Shown here one piece after another: positions 1 to 64,000 of a stretch of 64,000 bases of DNA. A model generated the notes under the pieces. The model was not told the origin of the DNA, ran no database searches, and was given only the letters and a program-made list of their open reading frames with translations. Made by a program: the position numbers and the translations under genes. Where the stretch lies: the NCBI GenBank assembly GCA_038731975.1, contig JAVYQJ010000001.1, forward strand, positions 1 through 64,000, given 5' to 3'. How positions within the stretch are numbered: the stretch's first letter is position 1; each line of letters starts with the position of its first letter. The stretch comes from Thermofilaceae archaeon (GTDB lineage Archaea > Thermoproteota > Thermoprotei > Thermofilales > Thermofilaceae).

Positions 1-575
1 GCGTAAATACTTTTGAAGACACTTAGATCGACAGTGAAGCATTTATTGAAAAAACTTTCCGCGACTACGTAACCGTTGAGTGCACGGGCTATCCTACCCT
101 CAGTCATCGGGCTGATCCTTCTGACCAGGGCCGCTTTGGTCTCGTGATCGTAGTACGACCTTATCGGAACCTCCTCCAGCGCCTCGAGGATGCCGTTTAT
201 CCCCTTGAAGCCCTTCGACATCGCGTGCTTCACGGCTGTTCTCAGCATAAACAGCTGCGGGGGGGTTAAGTGAAAGACCGCATCGAATAGATCGACGATT
301 ACGTCGACTGTCTCGGGGTCGTAAGATTGATACGGACCCATGATGCTCAGGGAGAGATCCTCCCCCGGCGAAAGCCTCGTGAACCCGGGGATCTGGTACT
401 CGCCGGCCCAGTCAAGAACGAGAACCGGTATACCCCTCTTTGAGATCTCGGATACTAAAACTTTCGCGGTATTGCTCTTTCCCGATCCCGATCGACCCAA
501 AATGACGGCGTGGCCCTGCCGTAGCTCGATGCGACCCCCGAGTCTGCCTAGTTTAATTTTCAAAGCTCTAACCAC
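1..575 (-). CDS. HerA-like (DUF87) P-loop ATPase, N-terminal part only
   Basis: The reading frame enters on the minus strand and runs off the left edge, so only about 190 residues are visible. A Walker A motif (GRSGSGKS) lies near residues 28-35 and is followed by LVLDWAGEYQ, a typical DUF87/HerA segment in which the chain turns back to an acidic residue. HerA-type hexameric ATPases translocate DNA in archaeal end resection or plasmid-like transfer; which role applies here cannot be told without the C-terminus. The start is GTG at 575 (in-frame TTG at 563 is an alternative). The gene is divergent from the tRNA endonuclease. Family assignment is good, subfamily unknown. Confidence 0.75.
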   Translation of the reverse strand, partial: MVRALKIKLGRLGGRIELRQGHAVILGRSGSGKSNTAKVLVSEISKRGIPVLVLDWAGEYQIPGFTRLSPGEDLSLSIMGPYQSYDPETVDVIVDLFDAVFHLTPPQLFMLRTAVKHAMSKGFKGINGILEALEEVPIRSYYDHETKAALVRRISPMTEGRIARALNGYVVAESFFNKCFTVDLSVFKSIY

Positions 576-610
576 GTGTAATTTGCCTGGTAGTGTAAAG
601 CGGAAAGAAA

Positions 611-619
611 GGTTAAATG
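611..619 (+). promoter_or_regulatory. TATA box of tRNA endonuclease gene
   Basis: GGTTAAATG is centred about 26 bp before the GTG at 641. It overlaps the upstream in-frame ATG at 617, which argues against that ATG being the translation start. Confidence 0.5.
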
Positions 620-640
620 TACTTACGATCTAGCGAGGTC

Positions 641-1186
641 GTGGCTACTCGAGCGGTTCTTCTGGGCAGGAGGGTTGTGCTGTTCGATAGGGTTAGGGCG
701 AGGGAGCTCTACTTTAACGAGGGTTTCTACGGCAAGTTCTTCAACGTTAGTAAACCGAAGGTTCCTAACGTTGAGCGGGAGTTGGAACTATCGTTGTTCG
801 AGGCGGTCTACCTCTCTGAGAAGGGCCTTCTTGAGGTCGTCGATGAGGAGGGTAAGGCGGTCAGTGTAGAGAGCCTAAGGGAGGTGGGTCGAAAGGTCTT
901 CGAGAACTTCGATGAAGTGTACGCTGTTTACAAGGATTTGAGGGATAGGGGGCTTGTCGTCAAATCGGGGATGAAGTTCGGAGCGACCTTCCTCGTGTAT
1001 AGGTTGGGTCCCGGTTTGGAGCACGCTCCGTTTCTCGTTCATGTGCTGCCTTACGACAGCAAGCTGGACCCTATCGAGATCGTTAGAGCTGGGCGGCTTT
1101 CCCACTCTGTGAGGAAACGTTTCATCATAGCGTTTGTGGATGAGGCAGGGAGAGTAGGGTACCTACAGTTCAAATGGTTAATGTAG
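641..1186 (+). CDS. endA: tRNA-intron endonuclease (EndA)
   Basis: This enzyme cuts bulge-helix-bulge introns out of tRNA and rRNA precursors. Counting from GTG 641 (181 residues), the C-terminal nuclease domain shows the catalytic triad: Tyr120 in ATFLVY, His128 in EHAPFLV and Lys159 in SVRKRF, with the usual GMKFGATF block just before. The N-terminal half is the small alpha/beta domain. Length suits the short crenarchaeal subunit, which in that group works as a heterotetramer with a non-catalytic partner (family knowledge; the partner is not in this window). I prefer GTG 641 over ATG 617 because a TATA-like box sits 26 bp before 641. The enzyme's substrates, intron-bearing tRNAs, are present in this window. 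Confidence 0.93.
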   Translation: MATRAVLLGRRVVLFDRVRARELYFNEGFYGKFFNVSKPKVPNVERELELSLFEAVYLSEKGLLEVVDEEGKAVSVESLREVGRKVFENFDEVYAVYKDLRDRGLVVKSGMKFGATFLVYRLGPGLEHAPFLVHVLPYDSKLDPIEIVRAGRLSHSVRKRFIIAFVDEAGRVGYLQFKWLM

Positions 1187-1219
1187 AATAAAAAGAGGAT
1201 TAACGGGTAACCGAGCTTG

Positions 1220-2323
1220 CTACTCCTCAGCTGGCTTGAACCTGTTTCTCAGCTTTTCAAGCACTGCTGGCAGTGTTGTGTACTCCATCTCCTCTGGGCC
1301 TAGCCTATGAGGCATGAAGGGACCGTGCCTCCTCAGGTAATCGGCGATTTGCTGGGCCACCATCCTGGTGTAGTCGAAGCCGGGGTCGTCGAACAGGTCG
1401 TTGGGACCCTCCAGGTAGCCGTCATGCAGCTGGAAGCCTAGTGCAACGACTCTCGGCGGGCCATCGAACCTAGTGCACTTTGCGTGCCTAAGTGCTACAG
1501 GCATGAGAGGCCCGTGGTGGCTACCCCTCATCCATCCAGCTACTATGTGGGGGAAGGCGAAGGCCTCAAGGACCTCGCCAACAGCTGGAAAGCCGTGCTG
1601 AGTTCTAACGAGTAGGACTGGGTCGTCCTTGCCCACGTACCTACCTGCGATCAAGCTTAGCCTAGTGACGCTAGCGGCAGCTGCGATTTCGTTGTCAGAT
1701 TTCCTGAACACTCTTCTTACCACATATCTGCCGGGAGTGCCGATTAGCGCTAGAAGGTCGTAGAGCTCCTCAGGTGTATTCATGATAACACTCTTGTGCT
1801 CTATAACATCGTACACCTCAAAGCGGAAGCCGTCGTGCATGCTCGGGTCGATTACGAGGCCTGCCGTGTTAAACGGGTCTGCAAACATCTTGTATAGCGG
1901 CATATTCCAAGCGCCAGGTTCGGTCTTGTCAGCCGCGAACGCGATGATCGGCTCGCTGCGGCGTTCTTCAAAGGTCATCTCGGCAACACCCGGCCCCATA
2001 CCCTTTACGTTACCGCTGAAGGTGTCCTTCAACAGATCCTGGCCGGCGCCGTAGAGCTTCAACGGCCTACTTATCTTCTCTGTTGCTTCAACGAATGTAT
2101 CCCATGCCAATTTGTGAATCTCCGGGTTATTCTCACCTCTTGTATGGGTCATAAGGAGCTGCAGATCGTCGCCTACGTTGAAGACGTAGTAATCGATGAT
2201 AAGTCCGGTCTCCTTCGCAGTCTGAAGCTTCTTCTGCGCGTATTCGATTAACTTGGGGTGGACGGTGCTGTGGCCAACCCAGCCTCCAATGTCAGCTTTG
2301 ATCAGGCTTACGGTGACTTTCAT
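1220..2323 (-). CDS. fbp: Fructose-1,6-bisphosphate aldolase/phosphatase (bifunctional)
   Basis: This single-domain enzyme joins DHAP and glyceraldehyde-3-phosphate and then dephosphorylates the product to fructose 6-phosphate, making gluconeogenesis one-way. At 367 residues it is full length. The known metal and catalytic residues are visible: Asp11 and His18 (KADIGGWVGH), Asp52-Asp53 (VGDDLQLL), Gln95, Asp132, and Lys232-Asp233-Asp234 (GKDDP) with the Schiff-base lysine; Tyr91 is also present. ATG 2323 has a TATA-like element (CATTTAAGG on the minus strand) about 27 bp upstream, suggesting a leaderless mRNA. It stands alone between the endonuclease and tRNA-Phe. PGI/PMI further on (10610-11680) uses its product. 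Confidence 0.97.
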   Translation of the reverse strand: MKVTVSLIKADIGGWVGHSTVHPKLIEYAQKKLQTAKETGLIIDYYVFNVGDDLQLLMTHTRGENNPEIHKLAWDTFVEATEKISRPLKLYGAGQDLLKDTFSGNVKGMGPGVAEMTFEERRSEPIIAFAADKTEPGAWNMPLYKMFADPFNTAGLVIDPSMHDGFRFEVYDVIEHKSVIMNTPEELYDLLALIGTPGRYVVRRVFRKSDNEIAAAASVTRLSLIAGRYVGKDDPVLLVRTQHGFPAVGEVLEAFAFPHIVAGWMRGSHHGPLMPVALRHAKCTRFDGPPRVVALGFQLHDGYLEGPNDLFDDPGFDYTRMVAQQIADYLRRHGPFMPHRLGPEEMEYTTLPAVLEKLRNRFKPAEE

Positions 2324-2503
2324 CGTTGAAAGGTGCCAATACAGCCCTTAAATGCTTTGTTCTATTACATGTAAAAGGTACACTCAGTTATAGTAAGAAA
2401 ATCCATTCAAACTATACAAAATATAAACAACTTCATATAACTAACGAAGAAATTCATCTGTAATTTTACGTAAGGTTAAAGGCAGCACAATAAAGCAGCT
2501 GAA

Positions 2504-2613
2504 TGGTGCCGGGGCCGGGATTTGAACCCGGGACCTTCCGGTTTCTTCCGGTTTCCCGTCTTCAGCCGGACGCTCTATAGCGCGGGGGTACCGACCCGCT
2601 GAGCTACCCCGGC
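2504..2613 (-). tRNA. tRNA-Phe (GAA) with two introns, CCA encoded
   Basis: The acceptor stem GCCGGGG/CCCCGGC, discriminator A at 2507 and encoded CCA (2504-2506) are clear. The anticodon arm TCCGG-CTGAAGA-CCGGA carries anticodon GAA and is interrupted by about 17 nt (2542-2558) at the canonical 37/38 position. The gene is still too long: the D arm holds about 15 extra nt (roughly 2580-2594). Removing both gives a 75-nt tRNA with a normal D-loop. So there is one canonical intron and one probable D-loop intron. The exact D-loop splice points are not fixed by inspection. Confidence 0.9.
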
Positions 2614-2638
2614 TGTATGAGTATTGATTGGAGGGGCC

Positions 2639-2651
2639 TTAAGGCTTTCGC
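2639..2651 (-). promoter_or_regulatory. BRE/TATA promoter of tRNA-Phe
   Basis: On the minus strand GCGAAAGCCTTAA ends 26 bp before the tRNA-Phe 5' end. The same 13-mer occurs at the same distance upstream of tRNA-Gly (62314-62326), marking it as a purine-rich BRE plus TATA promoter. Confidence 0.6.
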
Positions 2652-2660
2652 AACTGTTGT

Positions 2661-4199
2661 TCATGTGCTGGAGGAGTCGGATCGAGCGCGCTGCGGTACT
2701 GTATCCCATTTGGCAAGGATGCTTTCTATTGTGTGAGTAAGTTGATTGATTGGTATTCTAATCTGTTCCTTAGTATCTCTAAATCTTATTGTGACAGTAT
2801 CATCCTCTAACGTTTGTCCATCGATTGTTACGGCTAGAGGGATGCCCATCTCGTCAGCCTCGTAGTACCTCCTACCGATCGTACCCTTCTCCTCGTAGTA
2901 CGCGGTGAATCGTTCCTTCAGCAACTTGTATACTTCTCTAGCTTTTGCTGTGAAATCGGGTTTGCTGACTATCGGGAATACCGCCACCTTAATGGGGGCT
3001 ACCCTCGCGTGGAGGGATAGGACTGGTCTCCCTGCTACAACTCTATACGCGTCGGTTATGAGGGCTAACAGGATCCGCTCGAGGCCGAAGGAAGGTTCTA
3101 TTACGTATGGTATTACGGTCTCACCATCATCCTCCAGGGTCATGCTTTTCCCGCTGAACTCCTGGTGTCTGCGCAGATCGTAATCGCTTCTGTTGGAGAT
3201 GCCCTCAATTTCCTTCCAGCCCATGAAGGGGAAGTAGTACTCTACATCGAATGTTTGTAGAGCGTAGTGCGCGAGCTCTGCTTTCACGTGCTCCCGTACC
3301 CGCAGCCGTTCAGGGTTCAACCCGATCCTGGTCAACCACACGATCGATTCTCCAATCCAGTATGCGTGCCATTTGCACCCAATGTATCCCTCTTCGTACG
3401 CCTCGCGAAGGGTTATCCTCAAGGGAGTATTGTTACCCCTCTCTTGCTGCTCAGCTGTAAGAAGCTGGATAGTAATTTCGGCAACTTCATCGAACATCGG
3501 GCAATCATCGAGTTTCTTGGGATTCACGAAGTACTCGATCTCCATCTGAGTAAACTCCCTCAATCTGAATAGGAAACCTCTGGGTGATATTTCATTCCTA
3601 AAAACTTCTCCAATTTGGGCTATTCCAAAAGGTAATTTCATGCCTGTAGTGTAATAAACATCCTTAAAATTTATGAATATCAACTGAGCGGTTTCCGGCC
3701 TAAGGTACACCTCATTAGCCTTTTCCCTTTTTGGTCCAACATACGTCGTAAACATCAGGTTAAACGGCTGCGGATTGCCCAGTTCCCCACCACACTCAGG
3801 ACACTTGATACCCCTCTCCTTTATGACGGAGGAGAGCGTCTCAAGGGTCACCGATGCGAGCTGGATGCCCAGATCCTCCAGTAGGTGGTCAGCCCTATAG
3901 TCCTTCCCACACTTCAGGCAGGTCACTAGAAAGTCGAAGAACGCCTCTACGTGTCCGCTCGCCTCCCATGTTCTCGGGTGCGTTATGATGGAGCCGTGAA
4001 TCCCCACTATGTCGGATCTACGCCTGACGAAGAAGTACCACCAGTCATCCAAGACCTCCTTCCTCAACTCGACTCCCAGCGGGCCGTAATCGTAGAAGCC
4101 TCTTAGACCTCCGTAGATTCGTCCGCTTGGGAAAAAGAAGCCCCTCTTAATGCAGAAGCTTGTTAGTTCGTCAAGGGTTAGGACTTTCGCAGTCTGCAT
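2661..4199 (-). CDS. glyS: Glycyl-tRNA synthetase
   Basis: This class II synthetase charges tRNA-Gly. It has 512 residues, typical of the dimeric archaeal/eukaryotic-type enzyme. The N-terminus (SGRIYGGLRGFYDYGPLG, residues 26-43) is a family signature. A zinc site is formed by Cys94/Cys97 and Cys133/Cys136, followed by LRPETAQ (residues 167-173), motif 2 around residues 200-224 (FRNEISPRGF) and the class II motif 3 (FGLERILLAL) in the C-terminal half, then the anticodon-binding domain. ATG 4199 has a T/A-rich element (GTTTAAAATG) about 28 bp upstream, consistent with a leaderless start. It lies 32 bp after S-adenosylhomocysteinase in the same direction. Confidence 0.97.
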   Translation of the reverse strand: MQTAKVLTLDELTSFCIKRGFFFPSGRIYGGLRGFYDYGPLGVELRKEVLDDWWYFFVRRRSDIVGIHGSIITHPRTWEASGHVEAFFDFLVTCLKCGKDYRADHLLEDLGIQLASVTLETLSSVIKERGIKCPECGGELGNPQPFNLMFTTYVGPKREKANEVYLRPETAQLIFINFKDVYYTTGMKLPFGIAQIGEVFRNEISPRGFLFRLREFTQMEIEYFVNPKKLDDCPMFDEVAEITIQLLTAEQQERGNNTPLRITLREAYEEGYIGCKWHAYWIGESIVWLTRIGLNPERLRVREHVKAELAHYALQTFDVEYYFPFMGWKEIEGISNRSDYDLRRHQEFSGKSMTLEDDGETVIPYVIEPSFGLERILLALITDAYRVVAGRPVLSLHARVAPIKVAVFPIVSKPDFTAKAREVYKLLKERFTAYYEEKGTIGRRYYEADEMGIPLAVTIDGQTLEDDTVTIRFRDTKEQIRIPINQLTHTIESILAKWDTVPQRARSDSSST

Positions 4200-4231
4200 T
4201 GCATCAACACCCAGCTCTGTGACATTTTAAA

Positions 4232-5530
4232 CTATGTACCGAGCTTCCACGATCTTAAGTACTCCTTTTGCTCGTTGGTGAGCTTCTCCAGTTTAACGTT
4301 GAGGGATTTCAACTTCAGCAGAGCTATCCTTCGGTCAATCTTGCTGGGTAGCTTGTAAACGCCGGGGGCGAGCTCGCCCTTACGTCTAACCAGGTAAACG
4401 ACTGCCAATGCTTGGTTGCTAAAGCTCATATCCATCACTTCGGAGGGATGCCCCTCCGCTGCCGCTAGGTTGACCAAGCGGCCCTCGCTGAGCAGGTAGA
4501 GGCGGCGCCCGTCGGCTAACCGGTACTCGTCCAAGCAGGGCCTGATCCGTCTCTTAGATACTGCCAGCTTCTCTAGATCGGGTATGCAGATCTCAACGTT
4601 GAAGTGGCCGGCGTTAGCCAGGATCGCACCATCCTTCATTCTGGCCATATGCTCGCCTCTGATCACGTTGATGTTACCGGTGGCTGTGATGAACACGTCG
4701 CCCAGCTCCGAGGCCTGCAGCATGTCGGTCACAATGAAACCATCGTAGTAGGCTTCGAGGGCTTTCACCGGATCGACTTCGACTACCACCACCTTTGCCC
4801 CCAGACCCCTGGCGCGCATCGCTATCCCCCTGCCCACCCATCCGTAGCCGACCACGACCACGGTTTTCCCCGCTACTAGGAGATTCGTTGCCCTCATGAT
4901 ACCGTCGAATGTACTCTGCCCAGTGCCGTACCTGTTGTCAAAGAGGTACTTCGTTCGAGATTCGTTAACAGCTATGATCGGGTAGAGGAGTCGTCCCTCC
5001 TTTGCGAGCGAGCGCAGCCTTACGACCCCCGTTGTTGTCTCCTCGGTGCCGCCTATAACGCTGGGCTTCGCTCCCCCCGCTACCTCCCTTACGATGCTGA
5101 CATCCTCCCCAGCCTCATTGTAGTGGAGCTTATGGATGATCGCCGTTAGATCGCCGCCATCATCCATAGTTATGTCAGGCTCGGCGGCAATAACGCGGCC
5201 CAGCGCCTCGTAGTAGTCGCGCGTACTCATCCCACGCCACGCGAAAACGTGTACCCCCTCTTCCGCCAGCGCTGCAGCTACCGCATCCTGAGTGGAAAGG
5301 GGGTTGCTAGCGGCTAAGTAAACTTCCGCACCCGCCGCTACCAGGGTCCTAGCTAGGACTGCGGTCTCCTTTGTCACGTGCAGGCAAGCACCCACCCTTA
5401 AGCCCTCAAGGGGGCGAGTGCGGGAAAGTCGACGCCTGATTTCGAGGAGGACGGGCATCTGCGCTTCAGCCCACTCAATCTGTAGCCTCCCCTCAGGGGC
5501 GAGGCTGAGGTCCTTAACCCTGTAGTCCAT
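4232..5530 (-). CDS. ahcY: Adenosylhomocysteinase
   Basis: This cytosolic NAD-dependent enzyme splits S-adenosylhomocysteine into homocysteine and adenosine (or inosine in some archaea), relieving product inhibition of SAM-dependent methyltransferases such as Trm56. The 432-residue protein shows the substrate-domain motif MDDGGDLT (122-129), the GTEETTTGV motif (161-169), DNRYGTGQS (198-206) and a Rossmann GYGWVGRG (228-235). The archaeal/Thermotoga form lacks the eukaryotic insertion, as here. A TATA-like CTTTAAAG lies about 26 bp before ATG 5530. The next upstream gene is MTA phosphorylase, so two SAM-salvage genes are neighbours. Confidence 0.97.
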
Positions 5531-5565
5531 CGGCGCACTGACGAGTAGAGCTTTAAAGACTTTGC

Positions 5566-5603
5566 CGAGCTAAAACAAAAACATTTATTTTAGACAAAAA
5601 TTT
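5566..5603 (-). terminator. Poly-T terminator after MTA phosphorylase
   Basis: Directly after the MTA phosphorylase stop, the minus strand reads several T runs (TTTTTG, then TTTTTGTTTT) inside AT-rich sequence, the normal form of intrinsic archaeal termination. No strong hairpin is needed or seen. Confidence 0.45.
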
Positions 5604-6404
5604 TTACATTAAAGCTTCGGTCAAGTACCTCTCGCAGCCACACTTCCTCTCCTTCGGAATCGCAGGGACTAACTCGTATAAGAGCTTCTTCACCTTCTCG
5701 ATGTTCTCCGCCATAACTCGAGCAACCTCATGGGCGGTCACGGGGCGCTCAGCCCACACATCGTAGTCAGTCACCATCGCGATATTCACGAAGCACATTC
5801 CGGCCTCCCGGGCTAAGTTCACTTCGGGAACGAGGGTCATTCCGATGATATCCGCTCCAAACTGCCTCCACAACCTCGACTCGGCACGCGTGGAGAAGCG
5901 AGGTCCCTCGATGCAGACGTAGGTGCCACGCTCGTGCATCGAGATGCCCAGCCTTCTAGCGGTGGTGATGCATACTTCGCGGAGCTCGGGACAGAAGGGG
6001 TCAGCCATGCTAACGTGCGCCACAACCGGGCCGTCAAAGAACGTGTAAACCCTGTTCTTAGTCATATCGATGAACTGGTCGGGACACACGAAGTCTCCCG
6101 GTTTGTAATCCTCTCTTAGGCTACCGACAGCGCTAACAGCCACAACCCTTTGAACGCCTAGCTCCTTCAGAGCCCATATGTTAGCCCTGTAGTTTATCCT
6201 GTGCGGAGGCACCTTGTGTCTACGCCCGTGCCGCGGCAGGAACGCGATGCGCCTTCCCTTCAAAGTACCCAGAACTATAAAGTCGGAGGGTTCACCATAA
6301 GGGGTGTAAACCTTAATTTCTTTAACATCTTCCAGAATAGCCGGGTCGTAGAGCCCCGAGCCACCAATGATGCCTATCTCAGCTGTTTCACCGGTTTTTA
6401 TCAT
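5604..6404 (-). CDS. mtnP: S-methyl-5'-thioadenosine phosphorylase
   Basis: This enzyme phosphorolyses methylthioadenosine to adenine and 5-methylthioribose-1-phosphate. The 266-residue protein carries the purine nucleoside phosphorylase signature GGSGLYDP (14-21), the phosphate-binding segment [15 protein letters not shown] (about 59-73), and the methionine-rich substrate loop IIGMTLVPE with the TDYDVW specificity motif near residue 213. The CGCER cysteines near the C-terminus may form the disulfide known from thermophilic members. MtnA (32795-33838) could use its product. GGTTAAAATA lies about 26 bp upstream of ATG 6404, suggesting leaderless translation. Confidence 0.95.
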
Positions 6405-6464
6405 CGCTATGAAAAGGGATCAGGGGTTAAAATACCCTACGCATCAAGCCCACGATAACTCCCG

Positions 6465-7400
6465 CTATATCGGATATGCAGTAACCCCTATCTCACGTGA
6501 CAAAATGCTCGAGAAGCTCTTCGCGTGCGCAGAGAACGCGTAAACTGTTTGCGCCCCGCTGGCCGTCACGTAGCGTATTAGGTCGCTGAAGCCGGCATGG
6601 CTTGACAGGGGAATCCCATATCCCACCGCCCAGCCTGTGCACTGAACAGCCACGCTACTAACGTGATGTCTCGAGAGCGAAATCACTGCTATCGAACGCT
6701 CAGGTGGCATCGAGGGATGTATGATGTAGTTACCGAGATACTCGCCGTACTTCTCGTACAACCTGTTGTGATTACCGATGCTCTTCTCAACGAAGGGGTC
6801 AAGTTTTGCTGCCAGCGATAAAAGCGCGGTCAGCTCTTGCCCCGTTCCAAGAGGACGAGAGGCGAGATGCAGACCAACCCCCTTTTCCGCTGCCTCTCTG
6901 GCTAGCCTCAGAACCTGCCTATAGATTTCGCTGCGCGGCGGAAATACGTACTTTGGATGACCATAGGTTGCGTCGATAATCAAGATGTCGGCCTTTAGTA
7001 TAGGTGCAGGGCGAAGGATGATCCTCTGCTCAATATTGAAGTCTCCAGTGTAGACTACGCGCTCCCCCGCGTCGATCATCAGCTGCAAGCTGCCCAGCAC
7101 GTGCCCTGCGTCAAAGACCTCCAGCCTCGTGCCAGCGACTTCCACTGTGGAGCCTGGCTCAACCGGTATGACGTTGTTAAGCCTACCACGAGGGTCAATC
7201 AGCTCCATCGTTGCCCTGCTCATCACCTTCGGGACTCGGCTTAAGACTCGAAGGGGTCTTATCCTGTAGTGGTCGCTATGGGCGTGCGATACGAAGATAA
7301 CGTCAGGCTTCTCACGGGGTAAAGAAGTTGGATCTACTAGAATCCTACGACCTTTTAACTCTATTACGATGCCGCCGTCCCTGTAGACGCTGACGCTCAT
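6465..7400 (-). CDS. Metallo-beta-lactamase-fold hydrolase, CPSF/RNase J-like
   Basis: The 311-residue protein begins with a metallo-beta-lactamase fold: motif 2 HAHSDH (His39, His41, Asp43, His44), motif 3 His100 (GHVLGS) and motif 4 Asp120 (YTGDF). Late histidines in SSHAGF and FSAH resemble the beta-CASP ends of CPSF73/SNM1 nucleases, but the protein is shorter than full archaeal CPSF proteins, so the inserted beta-CASP domain is reduced. A nucleic-acid hydrolase is the best inference; substrate unknown. ATG 7400 abuts the stop codon of the upstream phosphoribosyltransferase with no gap, so the two are probably translated together. Confidence 0.8.
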   Translation of the reverse strand: MSVSVYRDGGIVIELKGRRILVDPTSLPREKPDVIFVSHAHSDHYRIRPLRVLSRVPKVMSRATMELIDPRGRLNNVIPVEPGSTVEVAGTRLEVFDAGHVLGSLQLMIDAGERVVYTGDFNIEQRIILRPAPILKADILIIDATYGHPKYVFPPRSEIYRQVLRLAREAAEKGVGLHLASRPLGTGQELTALLSLAAKLDPFVEKSIGNHNRLYEKYGEYLGNYIIHPSMPPERSIAVISLSRHHVSSVAVQCTGWAVGYGIPLSSHAGFSDLIRYVTASGAQTVYAFSAHAKSFSSILSREIGVTAYPI

Positions 7401-8075
7401 TCAAGGCCTGAAGACGTACGTTCCAGCTTGTTCTTCAAGTTTTCCAGCCCGTATGAGCCGGCTGATGGCTAACCTGTAGTACGCTTCGCCCACGTCAATG
7501 CCGTACCACTCCTTGAACTCCTTGACTAGCTCGTCGTACGTCCATGTGACCTTCCCCTCCTTCGCCCTCTCCGCCAGTATCTTCTCGAAGAAGTTCGTCG
7601 TATCCTCGGCCCTCGTCCAGGGGTATTGGTACCAGATCCACTCTTTGACGTCCTCCACGTAGAAGTCTGGCTTGATTTTAGCCACGGGGGAGATCCATTG
7701 CATAGCCGCTACCTTCAGCTCTAGAGGCTTCCACCGAGATTGTATGAACTCCCGCGCCACGATAACGGAGTCTCCTGTATCGACTATGTCGTCCACGAGT
7801 AGCACGCGCTTACCTGTTAGATCGATATCGTAGGGGTACTTGACATGCGCAACAGCCGTGATCTCTGCTGCCTTCCCCCAGTGAAGCACTTGTATGCTCA
7901 CCAGGTCGTGGACATCGAGAAAGTCGCAGAGGAGCCTTGCGGGGACGTAACCCCCCCTCGCGATGGATACCACTAAGTCGGGCTTGAAGCCAGAGCTCTC
8001 GACGATCTCGGCCAGACGCCTACACCACTCAACAACCTCTTCCCATTTTACCAACTTTGTGTTAACTTTAACCAT
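7401..8075 (-). CDS. Phosphoribosyltransferase with C-terminal helical domain
   Basis: The type I phosphoribosyltransferase fold is shown by the PRPP loop VLLVDDIVDTGDS near residues 91-103 and the SIARGGYVPARL segment near residue 35, which match archaeal hypoxanthine/xanthine/guanine-type salvage enzymes. A C-terminal region of about 75 residues looks like an added winged-helix domain (TWTYDELVKEF, RLIRAGKLEEQ). It could be a purine salvage enzyme or a PRPP-sensing regulator; the fusion makes the second idea reasonable. I place the start at ATG 8075 (224 residues), preceded by a purine run GGGGGAAC. A longer open frame upstream overlaps the divergent gene and is not credible. Confidence 0.8.
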   Translation of the reverse strand: MVKVNTKLVKWEEVVEWCRRLAEIVESSGFKPDLVVSIARGGYVPARLLCDFLDVHDLVSIQVLHWGKAAEITAVAHVKYPYDIDLTGKRVLLVDDIVDTGDSVIVAREFIQSRWKPLELKVAAMQWISPVAKIKPDFYVEDVKEWIWYQYPWTRAEDTTNFFEKILAERAKEGKVTWTYDELVKEFKEWYGIDVGEAYYRLAISRLIRAGKLEEQAGTYVFRP

Positions 8076-8102
8076 GTTCCCCCGTACACCTGTTACGTGA
8101 TG

Positions 8103-8112
8103 CATTAAAAAG
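8103..8112. promoter_or_regulatory. TATA element between divergent genes
   Basis: GCATTAAAAA is centred about 27 bp before ATG 8134 on the plus strand and about 32 bp before ATG 8075 on the minus strand, so one AT-rich box may serve both directions. Confidence 0.4.
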
Positions 8113-8133
8113 GTTAACACGGTTACCTCCGAG

Positions 8134-8604
8134 ATGTCCCTGAGCGAAAGGGATGTTGAAGGCGTATACGTTAGGCTGCTGCCGAGCGAGGTAGCTAGCC
8201 TCACTGTTGATGAGGAAGGTGCGTATCCAGAGTTTAAATTGAGGGTTGGCACGGCAACCCTGAAGCTGCGTAAGGTTCGCGTAGCGGGAAAGGTCGAAGC
8301 CGTCGAGGATAGGGGAAGGCTAGTTGAAGTCATTGTAGGCGATAGCGATGGGCTAGCAAGGGTGAGAGCGTGGAACGAGGAAGCGAAAAAGCTCCTCAAT
8401 CTAAAGCCCGGCGATTTGATTGAGGTGTTTGGAGTTCTACGCGTATTCCGAGGCGAGGTTTATATAGCTTTGAAACTTTTCAGGAAAATTGATGAAAAAC
8501 GCTTATCCGAGTACTTAGTTTTACTCAAACGAGATAGACAGGTATTGATTTCACGGGAAAAACGCACCAATACCGAGATGCATGAGCACAAAGACGAGAC
8601 CTAA
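8134..8604 (+). CDS. OB-fold nucleic-acid-binding protein
   Basis: The 156-residue protein contains a clear OB fold in residues 45-115 (VRVAGKVEAV, VIVGDSDGLARVRAWNEEA, LKPGDLIEVFGVLRVFRGEVYIAL). This order matches the single OB domains of RPA32/Stn1-like ssDNA-binding proteins. The first 40 residues are a separate acidic domain and the last 35 are basic and possibly disordered. ATG 8134 is probably leaderless, with a TATA-like box 27 bp upstream. The next gene downstream encodes a winged helix; together they resemble the OB plus winged-helix build of RPA32, but as two proteins. Function is inferred. Confidence 0.65.
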   Translation: MSLSERDVEGVYVRLLPSEVASLTVDEEGAYPEFKLRVGTATLKLRKVRVAGKVEAVEDRGRLVEVIVGDSDGLARVRAWNEEAKKLLNLKPGDLIEVFGVLRVFRGEVYIALKLFRKIDEKRLSEYLVLLKRDRQVLISREKRTNTEMHEHKDET

Positions 8605-8659
8605 GGGGGATGAATGCAGTAGCTACATTCATATAGACCTTCATGGCCGCTTTCAACTG

Positions 8660-8992
8660 ATGAGTGCGGAGCGCAGCAAATCAGCACAGAGCAGTATGGA
8701 TCTCACAGCCTTCTTCGCACCGCCCTCCAGCGATGATCAGCAGAAGGCTAAGGTTGTGCATCAGATAGAAGGAGTGAGGACGGGCGGGGATCTGGAAGCT
8801 GCCATCCGAAGGTTCCTTAAAGAAAAGGGAGGGAGAGCAACGAAAACAGAACTGTACGAATGGGCAAAAAGGAAAAACATCCCTCCGGCCCACCTTTACA
8901 GTACGATCACTAGGATGATCGCTGAAGGCAGGTTGACCAGACGGTTCGACGATGGGTCCAAAGAACTGGTTTACGAGTTAAGCAGCAAGTAG
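8660..8992 (+). CDS. Winged-helix protein next to OB-fold gene
   Basis: The 110-residue product has an N-terminal polar stretch ending in MDLTAFFAPP, a possible peptide-binding motif, followed by a winged-helix domain (residues 45-108: AIRRFLKEKGGRATKTELYE, LYSTITRMIAEGRLTRRF). I choose ATG 8660 because a TATA-like CATATAG lies about 28 bp upstream. An in-frame ATG at 8582 would add 26 residues and overlap the OB-fold gene by 23 bp. It may bind DNA or act as the partner of the OB-fold protein. No closer family recognised. Confidence 0.55.
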   Translation: MSAERSKSAQSSMDLTAFFAPPSSDDQQKAKVVHQIEGVRTGGDLEAAIRRFLKEKGGRATKTELYEWAKRKNIPPAHLYSTITRMIAEGRLTRRFDDGSKELVYELSSK

Positions 8993-9036
8993 CGGAGGAA
9001 GGAAAGGATTTAATGCAAGCAAGCACCGAGTTCTCG

Positions 9037-9090
9037 GAATGAAGAATACCCCTTTACTGACCTGTGAAGAGAAGGAGGTGATCTGACCCC
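9037..9090 (+). ncRNA. Box C/D guide sRNA; D guide matches the 16S 3' end
   Basis: The order is exact: C box TGAAGA (9040-9045), 11-nt guide, D' CTGA (9057-9060), 4-nt spacer, C' TGAAGA (9065-9070), 12-nt guide GAAGGAGGTGAT (9071-9082), D CTGA (9083-9086). A TATA-like GATTTAATG is centred 27 bp before the RNA's expected 5' end. The second guide is complementary to AUCACCUCCUUC, the conserved anti-Shine-Dalgarno tail of 16S rRNA. The same bases also form the Shine-Dalgarno of the gene at 9092, and the interval reads as a 15-codon ORF (9039-9086). The C/D call rests on spacing and motif identity. Confidence 0.6.
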
Positions 9091-9091
9091 G

Positions 9092-9391
9092 ATGAAGCGT
9101 GCGGGAAAGAAACGGGGCAGGAGTGTTAGGAAGCCTTACCCGACCAACAGGGATATTATTGAGGCTCTCACTGATGTTGTGTACGCGAAGCCTTATCTAC
9201 ACCCTGATGACTTCGTCGAAGAGGTTAGGAGGGAGCTCGAGAGTAGGGGTTTCTTCACCGGGCTAGTGAGCGCGCGAAGAGTGTGGAGGTGCTACGAGAG
9301 AATGGTTAAGAGCGGTAGGATGCCGGATCTCCTTAACGTAGTTTCAGTCGGCGATGAGGCTCTCGATGGTCCTGAAGAGCTCTCTAGCTAG
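9092..9391 (+). CDS. Small basic protein of unknown function
   Basis: The 99-residue protein begins with a strongly basic tail (MKRAGKKRGRSVRK) and continues with a helical region (NRDIIEALTDVV, DDFVEEVRRELESRG, VWRCYERMVKSGRM) that looks like a small three-helix, possibly winged, nucleic-acid-binding domain. I do not recognise the family. ATG 9092 follows a near-perfect Shine-Dalgarno, GGAGGTGATC, which is rare in this mostly leaderless region and belongs to the C/D-like element upstream. Its last 48 bp overlap the convergent thioredoxin gene. Confidence 0.65.
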   Translation: MKRAGKKRGRSVRKPYPTNRDIIEALTDVVYAKPYLHPDDFVEEVRRELESRGFFTGLVSARRVWRCYERMVKSGRMPDLLNVVSVGDEALDGPEELSS

Positions 9392-9754
9392 GCCGGGGTA
9401 GTACCCCACCAGCCTTTTGACCTCTCTGCCGTTATTGAAGATTATCAGCGTGGGTATGCTTAGTACGCCGTGCTCTGCGGCTAAGTCGCTGTTCTCATCT
9501 ACGTTCACTTTCGCTACGGCTATTCGGGATGCGTACTTCCTGGCAACTTCCTCCACGATGGGTTCAACCATTCTGCAAGGGCCGCACCACTCCGCCCAGA
9601 AATCGGCGAGCACCACCTTGCACTTGTGGAGGAGCTCGGCGAAGTACTCTCTATCGCACCTTACAACCCCCTTGGGGCATGCGCTTTCCTCCCTCCGCTG
9701 AGACTTTCTAATCATTTCCTGCAGCATCTTTTCGATTATTATGTCCTCATCCAC
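9344..9754 (-). CDS. trxA: Thioredoxin
   Basis: A 136-residue thioredoxin-fold protein with the redox motif WCGPC at about residues 57-61 (DFWAEWCGPCRMVEP) and the cis-proline segment SIPTLIIF. It has an N-terminal extension of about 30 residues with an extra cysteine (SACPKG, and RCDREYF before the fold), longer than the minimal thioredoxin. It reduces protein disulfides in the cytosol. It overlaps the 3' end of the small basic gene by 48 bp on the opposite strand. Start at ATG 9754. Confidence 0.93.
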   Translation of the reverse strand: MDEDIIIEKMLQEMIRKSQRREESACPKGVVRCDREYFAELLHKCKVVLADFWAEWCGPCRMVEPIVEEVARKYASRIAVAKVNVDENSDLAAEHGVLSIPTLIIFNNGREVKRLVGYYPGLARELFRTIESLIAD

Positions 9755-9838
9755 AGCCGCCCCGGCTGATTTAGGGTTAAAAACTTTCCATTGTCATTGC
9801 AGCGATGGACTGAAATTGGACCGGAGCATTATTACAAC

Positions 9839-10603
9839 GTGATTAAAGTAGGTACGTGCGGGTGGTCGGCGAAGGGGGGGCGTGAAGCGTACTTCGCGCA
9901 CTTCAGTGTAATCGAGCTGCAGGAGACCTTCTACAAGCTTCCGCTGGAGGAGACCGCGGAGAAGTGGAGGAGTAGAGCTCCACCGGGCTTCGAGTTCGTC
10001 GTAAAGGCCTGGCAGGCGATCACGCACCCGCCGTCCTCACCGACCTGGAAGCGGAGTGGTCTGAAAATCCCGAAAGAGCGAGTGGACAGGTACGGCTTCT
10101 TCCGCTTAACCGAGGAAACGCTCGATGCGTGGGCGAGAACCCTCCGGATCTGCAGGATTCTAGGCTGCAAAGTCTGCATCTTCCAGACGCCGCCCAGCTT
10201 CGGCTACTCTAGCGAGAATGCGGGGAACGTTGAAGCTTTCTTCACGACGATAGATAGAGAGGGCCTACTGCTGGGCTGGGAACCAAGGGGGACGTGGAAC
10301 GAGCACCCGGATGCTTTGAAGGCGCTTCTGGCCAGGCTGGACGTAACGCACGTTGTAGACCCGTTGAAGCGGGATCCGGTGCACCTGGCCGGTTTCGCAT
10401 ACTTCAGATTGCACGGGCTCGGGGGTGGCGAGGTTAACTACCGCTACAAGTACAAGGACGAGGATCTGAGCAGACTGGTCAGTATCGTTGAGCGCTACCC
10501 CGAGAGCTTGACTACCTATGTCCTCTTCAACAACGTCTTCATGTTCGATGATGCAACGCGCTTCAGGGAGCTCGCTAGGGATCGCGGGCTCGTAGTCGTT
10601 TGA
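9839..10603 (+). CDS. DUF72 family protein (TIM-barrel, YecE-like)
   Basis: The signature VGTCGWS near the N-terminus and FVVKAWQAITHP, QTPPSF, WEPRG and FRLHGLGG blocks identify the DUF72/YecE family, TIM-barrel proteins of unknown biochemical role. About 254 residues from GTG 9839, the position expected for this family (the conserved motif lies 4-7 residues from the start). TTG 9791 would extend it by 16 residues. Cysteines at CRILGCKVC suggest a disulfide or metal. It lies back to back with PGI/PMI, ending 6 bp before that gene's end. Confidence 0.8.
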   Translation: MIKVGTCGWSAKGGREAYFAHFSVIELQETFYKLPLEETAEKWRSRAPPGFEFVVKAWQAITHPPSSPTWKRSGLKIPKERVDRYGFFRLTEETLDAWARTLRICRILGCKVCIFQTPPSFGYSSENAGNVEAFFTTIDREGLLLGWEPRGTWNEHPDALKALLARLDVTHVVDPLKRDPVHLAGFAYFRLHGLGGGEVNYRYKYKDEDLSRLVSIVERYPESLTTYVLFNNVFMFDDATRFRELARDRGLVVV

Positions 10604-10609
10604 CCGCCG

Positions 10610-11680
10610 CTACAGGTCGAGGCTGCTCCTGATGTTAATGCGGGAGTCCAGGTACTTTTTGAGCTGCGAGATCGTTTCCACAGGGGTTGGATCGACACCT
10701 CTTTTCAGAGCTAAGAGCACAGAAGTTAGATCCAGAGTGAAGAAGAGTGAGAGGAGCTTCTCGAGCCTGCTACCCCCTAAGGGCGTAACCTCCCTATAGG
10801 GTATGCCCCGCTTGCTCCATAGGTCGAGCAGGAACTCCATTCTGTGGAGCATGTGGGGTGGCTCTTCAGCTCTGATGACTACGGTGAAAAGGTTCGACGG
10901 GGACTCCCACCCCATGATCTCGTTGTGGTTCGACTCCGGTATCTCGGAGAAGAACGCGTGTAGCTTAGCATTCTCGTTGATTTGAGTCTTAAACCTGTAA
11001 CCCGCGCTCAAGTAGGGTCTGTAAGCGTAGATTATCGGCAGTCGATTAGCGCCGTAGTTGTTGAGCATCCAGTCGGCCAGCTCCAACGCGTGGCGCTGCA
11101 TGTCGCTGCCGCATTGAGCTAGGTTGAGGGAGGATCTCTTGATGCTATCCACCAAGCGAAGTGAGGGATCCAAAGCGTCCAAGATGGCGGCTAACGCGGT
11201 CACAATATAGGGGAATGCGGCTCTCGGAGCTAGGCCTGATGGTAATCGAACGAGCTGGTACGACAGTTTCTCCGCGAGCTCCGCCATCAACCCGCCGGAT
11301 GTTACGGCGACTACCGGGATACCCCTCCGGCGGGCTTCTACGAGGACGCGTATCGTCTCTTCCGTGTTGCCGGAGTAGCTGACCGCTACCAGCAAGTGGC
11401 GTTTATCTGCGAACGCCGGGAGGGTGATCTCCCTCAGCGCTAGGATTGGGGTCCGCCAGGAATCGTAGAGCAGGTCTTGGAGGAAGAGCGCGCCGATGAA
11501 CGAACCCCCCATTCCAGTAACGATTACCCCGTGGAGAGGGTCGGGGATTTCGCGCTCCAGCCTAGTGTCCTTGTACCTCTGCGCGGCATCCTCCAAGTCG
11601 GCGAAGTACGTGAGTACCCTCTTGAGCATGCCGCCTCTATCCAGGTTGCTGTATCTCGGGAGAAGCTGCTCGATGCTCAC
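10610..11680 (-). CDS. Bifunctional phosphoglucose/phosphomannose isomerase
   Basis: The 356-residue protein consists of two SIS domains as in the archaeal PGI/PMI family (Pyrobaculum, Aeropyrum type). The GMGGSFIGALF motif near residue 56, SYSGNTEETI near residue 100 and the family-specific ESNHNEIMGW histidine/glutamate segment near residue 236 are all present. It interconverts glucose 6-P, fructose 6-P and mannose 6-P, so it takes the product of the FBP aldolase/phosphatase into hexose pathways and glycans. It is adjacent to hisS in the same direction (43 bp apart) and may be co-transcribed. Confidence 0.93.
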   Translation of the reverse strand: MSIEQLLPRYSNLDRGGMLKRVLTYFADLEDAAQRYKDTRLEREIPDPLHGVIVTGMGGSFIGALFLQDLLYDSWRTPILALREITLPAFADKRHLLVAVSYSGNTEETIRVLVEARRRGIPVVAVTSGGLMAELAEKLSYQLVRLPSGLAPRAAFPYIVTALAAILDALDPSLRLVDSIKRSSLNLAQCGSDMQRHALELADWMLNNYGANRLPIIYAYRPYLSAGYRFKTQINENAKLHAFFSEIPESNHNEIMGWESPSNLFTVVIRAEEPPHMLHRMEFLLDLWSKRGIPYREVTPLGGSRLEKLLSLFFTLDLTSVLLALKRGVDPTPVETISQLKKYLDSRINIRSSLDL

Positions 11681-11723
11681 GATCAGCGCTGTTCAGCTCG
11701 CATTGATAAGGGTTTGCCCCCTC

Positions 11724-13028
11724 CTACTGCTCGGCTGAGCTCAGCAGCTCGTTAAGCAGTTGCTCTAGTGGCATCCTCCTCTCCTCCCACTTCTCCAAGT
11801 CGCGGAGGGTGAGTAGCCCGCTCTCCACTTCTTGCTTGCCGATTATTATGGCGTACCTGAAGCCCTGCTTATCAGCGCTCTCCAACGCTGAGGACACTTT
11901 CCTCCCCGTCAAATCTACGATGGTACTTAGGCCGTGATCTCTAAGCCTCTCGGCGATGCGGATAGCAGCCCTCACTAGTTCGCGCTTAACCGGTATGATG
12001 ATAATGCCCCTCCTGGCTTTTCTCACGTCCAGCGAGCCTTCAGCTTCTAGAGCCTCGATCAGCCTCTCCACCCCTATTGCCATCCCCGTCGCGGGAAGCG
12101 GGGGACCGCCAACCAGCTTGATGAGGTCGTCGTACCTACCCCCTCCAGCCACGCTTCCCAGCTCGCCGCCCAGCGGCGTTTTGGTTTCGTATACCAGGCT
12201 GGTGTAGTAATCAAGCCCCCTGACGATGCTGAGGTCTGGTTTAACGTAACTTAAAATCCCGTAGCTCTCGTCGAGCTCTTCCAGCAGCTCCCTCAGCGAT
12301 ACCGCCCCCTCCCTCGCCGCAGGCGGTAGATCGTCGATGGGCAGGCTCAAGGGGTCCTCACTGGTCAGGTACTCCATCAGTCTGCTGAGCCGGCCACTAT
12401 CGCGGATCATGTTGCCCAGCTCGCTCCTTACGTACTCAACGCCCCTCTTCTCGAGCTTGTCTATAACCCTGAGAGCGGTGGGGATCCTTTCAGCGTCGAG
12501 GCCAGCCCATTGGAGCAGGCCCTCGATCAAGCGTCTATCGTTTACGTGAACTGTGAACTTCGTGAGGCCTGCCTTCCTCAGTGCGTTAACCATTACGGCC
12601 ACGACCTCAGAATCGCCCATTACGCCCGGAAGGCCTATGAGCTCTACACCGGCCTGCCAGAACTCCCTCAGCCTACCCCTTTGAGGTTCTTCGTACCTCC
12701 AGACAGGTTGGATGTAGTAAAACCTCACCGGTTTCCACAGGTCGGCTCTTTCAGCGACGATCCTGGCGATCGGGGTCGTCAGCTCAAATCGCAAGCCCAA
12801 CTTACGGCCAGCTTTATCGCTGAAGCTGTAGATCTGATCCACCACCTCCTCCCCAGCTTTAGCCGAGAGGAGCTCCAGGTGCTCGAATGCCGGAGTTACG
12901 ACTTCACCGTACCCGTAGCTCTCGAAAACCGATCTCAGTCTCTCCATCACTTTCCTTCTCACCCTACACTCCTCCGGAAGGTAGTCCCTGGTTCCGCGAG
13001 GGCGCTCGTAGGGCATCGATTTCGCCAT
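11724..13028 (-). CDS. hisS: Histidyl-tRNA synthetase
   Basis: This class II enzyme (434 residues, full length) charges tRNA-His. Motif 1 lies in RPRGTRDYLPEE, motif 2 around residue 107-115 (PVWRYEEPQRGR), the histidine-specific motifs LDYYTSLVYE and GGGRYDDLI follow near residues 270-300, then motif 3 GMAIGVERL. The C-terminal anticodon-binding domain is present. Its start codon is 1 bp before the stop region of the radical SAM gene upstream (gap of one base), so both are probably in one operon. Confidence 0.96.
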   Translation of the reverse strand: MAKSMPYERPRGTRDYLPEECRVRRKVMERLRSVFESYGYGEVVTPAFEHLELLSAKAGEEVVDQIYSFSDKAGRKLGLRFELTTPIARIVAERADLWKPVRFYYIQPVWRYEEPQRGRLREFWQAGVELIGLPGVMGDSEVVAVMVNALRKAGLTKFTVHVNDRRLIEGLLQWAGLDAERIPTALRVIDKLEKRGVEYVRSELGNMIRDSGRLSRLMEYLTSEDPLSLPIDDLPPAAREGAVSLRELLEELDESYGILSYVKPDLSIVRGLDYYTSLVYETKTPLGGELGSVAGGGRYDDLIKLVGGPPLPATGMAIGVERLIEALEAEGSLDVRKARRGIIIIPVKRELVRAAIRIAERLRDHGLSTIVDLTGRKVSSALESADKQGFRYAIIIGKQEVESGLLTLRDLEKWEERRMPLEQLLNELLSSAEQ

Positions 13029-13029
13029 G

Positions 13030-14049
13030 CTATGAAACGCGAGCTACGTAAATGTTGTGCTTAGCTCTCAACACTGTAGCAGTTACTCTTCGACCAACAG
13101 GGGGGTCCCCCTTCACCCCCACTAACGTAATTATCCTATCACGCGCAACCCCTAGCCACTGATTCCTAAGCCAGCCCGATCCCACCACCGTGACTCTAAC
13201 CCTTTCCAGCCTCCTGAACCGGAGCGGTAAAGGCCTCGCTTTCGCTATGCCGAAATCCTGGGGCCTTAAGATGAGCTTCACTCCATACTCCTCCTCCCAC
13301 TTGCTGAGTGCAGCGTAGAAGTCGCGCCAGCTCATCGGCTTCACACCTTTCGGCTTACGGCCGAACTTGTGCGCCTCGTACTTCTGTATGCCGAGAGGAG
13401 GCCAGCGCTTGCCAGCCCCGATTCGGAGGGCCCACTCTATGATGCGTGGGATTTGAGTGTCGTTGATGCCGGGGACCCAGACGGGTGCGATCAGCAGATC
13501 CATCCTCAGCGAGGAAGCTATGTACTCGGCCACTTTGATTACTCTGCTGACGTCGAACCATTCGGTACCGCTGAGGAACTTCGCGAGCTGAGGGTCCAGA
13601 GCGTCGAGTGAGAGGTTGAGCCGGTCCAGGCCGGCCTCGTCCAGCTTATCCGCGAGCCGCTCCGTTAGTAGCGCTCCGTGAGTCTCCATCGCGATTGTCT
13701 CCACGTATGGCTTTTCCCGCAGCTGGGCTACGAGCTCAACTATCTGCGGATGCATGAGAGGGTCGCCGGCTGCGTCGATGTACGCGTGGATCTTGCTGAC
13801 GCCCTTCTCAGCCACCACCCGATCGAGCCAGCTGAGCAATGGTTCCACATCCAGAACGTACTCTGTGGCTCTGTGCTTGGATCCGGGTCCCGCGTCGACG
13901 GAGCAGAATATGCACGAGAGAGGGCAAAGGCTTGTTGGGCGAATCTGGAGGAGGTTTGTCCCCCTATCTATGATCCCGAACGCTATGTGACCTACCAGCG
14001 GAAATTCGTCACCGACACGAGTGATTCGGCGAGCGTTAAAACTCTTCAT
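13030..14049 (-). CDS. Radical SAM enzyme with C-terminal TRAM-like domain
   Basis: The radical SAM cluster motif CX3CX2C is at Cys42, Cys46 and Cys49 (LCPLSCIFC), followed by a DAAGDPLMHP segment in the place of the usual GGEP motif. The last 60 residues (RVTVVGSGWLR to HNIYVARV) form a small beta domain resembling TRAM, an RNA-binding module. An RNA-modifying role is therefore plausible, but the substrate is not known to me. It is followed by hisS with a 1-bp gap and overlaps the start of the preceding surface-protein gene's end by 14 bp, so the four genes from trpS to hisS may be one transcription unit. Confidence 0.8.
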   Translation of the reverse strand: MKSFNARRITRVGDEFPLVGHIAFGIIDRGTNLLQIRPTSLCPLSCIFCSVDAGPGSKHRATEYVLDVEPLLSWLDRVVAEKGVSKIHAYIDAAGDPLMHPQIVELVAQLREKPYVETIAMETHGALLTERLADKLDEAGLDRLNLSLDALDPQLAKFLSGTEWFDVSRVIKVAEYIASSLRMDLLIAPVWVPGINDTQIPRIIEWALRIGAGKRWPPLGIQKYEAHKFGRKPKGVKPMSWRDFYAALSKWEEEYGVKLILRPQDFGIAKARPLPLRFRRLERVRVTVVGSGWLRNQWLGVARDRIITLVGVKGDPPVGRRVTATVLRAKHNIYVARVS

Positions 14050-16180
14050 AGAAGAGTCCTTCCTCTTCCTCCTCCTCTTCTACGCGCTCTGCTTCAAACA
14101 CGCCTTTCAACCTGCTAAACACACCTCTTCCCCTTTCTTCCTCTTCCTCGAGCTCTCCCCCGTACGTTATGAAAACCTGTTTAACTGCACGCCGGGTGGA
14201 GATGTATCTGTAGGCAAAGAGTGTAGCTGCCAATGAGATGGCTAGCGCAGTGCCTAGCACAATAAGCTCTCCGGTTCTAAGCTGTATCCAGCCGTAATCC
14301 ACCAGTAGGTCTAGTTTCACTTTCACTGGGTCTCCGCTGGTCAGATCTCTAAGCGATAGAAGCCTCTGAGAGGTGATCCTACCTTTCGTGACGGTGAGAG
14401 TAGAGTTGGAGCCCGGGAGGAAGGGTACTTTCACTTCAACCCTACCGTCGTAACCGGTGATCGCGCTCGTGTTGAAACTATAGTCGAAGCCCTTGACTAA
14501 GACTGTCACTTGCGCGCTCGCTACCGGTCCGAGAACCCCTTCGACTTCCACCAACATGGGGTACACGTACGTGTTTAACGTAATCTGCCCCGACGCGGCA
14601 TCGGCAAGGTGCTTACCAACGGTGATGTTGCCCCATAACACTTCAATCAGCGCAGCATCCCCGTAAAGGTACCTAGCTTCAACCAAGCCTTGCACGTCGC
14701 TGGTGAATCGCCTCTTCCCCAGCGAGTCTGTGACTACAACCAGCGCTCTTGGGAGAGGGTTGCCCCTTGCATCGGTGATTTTGATTGAGAGCTCGAAGAA
14801 GCGCAGTTCAAAGACCATCACCCTCTCGAACGGGGTGAAGCTGTGGACCATCAGCAGCGTACCGTTCCAGCTAACCTCCAGCTTGAGGAGCTCGTCAGTT
14901 AAAACGTAGTTTGGCAACGCGAATTCCGCGGTACTCGTTGGGTGATCCGTAACATCCTCCACAAGCACCGCGTTTCTGTAGAGCACCCTCACGGTTAAGC
15001 CTGGAGGGAGTGTGCACCGATCACCGCACCTTTCGTTCGGAGTAAGTTTGAGGGTGAGACGGCGGAGCGGTAGGTCGACGAATACGTCGCCAGGTCTCAC
15101 GTAAACCTGCCTGGTGATGGTTCGGTTCATCCAAGTGAAACTGAGGGTGTAGAGGCCCTCAACTACGTCCTGGATGAGTATGCGTCCCGAAGCGTCAGTG
15201 GAAGCTAGAGTATCGCGTGCCGGGCCAACGATTCTTAGAGTCAAACCTGTGATCGGTTGACGGTCGGCATCGAGCACGGTCAGTGCAACGGTTGGTATGA
15301 CCCTTGTGGTCAGAGTGACGTTGCGAACCGTTCGGTCGACTTGAACTAGCGTTTGCAGCAGCCGTTCGCCTTTCCACGTCACCGTCACAAGATAGCGTCC
15401 GTAAGGTATGTTGCGAAGTCGAATCGGTACACCCTGTGTTACACCCCTGAAGACTGTGACGTTCTCCACGCCTACGTACACAAGCTCAACCCCTGCACCG
15501 CTTAGCGGTGACCCGTCAGCTCGCAGCACATGGATAGAGAAGCTGCCAGCTACTCCGATCATAACTTGAGCGGTTGAAGTAGTGTTACTGACATACAGGG
15601 TATTGGTAAGCACGGGCGCCTCGACCCACTTGTTAGGGACTATTTCGTAAGAGGCATTAGTGAAGCTGTAGGCACCAAAGGGTAGGGTTACAGTTTGGCC
15701 GCACCTTAGTTGGGCTTTGAGCTCCCTCACCTCGATTAGGCATCCGCTCAACCTTTCATTCTCATCGTTGACGCCGTAAACATCCAGGTTTATAGCATTG
15801 ATTTTAATGATTCCATTAAGAATCTTTACCAAGGTATTGTTCATGGACGAATCGATAGGAAGAGCTTCAGAATGGTAGAAGACTTGCTTCCCTAACCACG
15901 ATACAGTTAAGTTGAACCTGAAATTAGCTGTACCATTAATTAACTCTATGTTTTTGATATCAAATAAACATGATAAACATCTCTTCTGTAAAGTTGTATT
16001 CCCAAATAATATTGTTACTATCGGTTGTTGATCGTCAAACCCGGCTATGGGGCGTCCTCTCGCATCAGTTATGTTGAATCCTAGCGTGAAGCTCACGGAT
16101 TCTGGGCGCGCTAGGGTAATGCAGGCTAGGGCCAGTGTAGCAACTGTTATTACTAAGCCTGTACCCCTTTTACTCACCAC
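14036..16180 (-). CDS. Large secreted, membrane-anchored protein with Ig-like repeats
   Basis: The 714-residue protein has a signal peptide (hydrophobic residues about 9-24), a long extracellular part, one transmembrane helix near residues 640-660 and an acidic cytosolic tail ending in glutamate runs. The extracellular part repeats a beta-sandwich unit with the recurring pattern DARGxPIxG or DADRQPITGLTL and ASGRILIQDVVEGLYTL, as in CnaB/carboxypeptidase-regulatory-like domains. Function is structural or adhesive by inference. Its paralogue is at 28052-29983. It overlaps trpS (7 bp) and the radical SAM gene (14 bp), so translation may be coupled. Confidence 0.8.
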   Translation of the reverse strand: MVSKRGTGLVITVATLALACITLARPESVSFTLGFNITDARGRPIAGFDDQQPIVTILFGNTTLQKRCLSCLFDIKNIELINGTANFRFNLTVSWLGKQVFYHSEALPIDSSMNNTLVKILNGIIKINAINLDVYGVNDENERLSGCLIEVRELKAQLRCGQTVTLPFGAYSFTNASYEIVPNKWVEAPVLTNTLYVSNTTSTAQVMIGVAGSFSIHVLRADGSPLSGAGVELVYVGVENVTVFRGVTQGVPIRLRNIPYGRYLVTVTWKGERLLQTLVQVDRTVRNVTLTTRVIPTVALTVLDADRQPITGLTLRIVGPARDTLASTDASGRILIQDVVEGLYTLSFTWMNRTITRQVYVRPGDVFVDLPLRRLTLKLTPNERCGDRCTLPPGLTVRVLYRNAVLVEDVTDHPTSTAEFALPNYVLTDELLKLEVSWNGTLLMVHSFTPFERVMVFELRFFELSIKITDARGNPLPRALVVVTDSLGKRRFTSDVQGLVEARYLYGDAALIEVLWGNITVGKHLADAASGQITLNTYVYPMLVEVEGVLGPVASAQVTVLVKGFDYSFNTSAITGYDGRVEVKVPFLPGSNSTLTVTKGRITSQRLLSLRDLTSGDPVKVKLDLLVDYGWIQLRTGELIVLGTALAISLAATLFAYRYISTRRAVKQVFITYGGELEEEEERGRGVFSRLKGVFEAERVEEEEEEEGLFYEEF

Positions 16181-17310
16181 TGCTGGCTCAACGTTTTCTC
16201 CTCTAGCAGTCTTTCTGCCAAATCTCGCATTTTATTTCTTTTCTCCTGGTGGTTTCGCAACCATTGTTCGATGATCGTCCAGGCTCTGGACTTACACTCC
16301 CCGCAGAGTATCTGACCAGTTCTGCACTCCCAGTACCATTCCTCAAGCCGTTTATCGTCTTCGAGGAAGTGAGCGAGGAGGAGCTCCACAAAAACGACGC
16401 ACTTTTCAGGCTCACCGCCCAACCTTCTCTGTTCTTCGGCGGTGGCTCGTCCGCCCGTAAAAGCCTGCATGACCTTCACTTTAGCTGAGCTGAGCTGCTC
16501 GTTTAGGTAGAGGATGCCCATGGGGTTCCTCTTAGACATCTTCTCTTGGCCCGTCAAGTCCCTGAGCAAACGATGGTACGTCGCTGAGGGTAGAATGAAC
16601 CCGAATTCCTCCCTGAACTTGCTGGCTAGGTCTCGCGTTAACCTGATGTGAGGATCCTGGTCGGCACCAACGGGGACTATCGTTGGTTTCGGCCCACCGT
16701 GCTGGGGCAGCTGAGGATTGAGTATATCGCCCGCCTGCACCAATGCTGAAAAGTACAAACCGAAGGGCTTAGGGCCGTAAATGGCTTCCATCATGTTGTA
16801 CGTGACAGCGCGCGAAAAGATGAACGCCAAGCGCAGAACGGGCATTTCGGCTGATTGTTTGTAAACGTACACCCTCCTGGGGTCGAGACCCAAGGCTAGC
16901 AGATCCATTAAGTTGCTTAACGCGATTCGGTGGCTCTCCTCCAGCGGGATTCTGTTGTCAGCGTACGCTTCTAGATCCGCGATCGCAAAGAAGCCGAATG
17001 CTTTCGGCGATAGCGACTGGAAGTAAATGAACTCCTCGGATGTCAGCTTAGCCCCCAAATGGTAGTCACCGCTAGGTTTAATCCCCGTCATTACCGCGTA
17101 GCTTTCCCCCTCCTCGATCGCCTTCAGTATCAAGCCAAGATCTCTGTGTCCGAAGATCACGCGCCTCCTGATCAACCTGTGCTGGAAAGGCAACCGCTTT
17201 ACAAGCTCGTCTGTAAGCGGCTCTATACCGAATTCTTGCATTAGCCTATCGTAATCCTTTACGTGCGATGTACCCCAGGGGTCGAGGACTATCCTCTCCT
17301 CTTCAGACAT
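16174..17310 (-). CDS. trpS: Tryptophanyl-tRNA synthetase
   Basis: Class I synthetase for tRNA-Trp, 378 residues from ATG 17310. The HIGH-type motif is PSGDYHLGAKL and the KMSKS-type motif is EKMSKRNP; the DPWGTSHVKDYD N-terminal segment is the archaeal/eukaryotic TrpRS signature. The open frame continues 60 codons upstream to 17490, but ATG 17310 has a TATA-like ACCTTATTTC about 26 bp upstream and begins at the conserved N-terminus, so the extension is probably not translated. The C-terminus contains CRTGQILCGECK, cysteines of a small added zinc-like knuckle. Confidence 0.94.
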   Translation of the reverse strand: MSEEERIVLDPWGTSHVKDYDRLMQEFGIEPLTDELVKRLPFQHRLIRRRVIFGHRDLGLILKAIEEGESYAVMTGIKPSGDYHLGAKLTSEEFIYFQSLSPKAFGFFAIADLEAYADNRIPLEESHRIALSNLMDLLALGLDPRRVYVYKQSAEMPVLRLAFIFSRAVTYNMMEAIYGPKPFGLYFSALVQAGDILNPQLPQHGGPKPTIVPVGADQDPHIRLTRDLASKFREEFGFILPSATYHRLLRDLTGQEKMSKRNPMGILYLNEQLSSAKVKVMQAFTGGRATAEEQRRLGGEPEKCVVFVELLLAHFLEDDKRLEEWYWECRTGQILCGECKSRAWTIIEQWLRNHQEKRNKMRDLAERLLEEKTLSQQW

Positions 17311-17479
17311 ATGGGCGACTCGTTGAGAAACGAAATAAGGTTTTTGCCCACGTATTTTCGCCTCTACCTTCACCAGCTTTTGACCCCAAGGCCCATCCCC
17401 CGGTCTCCAGGTCTCCACCAAGTGGCTCAACCTTAAGCTCACCCTGAATTCCCTCCGCAGTCTGGCAGCGTGAGGAACA

Positions 17480-17800
17480 AGCGGCCGCACATGATGAGGG
17501 TGTGAACCCCCAACTGGCGCACCGGCGACGGTGCGCTGGGAGGCGGGCGAGTAAGCCGCCCTTAGCGGCCGACATCATAACGCCCCGCACTGGACGTCCA
17601 CGGTCGAAAGGCTGGGGAGGCCGGGGGGCGGGCCCCTCGAGGAAAACCAGTGAAGGGTGAGATGCGCACCAGGCGCGGACCGAAAACCCCGTAGGTTCCG
17701 CGCTTGTCCTCTGGCTCACCGACCAAAGAATCTTTGCTCTTGCGGTGAGTACGGGAGAGCGAGGGGCTGATTGTGGGACAAATCGATGAGGTGGGGGTCC
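17480..17800 (+). ncRNA. Unassigned GC-rich structured RNA candidate
   Basis: About 320 bp between trpS and the AbrB-like gene carry no credible protein but are much richer in G+C than the genes around. Perfect hairpins are visible: GGCGCACCG-GCGA-CGGTGCGC (17516-17537, GNRA loop), GGCGG/CCGCC just after, CTCACCG/CGGTGAG around 17714-17749, and GGCGCGGACC/GGTTCCGCGC around 17672-17703. AACCCCCA (17505-17512) can pair with TGGGGGTC (17792-17799), closing the whole element. GNRA-type loops (GCGA, GAAA) occur only when read on the plus strand, hence my strand choice. I could not find the conserved motifs of RNase P RNA or SRP RNA. Confidence 0.45.
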
Positions 17801-17811
17801 GCGGCGGAAAG

Positions 17812-17822
17812 CCATATATATG
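17812..17822 (+). promoter_or_regulatory. BRE/TATA promoter of AbrB-like gene
   Basis: CATATATATG preceded by GGAAAGC (purine-rich BRE) lies 27-28 bp before ATG 17845. The box is palindromic, but the BRE-like sequence is on the plus side only. Confidence 0.6.
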
Positions 17823-17844
17823 TGGAAAGGTGGCCTACTAGACG

Positions 17845-18138
17845 ATGGGGTACGAGGTTGAAACGGGAAGATCCCCCCTTCCCTATGAGTCAAAAGTCTA
17901 CATAAACAATCAGGTTTTAATACCGGCATCGATCGTGAAGGCCCTCAACCTACGTGACGTAAAGAGGGCGCGCATAACCCTGGAACACATGGGGTCAGAG
18001 GTTATCGTTGAAGTGAAGCTGTTGAGGACTCGTCACACCGACTCGCGCCAGTTCACTATACCTAAGAGCGCTAGAGACAGGTACGGAATATCACCTGGCT
18101 CAATGGTAAAGATAAAAAGCATCGAACCCTTAGATTGA
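17845..18138 (+). CDS. AbrB/SpoVT-like swapped-hairpin protein, two tandem half-domains
   Basis: The 97-residue protein has two copies of the AbrB beta-hairpin pattern: KVYINNQVLIPASIVKALNL near residues 17-36 and RQFTIPKSARDRYGISPGSMVKI near residues 68-90. Such proteins are DNA-binding regulators, often of adjacent genes or as antitoxins; there is no toxin gene next to it here. ATG 17845 is leaderless with a strong TATA box. A C/D sRNA candidate starts 4 bp after its stop codon. Confidence 0.75.
   Translation: MGYEVETGRSPLPYESKVYINNQVLIPASIVKALNLRDVKRARITLEHMGSEVIVEVKLLRTRHTDSRQFTIPKSARDRYGISPGSMVKIKSIEPLD
18111..18119 (+). promoter_or_regulatory. TATA-like element of the 18142 sRNA
   Basis: AGATAAAAA inside the 3' end of the AbrB-like gene is centred about 27 bp before the expected 5' end of the C/D RNA that follows. 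Confidence 0.4.
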
Positions 18139-18141
18139 TGG

Positions 18142-18195
18142 GAATGAAGACGGGTCAAAGCTCTGAGAGGTGAAGAGACCGCTACACCTGACCTG
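18142..18195 (+). ncRNA. Box C/D guide sRNA candidate
   Basis: C box TGAAGA (18145-18150), 12-nt guide CGGGTCAAAGCT, D' CTGA (18163-18166), 4-nt spacer, C' TGAAGA (18171-18176), 11-nt guide GACCGCTACAC, D CTGA (18188-18191). Spacing is that of archaeal dual-guide C/D RNAs, and the same TGAAGA boxes and 4-nt spacer recur in the RNA at 9037. Predicted targets would read AGCUUUGACCCG and GUGUAGCGGUC; I could not place them by memory in rRNA. Confidence 0.6.
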
Positions 18196-18358
18196 TTCAG
18201 CATCGAAAGCATTCATCCCGTTCACATCGACCGGATTTCAAGCCGCTTTGAGCGATACTGTAACAGTAACCGTTCTCCGCTATATAGGTCCGCGTTACCA
18301 GTGAAATACGGTTTATTGCAAAGATTAAGGGAAACTAGTTATCAGCGAAGTTTAGTCC

Positions 18359-18745
18359 GTGGAACTGAAGGAGCTTAACGCTAAGCTGAAGGGCTTGTAC
18401 TCGAAGTACGAGGAGATATCGCGCCAGGGGGATTTTGAAAGTGCTCTGGAGGCAGGTCTCGAGATTTTCAACGAGCTGTTAACGTTCGTTAAAGCGAACG
18501 TTGTGGATGCGCTTGCGAATCCATTCGTGCGAGAAGTCGCCTTAGGCGTGCTGATAGAGTACGAGAGGGGTTTATCATTCGTCAAAGGAGCGCGTGAAGC
18601 ATTCCGCTCCGCTCCCCCGCTTTATGCATCCAGCATCGCTGAACAAACTCTCGAAGCATTAAATCTCTACCTTAACGGTCTTTTCAACTTCGCTGTTGGA
18701 GCCCTGCTGATTATGGCAGACCTATCTAGCTACGCATCATCGTAG
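18359..18745 (+). CDS. Small all-helical protein of unknown function
   Basis: The 128-residue product (GTG start at 18359) is predicted to be almost entirely helical: ELNAKLKGLYSKYEEISRQ, FESALEAGLEIFNELLTF, EVALGVLIEYERGLSF and a more hydrophobic C-terminal helix (LYLNGLFNFAVGALLIMAD). No catalytic motif or metal site is visible. I do not recognise a family; a scaffold or regulatory role is possible. It is a single gene preceding the site-2 protease by 236 bp of non-coding sequence in which I see only a short A/T run near 18840. Confidence 0.55.
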   Translation: MELKELNAKLKGLYSKYEEISRQGDFESALEAGLEIFNELLTFVKANVVDALANPFVREVALGVLIEYERGLSFVKGAREAFRSAPPLYASSIAEQTLEALNLYLNGLFNFAVGALLIMADLSSYASS

Positions 18746-18980
18746 GATCGATTGATCACGACATCTCGCCCAAGGCACGCCTATAGCGTTTTCTCTGCGT
18801 CTATGCCCTCAGCGTACCTTTCTATTAGTCTAGCGCTATTGTTAAAAAATTTTTGTAGGTTAAACTGCTAAACAATGCATTTCTCACTCTTTCTCACTTC
18901 TTTCCCGACGCAGTCTAGAAGTGATAGGGGATGACGATATGTTCATAAAAGCTAGCAGTCACAGTTGGGAGGGCTAAATC

Positions 18981-20243
18981 GTGGACGCCACGTTAGCAGC
19001 ACTCTCAGTCTGTGTAGCCGTCTACTTGATCATGCTAGTTAGAGGGTACCTGGGCGATCGGAGGGTATCACTCTATGGGCCAGTAGTGATGCTGAAGTGC
19101 CAGAAATGCGTTGATCTCATCAAGCGTCTAGCGTGTACAAGGATGCGCAACATAGCGTTTGTTGCCGTGGCTTCGTGGGTCGTAGCCATGATTGCGGGGA
19201 TGGCGCTGCTGGCGATGAGCACGCTGGCGTCCTTTGAAATCCCTCCCGAGCGGGCGCCGAGCCCAGCGACGCTCATTGGGCTCCCAGGGTTGAACCCCCT
19301 GATCCCGATCACTTATGGTGCTGTGGGATTGATTGTTGCGGTAGCCGTGCACGAACTGGCGCACGGTCTCGCTCTGGCGGCCAATAGGCTCTCCATCAAG
19401 TCCGCGGGGCTCGTTTTTCTAGGCCTCCCTCTCGGTGCCTTCGTGGAACCGGGGGACGATTTCCAGAGCGCGGAGGATATCGTGAAGGTCAAAGTGTATA
19501 GCAGCGGGCCTTTCGCGAACCTAGTGGTTGCAGCACTCGCACTCTTCCTGCTCACGCAGCTCCTCGCAGGAGTGGGGCCCGTTGTTGAAGGTATTGGAGT
19601 GACGGGAATATACCCTGGCTCACCCGCCGAGAGAGCCGGGCTAAAGCCAGGAGACGTTATAACGTGGGTAGATGGTAAGCGTGTTACAGATCTCGATAGC
19701 TTCTTTTCGGCCATGGAGGGGAAGAAGGCTGGAGATGCAGTTACCATAACGCTTGGTGATAACCGCAGTTTGACGATCACGCTAGCCGATAGATTCGATT
19801 TCACTAAACGTTCCGAGGATAAGGGTAGGGGTTTCATCGGTATTGAGCTGGTAGACGTTGGCGGATTGAAGGACGCTCTTCCCCTGATATCGGGTAATCC
19901 GCTCGAAGTCGCATGGAAGCTGCTGTCAATACCGCTCGCCTTCCAGCGTCTGCTTCTATTATCGCACTTCTACAATCAACCCCCTGGCGGATGGGATACA
20001 ACCTATGTGCTACTTTGGATCTCCTGGATGAACGCAGCCATAGGTTTAACGAATGTTCTGCCAGTAGTACCGCTCGACGGGGGGTCAGCGTTAGTATCGA
20101 CAATAAAGCTTATGCTTCACAGATCCTCAGCCCAGCGCCGCGAGTTCATCGTAAAGACACTTACAGCAGTAGTTTCAGCGGTCACCGCGGCCATGATAGT
20201 CGCTCCGATCATCGTGCCCCGCTTACGCTTGCTTATCCCATAA
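18981..20243 (+). CDS. Site-2 protease (M50) with PDZ domain
   Basis: The 420-residue intramembrane metalloprotease has several hydrophobic segments, the zinc motif HELAH (124-128), a PDZ domain at about residues 200-275 (IYPGSPAERAGLKPGDVITWVDG) and the second membrane motif NVLPVVPLDGG near residue 355 that supplies the third zinc ligand. It probably cleaves membrane-anchored regulatory or signal-like proteins. A CXXC (CQKC, residues 40-43) near the N-terminus may bind metal. GTG 18981 is leaderless, with TTCATAAAAG about 25 bp upstream. A C/D sRNA candidate follows its stop codon. Confidence 0.9.
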   Translation: MDATLAALSVCVAVYLIMLVRGYLGDRRVSLYGPVVMLKCQKCVDLIKRLACTRMRNIAFVAVASWVVAMIAGMALLAMSTLASFEIPPERAPSPATLIGLPGLNPLIPITYGAVGLIVAVAVHELAHGLALAANRLSIKSAGLVFLGLPLGAFVEPGDDFQSAEDIVKVKVYSSGPFANLVVAALALFLLTQLLAGVGPVVEGIGVTGIYPGSPAERAGLKPGDVITWVDGKRVTDLDSFFSAMEGKKAGDAVTITLGDNRSLTITLADRFDFTKRSEDKGRGFIGIELVDVGGLKDALPLISGNPLEVAWKLLSIPLAFQRLLLLSHFYNQPPGGWDTTYVLLWISWMNAAIGLTNVLPVVPLDGGSALVSTIKLMLHRSSAQRREFIVKTLTAVVSAVTAAMIVAPIIVPRLRLLIP

Positions 20244-20281
20244 AGATAAAAGTAAAAGGGTGCGAGTGGAAATCTCGATAA

Positions 20282-20338
20282 AATATGATGAGATACTCCC
20301 GGCGTGGACGGGTGAACGGAACTTACCCGGCTGATTAA
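20282..20338 (+). ncRNA. Box C/D guide sRNA with predicted 23S target
   Basis: C box ATGATGA (20285-20291), 12-nt first guide, degenerate D' (GTGG) and C' (TGAACG at 20313-20318), 12-nt guide GAACTTACCCGG (20319-20330), D CTGA (20331-20334). The second guide is fully complementary to CCGGGUAAGUUC, which as I recall is the conserved 23S rRNA segment just after the 1940 loop (E. coli numbering near 1947-1958). The N+5 rule would place the 2'-O-methyl on the last G of GGG. A TATA-like AGTAAAAGG is about 26 bp upstream. Its 3' end meets the convergent phosphodiesterase gene. Confidence 0.7.
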
Positions 20339-20847
20339 ATCTCTACGATCTCGACACTCCTACTCTCTGTATCGAGGACTGCTATCGTCTTCCTCCCAGT
20401 CAGGTAGCCGCAGGCTTCGCCGGGGTTTACCACTAGGGTTCTACCCACCATTCTCACATCGATTTCGTGAGTGTGGCCGTAGACCACCACATCGAACGAT
20501 CCGGTGTTGGCGAGCCGTGTAACAACGTTCTTGGTCTCCTGAAGATCCTGTAGACCGTGCATGATCAGGAAGCTCAACCCTTCAATGTTAATGAGGAGGG
20601 GTTGCGGTGTGAGAATAGCACCCCGATCCTGCGCTACCCTTGACAGGAGTACCACCTCCCCGTCATTGTTCCCGAAAACCCCTCTAAAATCGAAACCTCG
20701 CGCAAGGATTCTCCTTAAAGTGAACGGTGCTATGATGTCACCAGCATGGATCAGAACCTTTACATTGCGACTTTCAAATTCGCTAAGTGCCTTATCTACA
20801 GCTGAAAGATTGTCGTGCGTGTCGGAAATAATACCTACCCTAACCAC
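20335..20847 (-). CDS. Calcineurin-like phosphodiesterase, YfcE/MJ0936 family
   Basis: The 170-residue metallophosphoesterase shows all family motifs in order: ISDTHDN (8-14), HAGDI (36-40), GNND (60-63), MHG (94-96) and YGHTHE (122-127). These coordinate two metal ions. Members hydrolyse phosphodiesters in vitro; physiological substrate unknown. Single gene, convergent with the C/D RNA at 20282. Confidence 0.9.
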   Translation of the reverse strand: MVRVGIISDTHDNLSAVDKALSEFESRNVKVLIHAGDIIAPFTLRRILARGFDFRGVFGNNDGEVVLLSRVAQDRGAILTPQPLLINIEGLSFLIMHGLQDLQETKNVVTRLANTGSFDVVVYGHTHEIDVRMVGRTLVVNPGEACGYLTGRKTIAVLDTESRSVEIVEI

Positions 20848-20968
20848 GGTGGATGGTTCGCAAAGCCTACTTTAAAATTTAGCTCCCAGCTCGGCTTTCT
20901 CGCAGACTCTCAAGTGACCATCCTGATCAAGGTTGATCGGGCGTCCAGATCGCTACTTACCTGTCACA

Positions 20969-21979
20969 TCACATCTTGATTACCTCTAGCAATTCGGTTT
21001 CAACACGCTCGAGTAGGTAGTCTAGCCCAATCCCCGTTAACGCCGAGATAAAAATCAAGTTCTTCGCCTTGTCGCCCAGCATTCTGACCAGCTGGGAGGC
21101 TTGCTCGGGAGTGGTTATGTCGACCTTGTTGGCCACTAGGATCAGTGATCCTCTGCCAAGGAGCTCCTCGACCTCGTTGTAAACCCTCATCTGAAAATCA
21201 AGCGGAAAGCCGCAGCTGAGAGTAGGATCGAACAGGAAAACCGTCACCCCCCTCAAGTGCTTCAGCGCAGAAACCGCGCGCCGCTCTATGGGCCCCTTCT
21301 CCGAGAGCGGTCGGTCGAGCAGGCCCGGAGTGTCGATAGCTTGGACGCGCGTATTGGCAAGCTCCAGGTGACCGACGATCACGTTCGTCGTCGTGAACGG
21401 GTAAGGCTTAACCTCGGGTTTCGCTCTCGAGATCGCTCTGAGGAGAGAGGATTTCCCAACGTTTGGTGCTCCGGCTATAACGATGGACGGTAAAGTAGGG
21501 TCGATGGACGGCAGCTTGGTAATTTCCCCCTGCCACTCCCTAATCAGCCTGAAGCACTCGTCCAAGCTTTCGAGGAGAGATTGCAGCCTACCGAAAAACG
21601 CTTTTCGAGCCTTACGCGCCTCTCTCTCCTCAGAGCTCGCCCTTACTTCTCGCGCGGCCTCTGCGGCTATTCTCCGCACCAGTCTTGCGACGGATCGTAT
21701 ACGCGAAAGGCAAACCTTGTAGGTGTTCTCATCGATCATCGTCAGCAGCAGCTCGCGGTAAAAGGGGTGAAGCGAGTCGAGGAAAGGCATGCCTAGCGCC
21801 ACCCTCAGCAGCTTTCGACTAACATACTCCGATGCTGCTCTGATCCTCGATAGCTCTATCCCCTTTATCGACGCTAATCGATCGCGCCCCCTCCTTGATG
21901 CAGCCCTAGATGCTCTACGCTTCGCAGCCTCGAATAGCTCCTCCCAACTGCTCGGTGCGGGCTCCAGCCCATCCAGCAT
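20969..21979 (-). CDS. Nog1-like GTPase
   Basis: The 336-residue protein has an N-terminal helical domain (residues 1-150, with basic helices typical of Nog1) followed by a G domain: G1 GAPNVGKSS, G3 DTPGL, G4 NKVD and a G5-like ISALTG. Nog1 is a large-subunit ribosome assembly factor in eukaryotes; the archaeal homologue is presumed to act similarly. It is divergent from the proteasome beta gene, with about 60 bp between them. Start at ATG 21979. Confidence 0.87.
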   Translation of the reverse strand: MLDGLEPAPSSWEELFEAAKRRASRAASRRGRDRLASIKGIELSRIRAASEYVSRKLLRVALGMPFLDSLHPFYRELLLTMIDENTYKVCLSRIRSVARLVRRIAAEAAREVRASSEEREARKARKAFFGRLQSLLESLDECFRLIREWQGEITKLPSIDPTLPSIVIAGAPNVGKSSLLRAISRAKPEVKPYPFTTTNVIVGHLELANTRVQAIDTPGLLDRPLSEKGPIERRAVSALKHLRGVTVFLFDPTLSCGFPLDFQMRVYNEVEELLGRGSLILVANKVDITTPEQASQLVRMLGDKAKNLIFISALTGIGLDYLLERVETELLEVIKM

Positions 21980-22041
21980 TTACACCGAAGTGGCTAGGCA
22001 ACGTTTTTATCCCTAGCTTAGCCCACAGATCGGTGGTGTAG

Positions 22042-22641
22042 GTGGCCGAGTACTACCCAGGCGCCACAGCTCTGGGGATAAAGACTCCGGAAGGGGTTGT
22101 TCTAGCAGCGGATAAGCGCGTGACTTACGGTTTTACGCTTATGAGCAAGACTGGGAAGAAGGTATTCAGAGTGCTCGACAGGATAGGGATAGCCAGCGCA
22201 GGCTTCATCGCCGACATGCAGACCCTCGCTAGAGTGCTCGAGGCCGAGATGAGGCTGTTCGAGCTGGAGAGCGGGCTCAAACCTCGCGTGTACAACGCAG
22301 CCAGGCTACTCTCCCTGATACTGCACAGTAGCAGCCGATATGCCCCCTACATAGTCGAAACAATAGTGGGGGGTATAGACGAGGAAGGGCCGCACATATA
22401 CGTGCTTGACCCCCTGGGGGCCGCCATAGAGGACGATTACGCGGCCGTAGGAACGGGGGCGCAGCTCGCCATAAGCATCGTGGAGAGCGAGTATAGGAAG
22501 GATCTTCGGTTAAGCGAGGCTAGGGCGCTCGCACTAAAGGCAGTGAAATCGGCTTTCAGCCGTGACGCTGTGAGCGGGGATGGAGTGGACCTCCTCATAA
22601 TAAGCAACGACGGCGTAAAGGAGGAATTCGTACCCGTTTAG
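22042..22641 (+). CDS. psmB: Proteasome beta subunit, catalytic Thr replaced by Ala
   Basis: The 199-residue protein is a 20S beta-type subunit. Aligned on the universal G5-I6 (here Gly12-Ile13), the position of the nucleophile Thr1 is Ala8 (GATALGI instead of TTTVGI). Asp17 and Lys33 equivalents (Asp24, Lys40) remain. This matches the known second crenarchaeal beta type (the Sulfolobus protein with an ATAIG-like N-terminus), which is thought to be catalytically inactive and to support assembly. An active beta and an alpha subunit should be elsewhere. GTG 22042 is preceded by GGTGGTG, a possible ribosome-binding site. Confidence 0.92.
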   Translation: MAEYYPGATALGIKTPEGVVLAADKRVTYGFTLMSKTGKKVFRVLDRIGIASAGFIADMQTLARVLEAEMRLFELESGLKPRVYNAARLLSLILHSSSRYAPYIVETIVGGIDEEGPHIYVLDPLGAAIEDDYAAVGTGAQLAISIVESEYRKDLRLSEARALALKAVKSAFSRDAVSGDGVDLLIISNDGVKEEFVPV

Positions 22642-23717
22642 AGCTGGGGGCACAGCTTTAGCAACCTTTCAGCTTCCCGCAGGGTCGGAGCCCAAGTTTG
22701 GACAATAACGCGTGCGCGAGGAAAGGCTTTTACAAAGCCCTCGACCCGCCAGGGGGGCATGTAGAGCACCAGACCTTTACCGGACGCTAAAACATGACGG
22801 TAGAGGTCGAACCACCGCGGTGAGCCGCAATCGTTGCCGCTGAGCTCTTCGCGAGCACCTGGAACCCACTGCATAGCTGCAAAATTCAGCTTTAACAGGA
22901 GTTCTGTGTGGACTAGCTGGCCCGGACCATCCCAGTGGTATACCGGGTGATCGAGGTGCTCACATTGCTCACGAAGGTGCGGGACGACGAACCCCTCGAA
23001 CTTTGCGGGTGAAAGCATGTAGGATATGTCGCACTGCAGCGGGTACCACCTTTTTGGCGACCAAAGCCCCATCCACGCTGAGGTACCCTCGTGGCCGTAC
23101 TCCGTCATTAATCTGGCGAACCTATCGTAGCAATCGATCCACAATCTCGTGACGTTTTCTATGGCTGCCGAAAGCTCGTTTGGACACCTGTAAAGATCCT
23201 TGAGAAGCTCCGTCGTTCCTCTTAAGGCAGCGATCACGTCTAGTACTCCTCCGATGTCTGTCATTCCGACGATGAACCTGCCCTTGTGAGCCTCGAGCGC
23301 CTTCCTCGTGGCGTTTTCCACCCGCTTCCACCAAACGTTGTTCGTGTCAAGCTCAGCCTCGCTCAGCTCCATCAGGGATCGGATGCCCCTCTCGCGCTGA
23401 TTACCAAACCACATGGTATTGTTAGTAAAGATTGGCTCGGCCCCGAGAAAGGCTGCTAGTATGCCAGCGCCAAAGTTTATCCATAGGTTTGGGTATGCTA
23501 AACCACCAAAGTAAGTTTTAGAGCACCAGTTCTCGAAATTCGCTATTGCTATTTCGGGCTGATCGGGGAATCGGCAGAAGTCCCACCCATCGTAGGGTGG
23601 TTGGCTATCATGCGGAGCTACGACCTGAATGAGCGGGGCTCTAACTTCGCCCTCCCACCACGCTGCGAAGGTTTCACGCGCGAGGTTCCAATCCTCCTTG
23701 TAAACAAGGGTCGCCAC
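22638..23717 (-). CDS. Uroporphyrinogen decarboxylase-fold protein
   Basis: About 359 residues from GTG 23717. The aromatic-rich (W/Y) sequence with GMTDIGGVLDVIAALRG, the YHWDGPGQLVHTELLL segment and a C-terminal alpha/beta barrel pattern places it in the URO-D/CMET-like superfamily. True heme synthesis is unlikely because the N-terminal substrate-binding motif of HemE is absent; related proteins are corrinoid or sugar-linked methyltransferase-like. The longer frame from 23798 overlaps tyrS by 47 bp, whereas GTG 23717 has a TATA-like ATTTATACT about 24 bp upstream. It overlaps the proteasome beta 3' end by 4 bp. Confidence 0.65.
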   Translation of the reverse strand: MATLVYKEDWNLARETFAAWWEGEVRAPLIQVVAPHDSQPPYDGWDFCRFPDQPEIAIANFENWCSKTYFGGLAYPNLWINFGAGILAAFLGAEPIFTNNTMWFGNQRERGIRSLMELSEAELDTNNVWWKRVENATRKALEAHKGRFIVGMTDIGGVLDVIAALRGTTELLKDLYRCPNELSAAIENVTRLWIDCYDRFARLMTEYGHEGTSAWMGLWSPKRWYPLQCDISYMLSPAKFEGFVVPHLREQCEHLDHPVYHWDGPGQLVHTELLLKLNFAAMQWVPGAREELSGNDCGSPRWFDLYRHVLASGKGLVLYMPPWRVEGFVKAFPRARVIVQTWAPTLREAERLLKLCPQL

Positions 23718-23751
23718 ATTTTTACGAATAGTGGAAAGTATAAATCGATGT

Positions 23752-24888
23752 CTACCTGGTGATAGATATTTCGCGCAGATCCTCCAGGTACCTTGCACCA
23801 GGGCCCTCCCTGAAGTACTTGAACGCTGGCTCCAACATCCGAGCTAGTTCTTCAGCTACAGCCAGCTTGAGGTCTAGTGGGTGTACACGCCCTTCGGTGT
23901 ACGCTTTAGCCAGCTCATCGTAGGTGGTGAAGGAGGTCTTCGTGCCGGTTTTTCGGTTAATAATCTCAAACTCCTCTTTCCTGTCCCGGAAGAGGATGAA
24001 CTTCGCGATCTCGAGGATTGGGTTAAGCTCGGTTTCTCTCGGTGGGCAGTAGGCGGCCTTCACTTTCTGCAGTATCTCCTCTGGGCTGTCGTGGATGAAG
24101 ATCGCGCTTTGAGGCTTGGACTTTGACATCTTTGCTTCGAGGATTGCCTCCTCAAGCTCGTCGCGGGAGCCGGAGGCTCTAGCCTTCAGGATGGCTGAGC
24201 GTGCTGCTTCATCTATGTTCATACCGGTCAGCAAGTGGTGGTGCACGGCAACTGGGGTGTAGCCGCCCACCCTCTCTCCGCACTCGATAGCTATCACGTG
24301 GGCTTTCCTCTGGTCCATTCCGCCGTGAGCCAGGTTCACCTTCAGGCTGAAGATGTCGGCAACCTGCATAGGCACGTACAGTAGCTGAGCGAAACTGAGG
24401 GATTCGCTCATACGCCTACCCATGATTGTCACTGATCGGCGCACGCGGGAGAGTGTCGTCTCCATTGAAACCTTAATCACGTTAGTCAGGTACTCTACTC
24501 CCAGCTTCTCGTAGAATTCTGAACCGAGGATGAAGTCCACGCGGTCCGGGTCTCCACCGACAATCTTGAGCGATACCTTTAGTGCCTCCTTAAAGTAGCC
24601 TCCCGCCACCTTCCTGATGGTCGATAGATCACCTCCCAGCTTCCTATTTATCCAGGAATGGTAGTCCGCTAGAAACACAGTGGTTTTGATGCCAGCCCGC
24701 TGAAAATCGGCGACCTTTTGCATACTGATAATCCCCGTACCTAGGTGGACGAAACCGGAGATCTCGAAGCCTATGTAGTGGCGCAGTTCTGCGGCCTCCT
24801 CAAGGTACTTAACTAATCGCTCAGGCGTTAGCACCTCCTCTGTGGGCTCCCTCATCACGAATTTTAGTACAGTTTCCGCATCCACCAC
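23752..24888 (-). CDS. tyrS: Tyrosyl-tRNA synthetase
   Basis: Class I archaeal/eukaryotic-type TyrRS, about 378 residues. HIGH-type motif is [13 protein letters not shown]-type motif is AKMSKSKPQ; the [17 protein letters not shown] segment that forms the active site is intact. I favour GTG 24888 as start: a TTTTAAG box lies about 25 bp upstream. The frame extends to GTG 24945, which would add 19 basic residues. Its 3' end lies 35 bp from the start of the URO-D-fold gene. Confidence 0.95.
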
Positions 24889-25017
24889 GGAGGGACTGTC
24901 TGAGCGGCGCTTAAAAGTGGCGGCTCGCACCAGCCTTCTCTTCACCTATCTGAACCCGAGTTTTTCTTCATAGCCGCCACTTTATCAATGCCTGAGAGGC
25001 ATAATAAGCTTGCTCGC

Positions 25018-25734
25018 TTATGGCGCAAATAGCAGCTCTAGGATGCAGCCGTAAAAGGTGTGGATGGCGTAACCCACCGTTAGCATGGCAACGAAGGGTA
25101 TGTAGGGCGAAACCCAAACCCACTCGCCCTGCGGCTGTTGGGGGGCTTCACTTATCCTCGCTCGGAAGACTATCTTCCTCCTACCGTCCTCCGCGATCTC
25201 CGTCAAAGTGTACGCATACCTCCTGCTCAAGTATATTCTCGTTGGGACTTTCGTCATTGTGAACAACGCGAGGAGCTTCCCTGCAGTGCTTATCTCCACC
25301 CCCTCGAACAACTCGATACCCCTCATCACGAGCAGCAGGTTTCTGGCGAACAGTGCAAGGGGGTACAAGCAGGAAGCGAGCAGAGCATTAATGAATATGG
25401 AGAGGGAAGGTATCGATGAGAGTGGCGCGCGCCAATCAGGAGGTGTCGCAAGGCCTAAGCACGCAATCGCTAGGAAATCTGCATCCCCCATTAACCCGAG
25501 GGTCGGTAAGGCTAAGCCTAGCGCGAACGCTACGTACACTGAGATGAAGTATAGGATTAACTGACTCCTATCAAAGGTTGCCAGCTCCGGGAAGATTAAT
25601 GCTGCTGAAGCGATTACGAGGATCAACCATACGGCATCGTCAACCTCTCTGCTCTTAATGTCAGAGTATGCCGCGTAACCGAGGATCGCCAGCGTCACCG
25701 CCGCTCTCGCTGCCTGAAGAGGGCCATGGATCAC
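25018..25734 (-). CDS. Archaeal prepilin/preflagellin peptidase (A24 family)
   Basis: The 238-residue membrane protein has about six hydrophobic helices. The two catalytic aspartates are Asp25 (AAYSDIKSREVDD) and Asp84 (LMGDAD), the pattern of PibD/FlaK peptidases that cut class III signal peptides of archaellins and pilins. A soluble insert with ARISEAPQQPQGEW precedes the last helix. No pilin gene is in this window. The start is GTG 25734. A T-rich box (CTTTTTAAT, 25752-25760) may serve both this gene and the divergent GluRS. Confidence 0.83.
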   Translation of the reverse strand: MIHGPLQAARAAVTLAILGYAAYSDIKSREVDDAVWLILVIASAALIFPELATFDRSQLILYFISVYVAFALGLALPTLGLMGDADFLAIACLGLATPPDWRAPLSSIPSLSIFINALLASCLYPLALFARNLLLVMRGIELFEGVEISTAGKLLALFTMTKVPTRIYLSRRYAYTLTEIAEDGRRKIVFRARISEAPQQPQGEWVWVSPYIPFVAMLTVGYAIHTFYGCILELLFAP

Positions 25735-25788
25735 GGCACTTTCTCAAAACGCTTTTTAATAGCTGTTACTGCGAGTCGCTTGGGTCAC

Positions 25789-27519
25789 ATGGAGACGAAT
25801 GAGATCCGCCGCTTAGCGCGGCTCTATGCCCTCGAGAACGCTGTTAAGCACGGCGGGCGAGCTCTCCCGCAGCCTGTGATGTCCAAGCTGCTAGGAGCAA
25901 AGCCTGAGCTTCGGCCTCGCGCTAGGGAGTTGCTGAAGATCGTTGAGGAAATAGTTCAAGAGGTTAACTCGTTGAGCCTCGAGGATCAGAAGAGGCTTCT
26001 CGAGTCAATGGCTCCGGTGGAGGAGTTTTCCGCTAAAGTTACAGCGGAGCGGCGCGGGCTTCCGCCGCTACCTGAAGCGGTTGAGGGCAAAGTTGTGACG
26101 AGGTTCGCCCCCAATCCAGACTTCGTGCTCCACCTGGGTAGCGCTAGGCCAGCGATACTCAGTTATGAGTACGCGAGGATGTACAAGGGCCGTTTCATAC
26201 TGAGGTTCGAGGATACCGATCCCAAGACTAAGGCGCCCATGCGTGAAGCCTACGATTTGATCAGGGAGGATCTCCGCTGGTTGGGGTTGACGTGGGACGA
26301 GGAATACATTCAATCGCTGCGAATGGACATCTACTACGAGTACGCTAGGCGCCTGATCATGATTGGGGGCGCCTATGTATGCACGTGTTCCCGCGAGGTC
26401 ATGAGTGAGAGCAGAATGAAGGGGTATAGGTGCGCCTGCGCGGCGAGAGCAGTAGAGCATCAGCTCGATCTCTGGGATCACATGCTAGCCGGAGGCTTCC
26501 GCGAAGGCGAGGCCGTACTAAGGATCAAGACGGATATCACGCATCCAAACCCATCAGTCAGAGATTGGGTGGCTTTCAGGATCATCGATACGGAGAAGCA
26601 CCCCCACCCGCTCACGGGCAGCAAGTACGTTGTGTGGCCAACTTACAACTTTGCGTGCGCCATAGATGATCATCTAATGGGCGTAACGCACATACTCAGA
26701 GGGGCGGAGCACGAGGTTAACACGCTCAAGCAGAAGTACATCTTTGACTACTTCGGCTGGAAATACCCAGTAGCGGTCCACTTCGGGAGGATGGGCATAG
26801 AGGGAGCGATACTGAGCAAATCGAAGATACGCGAGGGGATTCGAAAGGGGTTCTACCTCGGATTCGACGATCCCCGGCTAGCCACGCTGCGCGCTTTAAG
26901 GAGACGTGGTTTGCTCTCAGAGGCAATTTATGAATTAATCTTACATGTAGGTATCAAGCCTTCCACAGCTCGTATAAGCTTAGAAAACTTATACGCCATT
27001 AATAGAAAGTATCTGGAAAAAATTGCGAACAGGTACATGTTCGTTCCCGACCCCGTCCCCATTGAGTTGCGGACGTGTTGTGAGCTCGTAGGTAGGGTGC
27101 CGAGACACCCTTCGTTCCCAGAGAGAGGAAGTCGAGAGATTAGGGTTTCCGCCGAGTCAGGGGTAGCAAGGGTCTACATTGCGAGGAGCGATCTGGAGGT
27201 GCTCCCTGAAGGATCAGAGGTTAGGTTGCTAGGTCTGGCAAACATCCGTATGCTGGGGGGGAACAGGGCGGAGGTCATCAACTTGGATGTCGACTACGCG
27301 AGGGCTAAAGGGCTGCAAGTGATCCAGTGGGCGCCCGTGGAAGGCTCGATTCCCGCGAAAGTCCTTGTAGCTAAGGGTGATTTAATAACGGAAGTGATTG
27401 GTGTTCTCGAGCCAGGCGCTAGCGAGCTTAAAGCTTTTGATAGAGCACAGTTTTACCGATTCGGTTTCGTTATTTTAGAGGATGCCAACCGCTACCTCTT
27501 CATCTACACTCACGATTGA
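25789..27519 (+). CDS. gltX: Glutamyl-tRNA synthetase
   Basis: Class I archaeal-type GluRS of about 576 residues from ATG 25789. It has a non-catalytic N-terminal helical domain, the HIGH-type motif PNPDFVLHLGSARP, the CTCSREV zinc-like knuckle, DDHLMGVTHILRGAEH and the KMSKS-type motif LSKSKI, then the beta-barrel anticodon-binding domain. The longer frame from 25726 overlaps the divergent peptidase and is unlikely. The 3' end overlaps the convergent Trm112-like gene by 10 bp. If no Gln synthetase is present it also charges tRNA-Gln in archaea with GatDE (family knowledge). Confidence 0.95.
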   Translation: METNEIRRLARLYALENAVKHGGRALPQPVMSKLLGAKPELRPRARELLKIVEEIVQEVNSLSLEDQKRLLESMAPVEEFSAKVTAERRGLPPLPEAVEGKVVTRFAPNPDFVLHLGSARPAILSYEYARMYKGRFILRFEDTDPKTKAPMREAYDLIREDLRWLGLTWDEEYIQSLRMDIYYEYARRLIMIGGAYVCTCSREVMSESRMKGYRCACAARAVEHQLDLWDHMLAGGFREGEAVLRIKTDITHPNPSVRDWVAFRIIDTEKHPHPLTGSKYVVWPTYNFACAIDDHLMGVTHILRGAEHEVNTLKQKYIFDYFGWKYPVAVHFGRMGIEGAILSKSKIREGIRKGFYLGFDDPRLATLRALRRRGLLSEAIYELILHVGIKPSTARISLENLYAINRKYLEKIANRYMFVPDPVPIELRTCCELVGRVPRHPSFPERGSREIRVSAESGVARVYIARSDLEVLPEGSEVRLLGLANIRMLGGNRAEVINLDVDYARAKGLQVIQWAPVEGSIPAKVLVAKGDLITEVIGVLEPGASELKAFDRAQFYRFGFVILEDANRYLFIYTHD

Positions 27520-27908
27520 GCGGAGAGGCTCCAGGGTTTTCCCCCTTCCACGATCTCCCTAGGAAGCCTGTCCTTGTACTTTGCTAGGAACTCTAGATCA
27601 TCATGCTTGTCGCGCATTTCATCGGGCAGAAGTATGGGGATCTCATCTATTATGGGGTACCACCTGCTGCACGTCGAGCAGCGTAGCACCCCCTCAGCCA
27701 CCTCGTACTTTATGCACTGATCGCAGCCTGGATCGCCCTGCAACTCTTCGACTTTCTTACCCCTGAATGCGCAGTAAAGCTCGCATGCCGGCTTTTTCTT
27801 GAAGCTTACGCTCCTCTCTTCATACTTTCTAATCTCGAAAACGTGAAGCTCTAATGGGAAAGTTTTATCGTAAGGGCATGCTAGCAGATCCATTAGCCTG
27901 TACTTCAT
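27510..27908 (-). CDS. Trm112-like zinc protein
   Basis: The 132-residue protein begins MKYRLMDLLACPYDK and ends with CSTCSRWYPIIDEIPILLPDEMR, the hallmark of Trm112, the small activator of several RNA and protein methyltransferases. Cysteines: Cys11, a CELYC pair, CDQC and CSTC, enough for a zinc-binding core plus an extra pair. The middle insert is longer than in the shortest Trm112 proteins. By inference it activates a SAM methyltransferase such as one acting on tRNA. Confidence 0.8.
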   Translation of the reverse strand: MKYRLMDLLACPYDKTFPLELHVFEIRKYEERSVSFKKKPACELYCAFRGKKVEELQGDPGCDQCIKYEVAEGVLRCSTCSRWYPIIDEIPILLPDEMRDKHDDLEFLAKYKDRLPREIVEGGKPWSLSAQS

Positions 27909-28051
27909 CGGTATCCGGCATACCCTCTCTCATGCCTTATTAAACGTTCGTTGCGGAGCACTCGAACGCCGTAAGATGAGTGTAATACGCAAGGAGTAGC
28001 AGGTTTGACTAAGTGTACTTGCTAAAGGGGGGTTAGGCCCCTGTTCACCTC

Positions 28052-29983
28052 GTGAAGCTTCAGAAGATTTGGGTGACAATGCTCGTGTGGGCGTTAGCCG
28101 CTCTAGCTGTTGCGCAGAGCGTGGCTTCTCAAGCGGACCGCTTTGTCTACTACGCACGAGTTGACTACGTACTGTCAACGGGTTACACGACTTCGATCCT
28201 ACTAGAAAGTAATCAACTCGTTGAGATTTCTGCGCCTCCACCACCTCCTGGATACGATTTGGCATACATTCGTGTGGAGTTCCCAGACGGCATGCCGAAG
28301 GGGGTCATACCCGTGAAGTTCGATAGATCAGAGGTGCGCGACGAGAGCGTCACAGCGCTAATATCGTTTTCAGGCTCTATCAAACTGGCCGCTTCCGAAG
28401 GTAACTTGAGCAGTGAGATTAGAGTAACGGTGAGTTACGTTAAGACAACTTGGGTGGAGCTGAAGGAGGGTGACATTACACTCAGGGTGGAAGAACCTCC
28501 ACCCCCCTTCACTAAGAACGAGCTAGTTGTCCGGTTCACAATCGAGAATCACGCCCCCTTTGCTGTTAGCGATGTGAAAGCACCTAGCGGTGAAACGCTG
28601 TTAAACAATGAGCCGGCACCTGATGCTCTTAGGGTCGATTACAAGCACGTGGAGCTGAATTTCAAGTACCTGGAGCTCGGAGATTACGCGGTGACTGTTA
28701 AGCGGGACGAGAGCTATGTATTGCCTTCAGCCTTCATCGTTGTTGAACCACCCTTCAAAGAAGATGTGATAGCACCCGGTTCCTCGAAACGCTTCGGCAT
28801 AGGCCAGATGAGGAACTGGAGGGGGATAGGTGCTGTTGTCATAGTGTACAGTATAGCCCCGTTGACGGGTAGAGGGTCCGGCGGCGTTGATGTTGTCGGT
28901 GAACTGGTCGATTTCGCGTACTACAGAGATGAAATCGTGACAATTAGAGCCGCCTCCTACCTGATACCGAACATTAACCTGCGCGTGTACATCAGGGCAT
29001 ACATAGTCTACGGGAGCTGGTTCGAGGTAAGGAACAACATGAGGTCTGCCGTCAACATAATGTACACGACGATCTTCATTAGAGAGGCCGGGGAGTGGCA
29101 GGCGAACGGGGTCTCCATAACCGTAAGAGATAGCGACATTAAGGACGCCATGGCAGCATACCTCGTCGTTCAAGTCCCCAGCTACGGGAACATCGTTGGA
29201 ATCAGGACCCCCTCAGGAGCTGAGCTGGGGAGCACTCAGGAAGGGTTACTACCTTGGGGGAACGAGTACCGGGATGTGCGAGTCTTCCTCAACGAGGCCT
29301 ACATTCAGGTCAAGGCGTTCAACTCGATTGAGACTGGCACTTACTTCTTCAAGATAGATTGGAAGCCCATAACATTTAAGCTAATTGATGATGGAGGCGA
29401 GGCCGTAATAGGTGCTACGGTTGCTATTTCAGGCCCAGTGAATGCTACAGCAGTGAGCGACGATTCTGGAACAGCGACCCTCAAATTATTCAGACCGGGA
29501 GCTTACACGGTTAGCGTCAACTTCAAGGGGATTCCAGTTGCTAACCTGTACTTAGGCACGATCGCGGGCAGCGCGATCACTGTGAAGTGCAACGTTTTCA
29601 GAGTGTCTTGGCTCGTAGTGGATGCCTGGGATAAAGCCCTGGGAGGGGCAGAAATCGTCGTTAAAAACGGCGATACCCTAATCGCTAGAGCAGTCACCGG
29701 TGAAAACGGAGCAACCCCAGTCCTACAGATACCCGGTGGGCAATTCGTCGTTCAAGCAAACTACAAGAGGATCTCCTCCACGAGCGTGGAGCAGATAAGT
29801 AGCAGCGGTGTCAGGAAGCTGCGAGTTAACGTGCTGTTTGAACTGCCCTTCTTTGGAGGCATTCCAGTAACAACCCTTGAAGCAGCGTTGATGGGGGTCG
29901 CAGCCGGAGGAGGAACGATCGGTTTCGGCATCCTAAAGAGGATGAGATCTTCTACGGTTGAGGAACTCTCTGTGGAGGAGTAA
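28052..29983 (+). CDS. Secreted membrane-anchored protein, paralogue of the 14036 protein
   Basis: The 643-residue protein starts with a signal peptide (hydrophobic residues about 5-24) and ends with one hydrophobic helix near residues 600-622 and a short acidic tail. The last third carries carboxypeptidase-regulatory-like beta units (GEAVIGATVAISG..., SDDSGTATLKLF, and a second GENGATPVLQIPGG). The N-terminal part is beta-rich without clear family. GTG 28052 is about 28 bp after GCTAAAGG, suggesting leaderless translation. The M48 protease gene follows in the same direction with 137 AT-rich bp between. Confidence 0.75.
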   Translation: MKLQKIWVTMLVWALAALAVAQSVASQADRFVYYARVDYVLSTGYTTSILLESNQLVEISAPPPPPGYDLAYIRVEFPDGMPKGVIPVKFDRSEVRDESVTALISFSGSIKLAASEGNLSSEIRVTVSYVKTTWVELKEGDITLRVEEPPPPFTKNELVVRFTIENHAPFAVSDVKAPSGETLLNNEPAPDALRVDYKHVELNFKYLELGDYAVTVKRDESYVLPSAFIVVEPPFKEDVIAPGSSKRFGIGQMRNWRGIGAVVIVYSIAPLTGRGSGGVDVVGELVDFAYYRDEIVTIRAASYLIPNINLRVYIRAYIVYGSWFEVRNNMRSAVNIMYTTIFIREAGEWQANGVSITVRDSDIKDAMAAYLVVQVPSYGNIVGIRTPSGAELGSTQEGLLPWGNEYRDVRVFLNEAYIQVKAFNSIETGTYFFKIDWKPITFKLIDDGGEAVIGATVAISGPVNATAVSDDSGTATLKLFRPGAYTVSVNFKGIPVANLYLGTIAGSAITVKCNVFRVSWLVVDAWDKALGGAEIVVKNGDTLIARAVTGENGATPVLQIPGGQFVVQANYKRISSTSVEQISSSGVRKLRVNVLFELPFFGGIPVTTLEAALMGVAAGGGTIGFGILKRMRSSTVEELSVEE

Positions 29984-30030
29984 ACCTTAATAAAATAATT
30001 TTATTTATAAACATATTCTTAACTATAAAT
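29984..30030 (+). terminator. AT-rich terminator region after surface-protein gene
   Basis: The stop codon is followed by alternating A and T runs (AATAAAATAATTTTATTTAT), with multiple T tracts on the plus strand, as expected for transcription termination before the next promoter near 30083-30092. Confidence 0.35.
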
Positions 30031-30119
30031 TCATGCTGATAAATTTTTTATTGAATCTTCAACTGAAGAAATCAAACCACAGCATTTTTAAGACTGGTAA
30101 ACGCGATGAGGAAGGCAAG

Positions 30120-31589
30120 ATGTCGCGGCCAGTGTTAGAAAAGGAGTTACCATTTATAAAAGTTGATGTAGAGACTGCGAAAAGGTTCGAGAACTTTCTG
30201 GTAGAAGTTATGAGGGAGAGTTACGGAAAATATCTGGGTGGGGCACTCACTGTTAGCTATATGGGCTCACCCGGCGTTCTGTTCTACATAGATGATGATA
30301 GTGGCCCCCTTTTAGAGGTGCTAATCCTCTACTCTGACTACGGCGTAAAGTATCGGATTTCGCCGTTGAGGGCTGGTGTCGGCTCAGCCCTCGTTGAACG
30401 CGTCTCCTCATTGATCGAGAGTGCTGTAAGATTTTTTGCTGAGACGGGAGGCTACGGAATGGCCTACTTTGTCTTCGTCCCTGGGCGACAGCTTGTTCCT
30501 CCTAGAACGGAGTCAAGGATGCATAGGGCGTTGCAAACTCTTTTCCTGAGCAATTTGGTTTTTATCTTTGCTATATCGATGGTGCTGTCGTACGCAGTTT
30601 TTGCGTTAGTAAGGGATTACGCACCTATAGTCCTGATACTAATGCAGCTCCCCATCATGCTGCTTTCGTACAAATTAGTCCCTTTCGTAATGGGTGACTG
30701 GGCAATCGATAGCGCGCATAGAAATGTGTACCTTGTGGGATTGCGGATGCCCTTGGGGAGGTACCAGGAAGTTCTGCAGAAGGTGATCATGCCGAAGCGT
30801 TTCGAGATCAAGAGGCGCTTATACTCATCGAGCATAGAGCACGGCGTTGAAATAGATGAGCAGCAAGTCAAGAGCATCTTAGTAGAGTACGGCCTAAGCC
30901 CGGACATGTACGAAGTTGAAGTGAGGAAAATCGATTTGTACGGGCTGGTTGAAAGAGTGGCGAAAAACTTCGGTATGAGAAAGCTACCGAAGATCTACCT
31001 CTCCAACATCGTTGTACCCAACGCGGCAGCATCGGGGGTAGGAGCCTCGCTCTCCTCAATCTTGGTCACCACAGGGCTTCTCTCGAGGTTGGACGAAGAT
31101 GAGGTGGAAGCGGTAGTGGGTCACGAATTGAGTCATCTTAAGCGCCACGACGTTCTGACGTTTTTCGTTTTGAGCAGCGCAGAGTACCTCAGCCGGGTGT
31201 ACTTAGCACTGCGATACTGGCCGATCTTTGCGACCCCTCTTGGCCTTCTCTACTTGTGGTTCTCATTAACGTTGCTATTCTTCATAGCGAAGTTCGTTGA
31301 AGCGAGAGCCGACATAGATTCAGCAGTTTTCACAGGGAAGCCCGACAAGCTGGCATCAGCGCTGCGCAAGATAGGGTTGAGGCACCTGTACGTGGAAGGC
31401 CAGTGGAGCGGCCGATTGGCGGCGTGGCTTAGGTGGGACCCACACCCGCCTCTGCTTTTCCGAGTTGAGAAGCTGGCTGGTATGGCAAAAGGGGGAACCA
31501 TTCGTAATATTTGGAAGGAAGCGATGAGCAGCTGCGTAAGCGATTTCCTTACGACGCTAAGGCACGCACTGGGTTGGCGCTCGACGTAG
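30120..31589 (+). CDS. M48 family membrane metalloprotease (HtpX/Ste24-like)
   Basis: The 489-residue protein from ATG 30120 has a soluble N-terminal domain (1-140), two transmembrane helices (about 141-163 and 168-191), a second soluble segment, and an HtpX-like peptidase domain with zinc motif HELSH (335-339), preceded by NAAASGVG and followed by two more hydrophobic helices and a downstream EARAD with the third ligand. Membrane protein quality control is the likely role. GAGGAAGG just upstream of 30120 and a TATA-like CATTTTTAAG support the start; the longer frame from 30033 is unlikely. Confidence 0.85.
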   Translation: MSRPVLEKELPFIKVDVETAKRFENFLVEVMRESYGKYLGGALTVSYMGSPGVLFYIDDDSGPLLEVLILYSDYGVKYRISPLRAGVGSALVERVSSLIESAVRFFAETGGYGMAYFVFVPGRQLVPPRTESRMHRALQTLFLSNLVFIFAISMVLSYAVFALVRDYAPIVLILMQLPIMLLSYKLVPFVMGDWAIDSAHRNVYLVGLRMPLGRYQEVLQKVIMPKRFEIKRRLYSSSIEHGVEIDEQQVKSILVEYGLSPDMYEVEVRKIDLYGLVERVAKNFGMRKLPKIYLSNIVVPNAAASGVGASLSSILVTTGLLSRLDEDEVEAVVGHELSHLKRHDVLTFFVLSSAEYLSRVYLALRYWPIFATPLGLLYLWFSLTLLFFIAKFVEARADIDSAVFTGKPDKLASALRKIGLRHLYVEGQWSGRLAAWLRWDPHPPLLFRVEKLAGMAKGGTIRNIWKEAMSSCVSDFLTTLRHALGWRST

Positions 31590-31699
31590 GGTTCAATCTT
31601 CTTAAGCACATATTGCAGAAGTATCACGTTACCGATACCCTACGCAACGACGCGACCAGGCAATAAGGTACGCATAAGAAAGAATGGTGGGGGCAACTC

Positions 31700-32041
31700 A
31701 TGTCGACTTTGCATCTAAGGAACGCACTAGGCATACTCGAATCCTTACTGCAACGAGATGACGTTAACGCCGAGCTCAAGAAACTGCTTCAGCAAGTTCG
31801 GATGGAGATCATCCAAGCTCAGGATGAGGCACTCTGGGCGCGGAGCAGAGCCCGGGAGGCTTACCACGTTCTCGAGGAACTTGTTGAGTTGCTTGGAGCC
31901 GAGGTCAGGAGCACTAAGGTGCGCGTACGAGGGGGAGAGTTAGACTACATAGGGCTCAGCCCCTACTTCGAGGCTGTGGTAAACGAGGACGGTAAGGTTA
32001 AGATAGAGAAAGTAGCAGTTGCGCAAAAGAAAGAATCATAG
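31700..32041 (+). CDS. Small helical protein of unknown function
   Basis: The 113-residue protein has an N-terminal helical or coiled-coil stretch (residues 5-68: LRNALGILESLLQR, ELKKLLQQVRMEIIQ, ARSRAREAYHVLEELVELL) and a short beta-type C-terminus (VRVRGGELDYIGLSPYFEAVV). No known family is recognised. ATG 31700 has a CATAAGAAA element about 25 bp upstream. It lies in a same-strand run of membrane-associated genes (28052-32666). Confidence 0.5.
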   Translation: MSTLHLRNALGILESLLQRDDVNAELKKLLQQVRMEIIQAQDEALWARSRAREAYHVLEELVELLGAEVRSTKVRVRGGELDYIGLSPYFEAVVNEDGKVKIEKVAVAQKKES

Positions 32042-32111
32042 AGTAATCTGTAGCCGAGTGCTACCAAGATAAAGACAAGAAAAGAATAAAATGCCATGTA
32101 AAATTATCTTG

Positions 32112-32145
32112 CTGAACGGTGAAGAAGGGCCCAAGCTCTGAGGGT
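32112..32145 (+). ncRNA. Possible half box C/D RNA
   Basis: CTGA (32112-32115), 4-nt spacer, TGAAGA (32120-32125), 12-nt AGGGCCCAAGCT, CTGA (32138-32141) reproduces the right half of the C/D RNAs at 9037 and 18142. The guide and flanks also resemble the 18142 RNA (AAGCTCTGAG shared). A left-side C box is not seen, so this may be a degenerate copy or leader of the next gene. Confidence 0.3.
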
Positions 32146-32171
32146 TTAAGGGTGTCATGATGAGAGAATAC

Positions 32172-32666
32172 ATGGAGAGATTCGAAAAAGTAAGCCAGAA
32201 AGTCCTGAATCGTTACTTGGTAATACTGCTTGGGGTATCCCCCGTACCCACAGTTTTATTGGCGATAGTGTTGCTACTGTTCAATCCCAGCATTCACGAG
32301 GCGTTAGCGATTAGCCTGTTGTTAGTGGCGCTCACTAGCGTGGTGTCGATTGCTATCGCTTTAGTAGCGCTTAAACGTGTTTTGGCAGCGACTCTCGTAA
32401 TGGTTGTTCACGAGCTCTCTCATGTTACGCGAGTTGAGGGTGAAGAAGCCCTCATGCTAGCTAAAGGTAGAAAAAGTGAGCAAGCTAAAGAAGTCGTAGT
32501 ACCTGAGGCTCCTACTCGAGCTGTAAAGCCCAGCCCAGAGAGAGCAGAAAGGAAGGCACCTACCATAGCCGTACCTGTTCAGAAGAAGTGTCCGTTCTGC
32601 GGTAGAACTCTTCCCTTTGGCGACATTCACACCATATGCCCTTACTGCGGGCGTCGCTTACGGTAA
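32172..32666 (+). CDS. Two-helix membrane protein with C-terminal zinc ribbon
   Basis: The 164-residue protein has two transmembrane helices (about residues 13-37 and 41-65), a basic polar linker (APTRAVKPSPERAERK) and a C-terminal zinc ribbon with CPFCG and CPYCG. It may anchor a nucleic-acid or protein complex to the membrane; no family recognised. Upstream in-frame ATGs at 32157 and 32160 are alternatives; I favour 32172 because GTTTAAGG lies 25 bp before it. Confidence 0.55.
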   Translation: MERFEKVSQKVLNRYLVILLGVSPVPTVLLAIVLLLFNPSIHEALAISLLLVALTSVVSIAIALVALKRVLAATLVMVVHELSHVTRVEGEEALMLAKGRKSEQAKEVVVPEAPTRAVKPSPERAERKAPTIAVPVQKKCPFCGRTLPFGDIHTICPYCGRRLR

Positions 32667-32794
32667 GAGGAATATCGTGCAAGCGGCGAAAAGCTAAAAA
32701 TCTTGAAGTTTAGCGTGACAAACAAGCGGGATGACAAGAAAGACCTGCCCCCGCCTGATGGAGTGAGGAGATCGCGGCGGAGGACCGCTATATT

Positions 32795-33838
32795 TTATCG
32801 GCTGTTAAAGAGGCTCTGTATGCTTTTCTCGTAAGGCGGGTAGATGATCCCCCTTTCAGTTATTATCCCTGTAATCAGCTTTGGAGGTGTTACGTCGAAA
32901 GCATAGTATAGTGCCTCTACGCCTGGCGGTGCGATCCTTCGCCCAAAAATGACCGTAACTTCGTCACTTGGTCGGATCTCAATCGGTATTTCATCTCCCC
33001 TCTCTATGGTTAGGTCGAAGGTGCTGGTTGGTGCTGCTACGTAGAAGGGTACTCCGTGCTCCCTAGCCATTAAAGCCAGAGGGTAAGTACCGACCTTGTT
33101 CGCGACATACCCCCTTCTGGTGATCCTATCCGCGCCTACAAGCACCAGGTCGACTCGTTCCCTCTGCATGATGATCCCGATTGCATTGTCGGTGGCTATC
33201 TTAACCTCAATTCCCGCCGTCTTCAGCTCCCACGCCGTTAAACGTGCCCCCTGGAGGTACGGTCTAGTTTCGAGGGCTATCACCCTGAACCTCTTCCCCT
33301 TTTCGTGGGCCACGTACAATGGTGCAGTTGCTGTTCCGTAGTAACTAGTGGCTAGCGATCCGGCGTTGCATATCGTCATCACTGTGTCGCCATCCGAGAT
33401 CAACCGCTCACCGTATTCACCTATCTTCCTATTGGCTTCTTCGTCCATTCTTTGGATTTCGAGCGCTGTAGCTACGGCTCTCTCCTTAGCCTCCTCAACT
33501 GTTGCCGCCTCTCGTATGCTCTTAAGAACTCGCTCGATCGCCCAGAAGAGGTTAACTGCCGTAGGCCTAGTCCTCCTTAGCTCGTTAGCGCAAACTTCCA
33601 TTTCTGTAAGGAATTCTTCCATCATTACCGCCCGAGATTTCGTGGCTGCCAACGCCATCGCGAAGGCTGCTGCGACGCCTATGGCAGGCGCCCCCCTAAT
33701 CTCCATCCTCCTGATAGCATCAGCTACGCGGCGCCAGTCATCAGTTTCGATGTACTCGAGCTCATGGGGGAGCTTCAGCTGATTAATCAGCCTGACCCGA
33801 CCATCTACCCACTCTATCGTTTTAGGTAGCCTTAGCAC
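32795..33838 (-). CDS. mtnA: S-methyl-5-thioribose-1-phosphate isomerase (MtnA)
   Basis: The 347-residue protein belongs to the aIF2B/MtnA family. RGAPAIGVAAAFAMALA near residue 49 and CNAGSLATSYYGTA (catalytic Cys) and GADRITRRGYVANKVGTY near residue 240 fit MtnA better than the ribose-1,5-bisphosphate isomerase, though the two are close. It would act after MTA phosphorylase (5604-6404) in methionine salvage. It is the last of three genes (M24 peptidase, DUF99, mtnA) that are overlapping or 9 bp apart. Confidence 0.87.
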   Translation of the reverse strand: MLRLPKTIEWVDGRVRLINQLKLPHELEYIETDDWRRVADAIRRMEIRGAPAIGVAAAFAMALAATKSRAVMMEEFLTEMEVCANELRRTRPTAVNLFWAIERVLKSIREAATVEEAKERAVATALEIQRMDEEANRKIGEYGERLISDGDTVMTICNAGSLATSYYGTATAPLYVAHEKGKRFRVIALETRPYLQGARLTAWELKTAGIEVKIATDNAIGIIMQRERVDLVLVGADRITRRGYVANKVGTYPLALMAREHGVPFYVAAPTSTFDLTIERGDEIPIEIRPSDEVTVIFGRRIAPPGVEALYYAFDVTPPKLITGIITERGIIYPPYEKSIQSLFNSR

Positions 33839-33847
33839 GGCTGGGGA

Positions 33848-34450
33848 TTAATGTGCTCCAATATATTGCTGTTCTGAGGCGAGACGCTTCATGTAGGCTC
33901 GCGCGAACAAGCTAGCCACTCTTAGTGGCTCGGGTACGCTGCCGTGCAACGTGAACGAATTGATCACGACTTCGGCTTCACGCTTGTTCAAACCGTAGAA
34001 CCTTACGAAAACTCTAGCACCAGTCCTCCTGATTAAAATTGGCTCTCGGGGACCTAACCTATGGTACATTTCCAAGCGTTTAATATCGTTTCCAAAGTAT
34101 TTCACTATGTAATGCTCTATCCCAGGAGATTCTTCGTAAGTTAGGCTCAGCAGCGGAATCTGGGTCTCCCTGTATACGCGCTCCAGATCTATGATGTTAA
34201 ACCACGATATTATGCATCCGTTTATCATTATACAGTTAACATCTTTTCGGCCTAAAGTTTCGATGATCGACAGGACTCCATCTGTCGCGTCGAGACCGCC
34301 AACAGTGACCTCCGCTAGAGCGGCGCCGTCTATGATGTAATCCCTCCTCATAACGACGCCCGCTAACGCAGATTTGGGGTGCGTTCGCAGGAAGCTCTCT
34401 GCAATGCCAAGACACCTGAAACCCCGCTTGTAAGGGTTCACTTTCATCAC
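33848..34450 (-). CDS. DUF99 (UPF0215) protein, endonuclease V-like fold
   Basis: The 200-residue protein matches the archaeal DUF99/UPF0215 family: an N-terminal RCLGIAESF, conserved GVVMRRDYIIDG and the VNCIMINGCIISWFNIID block near residue 77-95. The family is related in fold to endonuclease V and no activity is known to me. It overlaps the M24 peptidase gene by 4 bp (ATGA-type), a sign of coupled translation. Confidence 0.8.
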   Translation of the reverse strand: MMKVNPYKRGFRCLGIAESFLRTHPKSALAGVVMRRDYIIDGAALAEVTVGGLDATDGVLSIIETLGRKDVNCIMINGCIISWFNIIDLERVYRETQIPLLSLTYEESPGIEHYIVKYFGNDIKRLEMYHRLGPREPILIRRTGARVFVRFYGLNKREAEVVINSFTLHGSVPEPLRVASLFARAYMKRLASEQQYIGAH

Positions 34451-35544
34451 AACGTCAGGAACTTGGGGAAAGAGGTTAAAACTTCAGGGCCTTGCTCGGT
34501 CACGAGCACAATGTCCTCGACTCGAATGCCGAAGGCTCCATAGACGTAGATGCCGGGCTCTACGGTAACCACGTCGCCGGGGAGAAGGGATGTAGTTGCT
34601 TCAGCATTTAGGTAGGGTTCCTCGTGAATATCTAAACCTAAGCCATGACCTAAGCCGTGGTTAAAGTACATCAAGAGCTTCTCGCGCCTTAGCGTTTCGA
34701 CAGCCGTCATATGAACCTCGCGCGCCTGAACCCCGGGCTTTATAACCTCGATTGCGCGCTCTTGCGCCTTAAGCACTGCCCAGAACTTGCCCTGGAACTT
34801 ACCATCGCATCCGCCGTAGGTAAGAGTTCTGGTAAGATCGGAACAGTAACCATCAACTCTAGCCCCCAGATCTATCTTTACAGGATCGCCGCGCCTCAAC
34901 TTCCGGAGCGAAGGTTTAGCGTGAGGATGAGCGGAGTGTTCGCCAAAGGCTACTATCGGCGGGAAAGATGGCTCACACCCGCATCTCATGATGCAACTCG
35001 TGATCTCTGCTGCCACCTCAGCTTCAGTAATGCCCGTTTCTAACATTGTGATCGCTTTTGCTAAAGCCCGTTCCGCAACTCTGGCAGCGCTTCGGAGAGC
35101 CTCCACTTCGGAGGGATCTTTCCTCCTCCGAAGGGTCAAGAAATCCTTTGTCAGGTCGACGCCGGCAGAACCGAGTTCTTCCTCCAGCCTTCTACGGGCC
35201 TCCTGTGAAAGGCCTGCATACCCCCATCTCCCCTTTCCAGCGCCTTCGAGCAGCTTCTTAAGAGCGTCGTAAAACCCCCCCAGAATCGCGTTCTCGTACT
35301 CAGCTACTTCTCCCTCCTTAAGATACGTGAAGTGTTTACCAAGCTTGGCCTCATCTAAAGTTCTTGTGAACTCCAGCCTTGAAGAAAGCGTAACAATATC
35401 GTCGAAATTGACTATGGCTGCCGAAGGAGCATCGCTCCCTATCAGGTACTGGATGTTAGATGAACCCATCACTATGAGAGTGTTCAACCCCTTCTCGGCT
35501 AACAGCTCCCTCACTCTTGAAAGGTGCGTTGAAAAGTCCACCAC
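34447..35544 (-). CDS. pepQ: M24 family Xaa-Pro dipeptidase/aminopeptidase
   Basis: The 365-residue protein has a creatinase-like N-domain and a pita-bread catalytic domain. Metal ligands are visible: two Asp in KIDLGARVDGYCSDLTRT, His in HGLGHGLGLDIHEEP, Glu in TVEPGIYV and Glu in RVEDIVLV. It cleaves X-Pro dipeptides or peptides. The first gene of a probable three-gene operon with DUF99 and mtnA. Start at GTG/ATG region 35544, family N-terminus intact. Confidence 0.88.
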   Translation of the reverse strand: MVDFSTHLSRVRELLAEKGLNTLIVMGSSNIQYLIGSDAPSAAIVNFDDIVTLSSRLEFTRTLDEAKLGKHFTYLKEGEVAEYENAILGGFYDALKKLLEGAGKGRWGYAGLSQEARRRLEEELGSAGVDLTKDFLTLRRRKDPSEVEALRSAARVAERALAKAITMLETGITEAEVAAEITSCIMRCGCEPSFPPIVAFGEHSAHPHAKPSLRKLRRGDPVKIDLGARVDGYCSDLTRTLTYGGCDGKFQGKFWAVLKAQERAIEVIKPGVQAREVHMTAVETLRREKLLMYFNHGLGHGLGLDIHEEPYLNAEATTSLLPGDVVTVEPGIYVYGAFGIRVEDIVLVTEQGPEVLTSFPKFLTL

Positions 35545-35617
35545 AACATCTCGATAAGTGCCGGCCTAAAAACCCAATCCATTGTAGCACGAGCAAGGGC
35601 CCGTCTCTTAGTACGGA

Positions 35618-36607
35618 CTACTGCGGCGCTATCGAGGCTGCCAGTTCAACGTTAGCTGGGTTTAGCTCTAGGCATACACCGCAGTAATTGCAACCGGAGA
35701 CGAAGCCTTCCTCACGTATGAGCCCGTATGGGCAGAAACGAGCTCCCTCACGAGCATACACCTTTAGCTTCCTGCTAATCGATCTCCATGACAAGGGTAT
35801 ACCGCTGCTACGTGAGGGTCCTGTGTAGGATAGCCATGAGAGCATGTAGGTTACGTCGTACAGCCGTATGGGCACGATCGAAGATAGGATGTTCTGTTCA
35901 ACCTGAGTTACGCAAGCTAAGCTTACGTCTAGTGACGTCAGCTCCTCAGCGACGCCTAAGAGCAGCGTTGTGGAAACATGTGGGGAGTGTAACCTAAAGA
36001 AGTGCTGGCCGAGTTTGTACACCAGGTTGGGCGTGAGAACCAGCGCTGATGCCCCAGAATCTATGACCATCTTACTCAAGCTCACGAGGCTTGTGCTCGC
36101 AGCATTTATCTTGAGCGTTAAAGGAGTCTTCAATAGTGCGCTAAGCTCCTTAGCGAGCTCAATTATGTATGCTAGATCCTTTCCAGCAAGTAGGCAGGAC
36201 AGGTTCACGTCGAGCTCTACCGCATCCACCCCCCTGCCTACTCTCTCGATGAGCTCCTCAGCCTCCTTGAGGCTCCTAACCGCTATTGATAGAACCCTCC
36301 TCGCTTCGGTGGGTACCGCGTTCAGAAGGGCTTGAATCTCCTCAACTTGCGAGCTTAAGGGACGCGTTAATGCGAACGCGCCCCCCGAGTCCACGGATAA
36401 GAGCTTAAACCTGGTATAGGCATTTGACGAGCTATAAAGTGGATCCACGATGGAGACGGTAGGTGTGAAGACTATAGACGCCCCGTTGGCAACCGCGTCT
36501 CTCACCATGAGAGTAGATGCTACCTCAACTTCGCTGCTCAAGCCCCACGCACTTCTCAGCTGTAACCCAGCAAAACGAGGCAAGATCCTCTCAAGCCATT
36601 TGACCAT
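35618..36607 (-). CDS. Dihydroorotate dehydrogenase-like TIM barrel, divergent
   Basis: The 329-residue protein has the strand-helix rhythm of an FMN TIM barrel: VDAVELDVNLSC near residue 127, LTLKINAAST near residue 159, SGASALVLTPN near residue 182 and a C-terminal CPYGLIREEGFVSGCNYCGVCLELNP. These resemble DHOD or dihydropyrimidine dehydrogenase-type domains, but the usual FMN-phosphate and NSSSP-like motifs are weak. The C-terminal cysteines (CNYCGVC) might bind an iron-sulfur cluster. It is single between the M24 operon and CDC48. An inactive or altered-function paralogue is possible. Confidence 0.6.
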   Translation of the reverse strand: MVKWLERILPRFAGLQLRSAWGLSSEVEVASTLMVRDAVANGASIVFTPTVSIVDPLYSSSNAYTRFKLLSVDSGGAFALTRPLSSQVEEIQALLNAVPTEARRVLSIAVRSLKEAEELIERVGRGVDAVELDVNLSCLLAGKDLAYIIELAKELSALLKTPLTLKINAASTSLVSLSKMVIDSGASALVLTPNLVYKLGQHFFRLHSPHVSTTLLLGVAEELTSLDVSLACVTQVEQNILSSIVPIRLYDVTYMLSWLSYTGPSRSSGIPLSWRSISRKLKVYAREGARFCPYGLIREEGFVSGCNYCGVCLELNPANVELAASIAPQ

Positions 36608-36713
36608 TCAGGAGGATTTAAAACTGCTACTGGCTTCGTGCGCTAACATGTGTACGCTCAACTCCCGCCTAAACTTCTAGTGCTCAGCTCCGTGAAGCTG
36701 AACGTGAAACATC

Positions 36714-38942
<2,229 letters not shown>

Positions 38943-40091
38943 TTACGCCACGATTTCGATGGTATCCAAATCATTTAATTCGAAATCTATACCAACTTTT
39001 ACGGGATTAAACCTAAACCTGCGCTCATTCCACACTAGGGCGTATTTGAATTCTTTGACTAAACGACTGTGAATTCTCTCCGCTACGTCAACCACTCGCG
39101 CTCCCCGCCGCAGGACCAGTGGTTTCTTGCTGACCTCTCCATCCTTGGAGGTGTACACGCGAATTAGGTTGAGGCTTCGGAAGAGGTGCTCGCCGATCGC
39201 ATCCTTCAACTCCTCCGAGTTGGTACCGTCAAAGCACAGCACTTTCGTCCAGCTCGCGGCGTCCCTAACTATGGCTAGAGTTTTTGCGCTGCGATCAAGC
39301 TTCGTCACAATTACCACCGACGGCTTGTACGCGGTAGACTCGAGAATAGCGGCTTCTACATCGTCGAGAGAGGCATCGTCTGTGAGCCAGACCAGCGCGT
39401 GGTAGATTCCGTAATCGCGCAGCAAGTTCGCTACCTCGTTTACGCGCAGTCGGCCACCGATGACGCTCACACCCCCACTGCCCCTACGCTCTATCACAAC
39501 TTTCCTCCTCTCCTCTTTGAGAGCTATTCCCCTGTTGCGCAGCATGCTTTCCAGCATAGATAGCTGAGAGAGGGGGTCTTGCTCACCGTCAATCACCAAG
39601 GCTATCGCGTCGGCGTTGTAAGCCAGCGAAAGCGGCAAGCTGTTTCGCGATGAACCCTCTGAAGGAACGAGGGAGGGGGTGTCAACTACCTGGATCTCGA
39701 CGCCGCCATCCCAGATCATCATTCCAGGCTGAGGCTTCTCCGTCTCAAACGGTATCTCACTGCAAGGAACTTCAACGCCGGTCAACGCTTTGAAAAGGGT
39801 GCTCTTCCCCGAGTTTGGAAACCCCAGCAGCACCAACTGGATATCCCCCTCCTTCTCAACGAAAAGGGAACGTCCTCTCCCACTGCTCTTACGCTTAGTT
39901 TTCTCGAGCTCTATCTCTTCCCTCAAGCGCGCGATCTGACGTCGAACCTGCATCAGAAGCTTCTCCGTACCCTTATGGCGCGGAACGGTTGACATAAACT
40001 CGATCAGTGCCTGCAGGCGCTCTTCCTTCGTTCTGGCCATCTCAACCTTCTTCCACGCCGCCTTGGCTTGAGGAGGAAGGTTTGCCGGCAT
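38943..40091 (-). CDS. OBG/DRG-family GTPase with TGS domain
   Basis: The 382-residue protein has an N-terminal helical region, a G domain (G1 GFPNSGKSTL, G3 DTPSLVP, G4 TKLD) and a C-terminal TGS domain (LRRGARVVDVAERIH). This is the DRG/Rbg-like architecture, associated with translation. The G4 motif TKLD replaces NKxD. It shares a promoter-poor gap with the upstream miniprotein region, and lies 60 bp from CDC48. Confidence 0.85.
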   Translation of the reverse strand: MPANLPPQAKAAWKKVEMARTKEERLQALIEFMSTVPRHKGTEKLLMQVRRQIARLREEIELEKTKRKSSGRGRSLFVEKEGDIQLVLLGFPNSGKSTLFKALTGVEVPCSEIPFETEKPQPGMMIWDGGVEIQVVDTPSLVPSEGSSRNSLPLSLAYNADAIALVIDGEQDPLSQLSMLESMLRNRGIALKEERRKVVIERRGSGGVSVIGGRLRVNEVANLLRDYGIYHALVWLTDDASLDDVEAAILESTAYKPSVVIVTKLDRSAKTLAIVRDAASWTKVLCFDGTNSEELKDAIGEHLFRSLNLIRVYTSKDGEVSKKPLVLRRGARVVDVAERIHSRLVKEFKYALVWNERRFRFNPVKVGIDFELNDLDTIEIVA

Positions 40092-40120
40092 TTCAAAGCA
40101 TATCTAGGTTACTACCTTAA

Positions 40121-40294
40121 GTGTCTTTGCGTGCCCCCTGGTCTGTGATGCAGCAGTTCCTAGAGTGCGCTTTCAAAAGAGGATTGGGTCACGCAGCCAA
40201 AGGCTGGTACTCACCCGACGGTGAGAGAGGGTTGAATGGGCATCCAGAGGCCAAAACCGAGAGAATGTGTGGAAGCTCGGACTACTATGCATGA
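40121..40294 (+). other. Short open frame of unclear status
   Basis: A 57-codon frame from GTG 40121 (ATG 40148 inside) ends TGA at 40292-40294. Its product is rich in G, R and polar residues (KGWYSPDGERGLNGHPEAK). No TATA-like box or ribosome-binding site stands before it. It could be a remnant of a larger gene or chance. An inverted repeat CTCACC-CGAC-GGTGAG (40210-40225) lies inside. Confidence 0.2.
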
Positions 40295-40302
40295 ATGATA
40301 CC

Positions 40303-40310
40303 AATAAAAT
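40303..40310 (+). promoter_or_regulatory. TATA box of the 40333 miniprotein
   Basis: ATAAAATA is centred about 26 bp before GTG 40333. Confidence 0.5.
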
Positions 40311-40332
40311 ACACGTATGATTAGGGTATTAC

Positions 40333-40485
40333 GTGAAGAGTAAGATCCTGATCGGGGCTCTGGCGTTGGCGCTGGGCTTATTGACTGGAGGGCTTGAAGG
40401 CCTGATACTGGCAGCCGTGGTTGTCCTACTGTTAGCAATTCCCAACCACAGAAGTAAAAGGTACATAATAAGGATTGTAGCCTAA
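40333..40485 (+). CDS. 50-residue single-pass membrane miniprotein
   Basis: A short reading frame below the usual gene-calling length. From GTG 40333 it encodes a basic start (KSK), about 30 hydrophobic residues (LIGALALALGLLTGG, LILAAVVVLLLAIP) forming one or two helices, and a basic tail (HRSKRYIIRIV). The TATA box at 40303-40310 is at the correct distance for a leaderless start. Function unknown. Confidence 0.6.
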   Translation: MKSKILIGALALALGLLTGGLEGLILAAVVVLLLAIPNHRSKRYIIRIVA

Positions 40486-40561
40486 TTTTTCTCGCCAGCT
40501 AATAATTTCAAAACATTCATTAAAGGTGGCTTAAAAAAGCCTTACTTGATGGGAGCAGCCT

Positions 40562-42082
40562 GTGAGTGAGCGATTCAAGCAGCTTAGCCCCTCAGAGTTC
40601 TTCTACCGGAACAGGGAGATAGCAGGTTTCTCGAACCCAGCAAGGGCTGTCTACCAGGCTGTCAGGGAGCTTGTGGAGAATGCATTCGACGCTACCGAAA
40701 TGCATGGCATCCTCCCTCTCATCACGATTCAGCTTAAGGAGGATTCCGAAGGTAGGGTCTTCCTTGCGGTCGAGGATAACGGCATTGGAATCTCGTCTCT
40801 CGAGGTGCCAAACGTCTTCGGCAGGGTCTTCTACGGGTCAAAGTACGTTTTGAGGCAAAGTAGGGGCGTGTTCGGCTTGGGAGTGAAGATGGCAGTTCTT
40901 TACGCGCAGATGACTACTGGTCAGCCGGTCAGAGTTAGAACTGCTACAAGGCGTTCGAAGTTCATCTACGAATTTGAAGTGATGATTAGCATCGAGAAGA
41001 ATGTCCCCATAATAAAGAGTATAAAAGTCTCAAAGAATGACTCAGGTTGGCATGGGACGCGAGTAGAGCTTGTACTTAGGGGGAACTGGAGTCAAGCCAA
41101 AAAGAGGGTGGAAGAGTACATAAGGCGGACGGCCCTCATAGCGCCTTACGCTACCATCATCTTTGAGGCACCTGACCTATCGTTGAAGTTTGAGCGTACG
41201 ATGAGCAAGCTTCCACCATCGCCAGTGGTAGGTAAACCTCACCCGAAGGGTGTGGACGTGGAGATGCTCAAAATGATGATAGAAAGTACGAAGAAGAGTG
41301 CAACACTACAGGAGTTTCTGATGGAGAACTTTGATGGGGTCGGAGCCGTCACGGCTGCGAAGTTCTGCGAGTGGGCAGGCTTTGATCCGAATGTTAAAAT
41401 AAGGAATTTGAAAAATGATGAAATAGAACTTTTAGCATCTAAAATGCAAGAGTTTAGTGGCTGGAGAAGGCCGAAAGCAAACATGTTATCTCCTCTTGGC
41501 GAAGAGCTTCTCATAGAAGGCGTAAAAACGGTTCTAAACCCTGAGTTCGTAACCGCCGTTTCAAGACCCCCCTCTTCATACGGTGGCTACCCCTTCATTG
41601 TCGAAGTCGCGCTAGCTTATGGAGGCGCGATAGCTCCGGTTGAAGCTCCGATGTTGCTAAGGTTCGCTAACAAGATACCGCTCCTATACGACGAAGGTGT
41701 AGATGTGTCAACGAAAGTAGTGCGCGATAAAATAGACTGGAGGATCTACAAAGTGGAGTTCCCCGCACCCTTAGCGATCGTGACACATGTATGTTCCACG
41801 AAAGTCCCCTTTAAAGGGGTTGGAAAGGAGGCAGTAGCTGACGTGCCCGAATTGGAGAGCGAGTTAGAAGCTGGAGTAAGGGAGTGCGCCCGAAGGCTGA
41901 GGCTTTACCTCTCTCGCTTAGAGAAGCAGCTGGAGGTGAAGCGGTGGGAAACAACGATTAGGAAGTACATCGATGATGTCGCCAGATCAACGAGTTACGT
42001 GACAGGCATTGACGAAAACGTGCTTCGAAGTAAACTGTATGACCTGGTTAGGAGCAAGGTTGCAAGGGGTGGTAGCCGGTGA
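40562..42082 (+). CDS. top6B: DNA topoisomerase VI subunit B
   Basis: The 506-residue ATPase subunit shows the GHKL motifs: ENAFDA (39-44), DNGIGIS (72-78) and GVFGLGVKM near residue 100, followed by the H2TH region and transducer domain. It captures the second DNA and drives strand passage in topoisomerase VI. GTG 40562 has GCTTAAAAAAG about 27 bp upstream. Stop codon overlaps the start of subunit A by 4 bp (GTGA), so both are translated in step. Confidence 0.96.
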   Translation: MSERFKQLSPSEFFYRNREIAGFSNPARAVYQAVRELVENAFDATEMHGILPLITIQLKEDSEGRVFLAVEDNGIGISSLEVPNVFGRVFYGSKYVLRQSRGVFGLGVKMAVLYAQMTTGQPVRVRTATRRSKFIYEFEVMISIEKNVPIIKSIKVSKNDSGWHGTRVELVLRGNWSQAKKRVEEYIRRTALIAPYATIIFEAPDLSLKFERTMSKLPPSPVVGKPHPKGVDVEMLKMMIESTKKSATLQEFLMENFDGVGAVTAAKFCEWAGFDPNVKIRNLKNDEIELLASKMQEFSGWRRPKANMLSPLGEELLIEGVKTVLNPEFVTAVSRPPSSYGGYPFIVEVALAYGGAIAPVEAPMLLRFANKIPLLYDEGVDVSTKVVRDKIDWRIYKVEFPAPLAIVTHVCSTKVPFKGVGKEAVADVPELESELEAGVRECARRLRLYLSRLEKQLEVKRWETTIRKYIDDVARSTSYVTGIDENVLRSKLYDLVRSKVARGGSR

Positions 42083-43203
42083 GAAACCTGATCGATCGTC
42101 ACAGGGCAGAGGCTTTAAAGGCGCTGGAAGAGGTTGGACGAAGGATCGCCTCTCAAGTATTGAACGGCGAGGAACCCTTTCTGGAAATACCTGTCAGAAC
42201 GCTAGCCAACGTAGTCTGGGATCCGAAGTCGAAGCTGCTGAAGTTAGGTTCGAAGAAGCTGAGGAGGGAGTTCCTCGATATGGGGGAAGCGAGGAGATTC
42301 ATGCAGACTGTCTTAATGCTCTCCCTGATCGTTAGGGCTATCCGAGAGGGGGACTACCCAACCATAAGGGACCTCTACTACGCAGGGAAACACACTTTGG
42401 AGTACGTTGACGAGTTCGGCAAGCCGAGAAGGGAGGAAACGTGGGACACGCAAAAGGAATCGGACTCCATTATTCAGGATCTAGAGGTGCTTACAGGACA
42501 TCTAAGGGAACACATGGGTATTCTGCATGATACTAAGGGCAAGATAGTTGGGCGCATCGTGATCCGATCGGGGACAGACACTATCGATTGTTCGCGCATG
42601 GGTGATGGTGCGTACTCCATCCCGCCGAACCCTGACTCGCTTGAGCTGCTCAGCGTAGACGCTGAGTATGTTTTGGTGATCGAGAAGGATGCGATATTCA
42701 ACAGGCTGAACAAGGAGAGGTTCTGGGAGAAGAACAGGTGCCTGCTGGTCACAGGTAAGGGGCAGCCGGATAGAAGTACGAGACGCATGGTAAGGAGGTT
42801 GTGGGAGGAGCACGGGCTTCCTGTGTACGTGCTCACAGACGCGGATCCTTACGGATTTTACATTTACAGCGTATACAGAAGCGGATCGATAACTCTCGGT
42901 TACGAAAGCGAGCGATTAGCAACTCCTGGAGCAAGGTTTCTTGGGCTCACTGTAACGGACATCTACGACTACAAGATACCGCGGAACTTCATCATAAAGG
43001 CGAAAGAGAGGGACTTGAAGAGGGCTCAGGAGCTCCTGAACTACCCTTGGTTTAGGGAATCTAAGGAATGGGTTAGGCAACTAAAACTATTCCTCGAGAA
43101 GCAGGAGAAGGTTGAGATCGAAGCACTCAGCGGTTACGGCTTCAAGTTCTTAACGGAGAAGTATCTTCCGGAGAAGTTGAGCACAGGCGCTTGGATCGAG
43201 TGA
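42079..43203 (+). CDS. top6A: DNA topoisomerase VI subunit A (Spo11-like)
   Basis: The 374-residue cleavage subunit contains the 5Y-CAP domain with [11 protein letters not shown] (the catalytic tyrosine is probably Tyr101, second of the pair) and the TOPRIM domain with VIEKDAIF and DADPYG metal-binding acids. Together with subunit B it makes double-strand breaks and relaxes supercoils; the archaeal protein is the ancestor-like relative of Spo11. GTG 42079 overlaps the stop codon of subunit B. Confidence 0.96.
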
Positions 43204-43208
43204 TCAAT

Positions 43209-43268
43209 GTTCAGACAGCTGCGGGTCATCATTGCTTAAGGCTCGAGCATTCACCTCCATCATCACTG
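43209..43268 (-). ncRNA. Possible box C/D sRNA, antisense between top6A and SBDS
   Basis: Reading the minus strand: C box TGATGA (43260-43265), 12-nt guide TGGAGGTGAATG, degenerate D' CTCG, 12-nt spacer, C' TGATGA (43226-43231), 11-nt guide CCCGCAGCTGT, D CTGA (43211-43214). A T-rich element around 43288-43299 lies about 26 bp before the C box. The D' and spacer are imperfect, so this is a moderate call. Confidence 0.38.
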
Positions 43269-43320
43269 TTAACTCAGGTTTGAGGGCTCGTAAAAAATCT
43301 TCCCCTTGCGAGCTCAGCAC

Positions 43321-43330
43321 CTTTTATAAG
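43321..43330 (+). promoter_or_regulatory. TATA box of the SBDS-exosome operon
   Basis: CTTTTATAAG, near-palindromic, is centred about 29 bp before ATG 43355, the expected SBDS start. Confidence 0.6.
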
Positions 43331-43354
43331 CAGCTTCAAGGTACGGTTCACAGT

Positions 43355-44056
43355 ATGGGTTCAAAGAAGCTGGCTATCGCTAGGCTATCTAAAGGCGGTA
43401 AGAAGTTTGAGGTGGTTGTGGACGTGGAGAAGGCTTGGAAGTTCAAGGAGGGGGAGAACATAAGCATAAGGGAGATCGTTGAGAGCCCGCACGTCTACTA
43501 CGATGCACGGAAAGGGTTAAAGGCATCGCCCGAGGATCTACATGCGGTTTTCGGCACAGACGATGTAATCCGTGTCGCGGAGGTGATCATAAAACAGGGA
43601 GAGCTTCAACTTACGGCTGATCAACGGCGCGAGCTCATAGAGATGAAGAAGAGGCAGATCATCGAGTTCCTTTCACGCAACGCGATCGATCCTCGCACCA
43701 ATGCGCCTCACCCGCCGAAGAGGATAGAACTCGCGCTAGAGGAAGTCGGATTCCCAGTTGATCCCTTCAAGCCTGTTGAGGTGCAAGTCCAGGAGGCCAT
43801 AAAGGCCCTCAGCCGCGTTTTACCTCTGAAAATCGCTAAAGCCTTGCTCGCAGTCCGAGTTCCCCCACAGTACGCTGGTAAGACGTACACTGCTCTTAGC
43901 CGGCTTGGGAGGATTGTGAGAAGCGAATACTCTAGCGACGGGTCGTTAGTGGCGGAGCTCGAAGTGCCCGCAGGCTTAACAGAGAGCGTAATATCGCAGG
44001 TCGGCGCGATCACAAGGGGGGAGGGCGAGGTGAAGATTTTGAACATAGGTGGTTGA
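43355..44056 (+). CDS. SBDS/Sdo1 ribosome maturation protein
   Basis: The 233-residue protein from ATG 43355 shows the three SBDS domains: N-terminal FYSH domain ([33 protein letters not shown]), central helical domain ([20 protein letters not shown]) and C-terminal ferredoxin-like domain. The [15 protein letters not shown] block is a family signature. It helps release aIF6 from the large subunit. The frame upstream to 43232 is not conserved and would pass through the TATA box. It is followed by rrp4 after 3 bp. Confidence 0.95.
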
Positions 44057-44059
44057 AGC

Positions 44060-44758
44060 ATGCCATCCCTGTACGTGTCGAGTGGGCAGATAGTCGTGCC
44101 CGGGGAGCTTGTAGCAGAAGGGTCCTACGAGGTCAGCGGTCCGCACATGGTTAGCGGCAAGAAGTACTACGCCAAGGTTCTGAGCGTCGCTATAGTCGAG
44201 AAGCCGAGAAAGATTCGCTTGATCCCCCTGAAGCGGAGCTACATCCCCTCCGAAGGGGACCTCGTAGTGGGAAAAGTTATTGACGTTGGACCCACCTTCT
44301 GGCTCGTTGACATCAACTCACCCTACACAGCCATCCTTCAGGCTTCAGAGGTCTTCCCACGGCCTTCGCCATCTGCTAGGGATCTGACGGAGATCTTCCA
44401 AGTAGGAGATGTAGTAATCGCTAAAGTATTGTCGTTCGACTTCCTCCACGATCCTCTTCTGACCGTGAAGGAGTCGAAACTGGGTAAGATGGAGAAGGGT
44501 CTGCTGGTGGAAGTTCCGCCGACTCGTGTTTCTAGAGTCATCGGTAAGAAGGGTCAAGTTGCCGACTACCTTAAGGAAACCTTTGGTGTTGAACTAATCA
44601 TTGGGAGGAACGGGCGCGTAGTAATTATAGGTAGAGAAACTGATCGTGAGGCTGCGGCTGCTTATGTAATCAAGCGGTTGTGTGCAGAGCCGTACATCGA
44701 GGATCCTCTTGAGGCTGCAAAGAAACTCGTATCTTCCGCACTGGTAGGTAGGGGGTGA
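44060..44758 (+). CDS. rrp4: Exosome complex RNA-binding protein Rrp4
   Basis: The 232-residue cap subunit has an N-terminal beta domain, an S1 RNA-binding domain (GDLVVGKVIDVGPTFWLVDI) and a KH-like domain (RVIGKKGQVADYLKE). It sits on the hexamer of Rrp41/Rrp42 and feeds RNA in. Second gene of the SBDS-rrp4-rrp41-rrp42 operon, 3 bp after SBDS. Stop overlaps the start region of rrp41. Confidence 0.95.
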   Translation: MPSLYVSSGQIVVPGELVAEGSYEVSGPHMVSGKKYYAKVLSVAIVEKPRKIRLIPLKRSYIPSEGDLVVGKVIDVGPTFWLVDINSPYTAILQASEVFPRPSPSARDLTEIFQVGDVVIAKVLSFDFLHDPLLTVKESKLGKMEKGLLVEVPPTRVSRVIGKKGQVADYLKETFGVELIIGRNGRVVIIGRETDREAAAAYVIKRLCAEPYIEDPLEAAKKLVSSALVGRG

Positions 44759-44763
44759 AATCG

Positions 44764-45504
44764 ATGGCGGAAAAGGGTAAAGTTAAGCTATTGACGGATG
44801 ATGGGAGAAGGCTCGATGGGCGTGCGCTAAACGAGCTCCGAGCTTTCCGCATTGAAGCGGGAGTACTCAAAAACGCGGATGGGTCCGCCTACATAGAGTG
44901 GGGAAGGAATAAGATTATAGTGGCAGTTTATGGGCCCAGGGAGGTTCATCCACGCCACGAAGCTCTACCGGATAGAATGCTACTTAGATGCCGTTACTCG
45001 ATGCTACCCTTCTCCGTAGTCGAGGAGAGGAAGAGCCCCTCACCCACCCGAAGGGAGATAGAAATATCGAAGGTGATCAGGGAGGCCCTGGAGCCCGCTA
45101 TCTTCCTCGAGGAATACCCCAGGACGTCGGTCGATGTTTTCATCGAGGTTATCGAGGCAGATGGTAGTACAAGAGTTGCATCAATCACGGCTGCGGCCGT
45201 AGCTCTCGCCGACGCCGGCATACCAATGAGAGACCTGGTAGCAGGAGTCTCGATTGGAAAGATCGAAGGCAAGCTGGCAATCGACCTTAACGGTCTTGAG
45301 GATCAGCATGGTGAGGGCGACATGCCAATCGCTATGATGCCTAGGCTCAGGGAGGTGACGCTGCTACAGGCCGATGGAAGATTCACCCCAGAAGAGATCG
45401 TTCAGGCTCTCGAAATGGCGAGGGAGGCTGTAATGAAGCTTTACGAGGAGCAGCGGAGAGCTCTAAAAGAAAGGTATTCAAAAGTTAGTCTAGAGTACGA
45501 GTAG
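44764..45504 (+). CDS. rrp41: Exosome subunit Rrp41 (RNase PH fold, catalytic)
   Basis: The 246-residue catalytic subunit of the archaeal exosome. GVLKNADGSAYIEWGRNKIIV and RCRYSMLPFS are RNase PH signatures; the acidic catalytic segment GEGDMPIAM follows near residue 180, and the TLLQADGRF block is conserved. ATG 44764 is preceded by GGGGTGA, a Shine-Dalgarno, and starts 5 bp after the rrp4 stop. A GTG 44755 start overlapping rrp4 is possible. Confidence 0.95.
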   Translation: MAEKGKVKLLTDDGRRLDGRALNELRAFRIEAGVLKNADGSAYIEWGRNKIIVAVYGPREVHPRHEALPDRMLLRCRYSMLPFSVVEERKSPSPTRREIEISKVIREALEPAIFLEEYPRTSVDVFIEVIEADGSTRVASITAAAVALADAGIPMRDLVAGVSIGKIEGKLAIDLNGLEDQHGEGDMPIAMMPRLREVTLLQADGRFTPEEIVQALEMAREAVMKLYEEQRRALKERYSKVSLEYE

Positions 45505-45513
45505 GTGAGCTGA

Positions 45514-46329
45514 GTGAGCGAAAGAGTGTATACCGTGATCCCTGCGCCGCGGCGCGAAGCTATACGCTCGATGATAAAGCGGGGTGAGAGAGTCGATGGT
45601 CGAAAGCCTGAGGAGTTTAGGGAAATCTCAATAGAGGTTGGAGTCGCAGGAAACGCGGAGGGGTCGGCAAGAGTGTCCCTAGGGCACACCAAGGTGATCG
45701 CTGGTGTGAAAGCCTCGCTGGGTCAGCCTTTCCCCGATAGTCCCGGTGCGGGTGTTCAGGTAGTTCATGCGGAGCTTATCCCGCTAGCATCTCCAATATT
45801 TGAACCTGGGCCACCGGACGAGAATGATATCGAGCTGGCAAGAGTGATCGACAGGGGCCTTCGCAGCGCGCCAGCTTTGAAACTGGAGGAGCTGGTGTTG
45901 ATCCCGGGTAAGCAGGTTTGGCGTATATTCGTAGACATATACCCTATTGATCATGACGGCAACATTATTGATGCATCAGGGCTCGCTGCAATGGCAGCGT
46001 TGCTAAACGCCAAGATACCTAAGTACACGGTGACTGCGGAAGGCACGCTCCTTAAAACCGAGGAAAAAACGCGGTTACCAATAGCAGACATACCTGTCTT
46101 CGTGACACTAGCCAAGATCGGCGACGCGATAGTCATAGATCCCTCCTACGAAGAGGAGCTCGTCATGGACGCTAGGATCACGTTCGCTCTAACGAAGGAC
46201 GGTCACGTGTGTGCCATACAAAAGGGTGGAAGAGGAGGCTTCACGGTCGAGGAGTTGACAAGGGCGCTTGAAATGGCACGGGAGGCCGCTCCTAAAGTGC
46301 GAGCTAAACTGGAAAGCCTACAGGCTTAA
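45514..46329 (+). CDS. rrp42: Exosome subunit Rrp42 (RNase PH fold, non-catalytic)
   Basis: The 271-residue partner of Rrp41. N-terminal RSMIKRGERVDGRKPEEFR and GSARVSLGHTKVIAGVK and GKQVWRIFVDIYPIDHDGNIIDA are Rrp42 signatures. It forms alternating pairs with Rrp41 in the ring. GTG 45514 follows GGTGAGC. Last gene of the operon; tmcA downstream has its own promoter. Confidence 0.95.
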   Translation: MSERVYTVIPAPRREAIRSMIKRGERVDGRKPEEFREISIEVGVAGNAEGSARVSLGHTKVIAGVKASLGQPFPDSPGAGVQVVHAELIPLASPIFEPGPPDENDIELARVIDRGLRSAPALKLEELVLIPGKQVWRIFVDIYPIDHDGNIIDASGLAAMAALLNAKIPKYTVTAEGTLLKTEEKTRLPIADIPVFVTLAKIGDAIVIDPSYEEELVMDARITFALTKDGHVCAIQKGGRGGFTVEELTRALEMAREAAPKVRAKLESLQA

Positions 46330-46400
46330 CCCAGAGTAGCCCGCGTAGATGGCTCGGGTGGCGAATTTAAAAGGTGCTGGTTAAGAGCTTCTTTTACGCC

Positions 46401-48797
46401 GTGAAGATCTTCGTGCTAAACGAGGAGATAGTTGATGACATTCGCTCAGCCATCAAGTACGCCAGGCGAGCCAACCACAGAGTAATGCTCGTACTCTTCG
46501 GTGAAAATGATGGGAATCTAGTAGCCGCAGCAGCCGAGGCGATTAACATTTTCTTAAGGTTTAGCGAGATTAGAGCGGAAGGAATACTTTACATGTACCA
46601 CGCGTTCTATGAGGATGGAGTATCGAGGAAGGAACTGTTTGAAAAACTAGTGAAAGATCGCGAAACCGTTACCTATATACCGTACCATGAGAGCGAGAAA
46701 GTACTAGGTAGAACATTCGACGCGGCGGTGGTAGATCTAATCAATAATCTTGAGCCGAACGACATTGGCCGAGTCTCAGGCGTTGTCGCGGGCGGCGGAT
46801 TATACGTGCTCATGATGCCTAGCCCGCAGCGGCTGAACAAGATGGTAACAAGGTTTCAGAGCATGCTTCTAACTCCACAATACGGCGCTGAGCACCTTAG
46901 GAGATTGTTTGAGGAACGTTTTATTCGTAAACTTTTCCAGTTCGACGGTATAGCTATATACGATGTTGATAACAGAAAGGTGCTGAAGTACACAAACTGT
47001 CCCAAGGCTGTGGCAAAGGTTAGAAAGATAAAAGTAGAAGTTCCTCAGAATAGGAAGTTTCCCGACGAGGTATACAACCTAGCGGTTACGCAAGACCAGG
47101 TTGAGGTTCTTAGATTGCTTGAGAGATTCTACGAGAAGGTTGGAGAAGGGGAAAAGCTAGTTGCCGTCATTACAGCCGACAGAGGGAGGGGTAAATCTGC
47201 GGCCGTTGGCTTGGCTCTGGCGGCTCTAGCTCATAAGCTGAGGAGAGCGAAGGGCCGGTGCAGAATCATAGTAACTGCGCCGAATGAGCTTAACGCGCAG
47301 GTGCTGTTCCGTTTCGCTAAGCTCGGGCTTACGAACCTTGGGCATAAGGTAGAAGCAATCGAAGAGAAAGGATACGTAACCGGACTGAAGTCAAGGGGAA
47401 TTGAGATAAAGTACTTCAGCCCCCTTGAAGCCGTCACGAAGAGAGCCGACATCCTGGCAGTAGACGAGGCCGCATCGCTACAAGTTCCCATGCTCTTCGC
47501 GCTCCTAAGAAGGCACTCGAAGGTGATCTACTCTTCAACAATCCACGGTTATGAAGGTGCAGGGAGGGGGTTCTCCGTCCGCTTCCTGCGGAGACTAAAG
47601 CAGTTGAGGAATGTTGAGATCCTTCAGTACGAAATGAGCGAACCCATAAGGTATTCTGCCGGCGATCCTGTGGAAAGATGGGCATTCGACACTCTCTTGC
47701 TAGACGCTGAACCGGCGCCGATAACCGAGGAGGACCATAAGCTAGTTGAGGAGAAGAGAGTAACATACTGGGCACCCGATCCTGAAAGTTTCTTCCTAGT
47801 GGACGAAAAGTCGTTACGGGAGTACTTCGGGATCTACATAATGGCTCACTACAGGAACAACCCCAACGATTTGGGAATGATAATGGATGCCCCCCACCAT
47901 CGAGCTCGGGCTCTTAAGCTAGAGAACGGCAAGATAGTCGTTTCTATCGAACTGGCAGAAGAGGGCCCCCTTGACGAGGAATTGGCTAAACAGTGCGCTA
48001 GGGGGGCGTGGATAATGGGTAACATCATACCGGATCGATTGATAAAGTACTACAAGCTAATAGATTTTGGCAGGTTTAAAGGCTTTCGAATAGTCAGGAT
48101 AGCGACGCATCCGGATCTCTGGGGAAAGGGGTTAGGTTCCTTAGCTCTGAAGGAGATCGAAAATGAGGCTGTGAAGGAAGGGTACGACTGGGTGGGTGCA
48201 GGCTTCGGAGTTACTCTGGAGCTCCTGAACTTCTGGCTTAAGAACGGCTACGTGCCGCTGCACCTATCGCCCGAAAGAAATCCAGTGAGCGGTGAGTATT
48301 CCGCGCTCGTCGTTAAGCCGCTGAACGAGAAGGTTGCTACATACGTAAGTACGATGGCCATGGAATTTAAACGAAGGCTGCTGCTATCGCTTGCGGAACC
48401 CTACCACGATTTGGGGCCTCGGATCGTTCGAGCGCTGTTGCGCTCAACGCCAAGCGTCGACGTCACGTGGAACTTAACGCCGCACCAGATCGGTAGGTTA
48501 ATCTCGTACGCGCAAGGAGATATGACGCTGGAAAACTGTATGGACTGCATGGTCGAGCTAGCTAGAGTGTACTTCATGAAAGGGTTCAATTTCCTTAGCG
48601 AGGAGCAAGAACTGCTGCTGATCACGAAGGTTCTTCAAGCTAAGAGCTGGCGCGTCACGTGTGCGGAGCTAGGAATGACGCCACCAAGAGCTATCGAACT
48701 CCTCAGAGGAGCCGCAAGAGCGATGTGCACGGAGATGCTTGGACTCAGGACTGAAGAGGATAGTCAAAAGTACCTTTTCTTAAAGTTAAATGAATGA
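46401..48797 (+). CDS. tmcA: tRNA(Met) cytidine acetyltransferase TmcA (RNA ac4C)
   Basis: This large RNA acetyltransferase has an N-terminal domain (about 1-160), an RNA helicase-like module with Walker A ADRGRGKSAAVG and DEAA box (AVDEAASL), and a GNAT acetyltransferase domain (IRIATHPDLWGKGLGSLAL). It makes N4-acetylcytidine in tRNA and, in hyperthermophilic archaea, in rRNA (family knowledge). About 798 residues from GTG 46401, chosen because AATTTAAAAG lies about 27 bp upstream; GTG 46374 is just after that box and unlikely. Confidence 0.94.
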   Translation: MKIFVLNEEIVDDIRSAIKYARRANHRVMLVLFGENDGNLVAAAAEAINIFLRFSEIRAEGILYMYHAFYEDGVSRKELFEKLVKDRETVTYIPYHESEKVLGRTFDAAVVDLINNLEPNDIGRVSGVVAGGGLYVLMMPSPQRLNKMVTRFQSMLLTPQYGAEHLRRLFEERFIRKLFQFDGIAIYDVDNRKVLKYTNCPKAVAKVRKIKVEVPQNRKFPDEVYNLAVTQDQVEVLRLLERFYEKVGEGEKLVAVITADRGRGKSAAVGLALAALAHKLRRAKGRCRIIVTAPNELNAQVLFRFAKLGLTNLGHKVEAIEEKGYVTGLKSRGIEIKYFSPLEAVTKRADILAVDEAASLQVPMLFALLRRHSKVIYSSTIHGYEGAGRGFSVRFLRRLKQLRNVEILQYEMSEPIRYSAGDPVERWAFDTLLLDAEPAPITEEDHKLVEEKRVTYWAPDPESFFLVDEKSLREYFGIYIMAHYRNNPNDLGMIMDAPHHRARALKLENGKIVVSIELAEEGPLDEELAKQCARGAWIMGNIIPDRLIKYYKLIDFGRFKGFRIVRIATHPDLWGKGLGSLALKEIENEAVKEGYDWVGAGFGVTLELLNFWLKNGYVPLHLSPERNPVSGEYSALVVKPLNEKVATYVSTMAMEFKRRLLLSLAEPYHDLGPRIVRALLRSTPSVDVTWNLTPHQIGRLISYAQGDMTLENCMDCMVELARVYFMKGFNFLSEEQELLLITKVLQAKSWRVTCAELGMTPPRAIELLRGAARAMCTEMLGLRTEEDSQKYLFLKLNE

Positions 48798-48808
48798 AAA
48801 ATAACTAT

Positions 48809-50146
48809 TTAGAAACCTTGTTTAGCTGGATCAGTTGGTTTTACAAACTCTCTCATGAGCACGGTTGCGTAAGATCCCCGACGTAGCACGAATCGGAAGT
48901 TCGCCTCAGGCGCGTCATTGCTGATGACCTTCCACTCTAGCTGGGAAGCGTTCATCACGAAGGGTCTATAGGTACCTTTCGATGATGCCTCCGGCATCGC
49001 CTTGATCTTAAAGGAGTCGAGCGATAACCCCTCTTCTCTAAGCACCTCGTTTTCTATGAGGCCTGGCTCGCCCTCGGCTAGAACGCTGGAGTAGCCGAAG
49101 ACATTACCTACCACGCTCGCTTTTCCCATCGCAACCAGTTCGCGAAGCTTGTCTAAGTTGGTTGTTCGAGCTCGGAGGATGGCACCTTCGTTGTCTCCAA
49201 GCATGACAAGATCGCCTGGAACCGGTTCTGCTAGCGGTAGCCCTGCTTCGATGCGCCTGCTCAGCACCTTGTTGAACAGGTATGCCTGGTAAGCCTCGAT
49301 GAACAGCTGCCTGACTGCCACTGGAAGGGTGCGTATTGCTCCTGTGTAATCACCGGGGTGCTTGCAAAGGTATTGTAGAATCATCCGTTCATGGTGCAGC
49401 CTTTTTGGGAAAATCTTGAGGGCACCTTCAATATCCCAGGTTGACGCCAGGTACTGCCTGGCTTCTCTCGCTCTCTGCGACTCGTATGGAAAGACCCGCG
49501 TTAGGAGCTCTCTTACAGCCTCTTCAAAGCGACCGTGTATGATCATCCTCCCTATCACATGGGTGATAGGCCTAATTGTTCCGAAGCGTTGGTAACCGTA
49601 ATAGTTCGGTGCCCCACCAGCTTCACAAATTTCATTTACCAGCGAGCTTATCCTTTCCTCCGCCTCACTGGGGGGAACGCTCAATCGCCTCACCGTTATT
49701 TCAAAGAGGTTACCCACGAGCATGCCTGGAGCAAGCTTGAAAGGCATACGGAAAACGTCGTGAATCAGAACCTTCTCACCAACCCTCTTCGGTATTGAGC
49801 CTGGGTCGATGCCTTCGCCGCAAACGAGCTGGAATGTGATAGCGCGCGAGTCCTTTAGGCCGGCAGCACTAAACCTTTTGTGGCTGACGCCGATTGCGCG
49901 TGCCAGAGCGCGCAATGCTGTCAACGTATCAACGCCTCGCTTCTCGAGTAGGAACCACACATAGTCCCCTGAACCGCTGAGCTGATTGGAGCAACCCGGT
50001 CTGCAGAGAATGTTTCCAAGAGCGATCTCGAAAACTTTGAAATCCTCCAACCTTTCACGTAGAACACCCCCGATACCCTCTCCCTCCGTTACGTAGAACA
50101 GAATTCCGAGATCTCTGTCCAGTTGCGAACGCGTTGGTGCGGGCAT
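48809..50146 (-). CDS. truD: tRNA pseudouridine synthase TruD
   Basis: The 445-residue enzyme makes pseudouridine 13 in tRNA. The catalytic motif RFSAAGLKDSRAITFQ carries the essential aspartate; NYYGYQRFG and HERMILQYL are further TruD signatures, and the inserted domain typical of archaeal TruD is present. It lies in an operon after DUF355 and pth2, 4 bp after the latter. Confidence 0.94.
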   Translation of the reverse strand: MPAPTRSQLDRDLGILFYVTEGEGIGGVLRERLEDFKVFEIALGNILCRPGCSNQLSGSGDYVWFLLEKRGVDTLTALRALARAIGVSHKRFSAAGLKDSRAITFQLVCGEGIDPGSIPKRVGEKVLIHDVFRMPFKLAPGMLVGNLFEITVRRLSVPPSEAEERISSLVNEICEAGGAPNYYGYQRFGTIRPITHVIGRMIIHGRFEEAVRELLTRVFPYESQRAREARQYLASTWDIEGALKIFPKRLHHERMILQYLCKHPGDYTGAIRTLPVAVRQLFIEAYQAYLFNKVLSRRIEAGLPLAEPVPGDLVMLGDNEGAILRARTTNLDKLRELVAMGKASVVGNVFGYSSVLAEGEPGLIENEVLREEGLSLDSFKIKAMPEASSKGTYRPFVMNASQLEWKVISNDAPEANFRFVLRRGSYATVLMREFVKPTDPAKQGF

Positions 50147-50150
50147 TACT

Positions 50151-50501
50151 CTATAGCAGCTTGAGTTTGCCGGTCAACTTGTCTACTAGCTCCTCTGGTG
50201 CGGGCCCGATCGCTACCGCAGTTACGGTGCCCGGGGGCAGCTGCGTTAGACCCATGTCGGCAATCAATGCTGCTGGGAGGTTCATCATCAAGGCCTCCCT
50301 GTAAATACTCTCCAACTCCTCTAGACTTGAAACCTTGAGCACGATTTTCTTTTGGCCGCTCTTCACCCACTCTTCGAACCAATCGGGCCTCTCTCTCCTT
50401 GCCACCTCAGCTGCGGTGACTGCGGCATGTGCAACTTGTACCGCCAGCTTCCCTTTTCCCATCTTAATGTCAGTCCTGACGATGATCGCCTGCTTTGTCA
50501 T
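50151..50501 (-). CDS. pth2: Peptidyl-tRNA hydrolase, archaeal/Pth2 type
   Basis: The 116-residue protein matches Pth2: [18 protein letters not shown] with the catalytic His, [24 protein letters not shown] near the C-terminus. It recycles peptidyl-tRNA released from stalled ribosomes. Overlaps the DUF355 gene by 4 bp and is followed by truD after 4 bp. Confidence 0.96.
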
Positions 50502-50989
50502 CCTCGCTTATACCCGATTCGCCTCAGGAATTCCATCCTTTCACGCTTTTCACTGTCCCCCTCCACTCCGACGGGTTTAAACCCATCAACGACTCCCAGC
50601 ACAGCGCGTCCCTGATCGGTCTCAGCTACTATGACCTGAACGGGGTTAGCTGTCGCGCAGTACAGCGTCACGACCTCCTGGACGCCCTTAATGACGTTCA
50701 GAACGTTAATGGGCCAAGCCCCACGCAGGTAGATGGCGAAGAAGTGACCAGCACCAACCTCGAAGGCAGTCTTTGCTGCGAGCCGCTTTAGTTCCTCATC
50801 GTTCCCCTCGACTCGGACGAGCCGGTGGCCCGATGCTTCACAGAACGCTACTCCGAAGCTTGCGCCCGGAACCGTAGTGACGATCGCCTCGTAAAGGTCC
50901 TCCACCGTCTTGATGAAGTGGGCTTGGCCCAGTATGACGTTTGTTTTCTCTGGTACTTCCACTTGTACAACGAGGATTTTCGGCTGCAC
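50498..50989 (-). CDS. DUF355 protein (adenosine-specific kinase-like)
   Basis: The 163-residue protein fits the DUF355/PF04008 family annotated as adenosine-specific kinase after a Pyrobaculum structure; conserved [33 protein letters not shown] and [24 protein letters not shown] blocks are present. Activity of the family is uncertain to me. First gene of the DUF355-pth2-truD operon; TATA-like TTTTATAAAA about 25 bp upstream of ATG 50989. Confidence 0.85.
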
Positions 50990-51110
50990 AGGCGGCCATT
51001 ATCAACTGTTTTATAAAATGCTTTCGGGAGTCGTTTGAGCAGACGGACATTCTTCGCAATAACCATTTAAGCCGTCGAAAAGGAGGGGATACGCGGGTCT
51101 GGTGACTCAA

Positions 51111-52940
51111 ATGTCGGATAGCTCTTCAACCCTCGTGCTTGACCGTGTTAACTACCTTCAAATCAAGGATCTGCCCCCCGATGAAATCGGCGAGCAAGTT
51201 AGAAGGTACATCCCTCTTCTCTTTCCAAAACCGGGTATTGACTACAAGGTCTATCTAAGCGATTACCCACCGCTTCGCGAGGGGGAAGAGCTCGTCACGA
51301 AGACCCTATCTGTCTGCCCCTACTGTTACTCGCTAGTCACGGCCGTACTCGTGAAACGGGATGGGAAGGTCTACGAGCGCAAGGTGTGCCCCGAGCATGG
51401 CGAGTTTGAGGAACTGTATTTCGGAGACTACTCGCTCTACGAGCGCTTCCGGAGATGGCAGAAGGATGGTAAGGGAGTGTGGACTCCGAACGTTCAGTTG
51501 CAAGCCCTATGCCCCTACAACTGCGGGCTTTGTGCCCGGCACAAGAGCCATACCGCTTTGCTGAACATCGCTGTTACGAATAGGTGTGAGCTGAGATGCT
51601 GGTACTGTTTCTTCTACGCCGTTAAAGCCGGCTATGTCTACGAGCCCTCACTCAACCACATACGATTCATGCTGCGAGAGGCTAGGAAGATGCTCCCCTA
51701 CCCGGCCGTCGCTGTGCAATTCACGGGGGGCGAACCCCTGCTGAGAGAAGACATCGTCGATATAGTGAGGATCGCGAGGGAAGAGGGCTATCATCACGTT
51801 CAGGTCAACACTGAGGGTGTGCGGCTAGCCTTTGAACCGGATCTAGCGGTTAAGCTGCGGGAAGCCGGCACAAACGTCATTTACATCAGCTTCGACGGTG
51901 TAACACCGTACACGAACCCGAAGAACCACTGGGAGATACCCTACACGCTTGAGAACCTCAGAAGGGCGAAGCTAGGCGCTGTGCTCGTTCCTACCGTCAT
52001 CAAGGAGTACAATCTGCACGAAGTCGGCTCCATCATCCGCTTCGGAGTGAAGCACGCGGACATCGTGAGAGGGGTCAACATGCAGCCTGTATCTATCGTG
52101 GGGAGGGTTCCAAGGAGGGAACGCGAGAAACTGAGGGTTACAATACCCGACGTTCTGGCAGAGATCGAGAAACAAACTGGAGGCCAAATCAGGAGGGAAG
52201 ACTGGTACCCTGTGCCTACCGTAGCGCCAATTTCGAGGTTCGTCGAGGTGGTAACGGGAAGACCACAGTTTGAGCTCACGTGTCACTTCGCCTGCGGCGC
52301 TGCCACGTACCTCTTCTGGGACAGCGTTGATGAACTAATTCCGATCACGAGGTTCGTCGATGTAGCAGGTATCATGGAGCTGCTGGACAAAGCAGCGAGT
52401 GACATCAAGCGCGGGAGGAACAAGTACATCGTCCTACTGAGTACTCTAACGAAGCTGGGTAAGTACGTTGATGTAAGCCAAGCTCCCAGAAGGTTCAGGA
52501 AAAAGAGGAAATTCCTCCGATACATCTTCAACATACTAGTGAAGCACGACTACTCCGCCTTGGGAGAGTTCCACTACCAGTCCCTCTTCTTGGGCTTAAT
52601 GCACTTTATGGACACTTACAACTACGACGTCAGCAGAGTGCAGAGGTGCGAGGTGCACTATGCCATGCCCGACGGAAGGATCGTGCCATTTTGCACATTC
52701 AACGTCCTCCCCGAAATGTACAGGGATCGTGCTCAAAAGTTCTTCTCCTACACGATGGAAGAGTGGGAGAAAATCTCCGGAAGGAAGCTTTCCGAAGAGG
52801 TGTACGTTCGAAATATTAAGAAACTCATGAGCGGTGAGCCGTACAAGAGAGCTTACGAAGGCATAGCAGATGTATTCTCCATACCCTACGAGGAGCACGT
52901 CATGGCATCGAAACGCTTCGGGATACCAGTGGAGGAGTGA
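51111..52940 (+). CDS. Radical SAM enzyme, tetraether lipid synthase (Tes)-like
   Basis: The 609-residue protein combines an N-terminal zinc knuckle (CPYCY...CPEHG), a CPYNCGLC cluster, the radical SAM motif CELRCWYCFF near residue 160 and further cysteines, plus FTGGEPLL. This order matches the family that joins two archaeol tails into GDGT tetraether lipids (MJ0619/Tes type, established for that family). I infer lipid coupling in the membrane. ATG 51111 follows GGTGA at 51101-51105; GTG 51102 is an alternative. The next gene (52948) is 7 bp downstream. Confidence 0.85.
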   Translation: MSDSSSTLVLDRVNYLQIKDLPPDEIGEQVRRYIPLLFPKPGIDYKVYLSDYPPLREGEELVTKTLSVCPYCYSLVTAVLVKRDGKVYERKVCPEHGEFEELYFGDYSLYERFRRWQKDGKGVWTPNVQLQALCPYNCGLCARHKSHTALLNIAVTNRCELRCWYCFFYAVKAGYVYEPSLNHIRFMLREARKMLPYPAVAVQFTGGEPLLREDIVDIVRIAREEGYHHVQVNTEGVRLAFEPDLAVKLREAGTNVIYISFDGVTPYTNPKNHWEIPYTLENLRRAKLGAVLVPTVIKEYNLHEVGSIIRFGVKHADIVRGVNMQPVSIVGRVPRREREKLRVTIPDVLAEIEKQTGGQIRREDWYPVPTVAPISRFVEVVTGRPQFELTCHFACGAATYLFWDSVDELIPITRFVDVAGIMELLDKAASDIKRGRNKYIVLLSTLTKLGKYVDVSQAPRRFRKKRKFLRYIFNILVKHDYSALGEFHYQSLFLGLMHFMDTYNYDVSRVQRCEVHYAMPDGRIVPFCTFNVLPEMYRDRAQKFFSYTMEEWEKISGRKLSEEVYVRNIKKLMSGEPYKRAYEGIADVFSIPYEEHVMASKRFGIPVEE

Positions 52941-52947
52941 AGCCGCG

Positions 52948-53418
52948 ATGATGGTTAAAACGTTCGATTTTTACGCTAGGTTTGACGATCCAATCCCCCG
53001 CACGGTCAAAGCCAAGGGGAGGCTTTACCTAGTTGAGAATCACAGGTTGACTGAGGTTCAGGGTACGACGAGAACCTTCATTTTGTCAGAGGATGCTCTC
53101 CACTTTGATATGGACTTCGGGGATGCCCTGCAGCTGAGCATAGCTGACATTGCACATGCGATTTCACGGGATGAGTTCGACTGCAAAGTCTCTCTATACG
53201 AGGCTGAGGGTGTTGTCTTGAAGCTTTACGATGTATTGGACAATAACTCTCCAAAGAAGCTAGTGATAGTTTTTAAACCGAATAAAGGCGAAGAAGCAAA
53301 GCGCTACGTGTGGAGCATGACTAACAGGGTTCAATGGCAGAGCAGGAAGACGGAGATATCCAAGCTGCTCGAGTTACATGAGACCGATCTAGCTAAACTT
53401 ATCCCCGATTGGGAGTGA
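52948..53418 (+). CDS. Unknown protein directly after Tes-like gene
   Basis: The 156-residue protein is a beta-rich, single-domain sequence (FDFYARFDDPIPRTVKAKG, LYLVENHRLTEVQGTTRTF, DMDFGDALQLSI, KLYDVLDNNSPKKLVIVFKP) with no membrane helix and no catalytic motif that I recognise. It starts at ATG 52948 (or 52951), 7 bp after the Tes-like stop, so it is surely in the same transcript. It may be a partner of tetraether synthesis, but that is inferred only from position. Confidence 0.6.
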   Translation: MMVKTFDFYARFDDPIPRTVKAKGRLYLVENHRLTEVQGTTRTFILSEDALHFDMDFGDALQLSIADIAHAISRDEFDCKVSLYEAEGVVLKLYDVLDNNSPKKLVIVFKPNKGEEAKRYVWSMTNRVQWQSRKTEISKLLELHETDLAKLIPDWE

Positions 53419-53436
53419 CCGACCCGAATTAATGTT

Positions 53437-53460
53437 CTAGGCATTTCGGCAAATGCCTAG
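53437..53460. repeat. Perfect inverted repeat (10-bp arms)
   Basis: CTAGGCATTT-CGGC-AAATGCCTAG is a perfect palindromic hairpin 19 bp after the stop of the 52948 gene. It could end the Tes transcript or be an operator for the gene at 53558. Confidence 0.6.
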
Positions 53461-53557
53461 GTTAAAATCGTCAGCTATCAACTATGCTTTTATAGTAATA
53501 TATAAGTATTTACTGAAAAACTTATAAGGAGAGCGCGAGGTAAGTTGCGGAGCCCCT

Positions 53558-53863
53558 ATGACGGATTCTGAGAGAAATCATCTGCTTGAACATGTTGTCC
53601 TCGTTTCTAAGGAGATTTTAAGAAACACCAAGTCCCGAATGGTCTCGATAAAGCTCCGTACCCTTCTACGTTACGCGTATGTAGCGTACAAGCAGAGGAC
53701 CACCGACCTGAACGCCATCAGGGGGCTAGTTCCCCGCGTGAAACCCCCATCTAGGTTGACCAACCAATACTTTTACCGGGAGATGGAGAGGGTTCTGAGA
53801 AACAATTTTAATATTAGGATAGAAAATAGGAGACAATTTCGGTACGTAGTTTTCTACAAGTAG
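53558..53863 (+). CDS. Small basic protein of unknown function
   Basis: The 101-residue protein is basic and helical with many Arg and Tyr (RLTNQYFYREMERVLRNNF, RQFRYVVFY). It looks like a small nucleic-acid-binding protein; family not recognised. ATG 53558 follows TATA-like CTTATAAGG about 30 bp upstream. Preceded by the inverted repeat at 53437. Confidence 0.55.
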   Translation: MTDSERNHLLEHVVLVSKEILRNTKSRMVSIKLRTLLRYAYVAYKQRTTDLNAIRGLVPRVKPPSRLTNQYFYREMERVLRNNFNIRIENRRQFRYVVFYK

Positions 53864-53878
53864 TGATCTTCTGATTTT

Positions 53879-54373
53879 TTATCCTTCGTTTTTGACTCCT
53901 TTTCTCACTTTGACAGCGACCCCCGTCTTCTTCGTTAGGATTGTGCTGCCACTTACTACAGCCTTACCGATGGCAACTAGGTGTCCCTCATCGTCAACAA
54001 CGAGGGTTTCGTCACCAGGTTTAAGCTCCGTATCAGCTGCTACCACATGTTTGCAAAAGACACTTCTTCCTTCAGCTACAAACTTGGCTAAATCTTTCTG
54101 AACCACCACGCGAGATTTAGGGAATGGAAGTATAGCTAGGAGTTTCTCGGCCCCTCTTAGCGATGGTACGAAGAAGCCGTCACTGGCCCTTATAGTGCCT
54201 ATCAATTCCCCATTCACGTAAACCTCCCTTATCCTGCCCGTAAGAGGCGATCTACGCACTTCGACAACCCCGTTCAGCAGGTTTTCAGCCCCTTTCCCAA
54301 ACTGATAGGCCAGAAGCGCCCTTAGCTCTCTCAACTCCAAGTCACTTGGACTGGATAGCCTAGCCTTATCCAT
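53879..54373 (-). CDS. PUA-domain RNA-binding protein
   Basis: The 164-residue protein ends with a PUA domain (VVVQKDLAKFVAEGRSVFCKHVVAADTELKPGDETLVVDDEGHLVAIGKAVVS, shown here as two parts: VQKDLAKFVAEGRSVF and PGDETLVVDDEGHLVAIGKA). The N-terminal part resembles the pre-PUA domain of archaeal archaeosine transglycosylase-related proteins. It lies 13 bp downstream of TFE and likely belongs to the same transcript. A tRNA-modification or ribosome role is an inference. Confidence 0.78.
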   Translation of the reverse strand: MDKARLSSPSDLELRELRALLAYQFGKGAENLLNGVVEVRRSPLTGRIREVYVNGELIGTIRASDGFFVPSLRGAEKLLAILPFPKSRVVVQKDLAKFVAEGRSVFCKHVVAADTELKPGDETLVVDDEGHLVAIGKAVVSGSTILTKKTGVAVKVRKGVKNEG

Positions 54374-54386
54374 AATTCATTTCCCT

Positions 54387-54893
54387 TTATTGTTCGAATT
54401 TTAACTCCTCAAGGATTCTGATAGCCCTCTTTAGTTTTTCAACGGCTACCCCATTGTCGAGCGCCTCTAAATCGCTGCCGCAGTTCGGACACCGGAACAT
54501 GTAGTCTACTACTTCGTCGAACGAGTACTTGAACCTACAACTGGGGCAGTAAAAGAAGCTGTTACCCTCCTCGTACTCTAACCGGCGCTTAAGAATCTCC
54601 AGCGCTTTACGCCGGCGCTCCTCTAGCACCCGAGTGGGGAAGTCGTCCGTTAGCCGCCAGTAGTACAGGTACCAGCCCTGATCCACGTCCCTAACGCGAC
54701 GGTACTTCACCAACCGCGACTCGTAGAGAGCGTTCAGAGTCCTCCTTATCACGCCAATCTCGATTCCCAATGCTTGAGATAGTTGCTCATCCGTTGCTTC
54801 ACCTACCTTTATCAGCCGGTCTATGATCCTACCAGCGATCTCGCCGTGAATTTTCCTCGCAAGCGTAGATAGTACCTGCTCCCTCTCACTCAC
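54387..54893 (-). CDS. tfe: Transcription factor E alpha (TFE)
   Basis: The 168-residue protein has an N-terminal winged helix (IDRLIKVGEATDEQLSQALGI, RRTLNALYESRLVKYRR) and a C-terminal zinc ribbon (CPSC and CPNC), the archaeal counterpart of TFIIE alpha. It helps open the promoter with RNA polymerase, TBP and TFB. GTG 54893 is preceded by GGTGAT, a good Shine-Dalgarno; TTG 54896 is an alternative. A region of about 180 bp upstream has no gene. Confidence 0.94.
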   Translation of the reverse strand: MSEREQVLSTLARKIHGEIAGRIIDRLIKVGEATDEQLSQALGIEIGVIRRTLNALYESRLVKYRRVRDVDQGWYLYYWRLTDDFPTRVLEERRRKALEILKRRLEYEEGNSFFYCPSCRFKYSFDEVVDYMFRCPNCGSDLEALDNGVAVEKLKRAIRILEELKFEQ

Positions 54894-55073
54894 CAATTCA
54901 TCACCCCGCTACACCTGAATCGGGTCGATCCCAGCGTAACCCCCTTAGGTTAATTAAGTCCTGCTCCCCTTATCAAGCTTTTCTAGATGGTGCGTATATC
55001 GAGGGTACCGAGTGTAGCGCCCCCTTACCTACTGGCTTGGTTTGACTTCTGCGGGATGCTAAGGAAACTCAGT

Positions 55074-55649
55074 TTAGCCGGAGATCTTTTCAACGATTTT
55101 GCCGCGCGGCGAGGGTATAATCCTTATTTTCGCGTTGAGGTATTCCCTCAACAACTCTGCTCCTCCGAAGAATCTATCGAGGAAGACGGCTAAAGCGCCC
55201 ACCTCGCTGTGCGGCTGGTTTCCAATGGCTACATTGAAGTCTGCGAGCTCGTAGAGCTCTGCAGGAACCTTCTCAGCCCCCACTACGACCATGACTTTCT
55301 TACCTCTCCGCTTGATTCTCTCAAGAACATCAGATCCTACGATGTTTTCTCCATACATCGTCAAGTGAACGACGATGCCCCCCTCTTCCTTCCACTGGTT
55401 GATGGCATCCCTGTACGAACGCACTACTTTCACGAAAAAGGGGCCACCCCAGGTTTCAACGACCCTCTGGATGCTTTTGATAACGGTCTCCTCGATCTCC
55501 CCCGCGAAGATCACCCCCTGAGCGCCGAAAGCTCTCGCAACCAAACCCACGTGAGTGGATATCCTCTTATCCCTGCCGGGCCTGTGCCCTACCCTCAGGA
55601 CAACTACTATCGGCTCTTCTCCAGCCTCGAGATGAACGCTCTCAACCAC
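55074..55649 (-). CDS. trm56: tRNA (cytidine-56-2'-O)-methyltransferase (Trm56)
   Basis: The 191-residue SPOUT enzyme carries [20 protein letters not shown] and [31 protein letters not shown] (read as [20 protein letters not shown]), the Trm56 motifs for SAM and tRNA. It methylates C56 in the T loop. In some Thermoproteales a guide RNA replaces it, so its presence is informative. It overlaps the hflX gene by 43 bp. Confidence 0.9.
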
Positions 55650-56899
55650 TCCTCCCTCCCCTCCACAATCGCCTTAACGCGGCCATCATCCTCGATAATC
55701 TGCCTGATGTAGACTTGCTTTGAAAGCTTCGAAAGATCTTCAACCGTCGACAGTTCTATTTCAGCTACAGTATAGTTCGGCAGCTTATCGAGTATGCTCC
55801 TCTTTAACGCATCCAACCCAAAGCCCGTTCGTGCCGATATGGCTATTGGCTCCAAGCCCAGCCTTCCGGCAATTTCGAGCGCGTCGTGCAGCTCATCGTC
55901 GCTGATCAGATCTACCTTATTGGCCACCGCAAGTACTCTATTCCTATCTACTCCCAACGATTGAAGGGTTGTGAGGCTGGCTGTAAGTTTCCGCTCAATT
56001 TCGCTGGGCTCCTCGCTGGCATCATAGATCAGTAACACTAGATCCGCGAGGACAACCTCTCCGAGGGTCGTGTAGAAAGCGTCGAGGAGCTGCGGGGGTA
56101 GGCAGTCGATGAAGCCAACGGTGTCAGAGACTATGACGGGGCGGTTCTCGATGATCGCGCGCCCCATCTTCGTGGAAAGAGTGGCGAAAGGTTTACCATC
56201 TACGTAGGCGGCCTGCCCGGTGAGTGCATTGAAGAGCGTGGTTTTTCCGGCTCCCGTGTAGCCTGTCAAAGCCAGGTAGTAGAGGCCGCTATCAATGCTC
56301 CTTCGCCGCCATCTTTCCGCTTTGCGAGCCCTTAGCTTGGCCAGCTCTTCCTTGATCTTCGCGATACGCCTTCTCACGTGCTTGTAGTAGGTATCGATCG
56401 CGTACTCGCCACCGCCCAAGAAGCCGTGCAGCTCGCCGATCTTCGCTAGCCTAAGCCATTCTCTGGCAAACGAAAGCTCTCTGCTCAGCTTGGCAAGCTC
56501 GATTTGAAGCTTTGCCTCCTTACTACCAGCCCGCTTGGAGAAAATCTCTAGGATGAGGTCGAACCTATCAATCACTTCGACTTTAAGCTCCTTCATTAGG
56601 TTGTAGGCCTGGTGGGGTTTAAGCTCGTTGAAGAATATGACCTTCTTCGCTCCCTTGCTTTTGACGAGCTCGGCCAGCATGGCTACTTTACCAGCGCCAA
56701 TGTTGTACTTGGGGTCGGGATCCCGAACCTGGCTGACAACGTCCACGACTACGTAGCCCGCAGCCTCCGCTAGATCCTTAAGCTCGTACAGAAGGCTCCT
56801 TTCACCTCTACGCCTTCGTTCAACTAGGATTACGGGCGTGTACTCTACTCTTCGTCCTCCTCTCTGAAGACCACTATGTCTCCGAGCGTTTGCTCCCAA
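55607..56899 (-). CDS. hflX: HflX-like GTPase
   Basis: The 430-residue protein has an N-terminal helical/ATP-binding region and a G domain ([23 protein letters not shown]) typical of HflX, a ribosome-associated GTPase that splits or rescues stalled ribosomes. The conserved N-terminus starts near [12 protein letters not shown], but no ATG/GTG/TTG exists there; TTG 56899 is the nearest candidate, placed in the 3' end of the MBF1 gene. GGAGGA (56857-56862) could be a Shine-Dalgarno. Overlaps MBF1 by 55 bp. Confidence 0.88.
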
Positions 56900-57333
56900 T
56901 CGGCTCCCACCCCCTCCTTCCCCACGCGCTCCTCCTCTACTACTTCTACTAGCTTAACTTTAAGAATTCTCTCAAGCTTTTTCGCTAAATCGACGGGAGG
57001 GACTAGGCTTCCCTCCTCGATCCTCCTGATAACTGACACTTTAACCCCAACCATAGCTGCCAGGGCGTCTCTCGTTAAACCAACGCGCTCCCTAGCCTCC
57101 CTAATCACTTCAGCAAAATCCTCGATCACCTCCTCCGTGACTTGCGTTCTCCGGACGCGCGTGGGGACTCTTTTTGGTTCTCTCTTAGGCTCAACCTGAC
57201 GCCGCTGGCCCAGCGGTCCATACACTTTACTGGCACGCTTAACGCATCTCTCGCAGAGGATGAGCTCAGCCCTATCAACGATACCCAAGTACGGGACCCC
57301 TCTAATCTCCTCGCCACAAAGCTCGCAGCGCAC
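56845..57333 (-). CDS. Multiprotein bridging factor 1 (aMBF1)
   Basis: The 162-residue protein has an N-terminal zinc ribbon (CELCGEEI and CERC), a basic linker and a Cro/C1-type helix-turn-helix (GLTRDALAAMVGVKVSVIRRIEEG). Archaeal MBF1 is a ribosome- and transcription-related factor. TATA-like CGTTATAAGCG lies about 25 bp upstream of ATG 57333. Divergent from the wHTH gene at 57411. Confidence 0.92.
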   Translation of the reverse strand: MRCELCGEEIRGVPYLGIVDRAELILCERCVKRASKVYGPLGQRRQVEPKREPKRVPTRVRRTQVTEEVIEDFAEVIREARERVGLTRDALAAMVGVKVSVIRRIEEGSLVPPVDLAKKLERILKVKLVEVVEEERVGKEGVGADWEQTLGDIVVFREEDEE

Positions 57334-57410
57334 AGTGCAGAGGCTCGGACGCGCTTATAACGTTTTGCATCGTGAGCAACTTTAAAAGAACATCAGACTA
57401 GAGAGCAGCA

Positions 57411-57662
57411 GTGCCAAGCAAGATACTTACGGTGCGGGAAGCGCTAACTCACCCAGTGAGGAGGCAGATCATGCTAGCGCTATTTGATAATCCCGGCATA
57501 AACTTGCGGCAATTAGCCAGGTTGCTGAACATCGGCCCGGGAACGCTCGCAGGTCATCTGATGATTCTGCAAAGGCTGGGACTCGTGAGGGAGGAGCGAA
57601 AGGGCAAAAAAGTTTCCCTATACGTGAATGAAGAGTTTGTATTAGGGGCGTGGTACCGATGA
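57411..57662 (+). CDS. Small ArsR-like winged-helix regulator
   Basis: The 83-residue protein is one winged helix (HPVRRQIMLALFDNPGINLRQLARLLNIGPGTLAGHLMILQRLGLV). It starts at GTG 57411, 26 bp after CTTTAAAAG. Its stop codon overlaps the start of the nicotinate phosphoribosyltransferase gene (ATGA), suggesting it controls or is co-made with that enzyme. Confidence 0.83.
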   Translation: MPSKILTVREALTHPVRRQIMLALFDNPGINLRQLARLLNIGPGTLAGHLMILQRLGLVREERKGKKVSLYVNEEFVLGAWYR

Positions 57663-58870
57663 GTTTCATATACGCGCTACCAGATGAAATAAAGAGCGGA
57701 AAGACGACCGACGTGTACTTTGAGAGGACACTCCAGATCCTAACTGGCGAAGGCTTGGACAAAGTGGAAGTTGCAGCTGAAGTGACGATCAGCGCGATCC
57801 CAGAAGACTATAAGTGGGTAGTGTACGCCGGGTCAATTGAGGTTCTCCGACTTCTCGAGGGTAAACGCGTTAATGTCTACTCGGTACCGGAGGCTACGCT
57901 ACTGAGGCCGGTGGATTACAGAGGGGTTAGGATGCCGGTCATGGTCGTAGAGGGGCCGTACGGGGAATTCGCCCTCTATGAGACTGCTCTCCTTGGTTTC
58001 CTCGCGGCAGCATCAGGGATCGCCACGAAGGCCGCGAGAGTGAAGAAGGCTGCCGGGGACAAGATCGTCCTATCGTTCGGCGCCCGCCGAACGCACCCCG
58101 CCATAGCTCCGTGTGTAGACTACTACGCCTACATTGGGGGCTGCGATGGGGTTTCATGCGTAAAGGGTGCAGAGCTTATCGGTATACCCCCGTCAGGGAC
58201 GATGCCCCACAGTCTCATGATCGTGTTCCGGGCCGTGAGGGGGGACCACACGCAGGCTTGGCTCGCTTTCGATAAGCACGTGGATCCCAGAGTCCCTAGA
58301 GTCGTGCTAGCTGACACATTCTGGGACGAGACGGAGGAGGCGCTGAAGGCAGCCGATCTCTTGGGCGATAAGCTTTGGGGGGTGCGCCTCGACACCCCGG
58401 GGAGCAGAAGGGGCAATATGACTTCCATCGTGAGGGAGGTTAAATGGAAGCTAAAGGCTGCCGGCTATACCAACGTAAAAATTGTTGTTTCAGGCGGGCT
58501 TAACGAGTACAGCATCCCAGCCCTCGCCGAAGCGGGAGCCGACGTCTTCGGGGTGGGCTCAGCTATAGCCAATGCACCTTACATAGATTACGCACTAGAC
58601 ATCGTGTCTGTAAAGGTTGGAGAGAAGTGGGTACCGATAGCGAAAAGAGGTAAGTATAGTGGGAAAAAGCAGGCCTATAGGTGCTGGGAGTGCCTCATTG
58701 ACCTTGTCGTGCTCGAGAGCGAGGGGGCACCCAATTGCCCTCGCTGCGGGCGTCCCATGCAACCCCTCCTGGTCAAAGTGATGGAGCAAGGAAAAATATT
58801 GGTAGAAGTGGAACCACCGCAAAAGCTTCGTGAGAAAGTACTTTCCCAGATAAAGAGAGTGGAGTTGTAA
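57659..58870 (+). CDS. pncB: Nicotinate phosphoribosyltransferase
   Basis: The 403-residue enzyme converts nicotinate and PRPP to nicotinate mononucleotide for NAD synthesis. GARRTHPAIAPCVDYYAYIGGCDGVS and SGGLNEYSIPALAEAGADVFGVGSA are conserved, as in archaeal NAPRT. The C-terminus carries a zinc ribbon (CWEC and CPRC), a feature of some crenarchaeal members. ATG 57659 overlaps the regulator's stop codon. Confidence 0.92.
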   Translation: MSFIYALPDEIKSGKTTDVYFERTLQILTGEGLDKVEVAAEVTISAIPEDYKWVVYAGSIEVLRLLEGKRVNVYSVPEATLLRPVDYRGVRMPVMVVEGPYGEFALYETALLGFLAAASGIATKAARVKKAAGDKIVLSFGARRTHPAIAPCVDYYAYIGGCDGVSCVKGAELIGIPPSGTMPHSLMIVFRAVRGDHTQAWLAFDKHVDPRVPRVVLADTFWDETEEALKAADLLGDKLWGVRLDTPGSRRGNMTSIVREVKWKLKAAGYTNVKIVVSGGLNEYSIPALAEAGADVFGVGSAIANAPYIDYALDIVSVKVGEKWVPIAKRGKYSGKKQAYRCWECLIDLVVLESEGAPNCPRCGRPMQPLLVKVMEQGKILVEVEPPQKLREKVLSQIKRVEL

Positions 58871-58929
58871 AAGTCGGACGATAAACCGTTAAAACAGATC
58901 CTTCTGAGTGGGTGCCTACAAAATCCGCT

Positions 58930-59044
58930 TGGTGGGCCCGCCGGGATTCGAACCCGGGACCTCCCGCGCTCCTAGTCCGATTGACCCGCTCAGCTGCAAC
59001 CCGAAGCTTGTAAGGCGGGCGCCCCACCGCTGGGCCACGGGCCC
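58930..59044 (-). tRNA. tRNA-Val (UAC) with 40-nt intron, CCA encoded
   Basis: Acceptor stem GGGCCCG/CGGGCCC with discriminator A (58933) and encoded CCA (58930-58932). Anticodon arm CCCGC-CTTACAA-GCGGG reads anticodon UAC after removal of a 40-nt intron (58968-59007) at the canonical 37/38 position. Spliced length is 72 nt plus CCA. Confidence 0.92.
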
Positions 59045-59063
59045 GCGTGACCCTTAAGCAGGC

Positions 59064-59073
59064 AATTTAAATA
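59064..59073. promoter_or_regulatory. Shared TATA box of tRNA-Val and the acetyltransferase gene
   Basis: AATTTAAATA is near-symmetric. It lies about 25 bp from the tRNA-Val 5' end (59044) and about 27 bp before GTG 59096, so one box can drive both divergent units. Confidence 0.5.
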
Positions 59074-59095
59074 ATCTGCTGTGCCCTTGCCGCCT

Positions 59096-59407
59096 GTGAG
59101 CTACGAGTACGAGGTTATACACAGGCCGGAGCTGGGAAAATTCCTCATACGATTGGCGCCCGGAACCTTTGCCTTCTTAGGCTATGAAATAAGGGAGGGC
59201 AAGATGTACATAACGAAGACTTACACTCCGCCCGAGTTCAGGGGAAGAGGGATTGCGACCCGCTTAACCGATTACGCGGTGAACTGGGCTAGAGAGAACG
59301 GCTACAAGATTGTTCCTGTGTGTAGCTTCGCCGTCAACTACTTCAAAAAGAATAAGGAGCTGCAGCACTTACTAGACGAGGAGGGGTTCCGCGCGCTTCA
59401 GGGCTAA
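59096..59407 (+). CDS. GNAT-like N-acetyltransferase (YjdJ type)
   Basis: A 103-residue minimal GNAT fold: GYEIREGKMYITKTYTPPEF and RGRGIATRLTDYAVNWARENG (the acetyl-CoA P-loop RGRGIA) and VPVCSFAVNYFKKN. This matches the small YjdJ/GNAT subfamily. I place the start at GTG 59096, leaderless from the TATA box at 59064; GTG 59081 is an alternative with five more residues. Substrate unknown. Its last 4 bp overlap the convergent ThpR gene. Confidence 0.85.
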   Translation: MSYEYEVIHRPELGKFLIRLAPGTFAFLGYEIREGKMYITKTYTPPEFRGRGIATRLTDYAVNWARENGYKIVPVCSFAVNYFKKNKELQHLLDEEGFRALQG

Positions 59408-59916
59408 CAGAGATCGATGCAGCACACCGCCCTAACGACACCCTCCCTAGCGGACATCAGGCAGAGCTTATCGACGATGATACTCTCGCTCATCGTCCGG
59501 CTGGCTTTAACAGCCTTCAGTACTGCCTCATACAGATCAATGCTGGCCTTTTTCCGCGTATGAGCAATCGAAACATGCGGTCTGAACGTCCCGTACCGCT
59601 CCTCGCAGTTAGGAAAGAGCTGGGACAGCCCGTCGCGTAGCCTAGCGAGCAGCAGCTGGCTATCGAGCGTGGGGACTGCAGCTAGGTACCGCGGCTTGGT
59701 CTCGTTCGGGAATGCTTGAAGCCCTTGGAATTCCAGTCTAAGCTTTGTATGCCGTACGCTCGAGAACCTGATACATGCTCCTATGGGGTCGGGCAGATAG
59801 CCTAAATAGAGGAGCGTTAAGTGCCTCTGCTCGACGGGTAGCGGAGTAAAATCCGGTGGTATGAAGCGGTCGAACCTCGTTAATGGGGCGAAGAAGCCGA
59901 TGAAGTAGGTCGTCAT
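59404..59916 (-). CDS. thpR: RNA 2',3'-cyclic phosphodiesterase (ThpR, 2H family)
   Basis: The 170-residue 2H phosphoesterase has the two active-site motifs HLTLLYLG (HxT) and HVSIAHT (HxS). Members open 2',3'-cyclic phosphates and can ligate tRNA halves in vitro. Fits a tRNA-splicing clean-up role in an organism with many tRNA introns, though that is inference. Overlaps the gene upstream by 4 bp. Confidence 0.9.
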   Translation of the reverse strand: MTTYFIGFFAPLTRFDRFIPPDFTPLPVEQRHLTLLYLGYLPDPIGACIRFSSVRHTKLRLEFQGLQAFPNETKPRYLAAVPTLDSQLLLARLRDGLSQLFPNCEERYGTFRPHVSIAHTRKKASIDLYEAVLKAVKASRTMSESIIVDKLCLMSAREGVVRAVCCIDLC

Positions 59917-60536
59917 GCTAGCGGTGAGATGAGGGGTAGCAGGTATTCTTTCACCGTGGATGAGATGTCCTCCGCCGAGATCTTGGACAAGGCAACGATT
60001 GTACAGGAGTTGCTGACTCCGAGCACCAGACCCTCACTCGTCTGGAAGAGGACGTATCGGATCTCGCTTGTCGCGGCGAATTCCTTGTAGAGCTCGCTGT
60101 CGGAGACCGCCGCTCCCGAAAGAACGACCCTGCGGAGCCCTGGAACCCTTACCATGTCGAAGACCACAAGCTTGATCACGCTGCCAGCGAAGGCGTCTAG
60201 AACCTTTTCAGGGCGCAAGGTGACTTCCAGGACTTCCACGTTGGCTAAGCGCGATAGCATCCTCGCGGCCTTTGCAGCCCTTCTTCTACCGGCAAACACT
60301 ATGAGGAAGGGTTTCCCCCGGAAGTTGTAGATCTCGAAGGGGACTTTCAAACCCTCGGCTAGCTCCACGGAGCCTACAGCACCCGTGCCCGTCCTCCGGG
60401 CGGCGACTCCCGGGGAGCCCTCCTCGAGCGCCTCGATGATGCGGTCTAGCGTTGTGCCCTTCAACTCGTACACTTTGCAGGCTAGCGGCATTCCCCATGG
60501 AAACTCCCCAATGCTGTAGTAAAGGTTAACGCGCAA
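59913..60536 (-). CDS. Unknown protein coupled to ThpR
   Basis: The 207-residue protein has an alpha/beta pattern (LDRIIEALEEGSPGVAARRTGTGAVGSVELAEG, FRGKPFLIVFAGRRRAAKAARMLSRL in parts, IKLVVFDMVRVPGLRRVVLSG). Basic patches suggest RNA binding. I do not recognise a family. It is followed by thpR with a 4-bp overlap, and lies divergent from the ArsR-like regulator. Confidence 0.55.
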   Translation of the reverse strand: MRVNLYYSIGEFPWGMPLACKVYELKGTTLDRIIEALEEGSPGVAARRTGTGAVGSVELAEGLKVPFEIYNFRGKPFLIVFAGRRRAAKAARMLSRLANVEVLEVTLRPEKVLDAFAGSVIKLVVFDMVRVPGLRRVVLSGAAVSDSELYKEFAATSEIRYVLFQTSEGLVLGVSNSCTIVALSKISAEDISSTVKEYLLPLISPLA

Positions 60537-60579
60537 CTTTGTACGCAGGTTTAAAAACTACAAGTTGAAGCGGAGCCTA

Positions 60580-61176
60580 ATGTCCGCTGGCGAGGTAGTC
60601 GTCATCAGAGACCCAGCGGTAGCTAAGCTCCTCGCGGACGACACCAGAAGGAGGATTCTCTCCCTGCTCAGGTACGCCGAGATGACACCCCAGCAGCTGG
60701 CGAAGGTTCTCGGTAAGAACGTTTCATCAATCACCCACCACCTCTCCGTTCTCGAGCAGGGAGGTCTCGTTAAGGTGGTGAAGGTGAGCAAGAGGGGTAA
60801 CCTCCTAGTCAAGTGGTACAGGGCTACAGCCCGCAGGTTCATCGTCTCCTACGAGCTGGCGGAAGGCTTGATCCCCGGCAGCGAGGACTACGCCTCAATC
60901 GTTGAGGAGCGCGCTAAAGCTGCGGCCGCCAATCTGGCGGCTATGGCGCCCCACTTAAGGGACAAGATACCCGAGCTGGCGGAGCTCATAAGGAAGGTAC
61001 ACGTCCTCTGGATCGAAGCTTACGAGAAGGCTATGGAGAAGTGCCCGAAGGAGGGGGATGCCTGCACCAACGATATGACTGTCAAAACCCTAGCGGCTGT
61101 GCTCCTGTATAAGAAGCCCGAGTACAACGCGACCCTGAAGCGCCTCGCGGAAGTGCTCGGTGATCTCGTTGGTTAA
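60580..61176 (+). CDS. ArsR-family winged-helix regulator with C-terminal domain
   Basis: The 198-residue protein begins with an ArsR-like winged helix (RRRILSLLRYAEMTPQQLAK, SSITHHLSVLEQGGLVKVVK) followed by a helical domain of about 100 residues containing two cysteines (KCPKEGDAC). ATG 60580 lies 27 bp after GGTTTAAAAAC. It overlaps the mevalonate kinase start by 17 bp, so it may be translated before and control that gene. Confidence 0.85.
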   Translation: MSAGEVVVIRDPAVAKLLADDTRRRILSLLRYAEMTPQQLAKVLGKNVSSITHHLSVLEQGGLVKVVKVSKRGNLLVKWYRATARRFIVSYELAEGLIPGSEDYASIVEERAKAAAANLAAMAPHLRDKIPELAELIRKVHVLWIEAYEKAMEKCPKEGDACTNDMTVKTLAAVLLYKKPEYNATLKRLAEVLGDLVG

Positions 61177-62122
61177 AGCCAGCGCCCCGGCAAAGACTAT
61201 ACTCGTCGGCGAGCACTTCGTCGTAGCCGGCTGCCCCGCGATCGCTGCGGCTGTCGATGTGCGCGCAACAGTTGAGGCTGAGAGGTTGAGCACTAGTGGG
61301 ATCGTTGAAGTGGACTCCAGAGAGCTGGGGAGGCAGGTATTCGAGACAGGCAAGGCGGCCAGCGGCCCCCTCTACCCGGTGTACGTGGCAGCCAGTGAGG
61401 TCCTGAAGCTCGCTGGCTGCAACATCGGCCTTAGGCTGCGAGTGGAGTCGGGCATTCCGCCCTCATCGGGCATGGGCTCGTCGGCGGCAGTAGCGGTAGC
61501 GACCGTTACGGCTGTTGCCGCACTGCTCGGGATCTCCCTACCCCCCGACGAGATATCTAGGGTAGCCTATGCGGCCGAGACGCTAGTCCACGGGAGGCCC
61601 AGCGGCATAGACAACACGGTCTCAACCTACGGCGGCGTCATCTACTACAAGAGGGGGCAGGGTTTCACCAAGCTTAAGGCGGATCTAAGCCCCGTCCGCA
61701 TCATACTGGCGGACAGCGGCATACAGCGGTCCACTGGCGAGCTCGTCTCCAAGGTTCTCGCGCTTAAAGCCAGGCACGCTAGCATCCTAGACCACGTCTA
61801 CGAAGCGGCGGCAAACCTCGCGGAAGCGGCTAAGGTGGCGATAGAGCGCGGCGACTACCCCACGCTGGGCGAGCTGATGAACATCAACCACGGGCTCCTC
61901 AGCGCGATCGGAGTTTCGAACGTGAAGCTAGAGGAGTTGGTGTACGCTGCCCGCCAAGCCGGAGCCCTCGGAGCCAAGATAACGGGCGCGGGAGGTGGAG
62001 GAATGGTACTCGCGCTAGCCTGGAGCGAGGACGCGGGAAAAGTCGCACAAGCGCTCTCTAGACTATCGGAGCGAGTAATCGTAGCTACCATAAGCCAGGA
62101 GGGAGCAAGATTAGAAGCCTAG
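61160..62122 (+). CDS. mvk: Mevalonate kinase
   Basis: The 320-residue GHMP kinase phosphorylates mevalonate in isoprenoid and archaeal lipid synthesis. Motifs: APAKTILVGEHFVVAG near the start, the ATP-binding SGIPPSSGMGSSAAVAVA and the C-terminal GAKITGAGGGGMVLA. GTG 61160 overlaps the regulator. Lipid supply links it to the Tes-like enzyme at 51111. Confidence 0.95.
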   Translation: MISLVKASAPAKTILVGEHFVVAGCPAIAAAVDVRATVEAERLSTSGIVEVDSRELGRQVFETGKAASGPLYPVYVAASEVLKLAGCNIGLRLRVESGIPPSSGMGSSAAVAVATVTAVAALLGISLPPDEISRVAYAAETLVHGRPSGIDNTVSTYGGVIYYKRGQGFTKLKADLSPVRIILADSGIQRSTGELVSKVLALKARHASILDHVYEAAANLAEAAKVAIERGDYPTLGELMNINHGLLSAIGVSNVKLEELVYAARQAGALGAKITGAGGGGMVLALAWSEDAGKVAQALSRLSERVIVATISQEGARLEA

Positions 62123-62189
62123 GTGGGATTTCCCAGACGTGGGCGAACGAATAGGGCGCTGCTTAAACTTTTTTGCTAAGGGAAACCGA

Positions 62190-62286
62190 TGGTGCGGCCG
62201 CCGGGATTCGAACCCGGGTCCTCCGTGCGGTGTCCCCGCTCTCCGGCGTGGCAGGCCGGCGTCCTACCAGACTAGACTACGGCCGC
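62190..62286 (-). tRNA. tRNA-Gly (GCC) with variable-region intron, CCA encoded
   Basis: Acceptor GCGGCCG/CGGCCGC, discriminator A (62193), CCA (62190-62192). Anticodon arm CCGGC-CTGCCAC-GCCGG is uninterrupted and reads GCC. About 20 extra nt (62223-62242) lie between the anticodon stem and the T stem; removing them gives the normal AGGAC variable loop and a 74-nt tRNA. So the intron is at a non-canonical position. Confidence 0.88.
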
Positions 62287-62313
62287 TCTCAAGGGATTGC
62301 CGCTGGGAACGCT

Positions 62314-62326
62314 TTAAGGCTTTCGC
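62314..62326 (-). promoter_or_regulatory. BRE/TATA promoter of tRNA-Gly
   Basis: The same 13-mer (GCGAAAGCCTTAA on the minus strand) as at the tRNA-Phe promoter lies 28 bp before the tRNA-Gly 5' end. Confidence 0.6.
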
Positions 62327-62445
62327 GCCTTCCAGCGCCATCTGTACGCTGCCGTATTCGTCTGATGTTTGGCTATGAGTGCTCCTACGCGCCGTTTTCT
62401 AGGCTAGCGAAGAGTTTAAGTGGGCCTGTGCAACTTCTCTCCCTA

Positions 62446-62564
62446 GCCGGGGTCGCCTAGCCTGGTCGAGGGCGCCGGACTCATAATCCGGGCCCGGGAT
62501 AGGATATCCGGTTAGCGGAAGTCCCGCCCGGAGAACCCGGGTTCAAATCCCGGCCCCGGCACCA
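62446..62564 (+). tRNA. tRNA with CAU anticodon (elongator Met or Ile2), 40-nt intron
   Basis: Acceptor GCCGGGG/CCCCGGC, A73 (62561) and CCA (62562-62564). Anticodon arm CCGGA-CTCATAA-TCCGG reads CAU. A 40-nt insert (62492-62531) follows the 3' anticodon stem; its ends can slide by four bases because of CCGG repeats, so the splice position lies between about 40 and 44, not the canonical 37/38. GTTTAAG lies about 29 bp upstream. Elongator Met is more likely than Ile2. Confidence 0.85.
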
Positions 62565-62697
62565 CCTCAAAAACTCGAGTCCAATCCACTAGTGTTTCAG
62601 CCCACCTTGTGCAGTACTCTGGCTCGGCAGGGTTTTCCGAGTAACGTGTTTGATATTGAATTGCTTATAATTCAGTTAGATTATTTAAACTTAATAG

Positions 62698-63690
62698 TCA
62701 ATCAAGCTCTCTTCTAATTATCTCGCAGATCCTCTGCAGTAATGCATCACCCGCAGCAGCTGGTACGCGTAGCGCGGCAGCTTTAGGATGCCCTCCTCCC
62801 CCTCCACCGTGCTCGACAGCCGCGGGAATGAGCTCTTTGAGTGCGTCAAAGTCGAGGTCGCGTGGGACTCTACATGTTGCGACGACACTCTGCTCGCTGG
62901 GTGCGAAGAGCAGCACTGTTACCTTGCGTTTTGCTTGGGCTATGCTGGCGGCGAGGCGGCCGGCGAGACCCGCGAGCTTCACATCCCTCGCGTCGATCAC
63001 TAAACCTTTCTTGGTTTCAAGAACAATATTTTCGTTAACCTTCTTGAGTTTTTCAGTGAGGATCTTTTCTGATTCCTCAGCCAGCAGCGCTACATCGTCG
63101 TTGACAAGCCTCTTCTCCTTCACCCACATATTGACGATAGCCTTCTTGTACTCGTCCTTCACCGATGGCGCGCTCAAGGCGGCAGAGAGCGAGTCAGCTA
63201 ACACTGCCAGCTCCGCGTCGCCTTCAGCGACACCGTCGCCAATCTCGCCGAGCTTTGCCAGTTTGGAGTAGAAGGCTGGGTCATCCGTCGCGTCTGCAAA
63301 TGCTTCCCTCACGATCGTTGAAGCACTACCATTGCTCGTGTACAGCAGCGAGACGCCGAGTGTTGTCAGCTCGAAAGCGCGCTTGACTGTAGCGGGGTGG
63401 TGGTCGATCCACAGGATCCTGCATTTCTGCTCCACTAGAGCCTTCACAGCGCTCTCGAGCGTGGGCCATGCTGCGCTGTCCACGCCCAAGTCCACGATCA
63501 CTATCATGCGAGGCTTCACAGCGCTCAACTTGAGCAACGTTCTGGCGAGCGTGTAGGGTTGAGCGATCTCCAGGCTCACCTTCTCTCCTTTCCTCCTAAG
63601 AGCAGCCATTACGACGGCCGCTGATGCCAGCCCATCTAGGTCCCCATGCGCAACGACGATACTCACGCTGGTAAAGTGCGGGTAGAACAT
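62698..63690 (-). CDS. DHH-family phosphoesterase (RecJ-like)
   Basis: The 330-residue protein has the DHH domain (AHGDLDGLASA, VIVDLG, WIDHHPA) and a DHHA1-type C-terminal domain (HGGGGGGHPKAAALRV). Archaeal members are RecJ/GAN-like nucleases or nano-RNases. Start ATG 63690; the next gene on the plus strand begins 38 bp away. Confidence 0.9.
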   Translation of the reverse strand: MFYPHFTSVSIVVAHGDLDGLASAAVVMAALRRKGEKVSLEIAQPYTLARTLLKLSAVKPRMIVIVDLGVDSAAWPTLESAVKALVEQKCRILWIDHHPATVKRAFELTTLGVSLLYTSNGSASTIVREAFADATDDPAFYSKLAKLGEIGDGVAEGDAELAVLADSLSAALSAPSVKDEYKKAIVNMWVKEKRLVNDDVALLAEESEKILTEKLKKVNENIVLETKKGLVIDARDVKLAGLAGRLAASIAQAKRKVTVLLFAPSEQSVVATCRVPRDLDFDALKELIPAAVEHGGGGGGHPKAAALRVPAAAGDALLQRICEIIRRELD

Positions 63691-63728
63691 TTAAACCATT
63701 AGACCGAGAGTATTTGAGCGCGACGGCG

Positions 63729-64000
63729 ATGCCGACGGTGGTCAGGCAACTTAACGAAAGCCTATCCTTCAAAAAGGTGTACCTAGAGAAGGTTTTCGCG
63801 AATGGCAAGACGATCACTATTCGATGGGGTTTGGTGAAGCCGACGAGGCACCACGTTTTCATTGAGTGCCGGGGCTTGATATACGCTAGGGCCCGCATTA
63901 AGGGCTTCAAGCATCTCCGCTTCCGCGAGCTGAGGAGTGAGTCATTGGCCAGCATGGACGGCTTCTCGAGCTACCACGAGATGCTTCGCGACCTCCGCCG
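63729..64000 (+). CDS. ASCH-domain-like protein, cut by the window end
   Basis: The frame from ATG 63729 continues past 64000, giving 90 residues. The NGKTITIRWGLVKP segment and DGFSSYHEML near the end resemble the ASCH fold, an RNA-binding relative of PUA. Function cannot be settled from the fragment. Confidence 0.65.
   Translation, partial: MPTVVRQLNESLSFKKVYLEKVFANGKTITIRWGLVKPTRHHVFIECRGLIYARARIKGFKHLRFRELRSESLASMDGFSSYHEMLRDLR

Follow-up and report, generated by a model that had tools for sequence, protein, structure and literature searches.

In this study, a 64,000-nucleotide stretch of a Thermofilaceae genome (the window; the genome is G000 below) was found to contain, at 9039-9086 (+), what is predicted to be a C/D box sRNA gene of the textbook archaeal two-guide type, whose D guide is complementary to the 3' tail of 16S rRNA. 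The anti-Shine-Dalgarno in this tail is the ribosome's mRNA-binding site and, to our knowledge, is not generally regarded as modified. The explanation that we consider probable for the element as a whole is that a C/D sRNP would bind the 16S tail and methylate C1535. By each testable defining feature the predicted RNA is a C/D box sRNA, and it would represent a new family. The earlier suggestion of a guide RNA aimed at the mRNA-binding end of the ribosome was strongly supported, since the boxes, the guide register and the K-turn stem are kept in genomes where the downstream gene is absent.

Locus architecture and class assignment

The predicted RNA extends over approximately 9035-9089, and its parts are listed in Table 1. 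The boxes follow one another in the order C-D'-C'-D, and guides of 11 and 12 nt lie directly 5' of D' and D, as is characteristic of archaeal C/D sRNAs, whose C boxes are RUGAUGA-like, whose D boxes are CUGA and whose guides measure about 10-13 nt. Every letter of the arrangement TGAAGA-11-CTGA-4-TGAAGA-12-CTGA given in the preliminary description was present, and the promoter that it had placed at a suitable distance was recovered as a TATA-like box. Moreover, 12 of 20 homologues had such a box 26-42 nt ahead of the C box, whereas 5.6% of control windows from the vicinity contained one.

Table 1. Features of the predicted sRNA locus and the adjoining gene (window coordinates)
Feature	Position	Strand	Remark
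TATA-like promoter box TTTAAT	9009-9014	+	30 nt 5' of the C box
Terminal (K-turn) stem, 5' arm	9035-9037	+	followed by one unpaired base, then the C box
C box ATGAAGA	9039-9045	+	read from the sequence; kept in homologues
D' guide ATACCCCTTTA, 11 nt	9046-9056	+	candidate targets of 7-8 bp only
D' box CTGA	9057-9060	+	sequence; homologues
D'-C' spacer CCT	between 9060 and 9064	+	
C' box GTGAAGA	9064-9070	+	sequence; homologues
D guide GAAGGAGGTGAT, 12 nt	9071-9082	+	complement of the 16S rRNA 3' end; +5 from box D is C1535
D box CTGA	9083-9086	+	sequence; homologues
Terminal stem, 3' arm (CC)	9087-9089	+	stem pairing test
Downstream gene for a basic three-helix protein of 99 aa (family of unknown function)	9092-9391	+	

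In the Rfam comparison, nearly all of the 15 best sub-threshold matches over the element were C/D families on the + strand, the best being sR60 (9035-9088, E 0.0018) with the boxes aligned. No family reached its gathering score over the element, and the guides differ from those of the Rfam families; these families are guide-specific, and a match to one of them is not a defining feature of the C/D class. The sub-threshold scores are thus read as marking a putative new C/D family, not as non-membership. A strict two-guide C/D pattern matched two sites in the window (9039 and 18144).

The other site, at 18144-18191 (+), reads ATGAAGA-12-CTGA-GAG-GTGAAGA-11-CTGA and starts 5 nt past the stop of the ORF at 17845-18138. 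Its best Rfam matches were archaeal sR families, and a search for an rRNA target of this candidate gave none that was clear. In addition, Rfam located three tRNA genes of 107-116 nt in the window, at 2507-2613 (-), 58933-59044 (-) and 62446-62561 (+), which were missed by ARAGORN under bacterial settings and which probably carry introns.

Pairing of the guides with 16S rRNA

The 16S 3' end of the window genome reads GGATCACCTCCTTCC... The D guide paired at 12 of 12 positions with the genome's own pre-16S 3' end, ATCACCTCCTTC (in summary form AUCACCUCCUUC), a count made on the pre-16S and including the last two U's, which mature 16S may not keep. The complementarity to the 16S 3' tail proposed earlier was thus complete in this genome, and the register count agreed with the proposed site, as the N+5 rule from box D led to C1535 (E. 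coli numbering), the first C of ACCUCC. The same site had the top score in three further genomes with both rRNAs, though its lead was small in G001 and G006.

Among 28 homologues, guide positions 2-11 (10 bp) were paired with the 16S tail in 27, the exception being G061, with a mismatch at position 3. Position 1, which adjoins box D, was mismatched in 26 of the 28, and position 12 in 13. The mismatch at position 1 is expected, because the pairing of a C/D guide is limited to 10 bp; according to PMC8053127 and PMC8162545, which cite Yang 2016, the C/D RNP accommodates at most 10 bp of guide pairing. Furthermore, position 1 avoided the T that would extend a Shine-Dalgarno (P = 0.017 against 25%), which counts against a Shine-Dalgarno, since the latter would have no reason for such avoidance. 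The D guide was 12 nt long in nearly all of the 28, with one register variant in the DPANN archaea described below.

For the D' guide of the window, only candidates of 7-8 bp were obtained, such as AAAGGGGT in helix 44 of 16S and ACAAGGGGTGA near E. coli position 939. The best 16S candidate shared by the relatives, ACAAGGGGUGA, was weak and failed in G006, and a common D' target was rejected. Mean identity over the 28 homologues was 0.30 for the D' guide versus 0.85 for the D guide, the latter value being inflated as the search patterns themselves contained the guide.

These data are consistent with the following mechanism. The sRNA would assemble with L7Ae, Nop5 and fibrillarin into an sRNP, which would bind the single-stranded 16S tail during ribosome assembly. 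Positions 2-11 of the D guide would form 10 bp with the (pre-)16S 3' tail UCACCUCCUU, and this pairing would place fibrillarin for 2'-O-methylation of C1535, while the D' guide would be free to drift or to retarget. By general chemistry, a 2'-O-methyl group would favour an A-form helix with the Shine-Dalgarno of an mRNA and would shield the exposed tail from hydrolysis. That the RNA is expressed, enters an RNP and directs methylation is what we infer from these features, as would be any influence on the binding of mRNA or the maturation of 16S. Fibrillarin itself is encoded in the hosts tested (E 2.2e-99 in the window genome); two incomplete DPANN MAGs gave only a weak partial match.

The sRNP might instead bind the same tail with methylation not being its main role, acting as a chaperone or shield of the anti-Shine-Dalgarno in 30S assembly or as a guide for 16S 3'-end maturation. 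The D guide pairing reaches U1540-U1541, and in many genomes also the next base, which is up to or past a likely mature 16S 3' end, and the DPANN form joins the 1402 and 1535 regions. Chaperone roles of C/D sRNAs have been proposed at other sites (PMC4644070). However, the register between guide and box D is base-exact in nearly all homologues, and positions 1 and 12 are left free, which is the geometry of methylation; a pure antisense shield would not need such geometry, and the fixed register therefore counts against it. A role of this kind appears rather unlikely, and methylation of C1535 is the preferred reading.

Conservation in the order and class

A protein search with the 99-aa gene, which was blind to the guide, recovered the element ahead of the homologous gene in G001, G002, G006 and G007 in addition to the window genome. 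These five orthologous loci share the C box, an 11-nt guide, the D' box, a spacer of 3-5 nt, the C' box, AAGG[AG]GGTG[AG]N and the D box. With a sequence-only model built from these five loci (R1) and with pattern searches, the four-box element (C, D', C' and D) was identified in 20 of the 27 genomes that represent the order of the window, weaker matches were obtained in four more, and the element was also present in some genomes of the outer families f13 and f14. The pattern searches required AAGGRGGTG, so that the conservation of the guide is partly ascertained, which does not apply to the five loci found by protein homology or to positions 1-2 in the pattern scans. The bare pattern AAGGRGGTGNNCTGA, which requires no C' box, matched mostly on these C/D elements.

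Deviations were seen in the D box, which reads GCGA, ATGA or CACGA in three f1 genomes, and the D' box was not recognisable in the f3 and f5 homologues. Thermoproteaceae-like genomes (f9) were without the element. A free-register search (TGATGAN{0,6}GGAGGTN{1,6}CTGA) over 397 genomes matched approximately 60 scattered sites, the control about 18, and no new family stood out clearly.

The R1 match L066 (G014) is a C/D-like element with similar boxes and a similar stem, but its D guide, GAAGGCGTTTGT, would be directed at a different target; it was left out of the homologue set. At L219, L220 and L221 (G067, G052 and G068; f13/g27), what reads as the D' position of another C/D RNA appears to hold the same 12-nt anti-Shine-Dalgarno guide in the same register, and a conserved second guide, TAAGGCATTTGG, comes after it.

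Most copies of the element are intergenic, with no start codon at a Shine-Dalgarno distance. In G003, which belongs to the genus of the window genome, the element is present without the 9092 gene; its neighbour is a convergent 138-aa ORF, taken from its synteny to be a thioredoxin, and the gene for the 99-aa protein is on a different contig. The boxes, the guide register and the K-turn stem are kept where the downstream gene is absent, far off or on the opposite strand. In the window genome the terminal stem comprises only two pairs (GG/CC). Over the 28 homologues, in a statistic that weights related sequences equally, 75 of 112 stem positions outside the C and D boxes were paired, versus 52.5 with shuffled partners, and none of 5000 shuffles was as high. 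The signal was obtained only with one unpaired base before the C box and vanished on one-base shifts; the outer stem is thus taken to covary only in the register demanded by a C/D K-turn.

Shine-Dalgarno, upstream ORF and the downstream gene

The 99-aa protein is conserved across the class with the motif KKPYPxNxDI; it had no Pfam match, and its predicted structure showed a confident three-helix core with no significant match in the PDB. Its linkage to the sRNA is not kept in most relatives. In the window genome, the ATG at 9092 is preceded by GGAGG at 13 nt and by GGTGA at 10 nt; this spacing is long, yet not unusual for the window. Across the five orthologous loci the start codon lay approximately 10, 11, 18, 23 and at least 26 nt past the GGTG core (G006 about 18, G007 about 23, G001 at least 26), and a conserved Shine-Dalgarno spacing was not observed among them.

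The K-turn might act in the leader of the 9092 mRNA, where bound L7Ae would mask the Shine-Dalgarno and so repress translation in cis, as in the l7ae leader of Sulfolobus. Regulation of this kind is known (PMC5539422), and the K-turn boxes here flank the Shine-Dalgarno; however, two complete box pairs with guides of 11 and 12 nt exceed a single K-turn, and the element mostly does not stand before the 9092 gene or any other gene start, which makes such a function improbable.

Slightly less probable again is an ordinary mRNA leader, in which the stretch would be a long Shine-Dalgarno of the 9092 gene, with or without a 15-codon upstream ORF, and the likeness to a C/D RNA would be coincidental. 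The position of GGAGGTGAT 10-13 nt before the ATG in G000, the similar arrangement in G002 and a comparable layout before non-ATG starts at four DPANN loci agree with such a leader. Against it, the element persists when the gene is missing or convergent or lies kilobases off, the spacing is lost in G001, G006 and G007, the ORF is not conserved, the K-turn stem covaries, and in 26 of 28 homologues the T that would lengthen the Shine-Dalgarno is avoided beside box D. The preliminary description had set the comparison of relatives beforehand as the test between a guide RNA and a leader that mimics one. The relatives kept the C, C', D' and D boxes without the downstream gene, which favours the guide RNA, and kept boxes and guide while losing the position of the Shine-Dalgarno, so that the leader was abandoned. 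A plain Shine-Dalgarno was likewise rejected as the sole explanation, as its spacing is lost in relatives and the element is kept without a gene start.

Two further proposals held in part. The leaderless ORF of 15 codons is present at 9039-9086, but its stop and length vary among relatives; with lengths of 15, 15, 9, 5 and 5 codons, shifting stops and indels of 1-2 nt in the D'-C' spacer, it was rejected as a conserved gene. The guide may double as a Shine-Dalgarno in the window genome and in G002, but the spacing is lost in G006, G007 and G001.

A second lineage in Diapherotrites and Micrarchaeota

In a named scan that covered 84,980 species, 45 stretches were obtained; apart from those in Thermofilales-like genomes, a compact set of MAGs from Diapherotrites and Micrarchaeota stood out. 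The DPANN form, gcg-ATGATGA-guide-CYGA-NNN-RTGANGA-NAAGGAGGTGAN-CTGA-gc, has canonical boxes and occurs in about eight genomes, being absent from most of that phylum. This near-perfect version is considered, from the sequences compared, to have arisen independently of the one in Thermofilales, and outside the class the anti-Shine-Dalgarno guide was found only in these DPANN archaea. Here the D' guide is also conserved; it forms 8 bp with CUGCCCGU of 16S, with N+5 on a position that we take to be C1402 in E. coli numbering. With D' at C1402 and D at C1535, both predicted targets lie near the 16S 3' end.

At L114:5636, L133:5514, L142:2882 and L150:1308 (also L166), an FAD-dependent oxidoreductase-like ORF stands behind the sRNA. 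At four DPANN loci the ORF seems to begin 7 nt past the D guide at AUA, AUC or AUU, as the frame appears to contain no ATG, GTG or TTG downstream of the last stop, which is suggestive of a D guide acting as a Shine-Dalgarno for a non-ATG start. A possible start codon at a Shine-Dalgarno distance was seen in G061 and at four DPANN loci.

A chance coming together of short motifs, in a genome rich in Shine-Dalgarnos, can be dismissed, although bacterial matches of the loose named scan show that overlaps of stop codons and Shine-Dalgarnos can imitate the right half. Conservation in an unrelated phylum and in about 20 genomes within the order refutes it; in addition, 200 Markov-1 random sequences of the window's size contained no strict match, and in 398 phylum genomes the pattern matched 34 times and its reversed form about 5 times.

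Discussion

In the window genome, as in some others, the sRNA gene directly adjoins a coding gene, for which the D guide may serve as a cis Shine-Dalgarno. It is conceivable, if doubtful, that one RNA combines both uses, as a trans-acting guide that methylates the anti-Shine-Dalgarno and as the cis Shine-Dalgarno of its neighbour, with the same fusion having arisen separately in DPANN before the apparently ATG-less gene. Such dual use, if true, would couple sRNA output, modification of the 16S tail and translation of the neighbouring gene. Moreover, as guide and Shine-Dalgarno are the same sequence, evolution can exchange one for the other.

With an anti-Shine-Dalgarno guide conserved in two archaeal groups that are unrelated and probably thermophilic, the chemical tuning or protection of this site becomes directly testable, as does any influence of it on the use of Shine-Dalgarnos at high temperature. 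A target in the anti-Shine-Dalgarno or the 16S 3' tail is not mentioned in the main texts of PMC4644070 and PMC7994747 or in the results of literature searches, and an earlier listing in supplementary target tables is possible.

The predicted RNA resembles the L7Ae-bound K-turn leaders (PMC5539422) in that K-turn boxes stand close to a Shine-Dalgarno in a short leader; unlike them, it has two complete box pairs, conserved guides and usually no mRNA start behind it. With the archaeal two-guide C/D sRNAs (Rfam sR families; PMC4644070) it shares the four boxes, guides of 11-12 nt and the short D'-C' spacer, as well as the K-turn terminal stem, the N+5 register and the overlap with neighbouring genes. 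It is unlike the members of that class described in the texts consulted in that its D guide would be aimed at the 16S 3' tail, and its guides are unrelated to any Rfam family. The DPANN form invites a comparison with the m4Cm1402 of bacteria, as its D' guide would 2'-O-methylate the same C1402. The bacterial RsmI ribose-methylates this 16S residue, whereas the DPANN modification would be guided by RNA and not made by a stand-alone enzyme, and it would be coupled to a second target in the anti-Shine-Dalgarno.

What the first reader, a model, noticed from the sequence alone, without database searches (positions are those of the whole stretch)
17480..17800. GC-rich RNA island with no known family
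A 320-bp gene-free island with several perfect hairpins, GNRA loops on one strand and long-range closing helix AACCCCCA/TGGGGGTC. In genomes of heat-loving archaea such GC-rich islands usually are stable RNAs. I found no RNase P CR-I/CR-V or SRP helix 8 motif. A direct echo GCGGCCG-ACAT occurs at 17481 and 17564.
Basis: partly seen in the sequence, partly recalled or inferred. Interest (0 to 1): 0.72.

Follow-up and report, generated by a model that had tools for sequence, protein, structure and literature searches.

The report
Orphan TnpB guide RNA in archaeon
The GC-rich island is a stray copy of the guide RNA that a mobile-element nuclease (TnpB, a relative of CRISPR Cas12) uses to find its DNA target, left in a Thermofilum-like archaeon without the nuclease gene beside it, so it is an unlisted member of a known kind of RNA and not a new class.

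Summary
The island is real: GC-rich, gene-free, with stable plus-strand hairpins, no Rfam match, and neither RNase P nor SRP RNA (both lie elsewhere in this genome). It is not a new RNA class. A blastn search with it found paralogues; in a genome of the same family (G014) 6 of 21 copies lie directly behind a full-length tnpB gene, overlapping its 3' end in 5 of the 6. Across 29 copies from two genomes the RNA ends in GGCGCGGAAC-like sequence, after which conservation falls from up to 2 bits to about 0 per position: the scaffold/guide boundary of a TnpB omegaRNA (reRNA). In the window the scaffold is 17515-17681 (+) and the guide would start at 17682. The copy lies in 430-445 bp that four measured relatives lack between trpS and an AbrB-type gene, so it came with an insertion. 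No tnpB is adjacent; the genome's only TnpB of this family has lost the RuvC-I aspartate and has no omegaRNA beside it. Best reading: an orphan omegaRNA of a deleted TnpB element without TnpA, probably a relic. A trans-acting role is possible but untested. Covariation is inconclusive: seen only on a structure-fitted alignment.

The parts
17515..17681 (+). omegaRNA (reRNA) scaffold core of a TnpB element
   Evidence: R1 covariance model 135.2 bits, E 7e-28 (this sequence is one of the 10 used to build R1); blastn homology to copies behind tnpB in G014
17517..17536 (+). stem I, 8 bp with GCGA tetraloop
   Evidence: (repeat I6)
17555..17569 (+). stem II, GCCGC-CCTTA-GCGGC
   Evidence: sequence; model alignment
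17581..17633 (+). stem III with inner stem IV (TCC/GGA and GAAA-capped extension)
   Evidence: model alignment
17670..17681 (+). conserved 3' end of the scaffold, CAGGCGCGGACC (family GGCGCGGAAC)
   Evidence: information profile over 29 copies
17682..17701 (+). predicted guide (flanking DNA just past the element end)
   Evidence: boundary; guide length taken from ISDra2 (PMC8612924)
17402..17490 (-). remnant of the antisense ORF that the paralogous element L042 carries between its left end and its RNA
   Evidence: 71% identity over 94 columns, E 2.6e-8; local score 82 against a shuffle maximum of 55 in 300
17350..17810 (.). approximate extent of the DNA that relatives lack between trpS and the AbrB-type gene; exact ends not resolved
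   Evidence: anchor distance 597 bp against 152-168 bp in four relatives; sequences
17702..17808 (.). GC-rich rest of the extra DNA, origin unexplained
   Evidence: no significant match in any locus held
16174..17310 (-). trpS (tryptophanyl-tRNA synthetase; name from recall of the family), left neighbour
17845..18138 (+). AbrB-type small protein gene (name recalled, not from a call), right neighbour
   Evidence: found in 19 of 21 genomes

Best explanation
17515-17681 (+) is the scaffold of a TnpB omegaRNA (reRNA), the right end of an IS200/IS605-type element of the kind without TnpA. In intact copies tnpB ends in this structured RNA; TnpB binds it, and about 16-20 nt of host DNA past the element's end serve as guide; the complex then cuts the same site where the element is missing, so that repair can copy the element back (mechanism established for ISDra2, inferred here). 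The window copy is a deletion derivative: tnpB is gone, part of an antisense ORF remains, and the RNA end is intact. Shown here: homology, position behind tnpB in a relative, the scaffold/guide boundary, the insertion at this locus. Inferred: transcription, TnpB binding, cutting. Since the genome's only TnpB of this family looks nuclease-inactive, the copy is most likely a relic or a non-autonomous passenger.
For: Paralogues in own genome and G014. 6 of 21 G014 copies directly behind a full-length TnpB on the same strand, 5 of 21 behind a C-terminal TnpB remnant; ORF overlaps the RNA core by 25-143 nt in 5 of 6. The protein matches Pfam Cas12f1-like_TNB and solved ISDra2 TnpB. Sharp scaffold/guide boundary over 29 copies. 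Insertion of 430-445 bp against four measured relatives, and the model finds no copy in eight relative loci. RNase P and SRP RNA are elsewhere.
Against: No RNA data. Covariation is at chance on the unfitted alignment. None of the 8 own-genome copies has a TnpB within 1.5 kb. Left end and TAM of the window copy are not resolved, and 17702-17808 is unexplained. The Pfam matches of two of three TnpBs are under the curated cut-off, and NCBIfam matches are far under theirs.
Confidence: 0.9

Rival explanations
1. The orphan omegaRNAs of this genome work in trans with its one remaining, nuclease-inactivated TnpB (C4:124025-125293) as an RNA-guided DNA-binding or repressor system that works like TldR.
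For: One intact 459-aa TnpB ORF with the RuvC-I motif SVNN in place of DVNS, no omegaRNA beside it, and 8 omegaRNA copies without tnpB, the window copy scoring highest. TldR guides as short as 6 nt act, and a broken tldR locus has been proposed to give guide RNAs in trans (PMC13418256, passages).
Against: The window guide has no other convincing target in the genome: one place with 3 mismatches, and the reversed control pattern also gives one. Five of the 8 own copies score 30-64 bits and look decayed. No association with a host gene was seen.
Confidence: 0.06
2. The island acts at the DNA level only: a short ends-only element (PATE- or MITE-like) whose hairpins are transposon-end signals, and the RNA is not made.
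For: Insertion at this locus, no tnpB, many short copies; PATE-like ends-only IS605 elements are described (PMC7290912, passages).
Against: The conserved part is the whole RNA scaffold and not only end palindromes. No Y1 transposase was found in either genome to move such ends. Not exclusive with the best explanation.
Confidence: 0.2
3. An unrelated host noncoding RNA (housekeeping or riboswitch-like), not connected with TnpB.
For: No Rfam family matches; the TnpB matches are remote.
Against: Position behind tnpB in G014, variable 3' flanks in 29 copies, presence in only 2 of 398 genomes of the phylum sample (stricter filters), insertion at this locus.
Confidence: 0.02

Closest known systems
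reRNA/omegaRNA of ISDra2 TnpB (Karvelis et al. 2021, PMC8612924; passages read)
   Same: structured RNA of about 150 nt covering the 3' end of tnpB and the right end of the element, ending in about 16 nt of flanking DNA
   Different: different sequence; no TnpA in the genome; the window copy has no tnpB beside it
Archaeal sotRNAs/omegaRNAs of IS200/IS605 elements in Halobacterium and Sulfolobales (PMC12558985; abstract, outline and section 3.3.3 read)
   Same: archaeal omegaRNAs that overlap tnpB 3' ends, several per genome
   Different: those discussed in the section read sit on tnpB genes; here 8 of 8 own-genome copies are without tnpB; no Rfam model covers this family
TldR, nuclease-dead TnpB-like repressors (PMC13418256; passages read)
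   Same: a TnpB homologue with a RuvC active-site loss in the same genome
   Different: TldR loci carry their guide RNA next to the gene; here none is next to it, and no target is known
PATE/MITE-like ends-only IS605 derivatives (PMC7290912; passages read)
   Same: short derivatives of IS605-type elements without genes
   Different: the window copy keeps a complete omegaRNA scaffold; its left end is not resolved

Membership tests
TnpB omegaRNA (reRNA) | encoded directly behind or overlapping the 3' end of tnpB (family level) | tested here: met
   6 of 21 G014 copies; ORF overlaps core in 5 of 6. For the window copy itself no tnpB is present
TnpB omegaRNA (reRNA) | constant scaffold followed by copy-specific 3' guide with a sharp boundary | tested here: met
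   information profile over 29 copies
TnpB omegaRNA (reRNA) | conserved RNA secondary structure | tested here: inconclusive
   plus-strand folding better than shuffles; covariation on the fitted alignment but not on the unfitted one
TnpB omegaRNA (reRNA) | transcribed, bound by TnpB, guides cleavage | not testable with these tools
   needs RNA-seq, RIP-seq and a cleavage assay
TnpB (partner protein, G014) | TnpB/Cas12f-type domain with RuvC acidic residues and zinc finger | tested here: met
   Pfam PF07282 E 1e-4 to 1e-9, ISDra2 TnpB profile match E 9e-5, motifs; the RuvC-I assignment is by motif order
IS200/IS605 element with TnpA | Y1 transposase gene in the genome | tested here: not met
   0 of 2 genomes
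TldR | RuvC-inactivated TnpB homologue | tested here: met
   RuvC-I Asp replaced by Ser in the C4 protein
TldR | guide RNA encoded next to the gene | tested here: not met
   best model score 6.4 bits in L084
TldR | guide matches a host or viral target | tested here: inconclusive
   one place with 3 mismatches in 18, control equal; only the window guide was tested (1 of 8 own copies), and short guides would be missed
RNase P RNA or SRP RNA | match to the archaeal Rfam models | tested here: not met
   the genuine genes are on C23

The most novel reading that the evidence does not exclude
An archaeon in which a nuclease-inactivated TnpB, having lost its own omegaRNA, is served in trans by several dispersed orphan omegaRNAs with different guides: a natural multi-guide CRISPRi-like network made from mobile-element debris, with the window RNA as its best-preserved guide.
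Probability: 0.06. Interest if true: 0.85.

Novelty: new member of a known kind. Interest (0 to 1): 0.4.

Why it matters
It turns an unnamed RNA island into a member of the OMEGA guide RNAs and gives a covariance model for a family that Rfam lacks. It shows omegaRNAs that outnumber their nuclease genes (8 copies with one damaged TnpB in one genome, 21 copies with six full tnpB units in another) in genomes where no Y1 transposase was found. That makes two questions testable: how such elements spread without TnpA, and whether orphan guides are used in trans.

Tried and rejected
RNase P and SRP RNA: rejected, both genes are found elsewhere. Rfam at a permissive threshold: only chance hits.

A left-end palindrome on the minus strand at about 17690-17757 resembles G014 left ends, but shuffles reach the score in 6 to 33 of 300 for the four G014 sequences and 134 to 193 of 300 for the two own-genome ones, so it is not claimed. 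An inverted partial copy of the RNA at 17362-17408 (-): inverted repeats, a model hit of 24.4 bits at 17378-17538 (-) (E 6e-4), local score 41 against a shuffle maximum of 37 in 500; the antisense-ORF homology explains 17402-17490 better, so this is left open.

A second genomic target of the window guide: none convincing. TnpB relatives in genome contigs and viral contigs: none (own and very near genomes may be left out there). The antisense-ORF protein: no Pfam match. Sigma-70 promoter and terminator scan: nothing, and not suited to archaea. A PCNA-like look of the antisense protein was an idea from memory only and was not tested further.

Rows: the fitted alignment A6 has 32 rows (30 distinct) and includes one antisense row of the window and duplicate rows of L054/L068; none was dropped before the count. 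The unfitted alignment A9 used 19 of the 29 copies; the shorter or more decayed ones were left out. Structure prediction and fold search were not used.

Full report
Observation. Folding of 17480-17810 is better than all 100 shuffles on the plus strand (z -3.4) and less so on the minus strand (z -2.0); for 17496-17701 alone z is -2.4 and -0.3. Rfam has no family for it. RNase P RNA and SRP RNA are on contig C23 of the same genome, so the island is neither.

Host. The protein of the gene left of the island (trpS) is 84% identical to that of a MAG named Thermofilum sp. KUA_Bin21. The window is from a Thermofilum-like archaeon; the genome itself is unnamed.

Paralogues. A blastn search of 101 genomes with the island found strong matches in two: four places in the own genome and seven in G014, a genome of the same family. 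The hits in six other genomes are 18-38 bases long and were not pursued. A covariance model from 10 copies (R1) then gave 8 copies at E<1e-3 in the own genome (7 of them under 1e-6) and 21 at E<1e-6 in G014. In a sample of 398 genomes of the phylum only these two had matches at E<=0.01 (stricter filters, which lose weak matches).

What the family is. In G014, 6 of 21 copies (L053, L054, L055, L057, L061, L062) follow a full-length protein of about 470-540 aa on the same strand, and 5 of 21 (L056, L060, L063, L064, L069) follow only a C-terminal remnant of it; the other 10 have none of their own. None of the 8 own-genome copies has it within 1.5 kb at E 1e-4. The ORF runs 25-143 nt into the RNA core in 5 of the 6 units and stops 98 nt before it in the sixth. 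Three of these proteins match Pfam Cas12f1-like_TNB (E 1.3e-4, 1.9e-5 and 1.2e-9, the first two under the curated cut-off) and have weak NCBIfam matches far under cut-off, mostly to TnpB models. As a profile they match the solved ISDra2 TnpB chains (E 9e-5). They keep a DVNS or DLNS motif, an aspartate at the RuvC-II position, two CxxC pairs and an RDY motif. They are TnpB.

Scaffold and guide. In the 29 copies the last ten positions read GGCGCGGAAC with small changes; information per position is 1.5-2.0 bits at -10 to -4 and at most 0.11 bits at +1 to +9 (0.41 at +10). One pair of copies (L053, L066) shares its flank, through an inverted duplication. A constant scaffold with a copy-specific 3' sequence is the signature of reRNA/omegaRNA, in which about 16 nt of flanking DNA serve as guide (PMC8612924, passages). 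The window scaffold is 17515-17681 (135.2 bits); the guide would start at 17682.

Structure. The model has six helices. On the model-fitted alignment 86.3% of cells pair and 19 of 30 pairs show changes on both sides (0 of 500 shuffles as high), but that alignment leans towards the structure. On an unfitted alignment of 19 of the 29 copies 81.9% of cells pair, against 43-54% when slid, yet double changes are at chance (4 pairs; 350 of 500 shuffles as high). I therefore call covariation inconclusive and rest the case on homology, position and the boundary.

Insertion. In five relatives (L086-L090) trpS and the AbrB-type gene are divergent neighbours. Between fixed anchors the distance is 152-168 bp in the four of five that could be measured and 597 bp in the window, so 430-445 bp were added here. 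L104 and L105 give 168 and 155 bp, but may be two of the same genomes. R1 finds nothing in eight relative loci. Inside the extra DNA, 17402-17490 (-) matches an antisense ORF that the paralogous element L042 carries between its left end and its RNA (71%, E 2.6e-8). The window copy is thus a deletion derivative without tnpB. The stretch 17702-17808 remains unexplained.

Nuclease supply. The own genome has one TnpB of this family, C4:124025-125293 (E 7.8e-90; the next three hits have E 0.04-0.1), an intact ORF of 459 aa. Its RuvC-I motif reads SVNN in place of DVNS, and no omegaRNA lies beside it (best 6.4 bits). In ISDra2 the mutation D191A of the RuvC site blocks cleavage (PMC8612924, passages); that the changed position corresponds to D191 rests on motif order and not on a call. 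No Y1 transposase was found in either genome. The window guide has no convincing second target: one place with 3 mismatches, and the reversed control pattern gives one as well. The copy is therefore most likely a relic or a passenger; a trans-acting role with the inactive TnpB is possible and untested.

Literature. Archaeal omegaRNAs (sotRNAs) are described on tnpB loci of haloarchaea, with circular forms also in Sulfolobales (PMC12558985: abstract, outline and section 3.3.3). PATE-like ends-only IS605 elements are described (PMC7290912, passages), and so are TldR repressors (PMC13418256, passages). A search for Thermofilum with TnpB gave no paper; a search with solo, standalone and orphan terms listed nothing relevant in the 20 shown of 11,729. 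Most subscription papers are not held, so this does not show that nothing is in print.

Verdict. An ordinary kind of RNA in an unusual state: an omegaRNA without its nuclease gene, in a genome that keeps several of them and one damaged TnpB. New member of a known kind, interest 0.4.

Noticed in passing
L042 1762-2115 (+) and L063 1856-2470 (+): An antisense ORF (117 and 205 aa, about 34% identical; no Pfam match) lies between the left end and the omegaRNA in elements of both genomes; in L063 a second ORF appears to overlap its stop codon.
   Followed up: partly
L026 1387-2766 (+), own genome C4: The only TnpB of this family in the own genome: intact ORF, RuvC-I Asp replaced by Ser, no omegaRNA beside it.
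   Followed up: partly
G014 C3:1896-3768 (L066, L053, L078): A tnpB-omegaRNA unit has an inverted partial omegaRNA on its other side, and both are followed by the same 65 bases; an inverted duplication of end plus guide region, perhaps a repair product.
   Followed up: partly
window 17702-17808: About 100 bp of GC-rich extra DNA right of the guide, absent from relatives and without a match in held loci.
   Followed up: partly
window 17378-17538 (-): A weak antisense match to the omegaRNA model (24.4 bits) with inverted repeats to 17616-17661.
   Followed up: partly
window 2507-2613, 58933-59044, 62193-62286, 62446-62561: Four tRNA genes of 94-116 bases by Rfam, so probably with introns; ARAGORN in its bacterial setting reports only one.
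   Followed up: no
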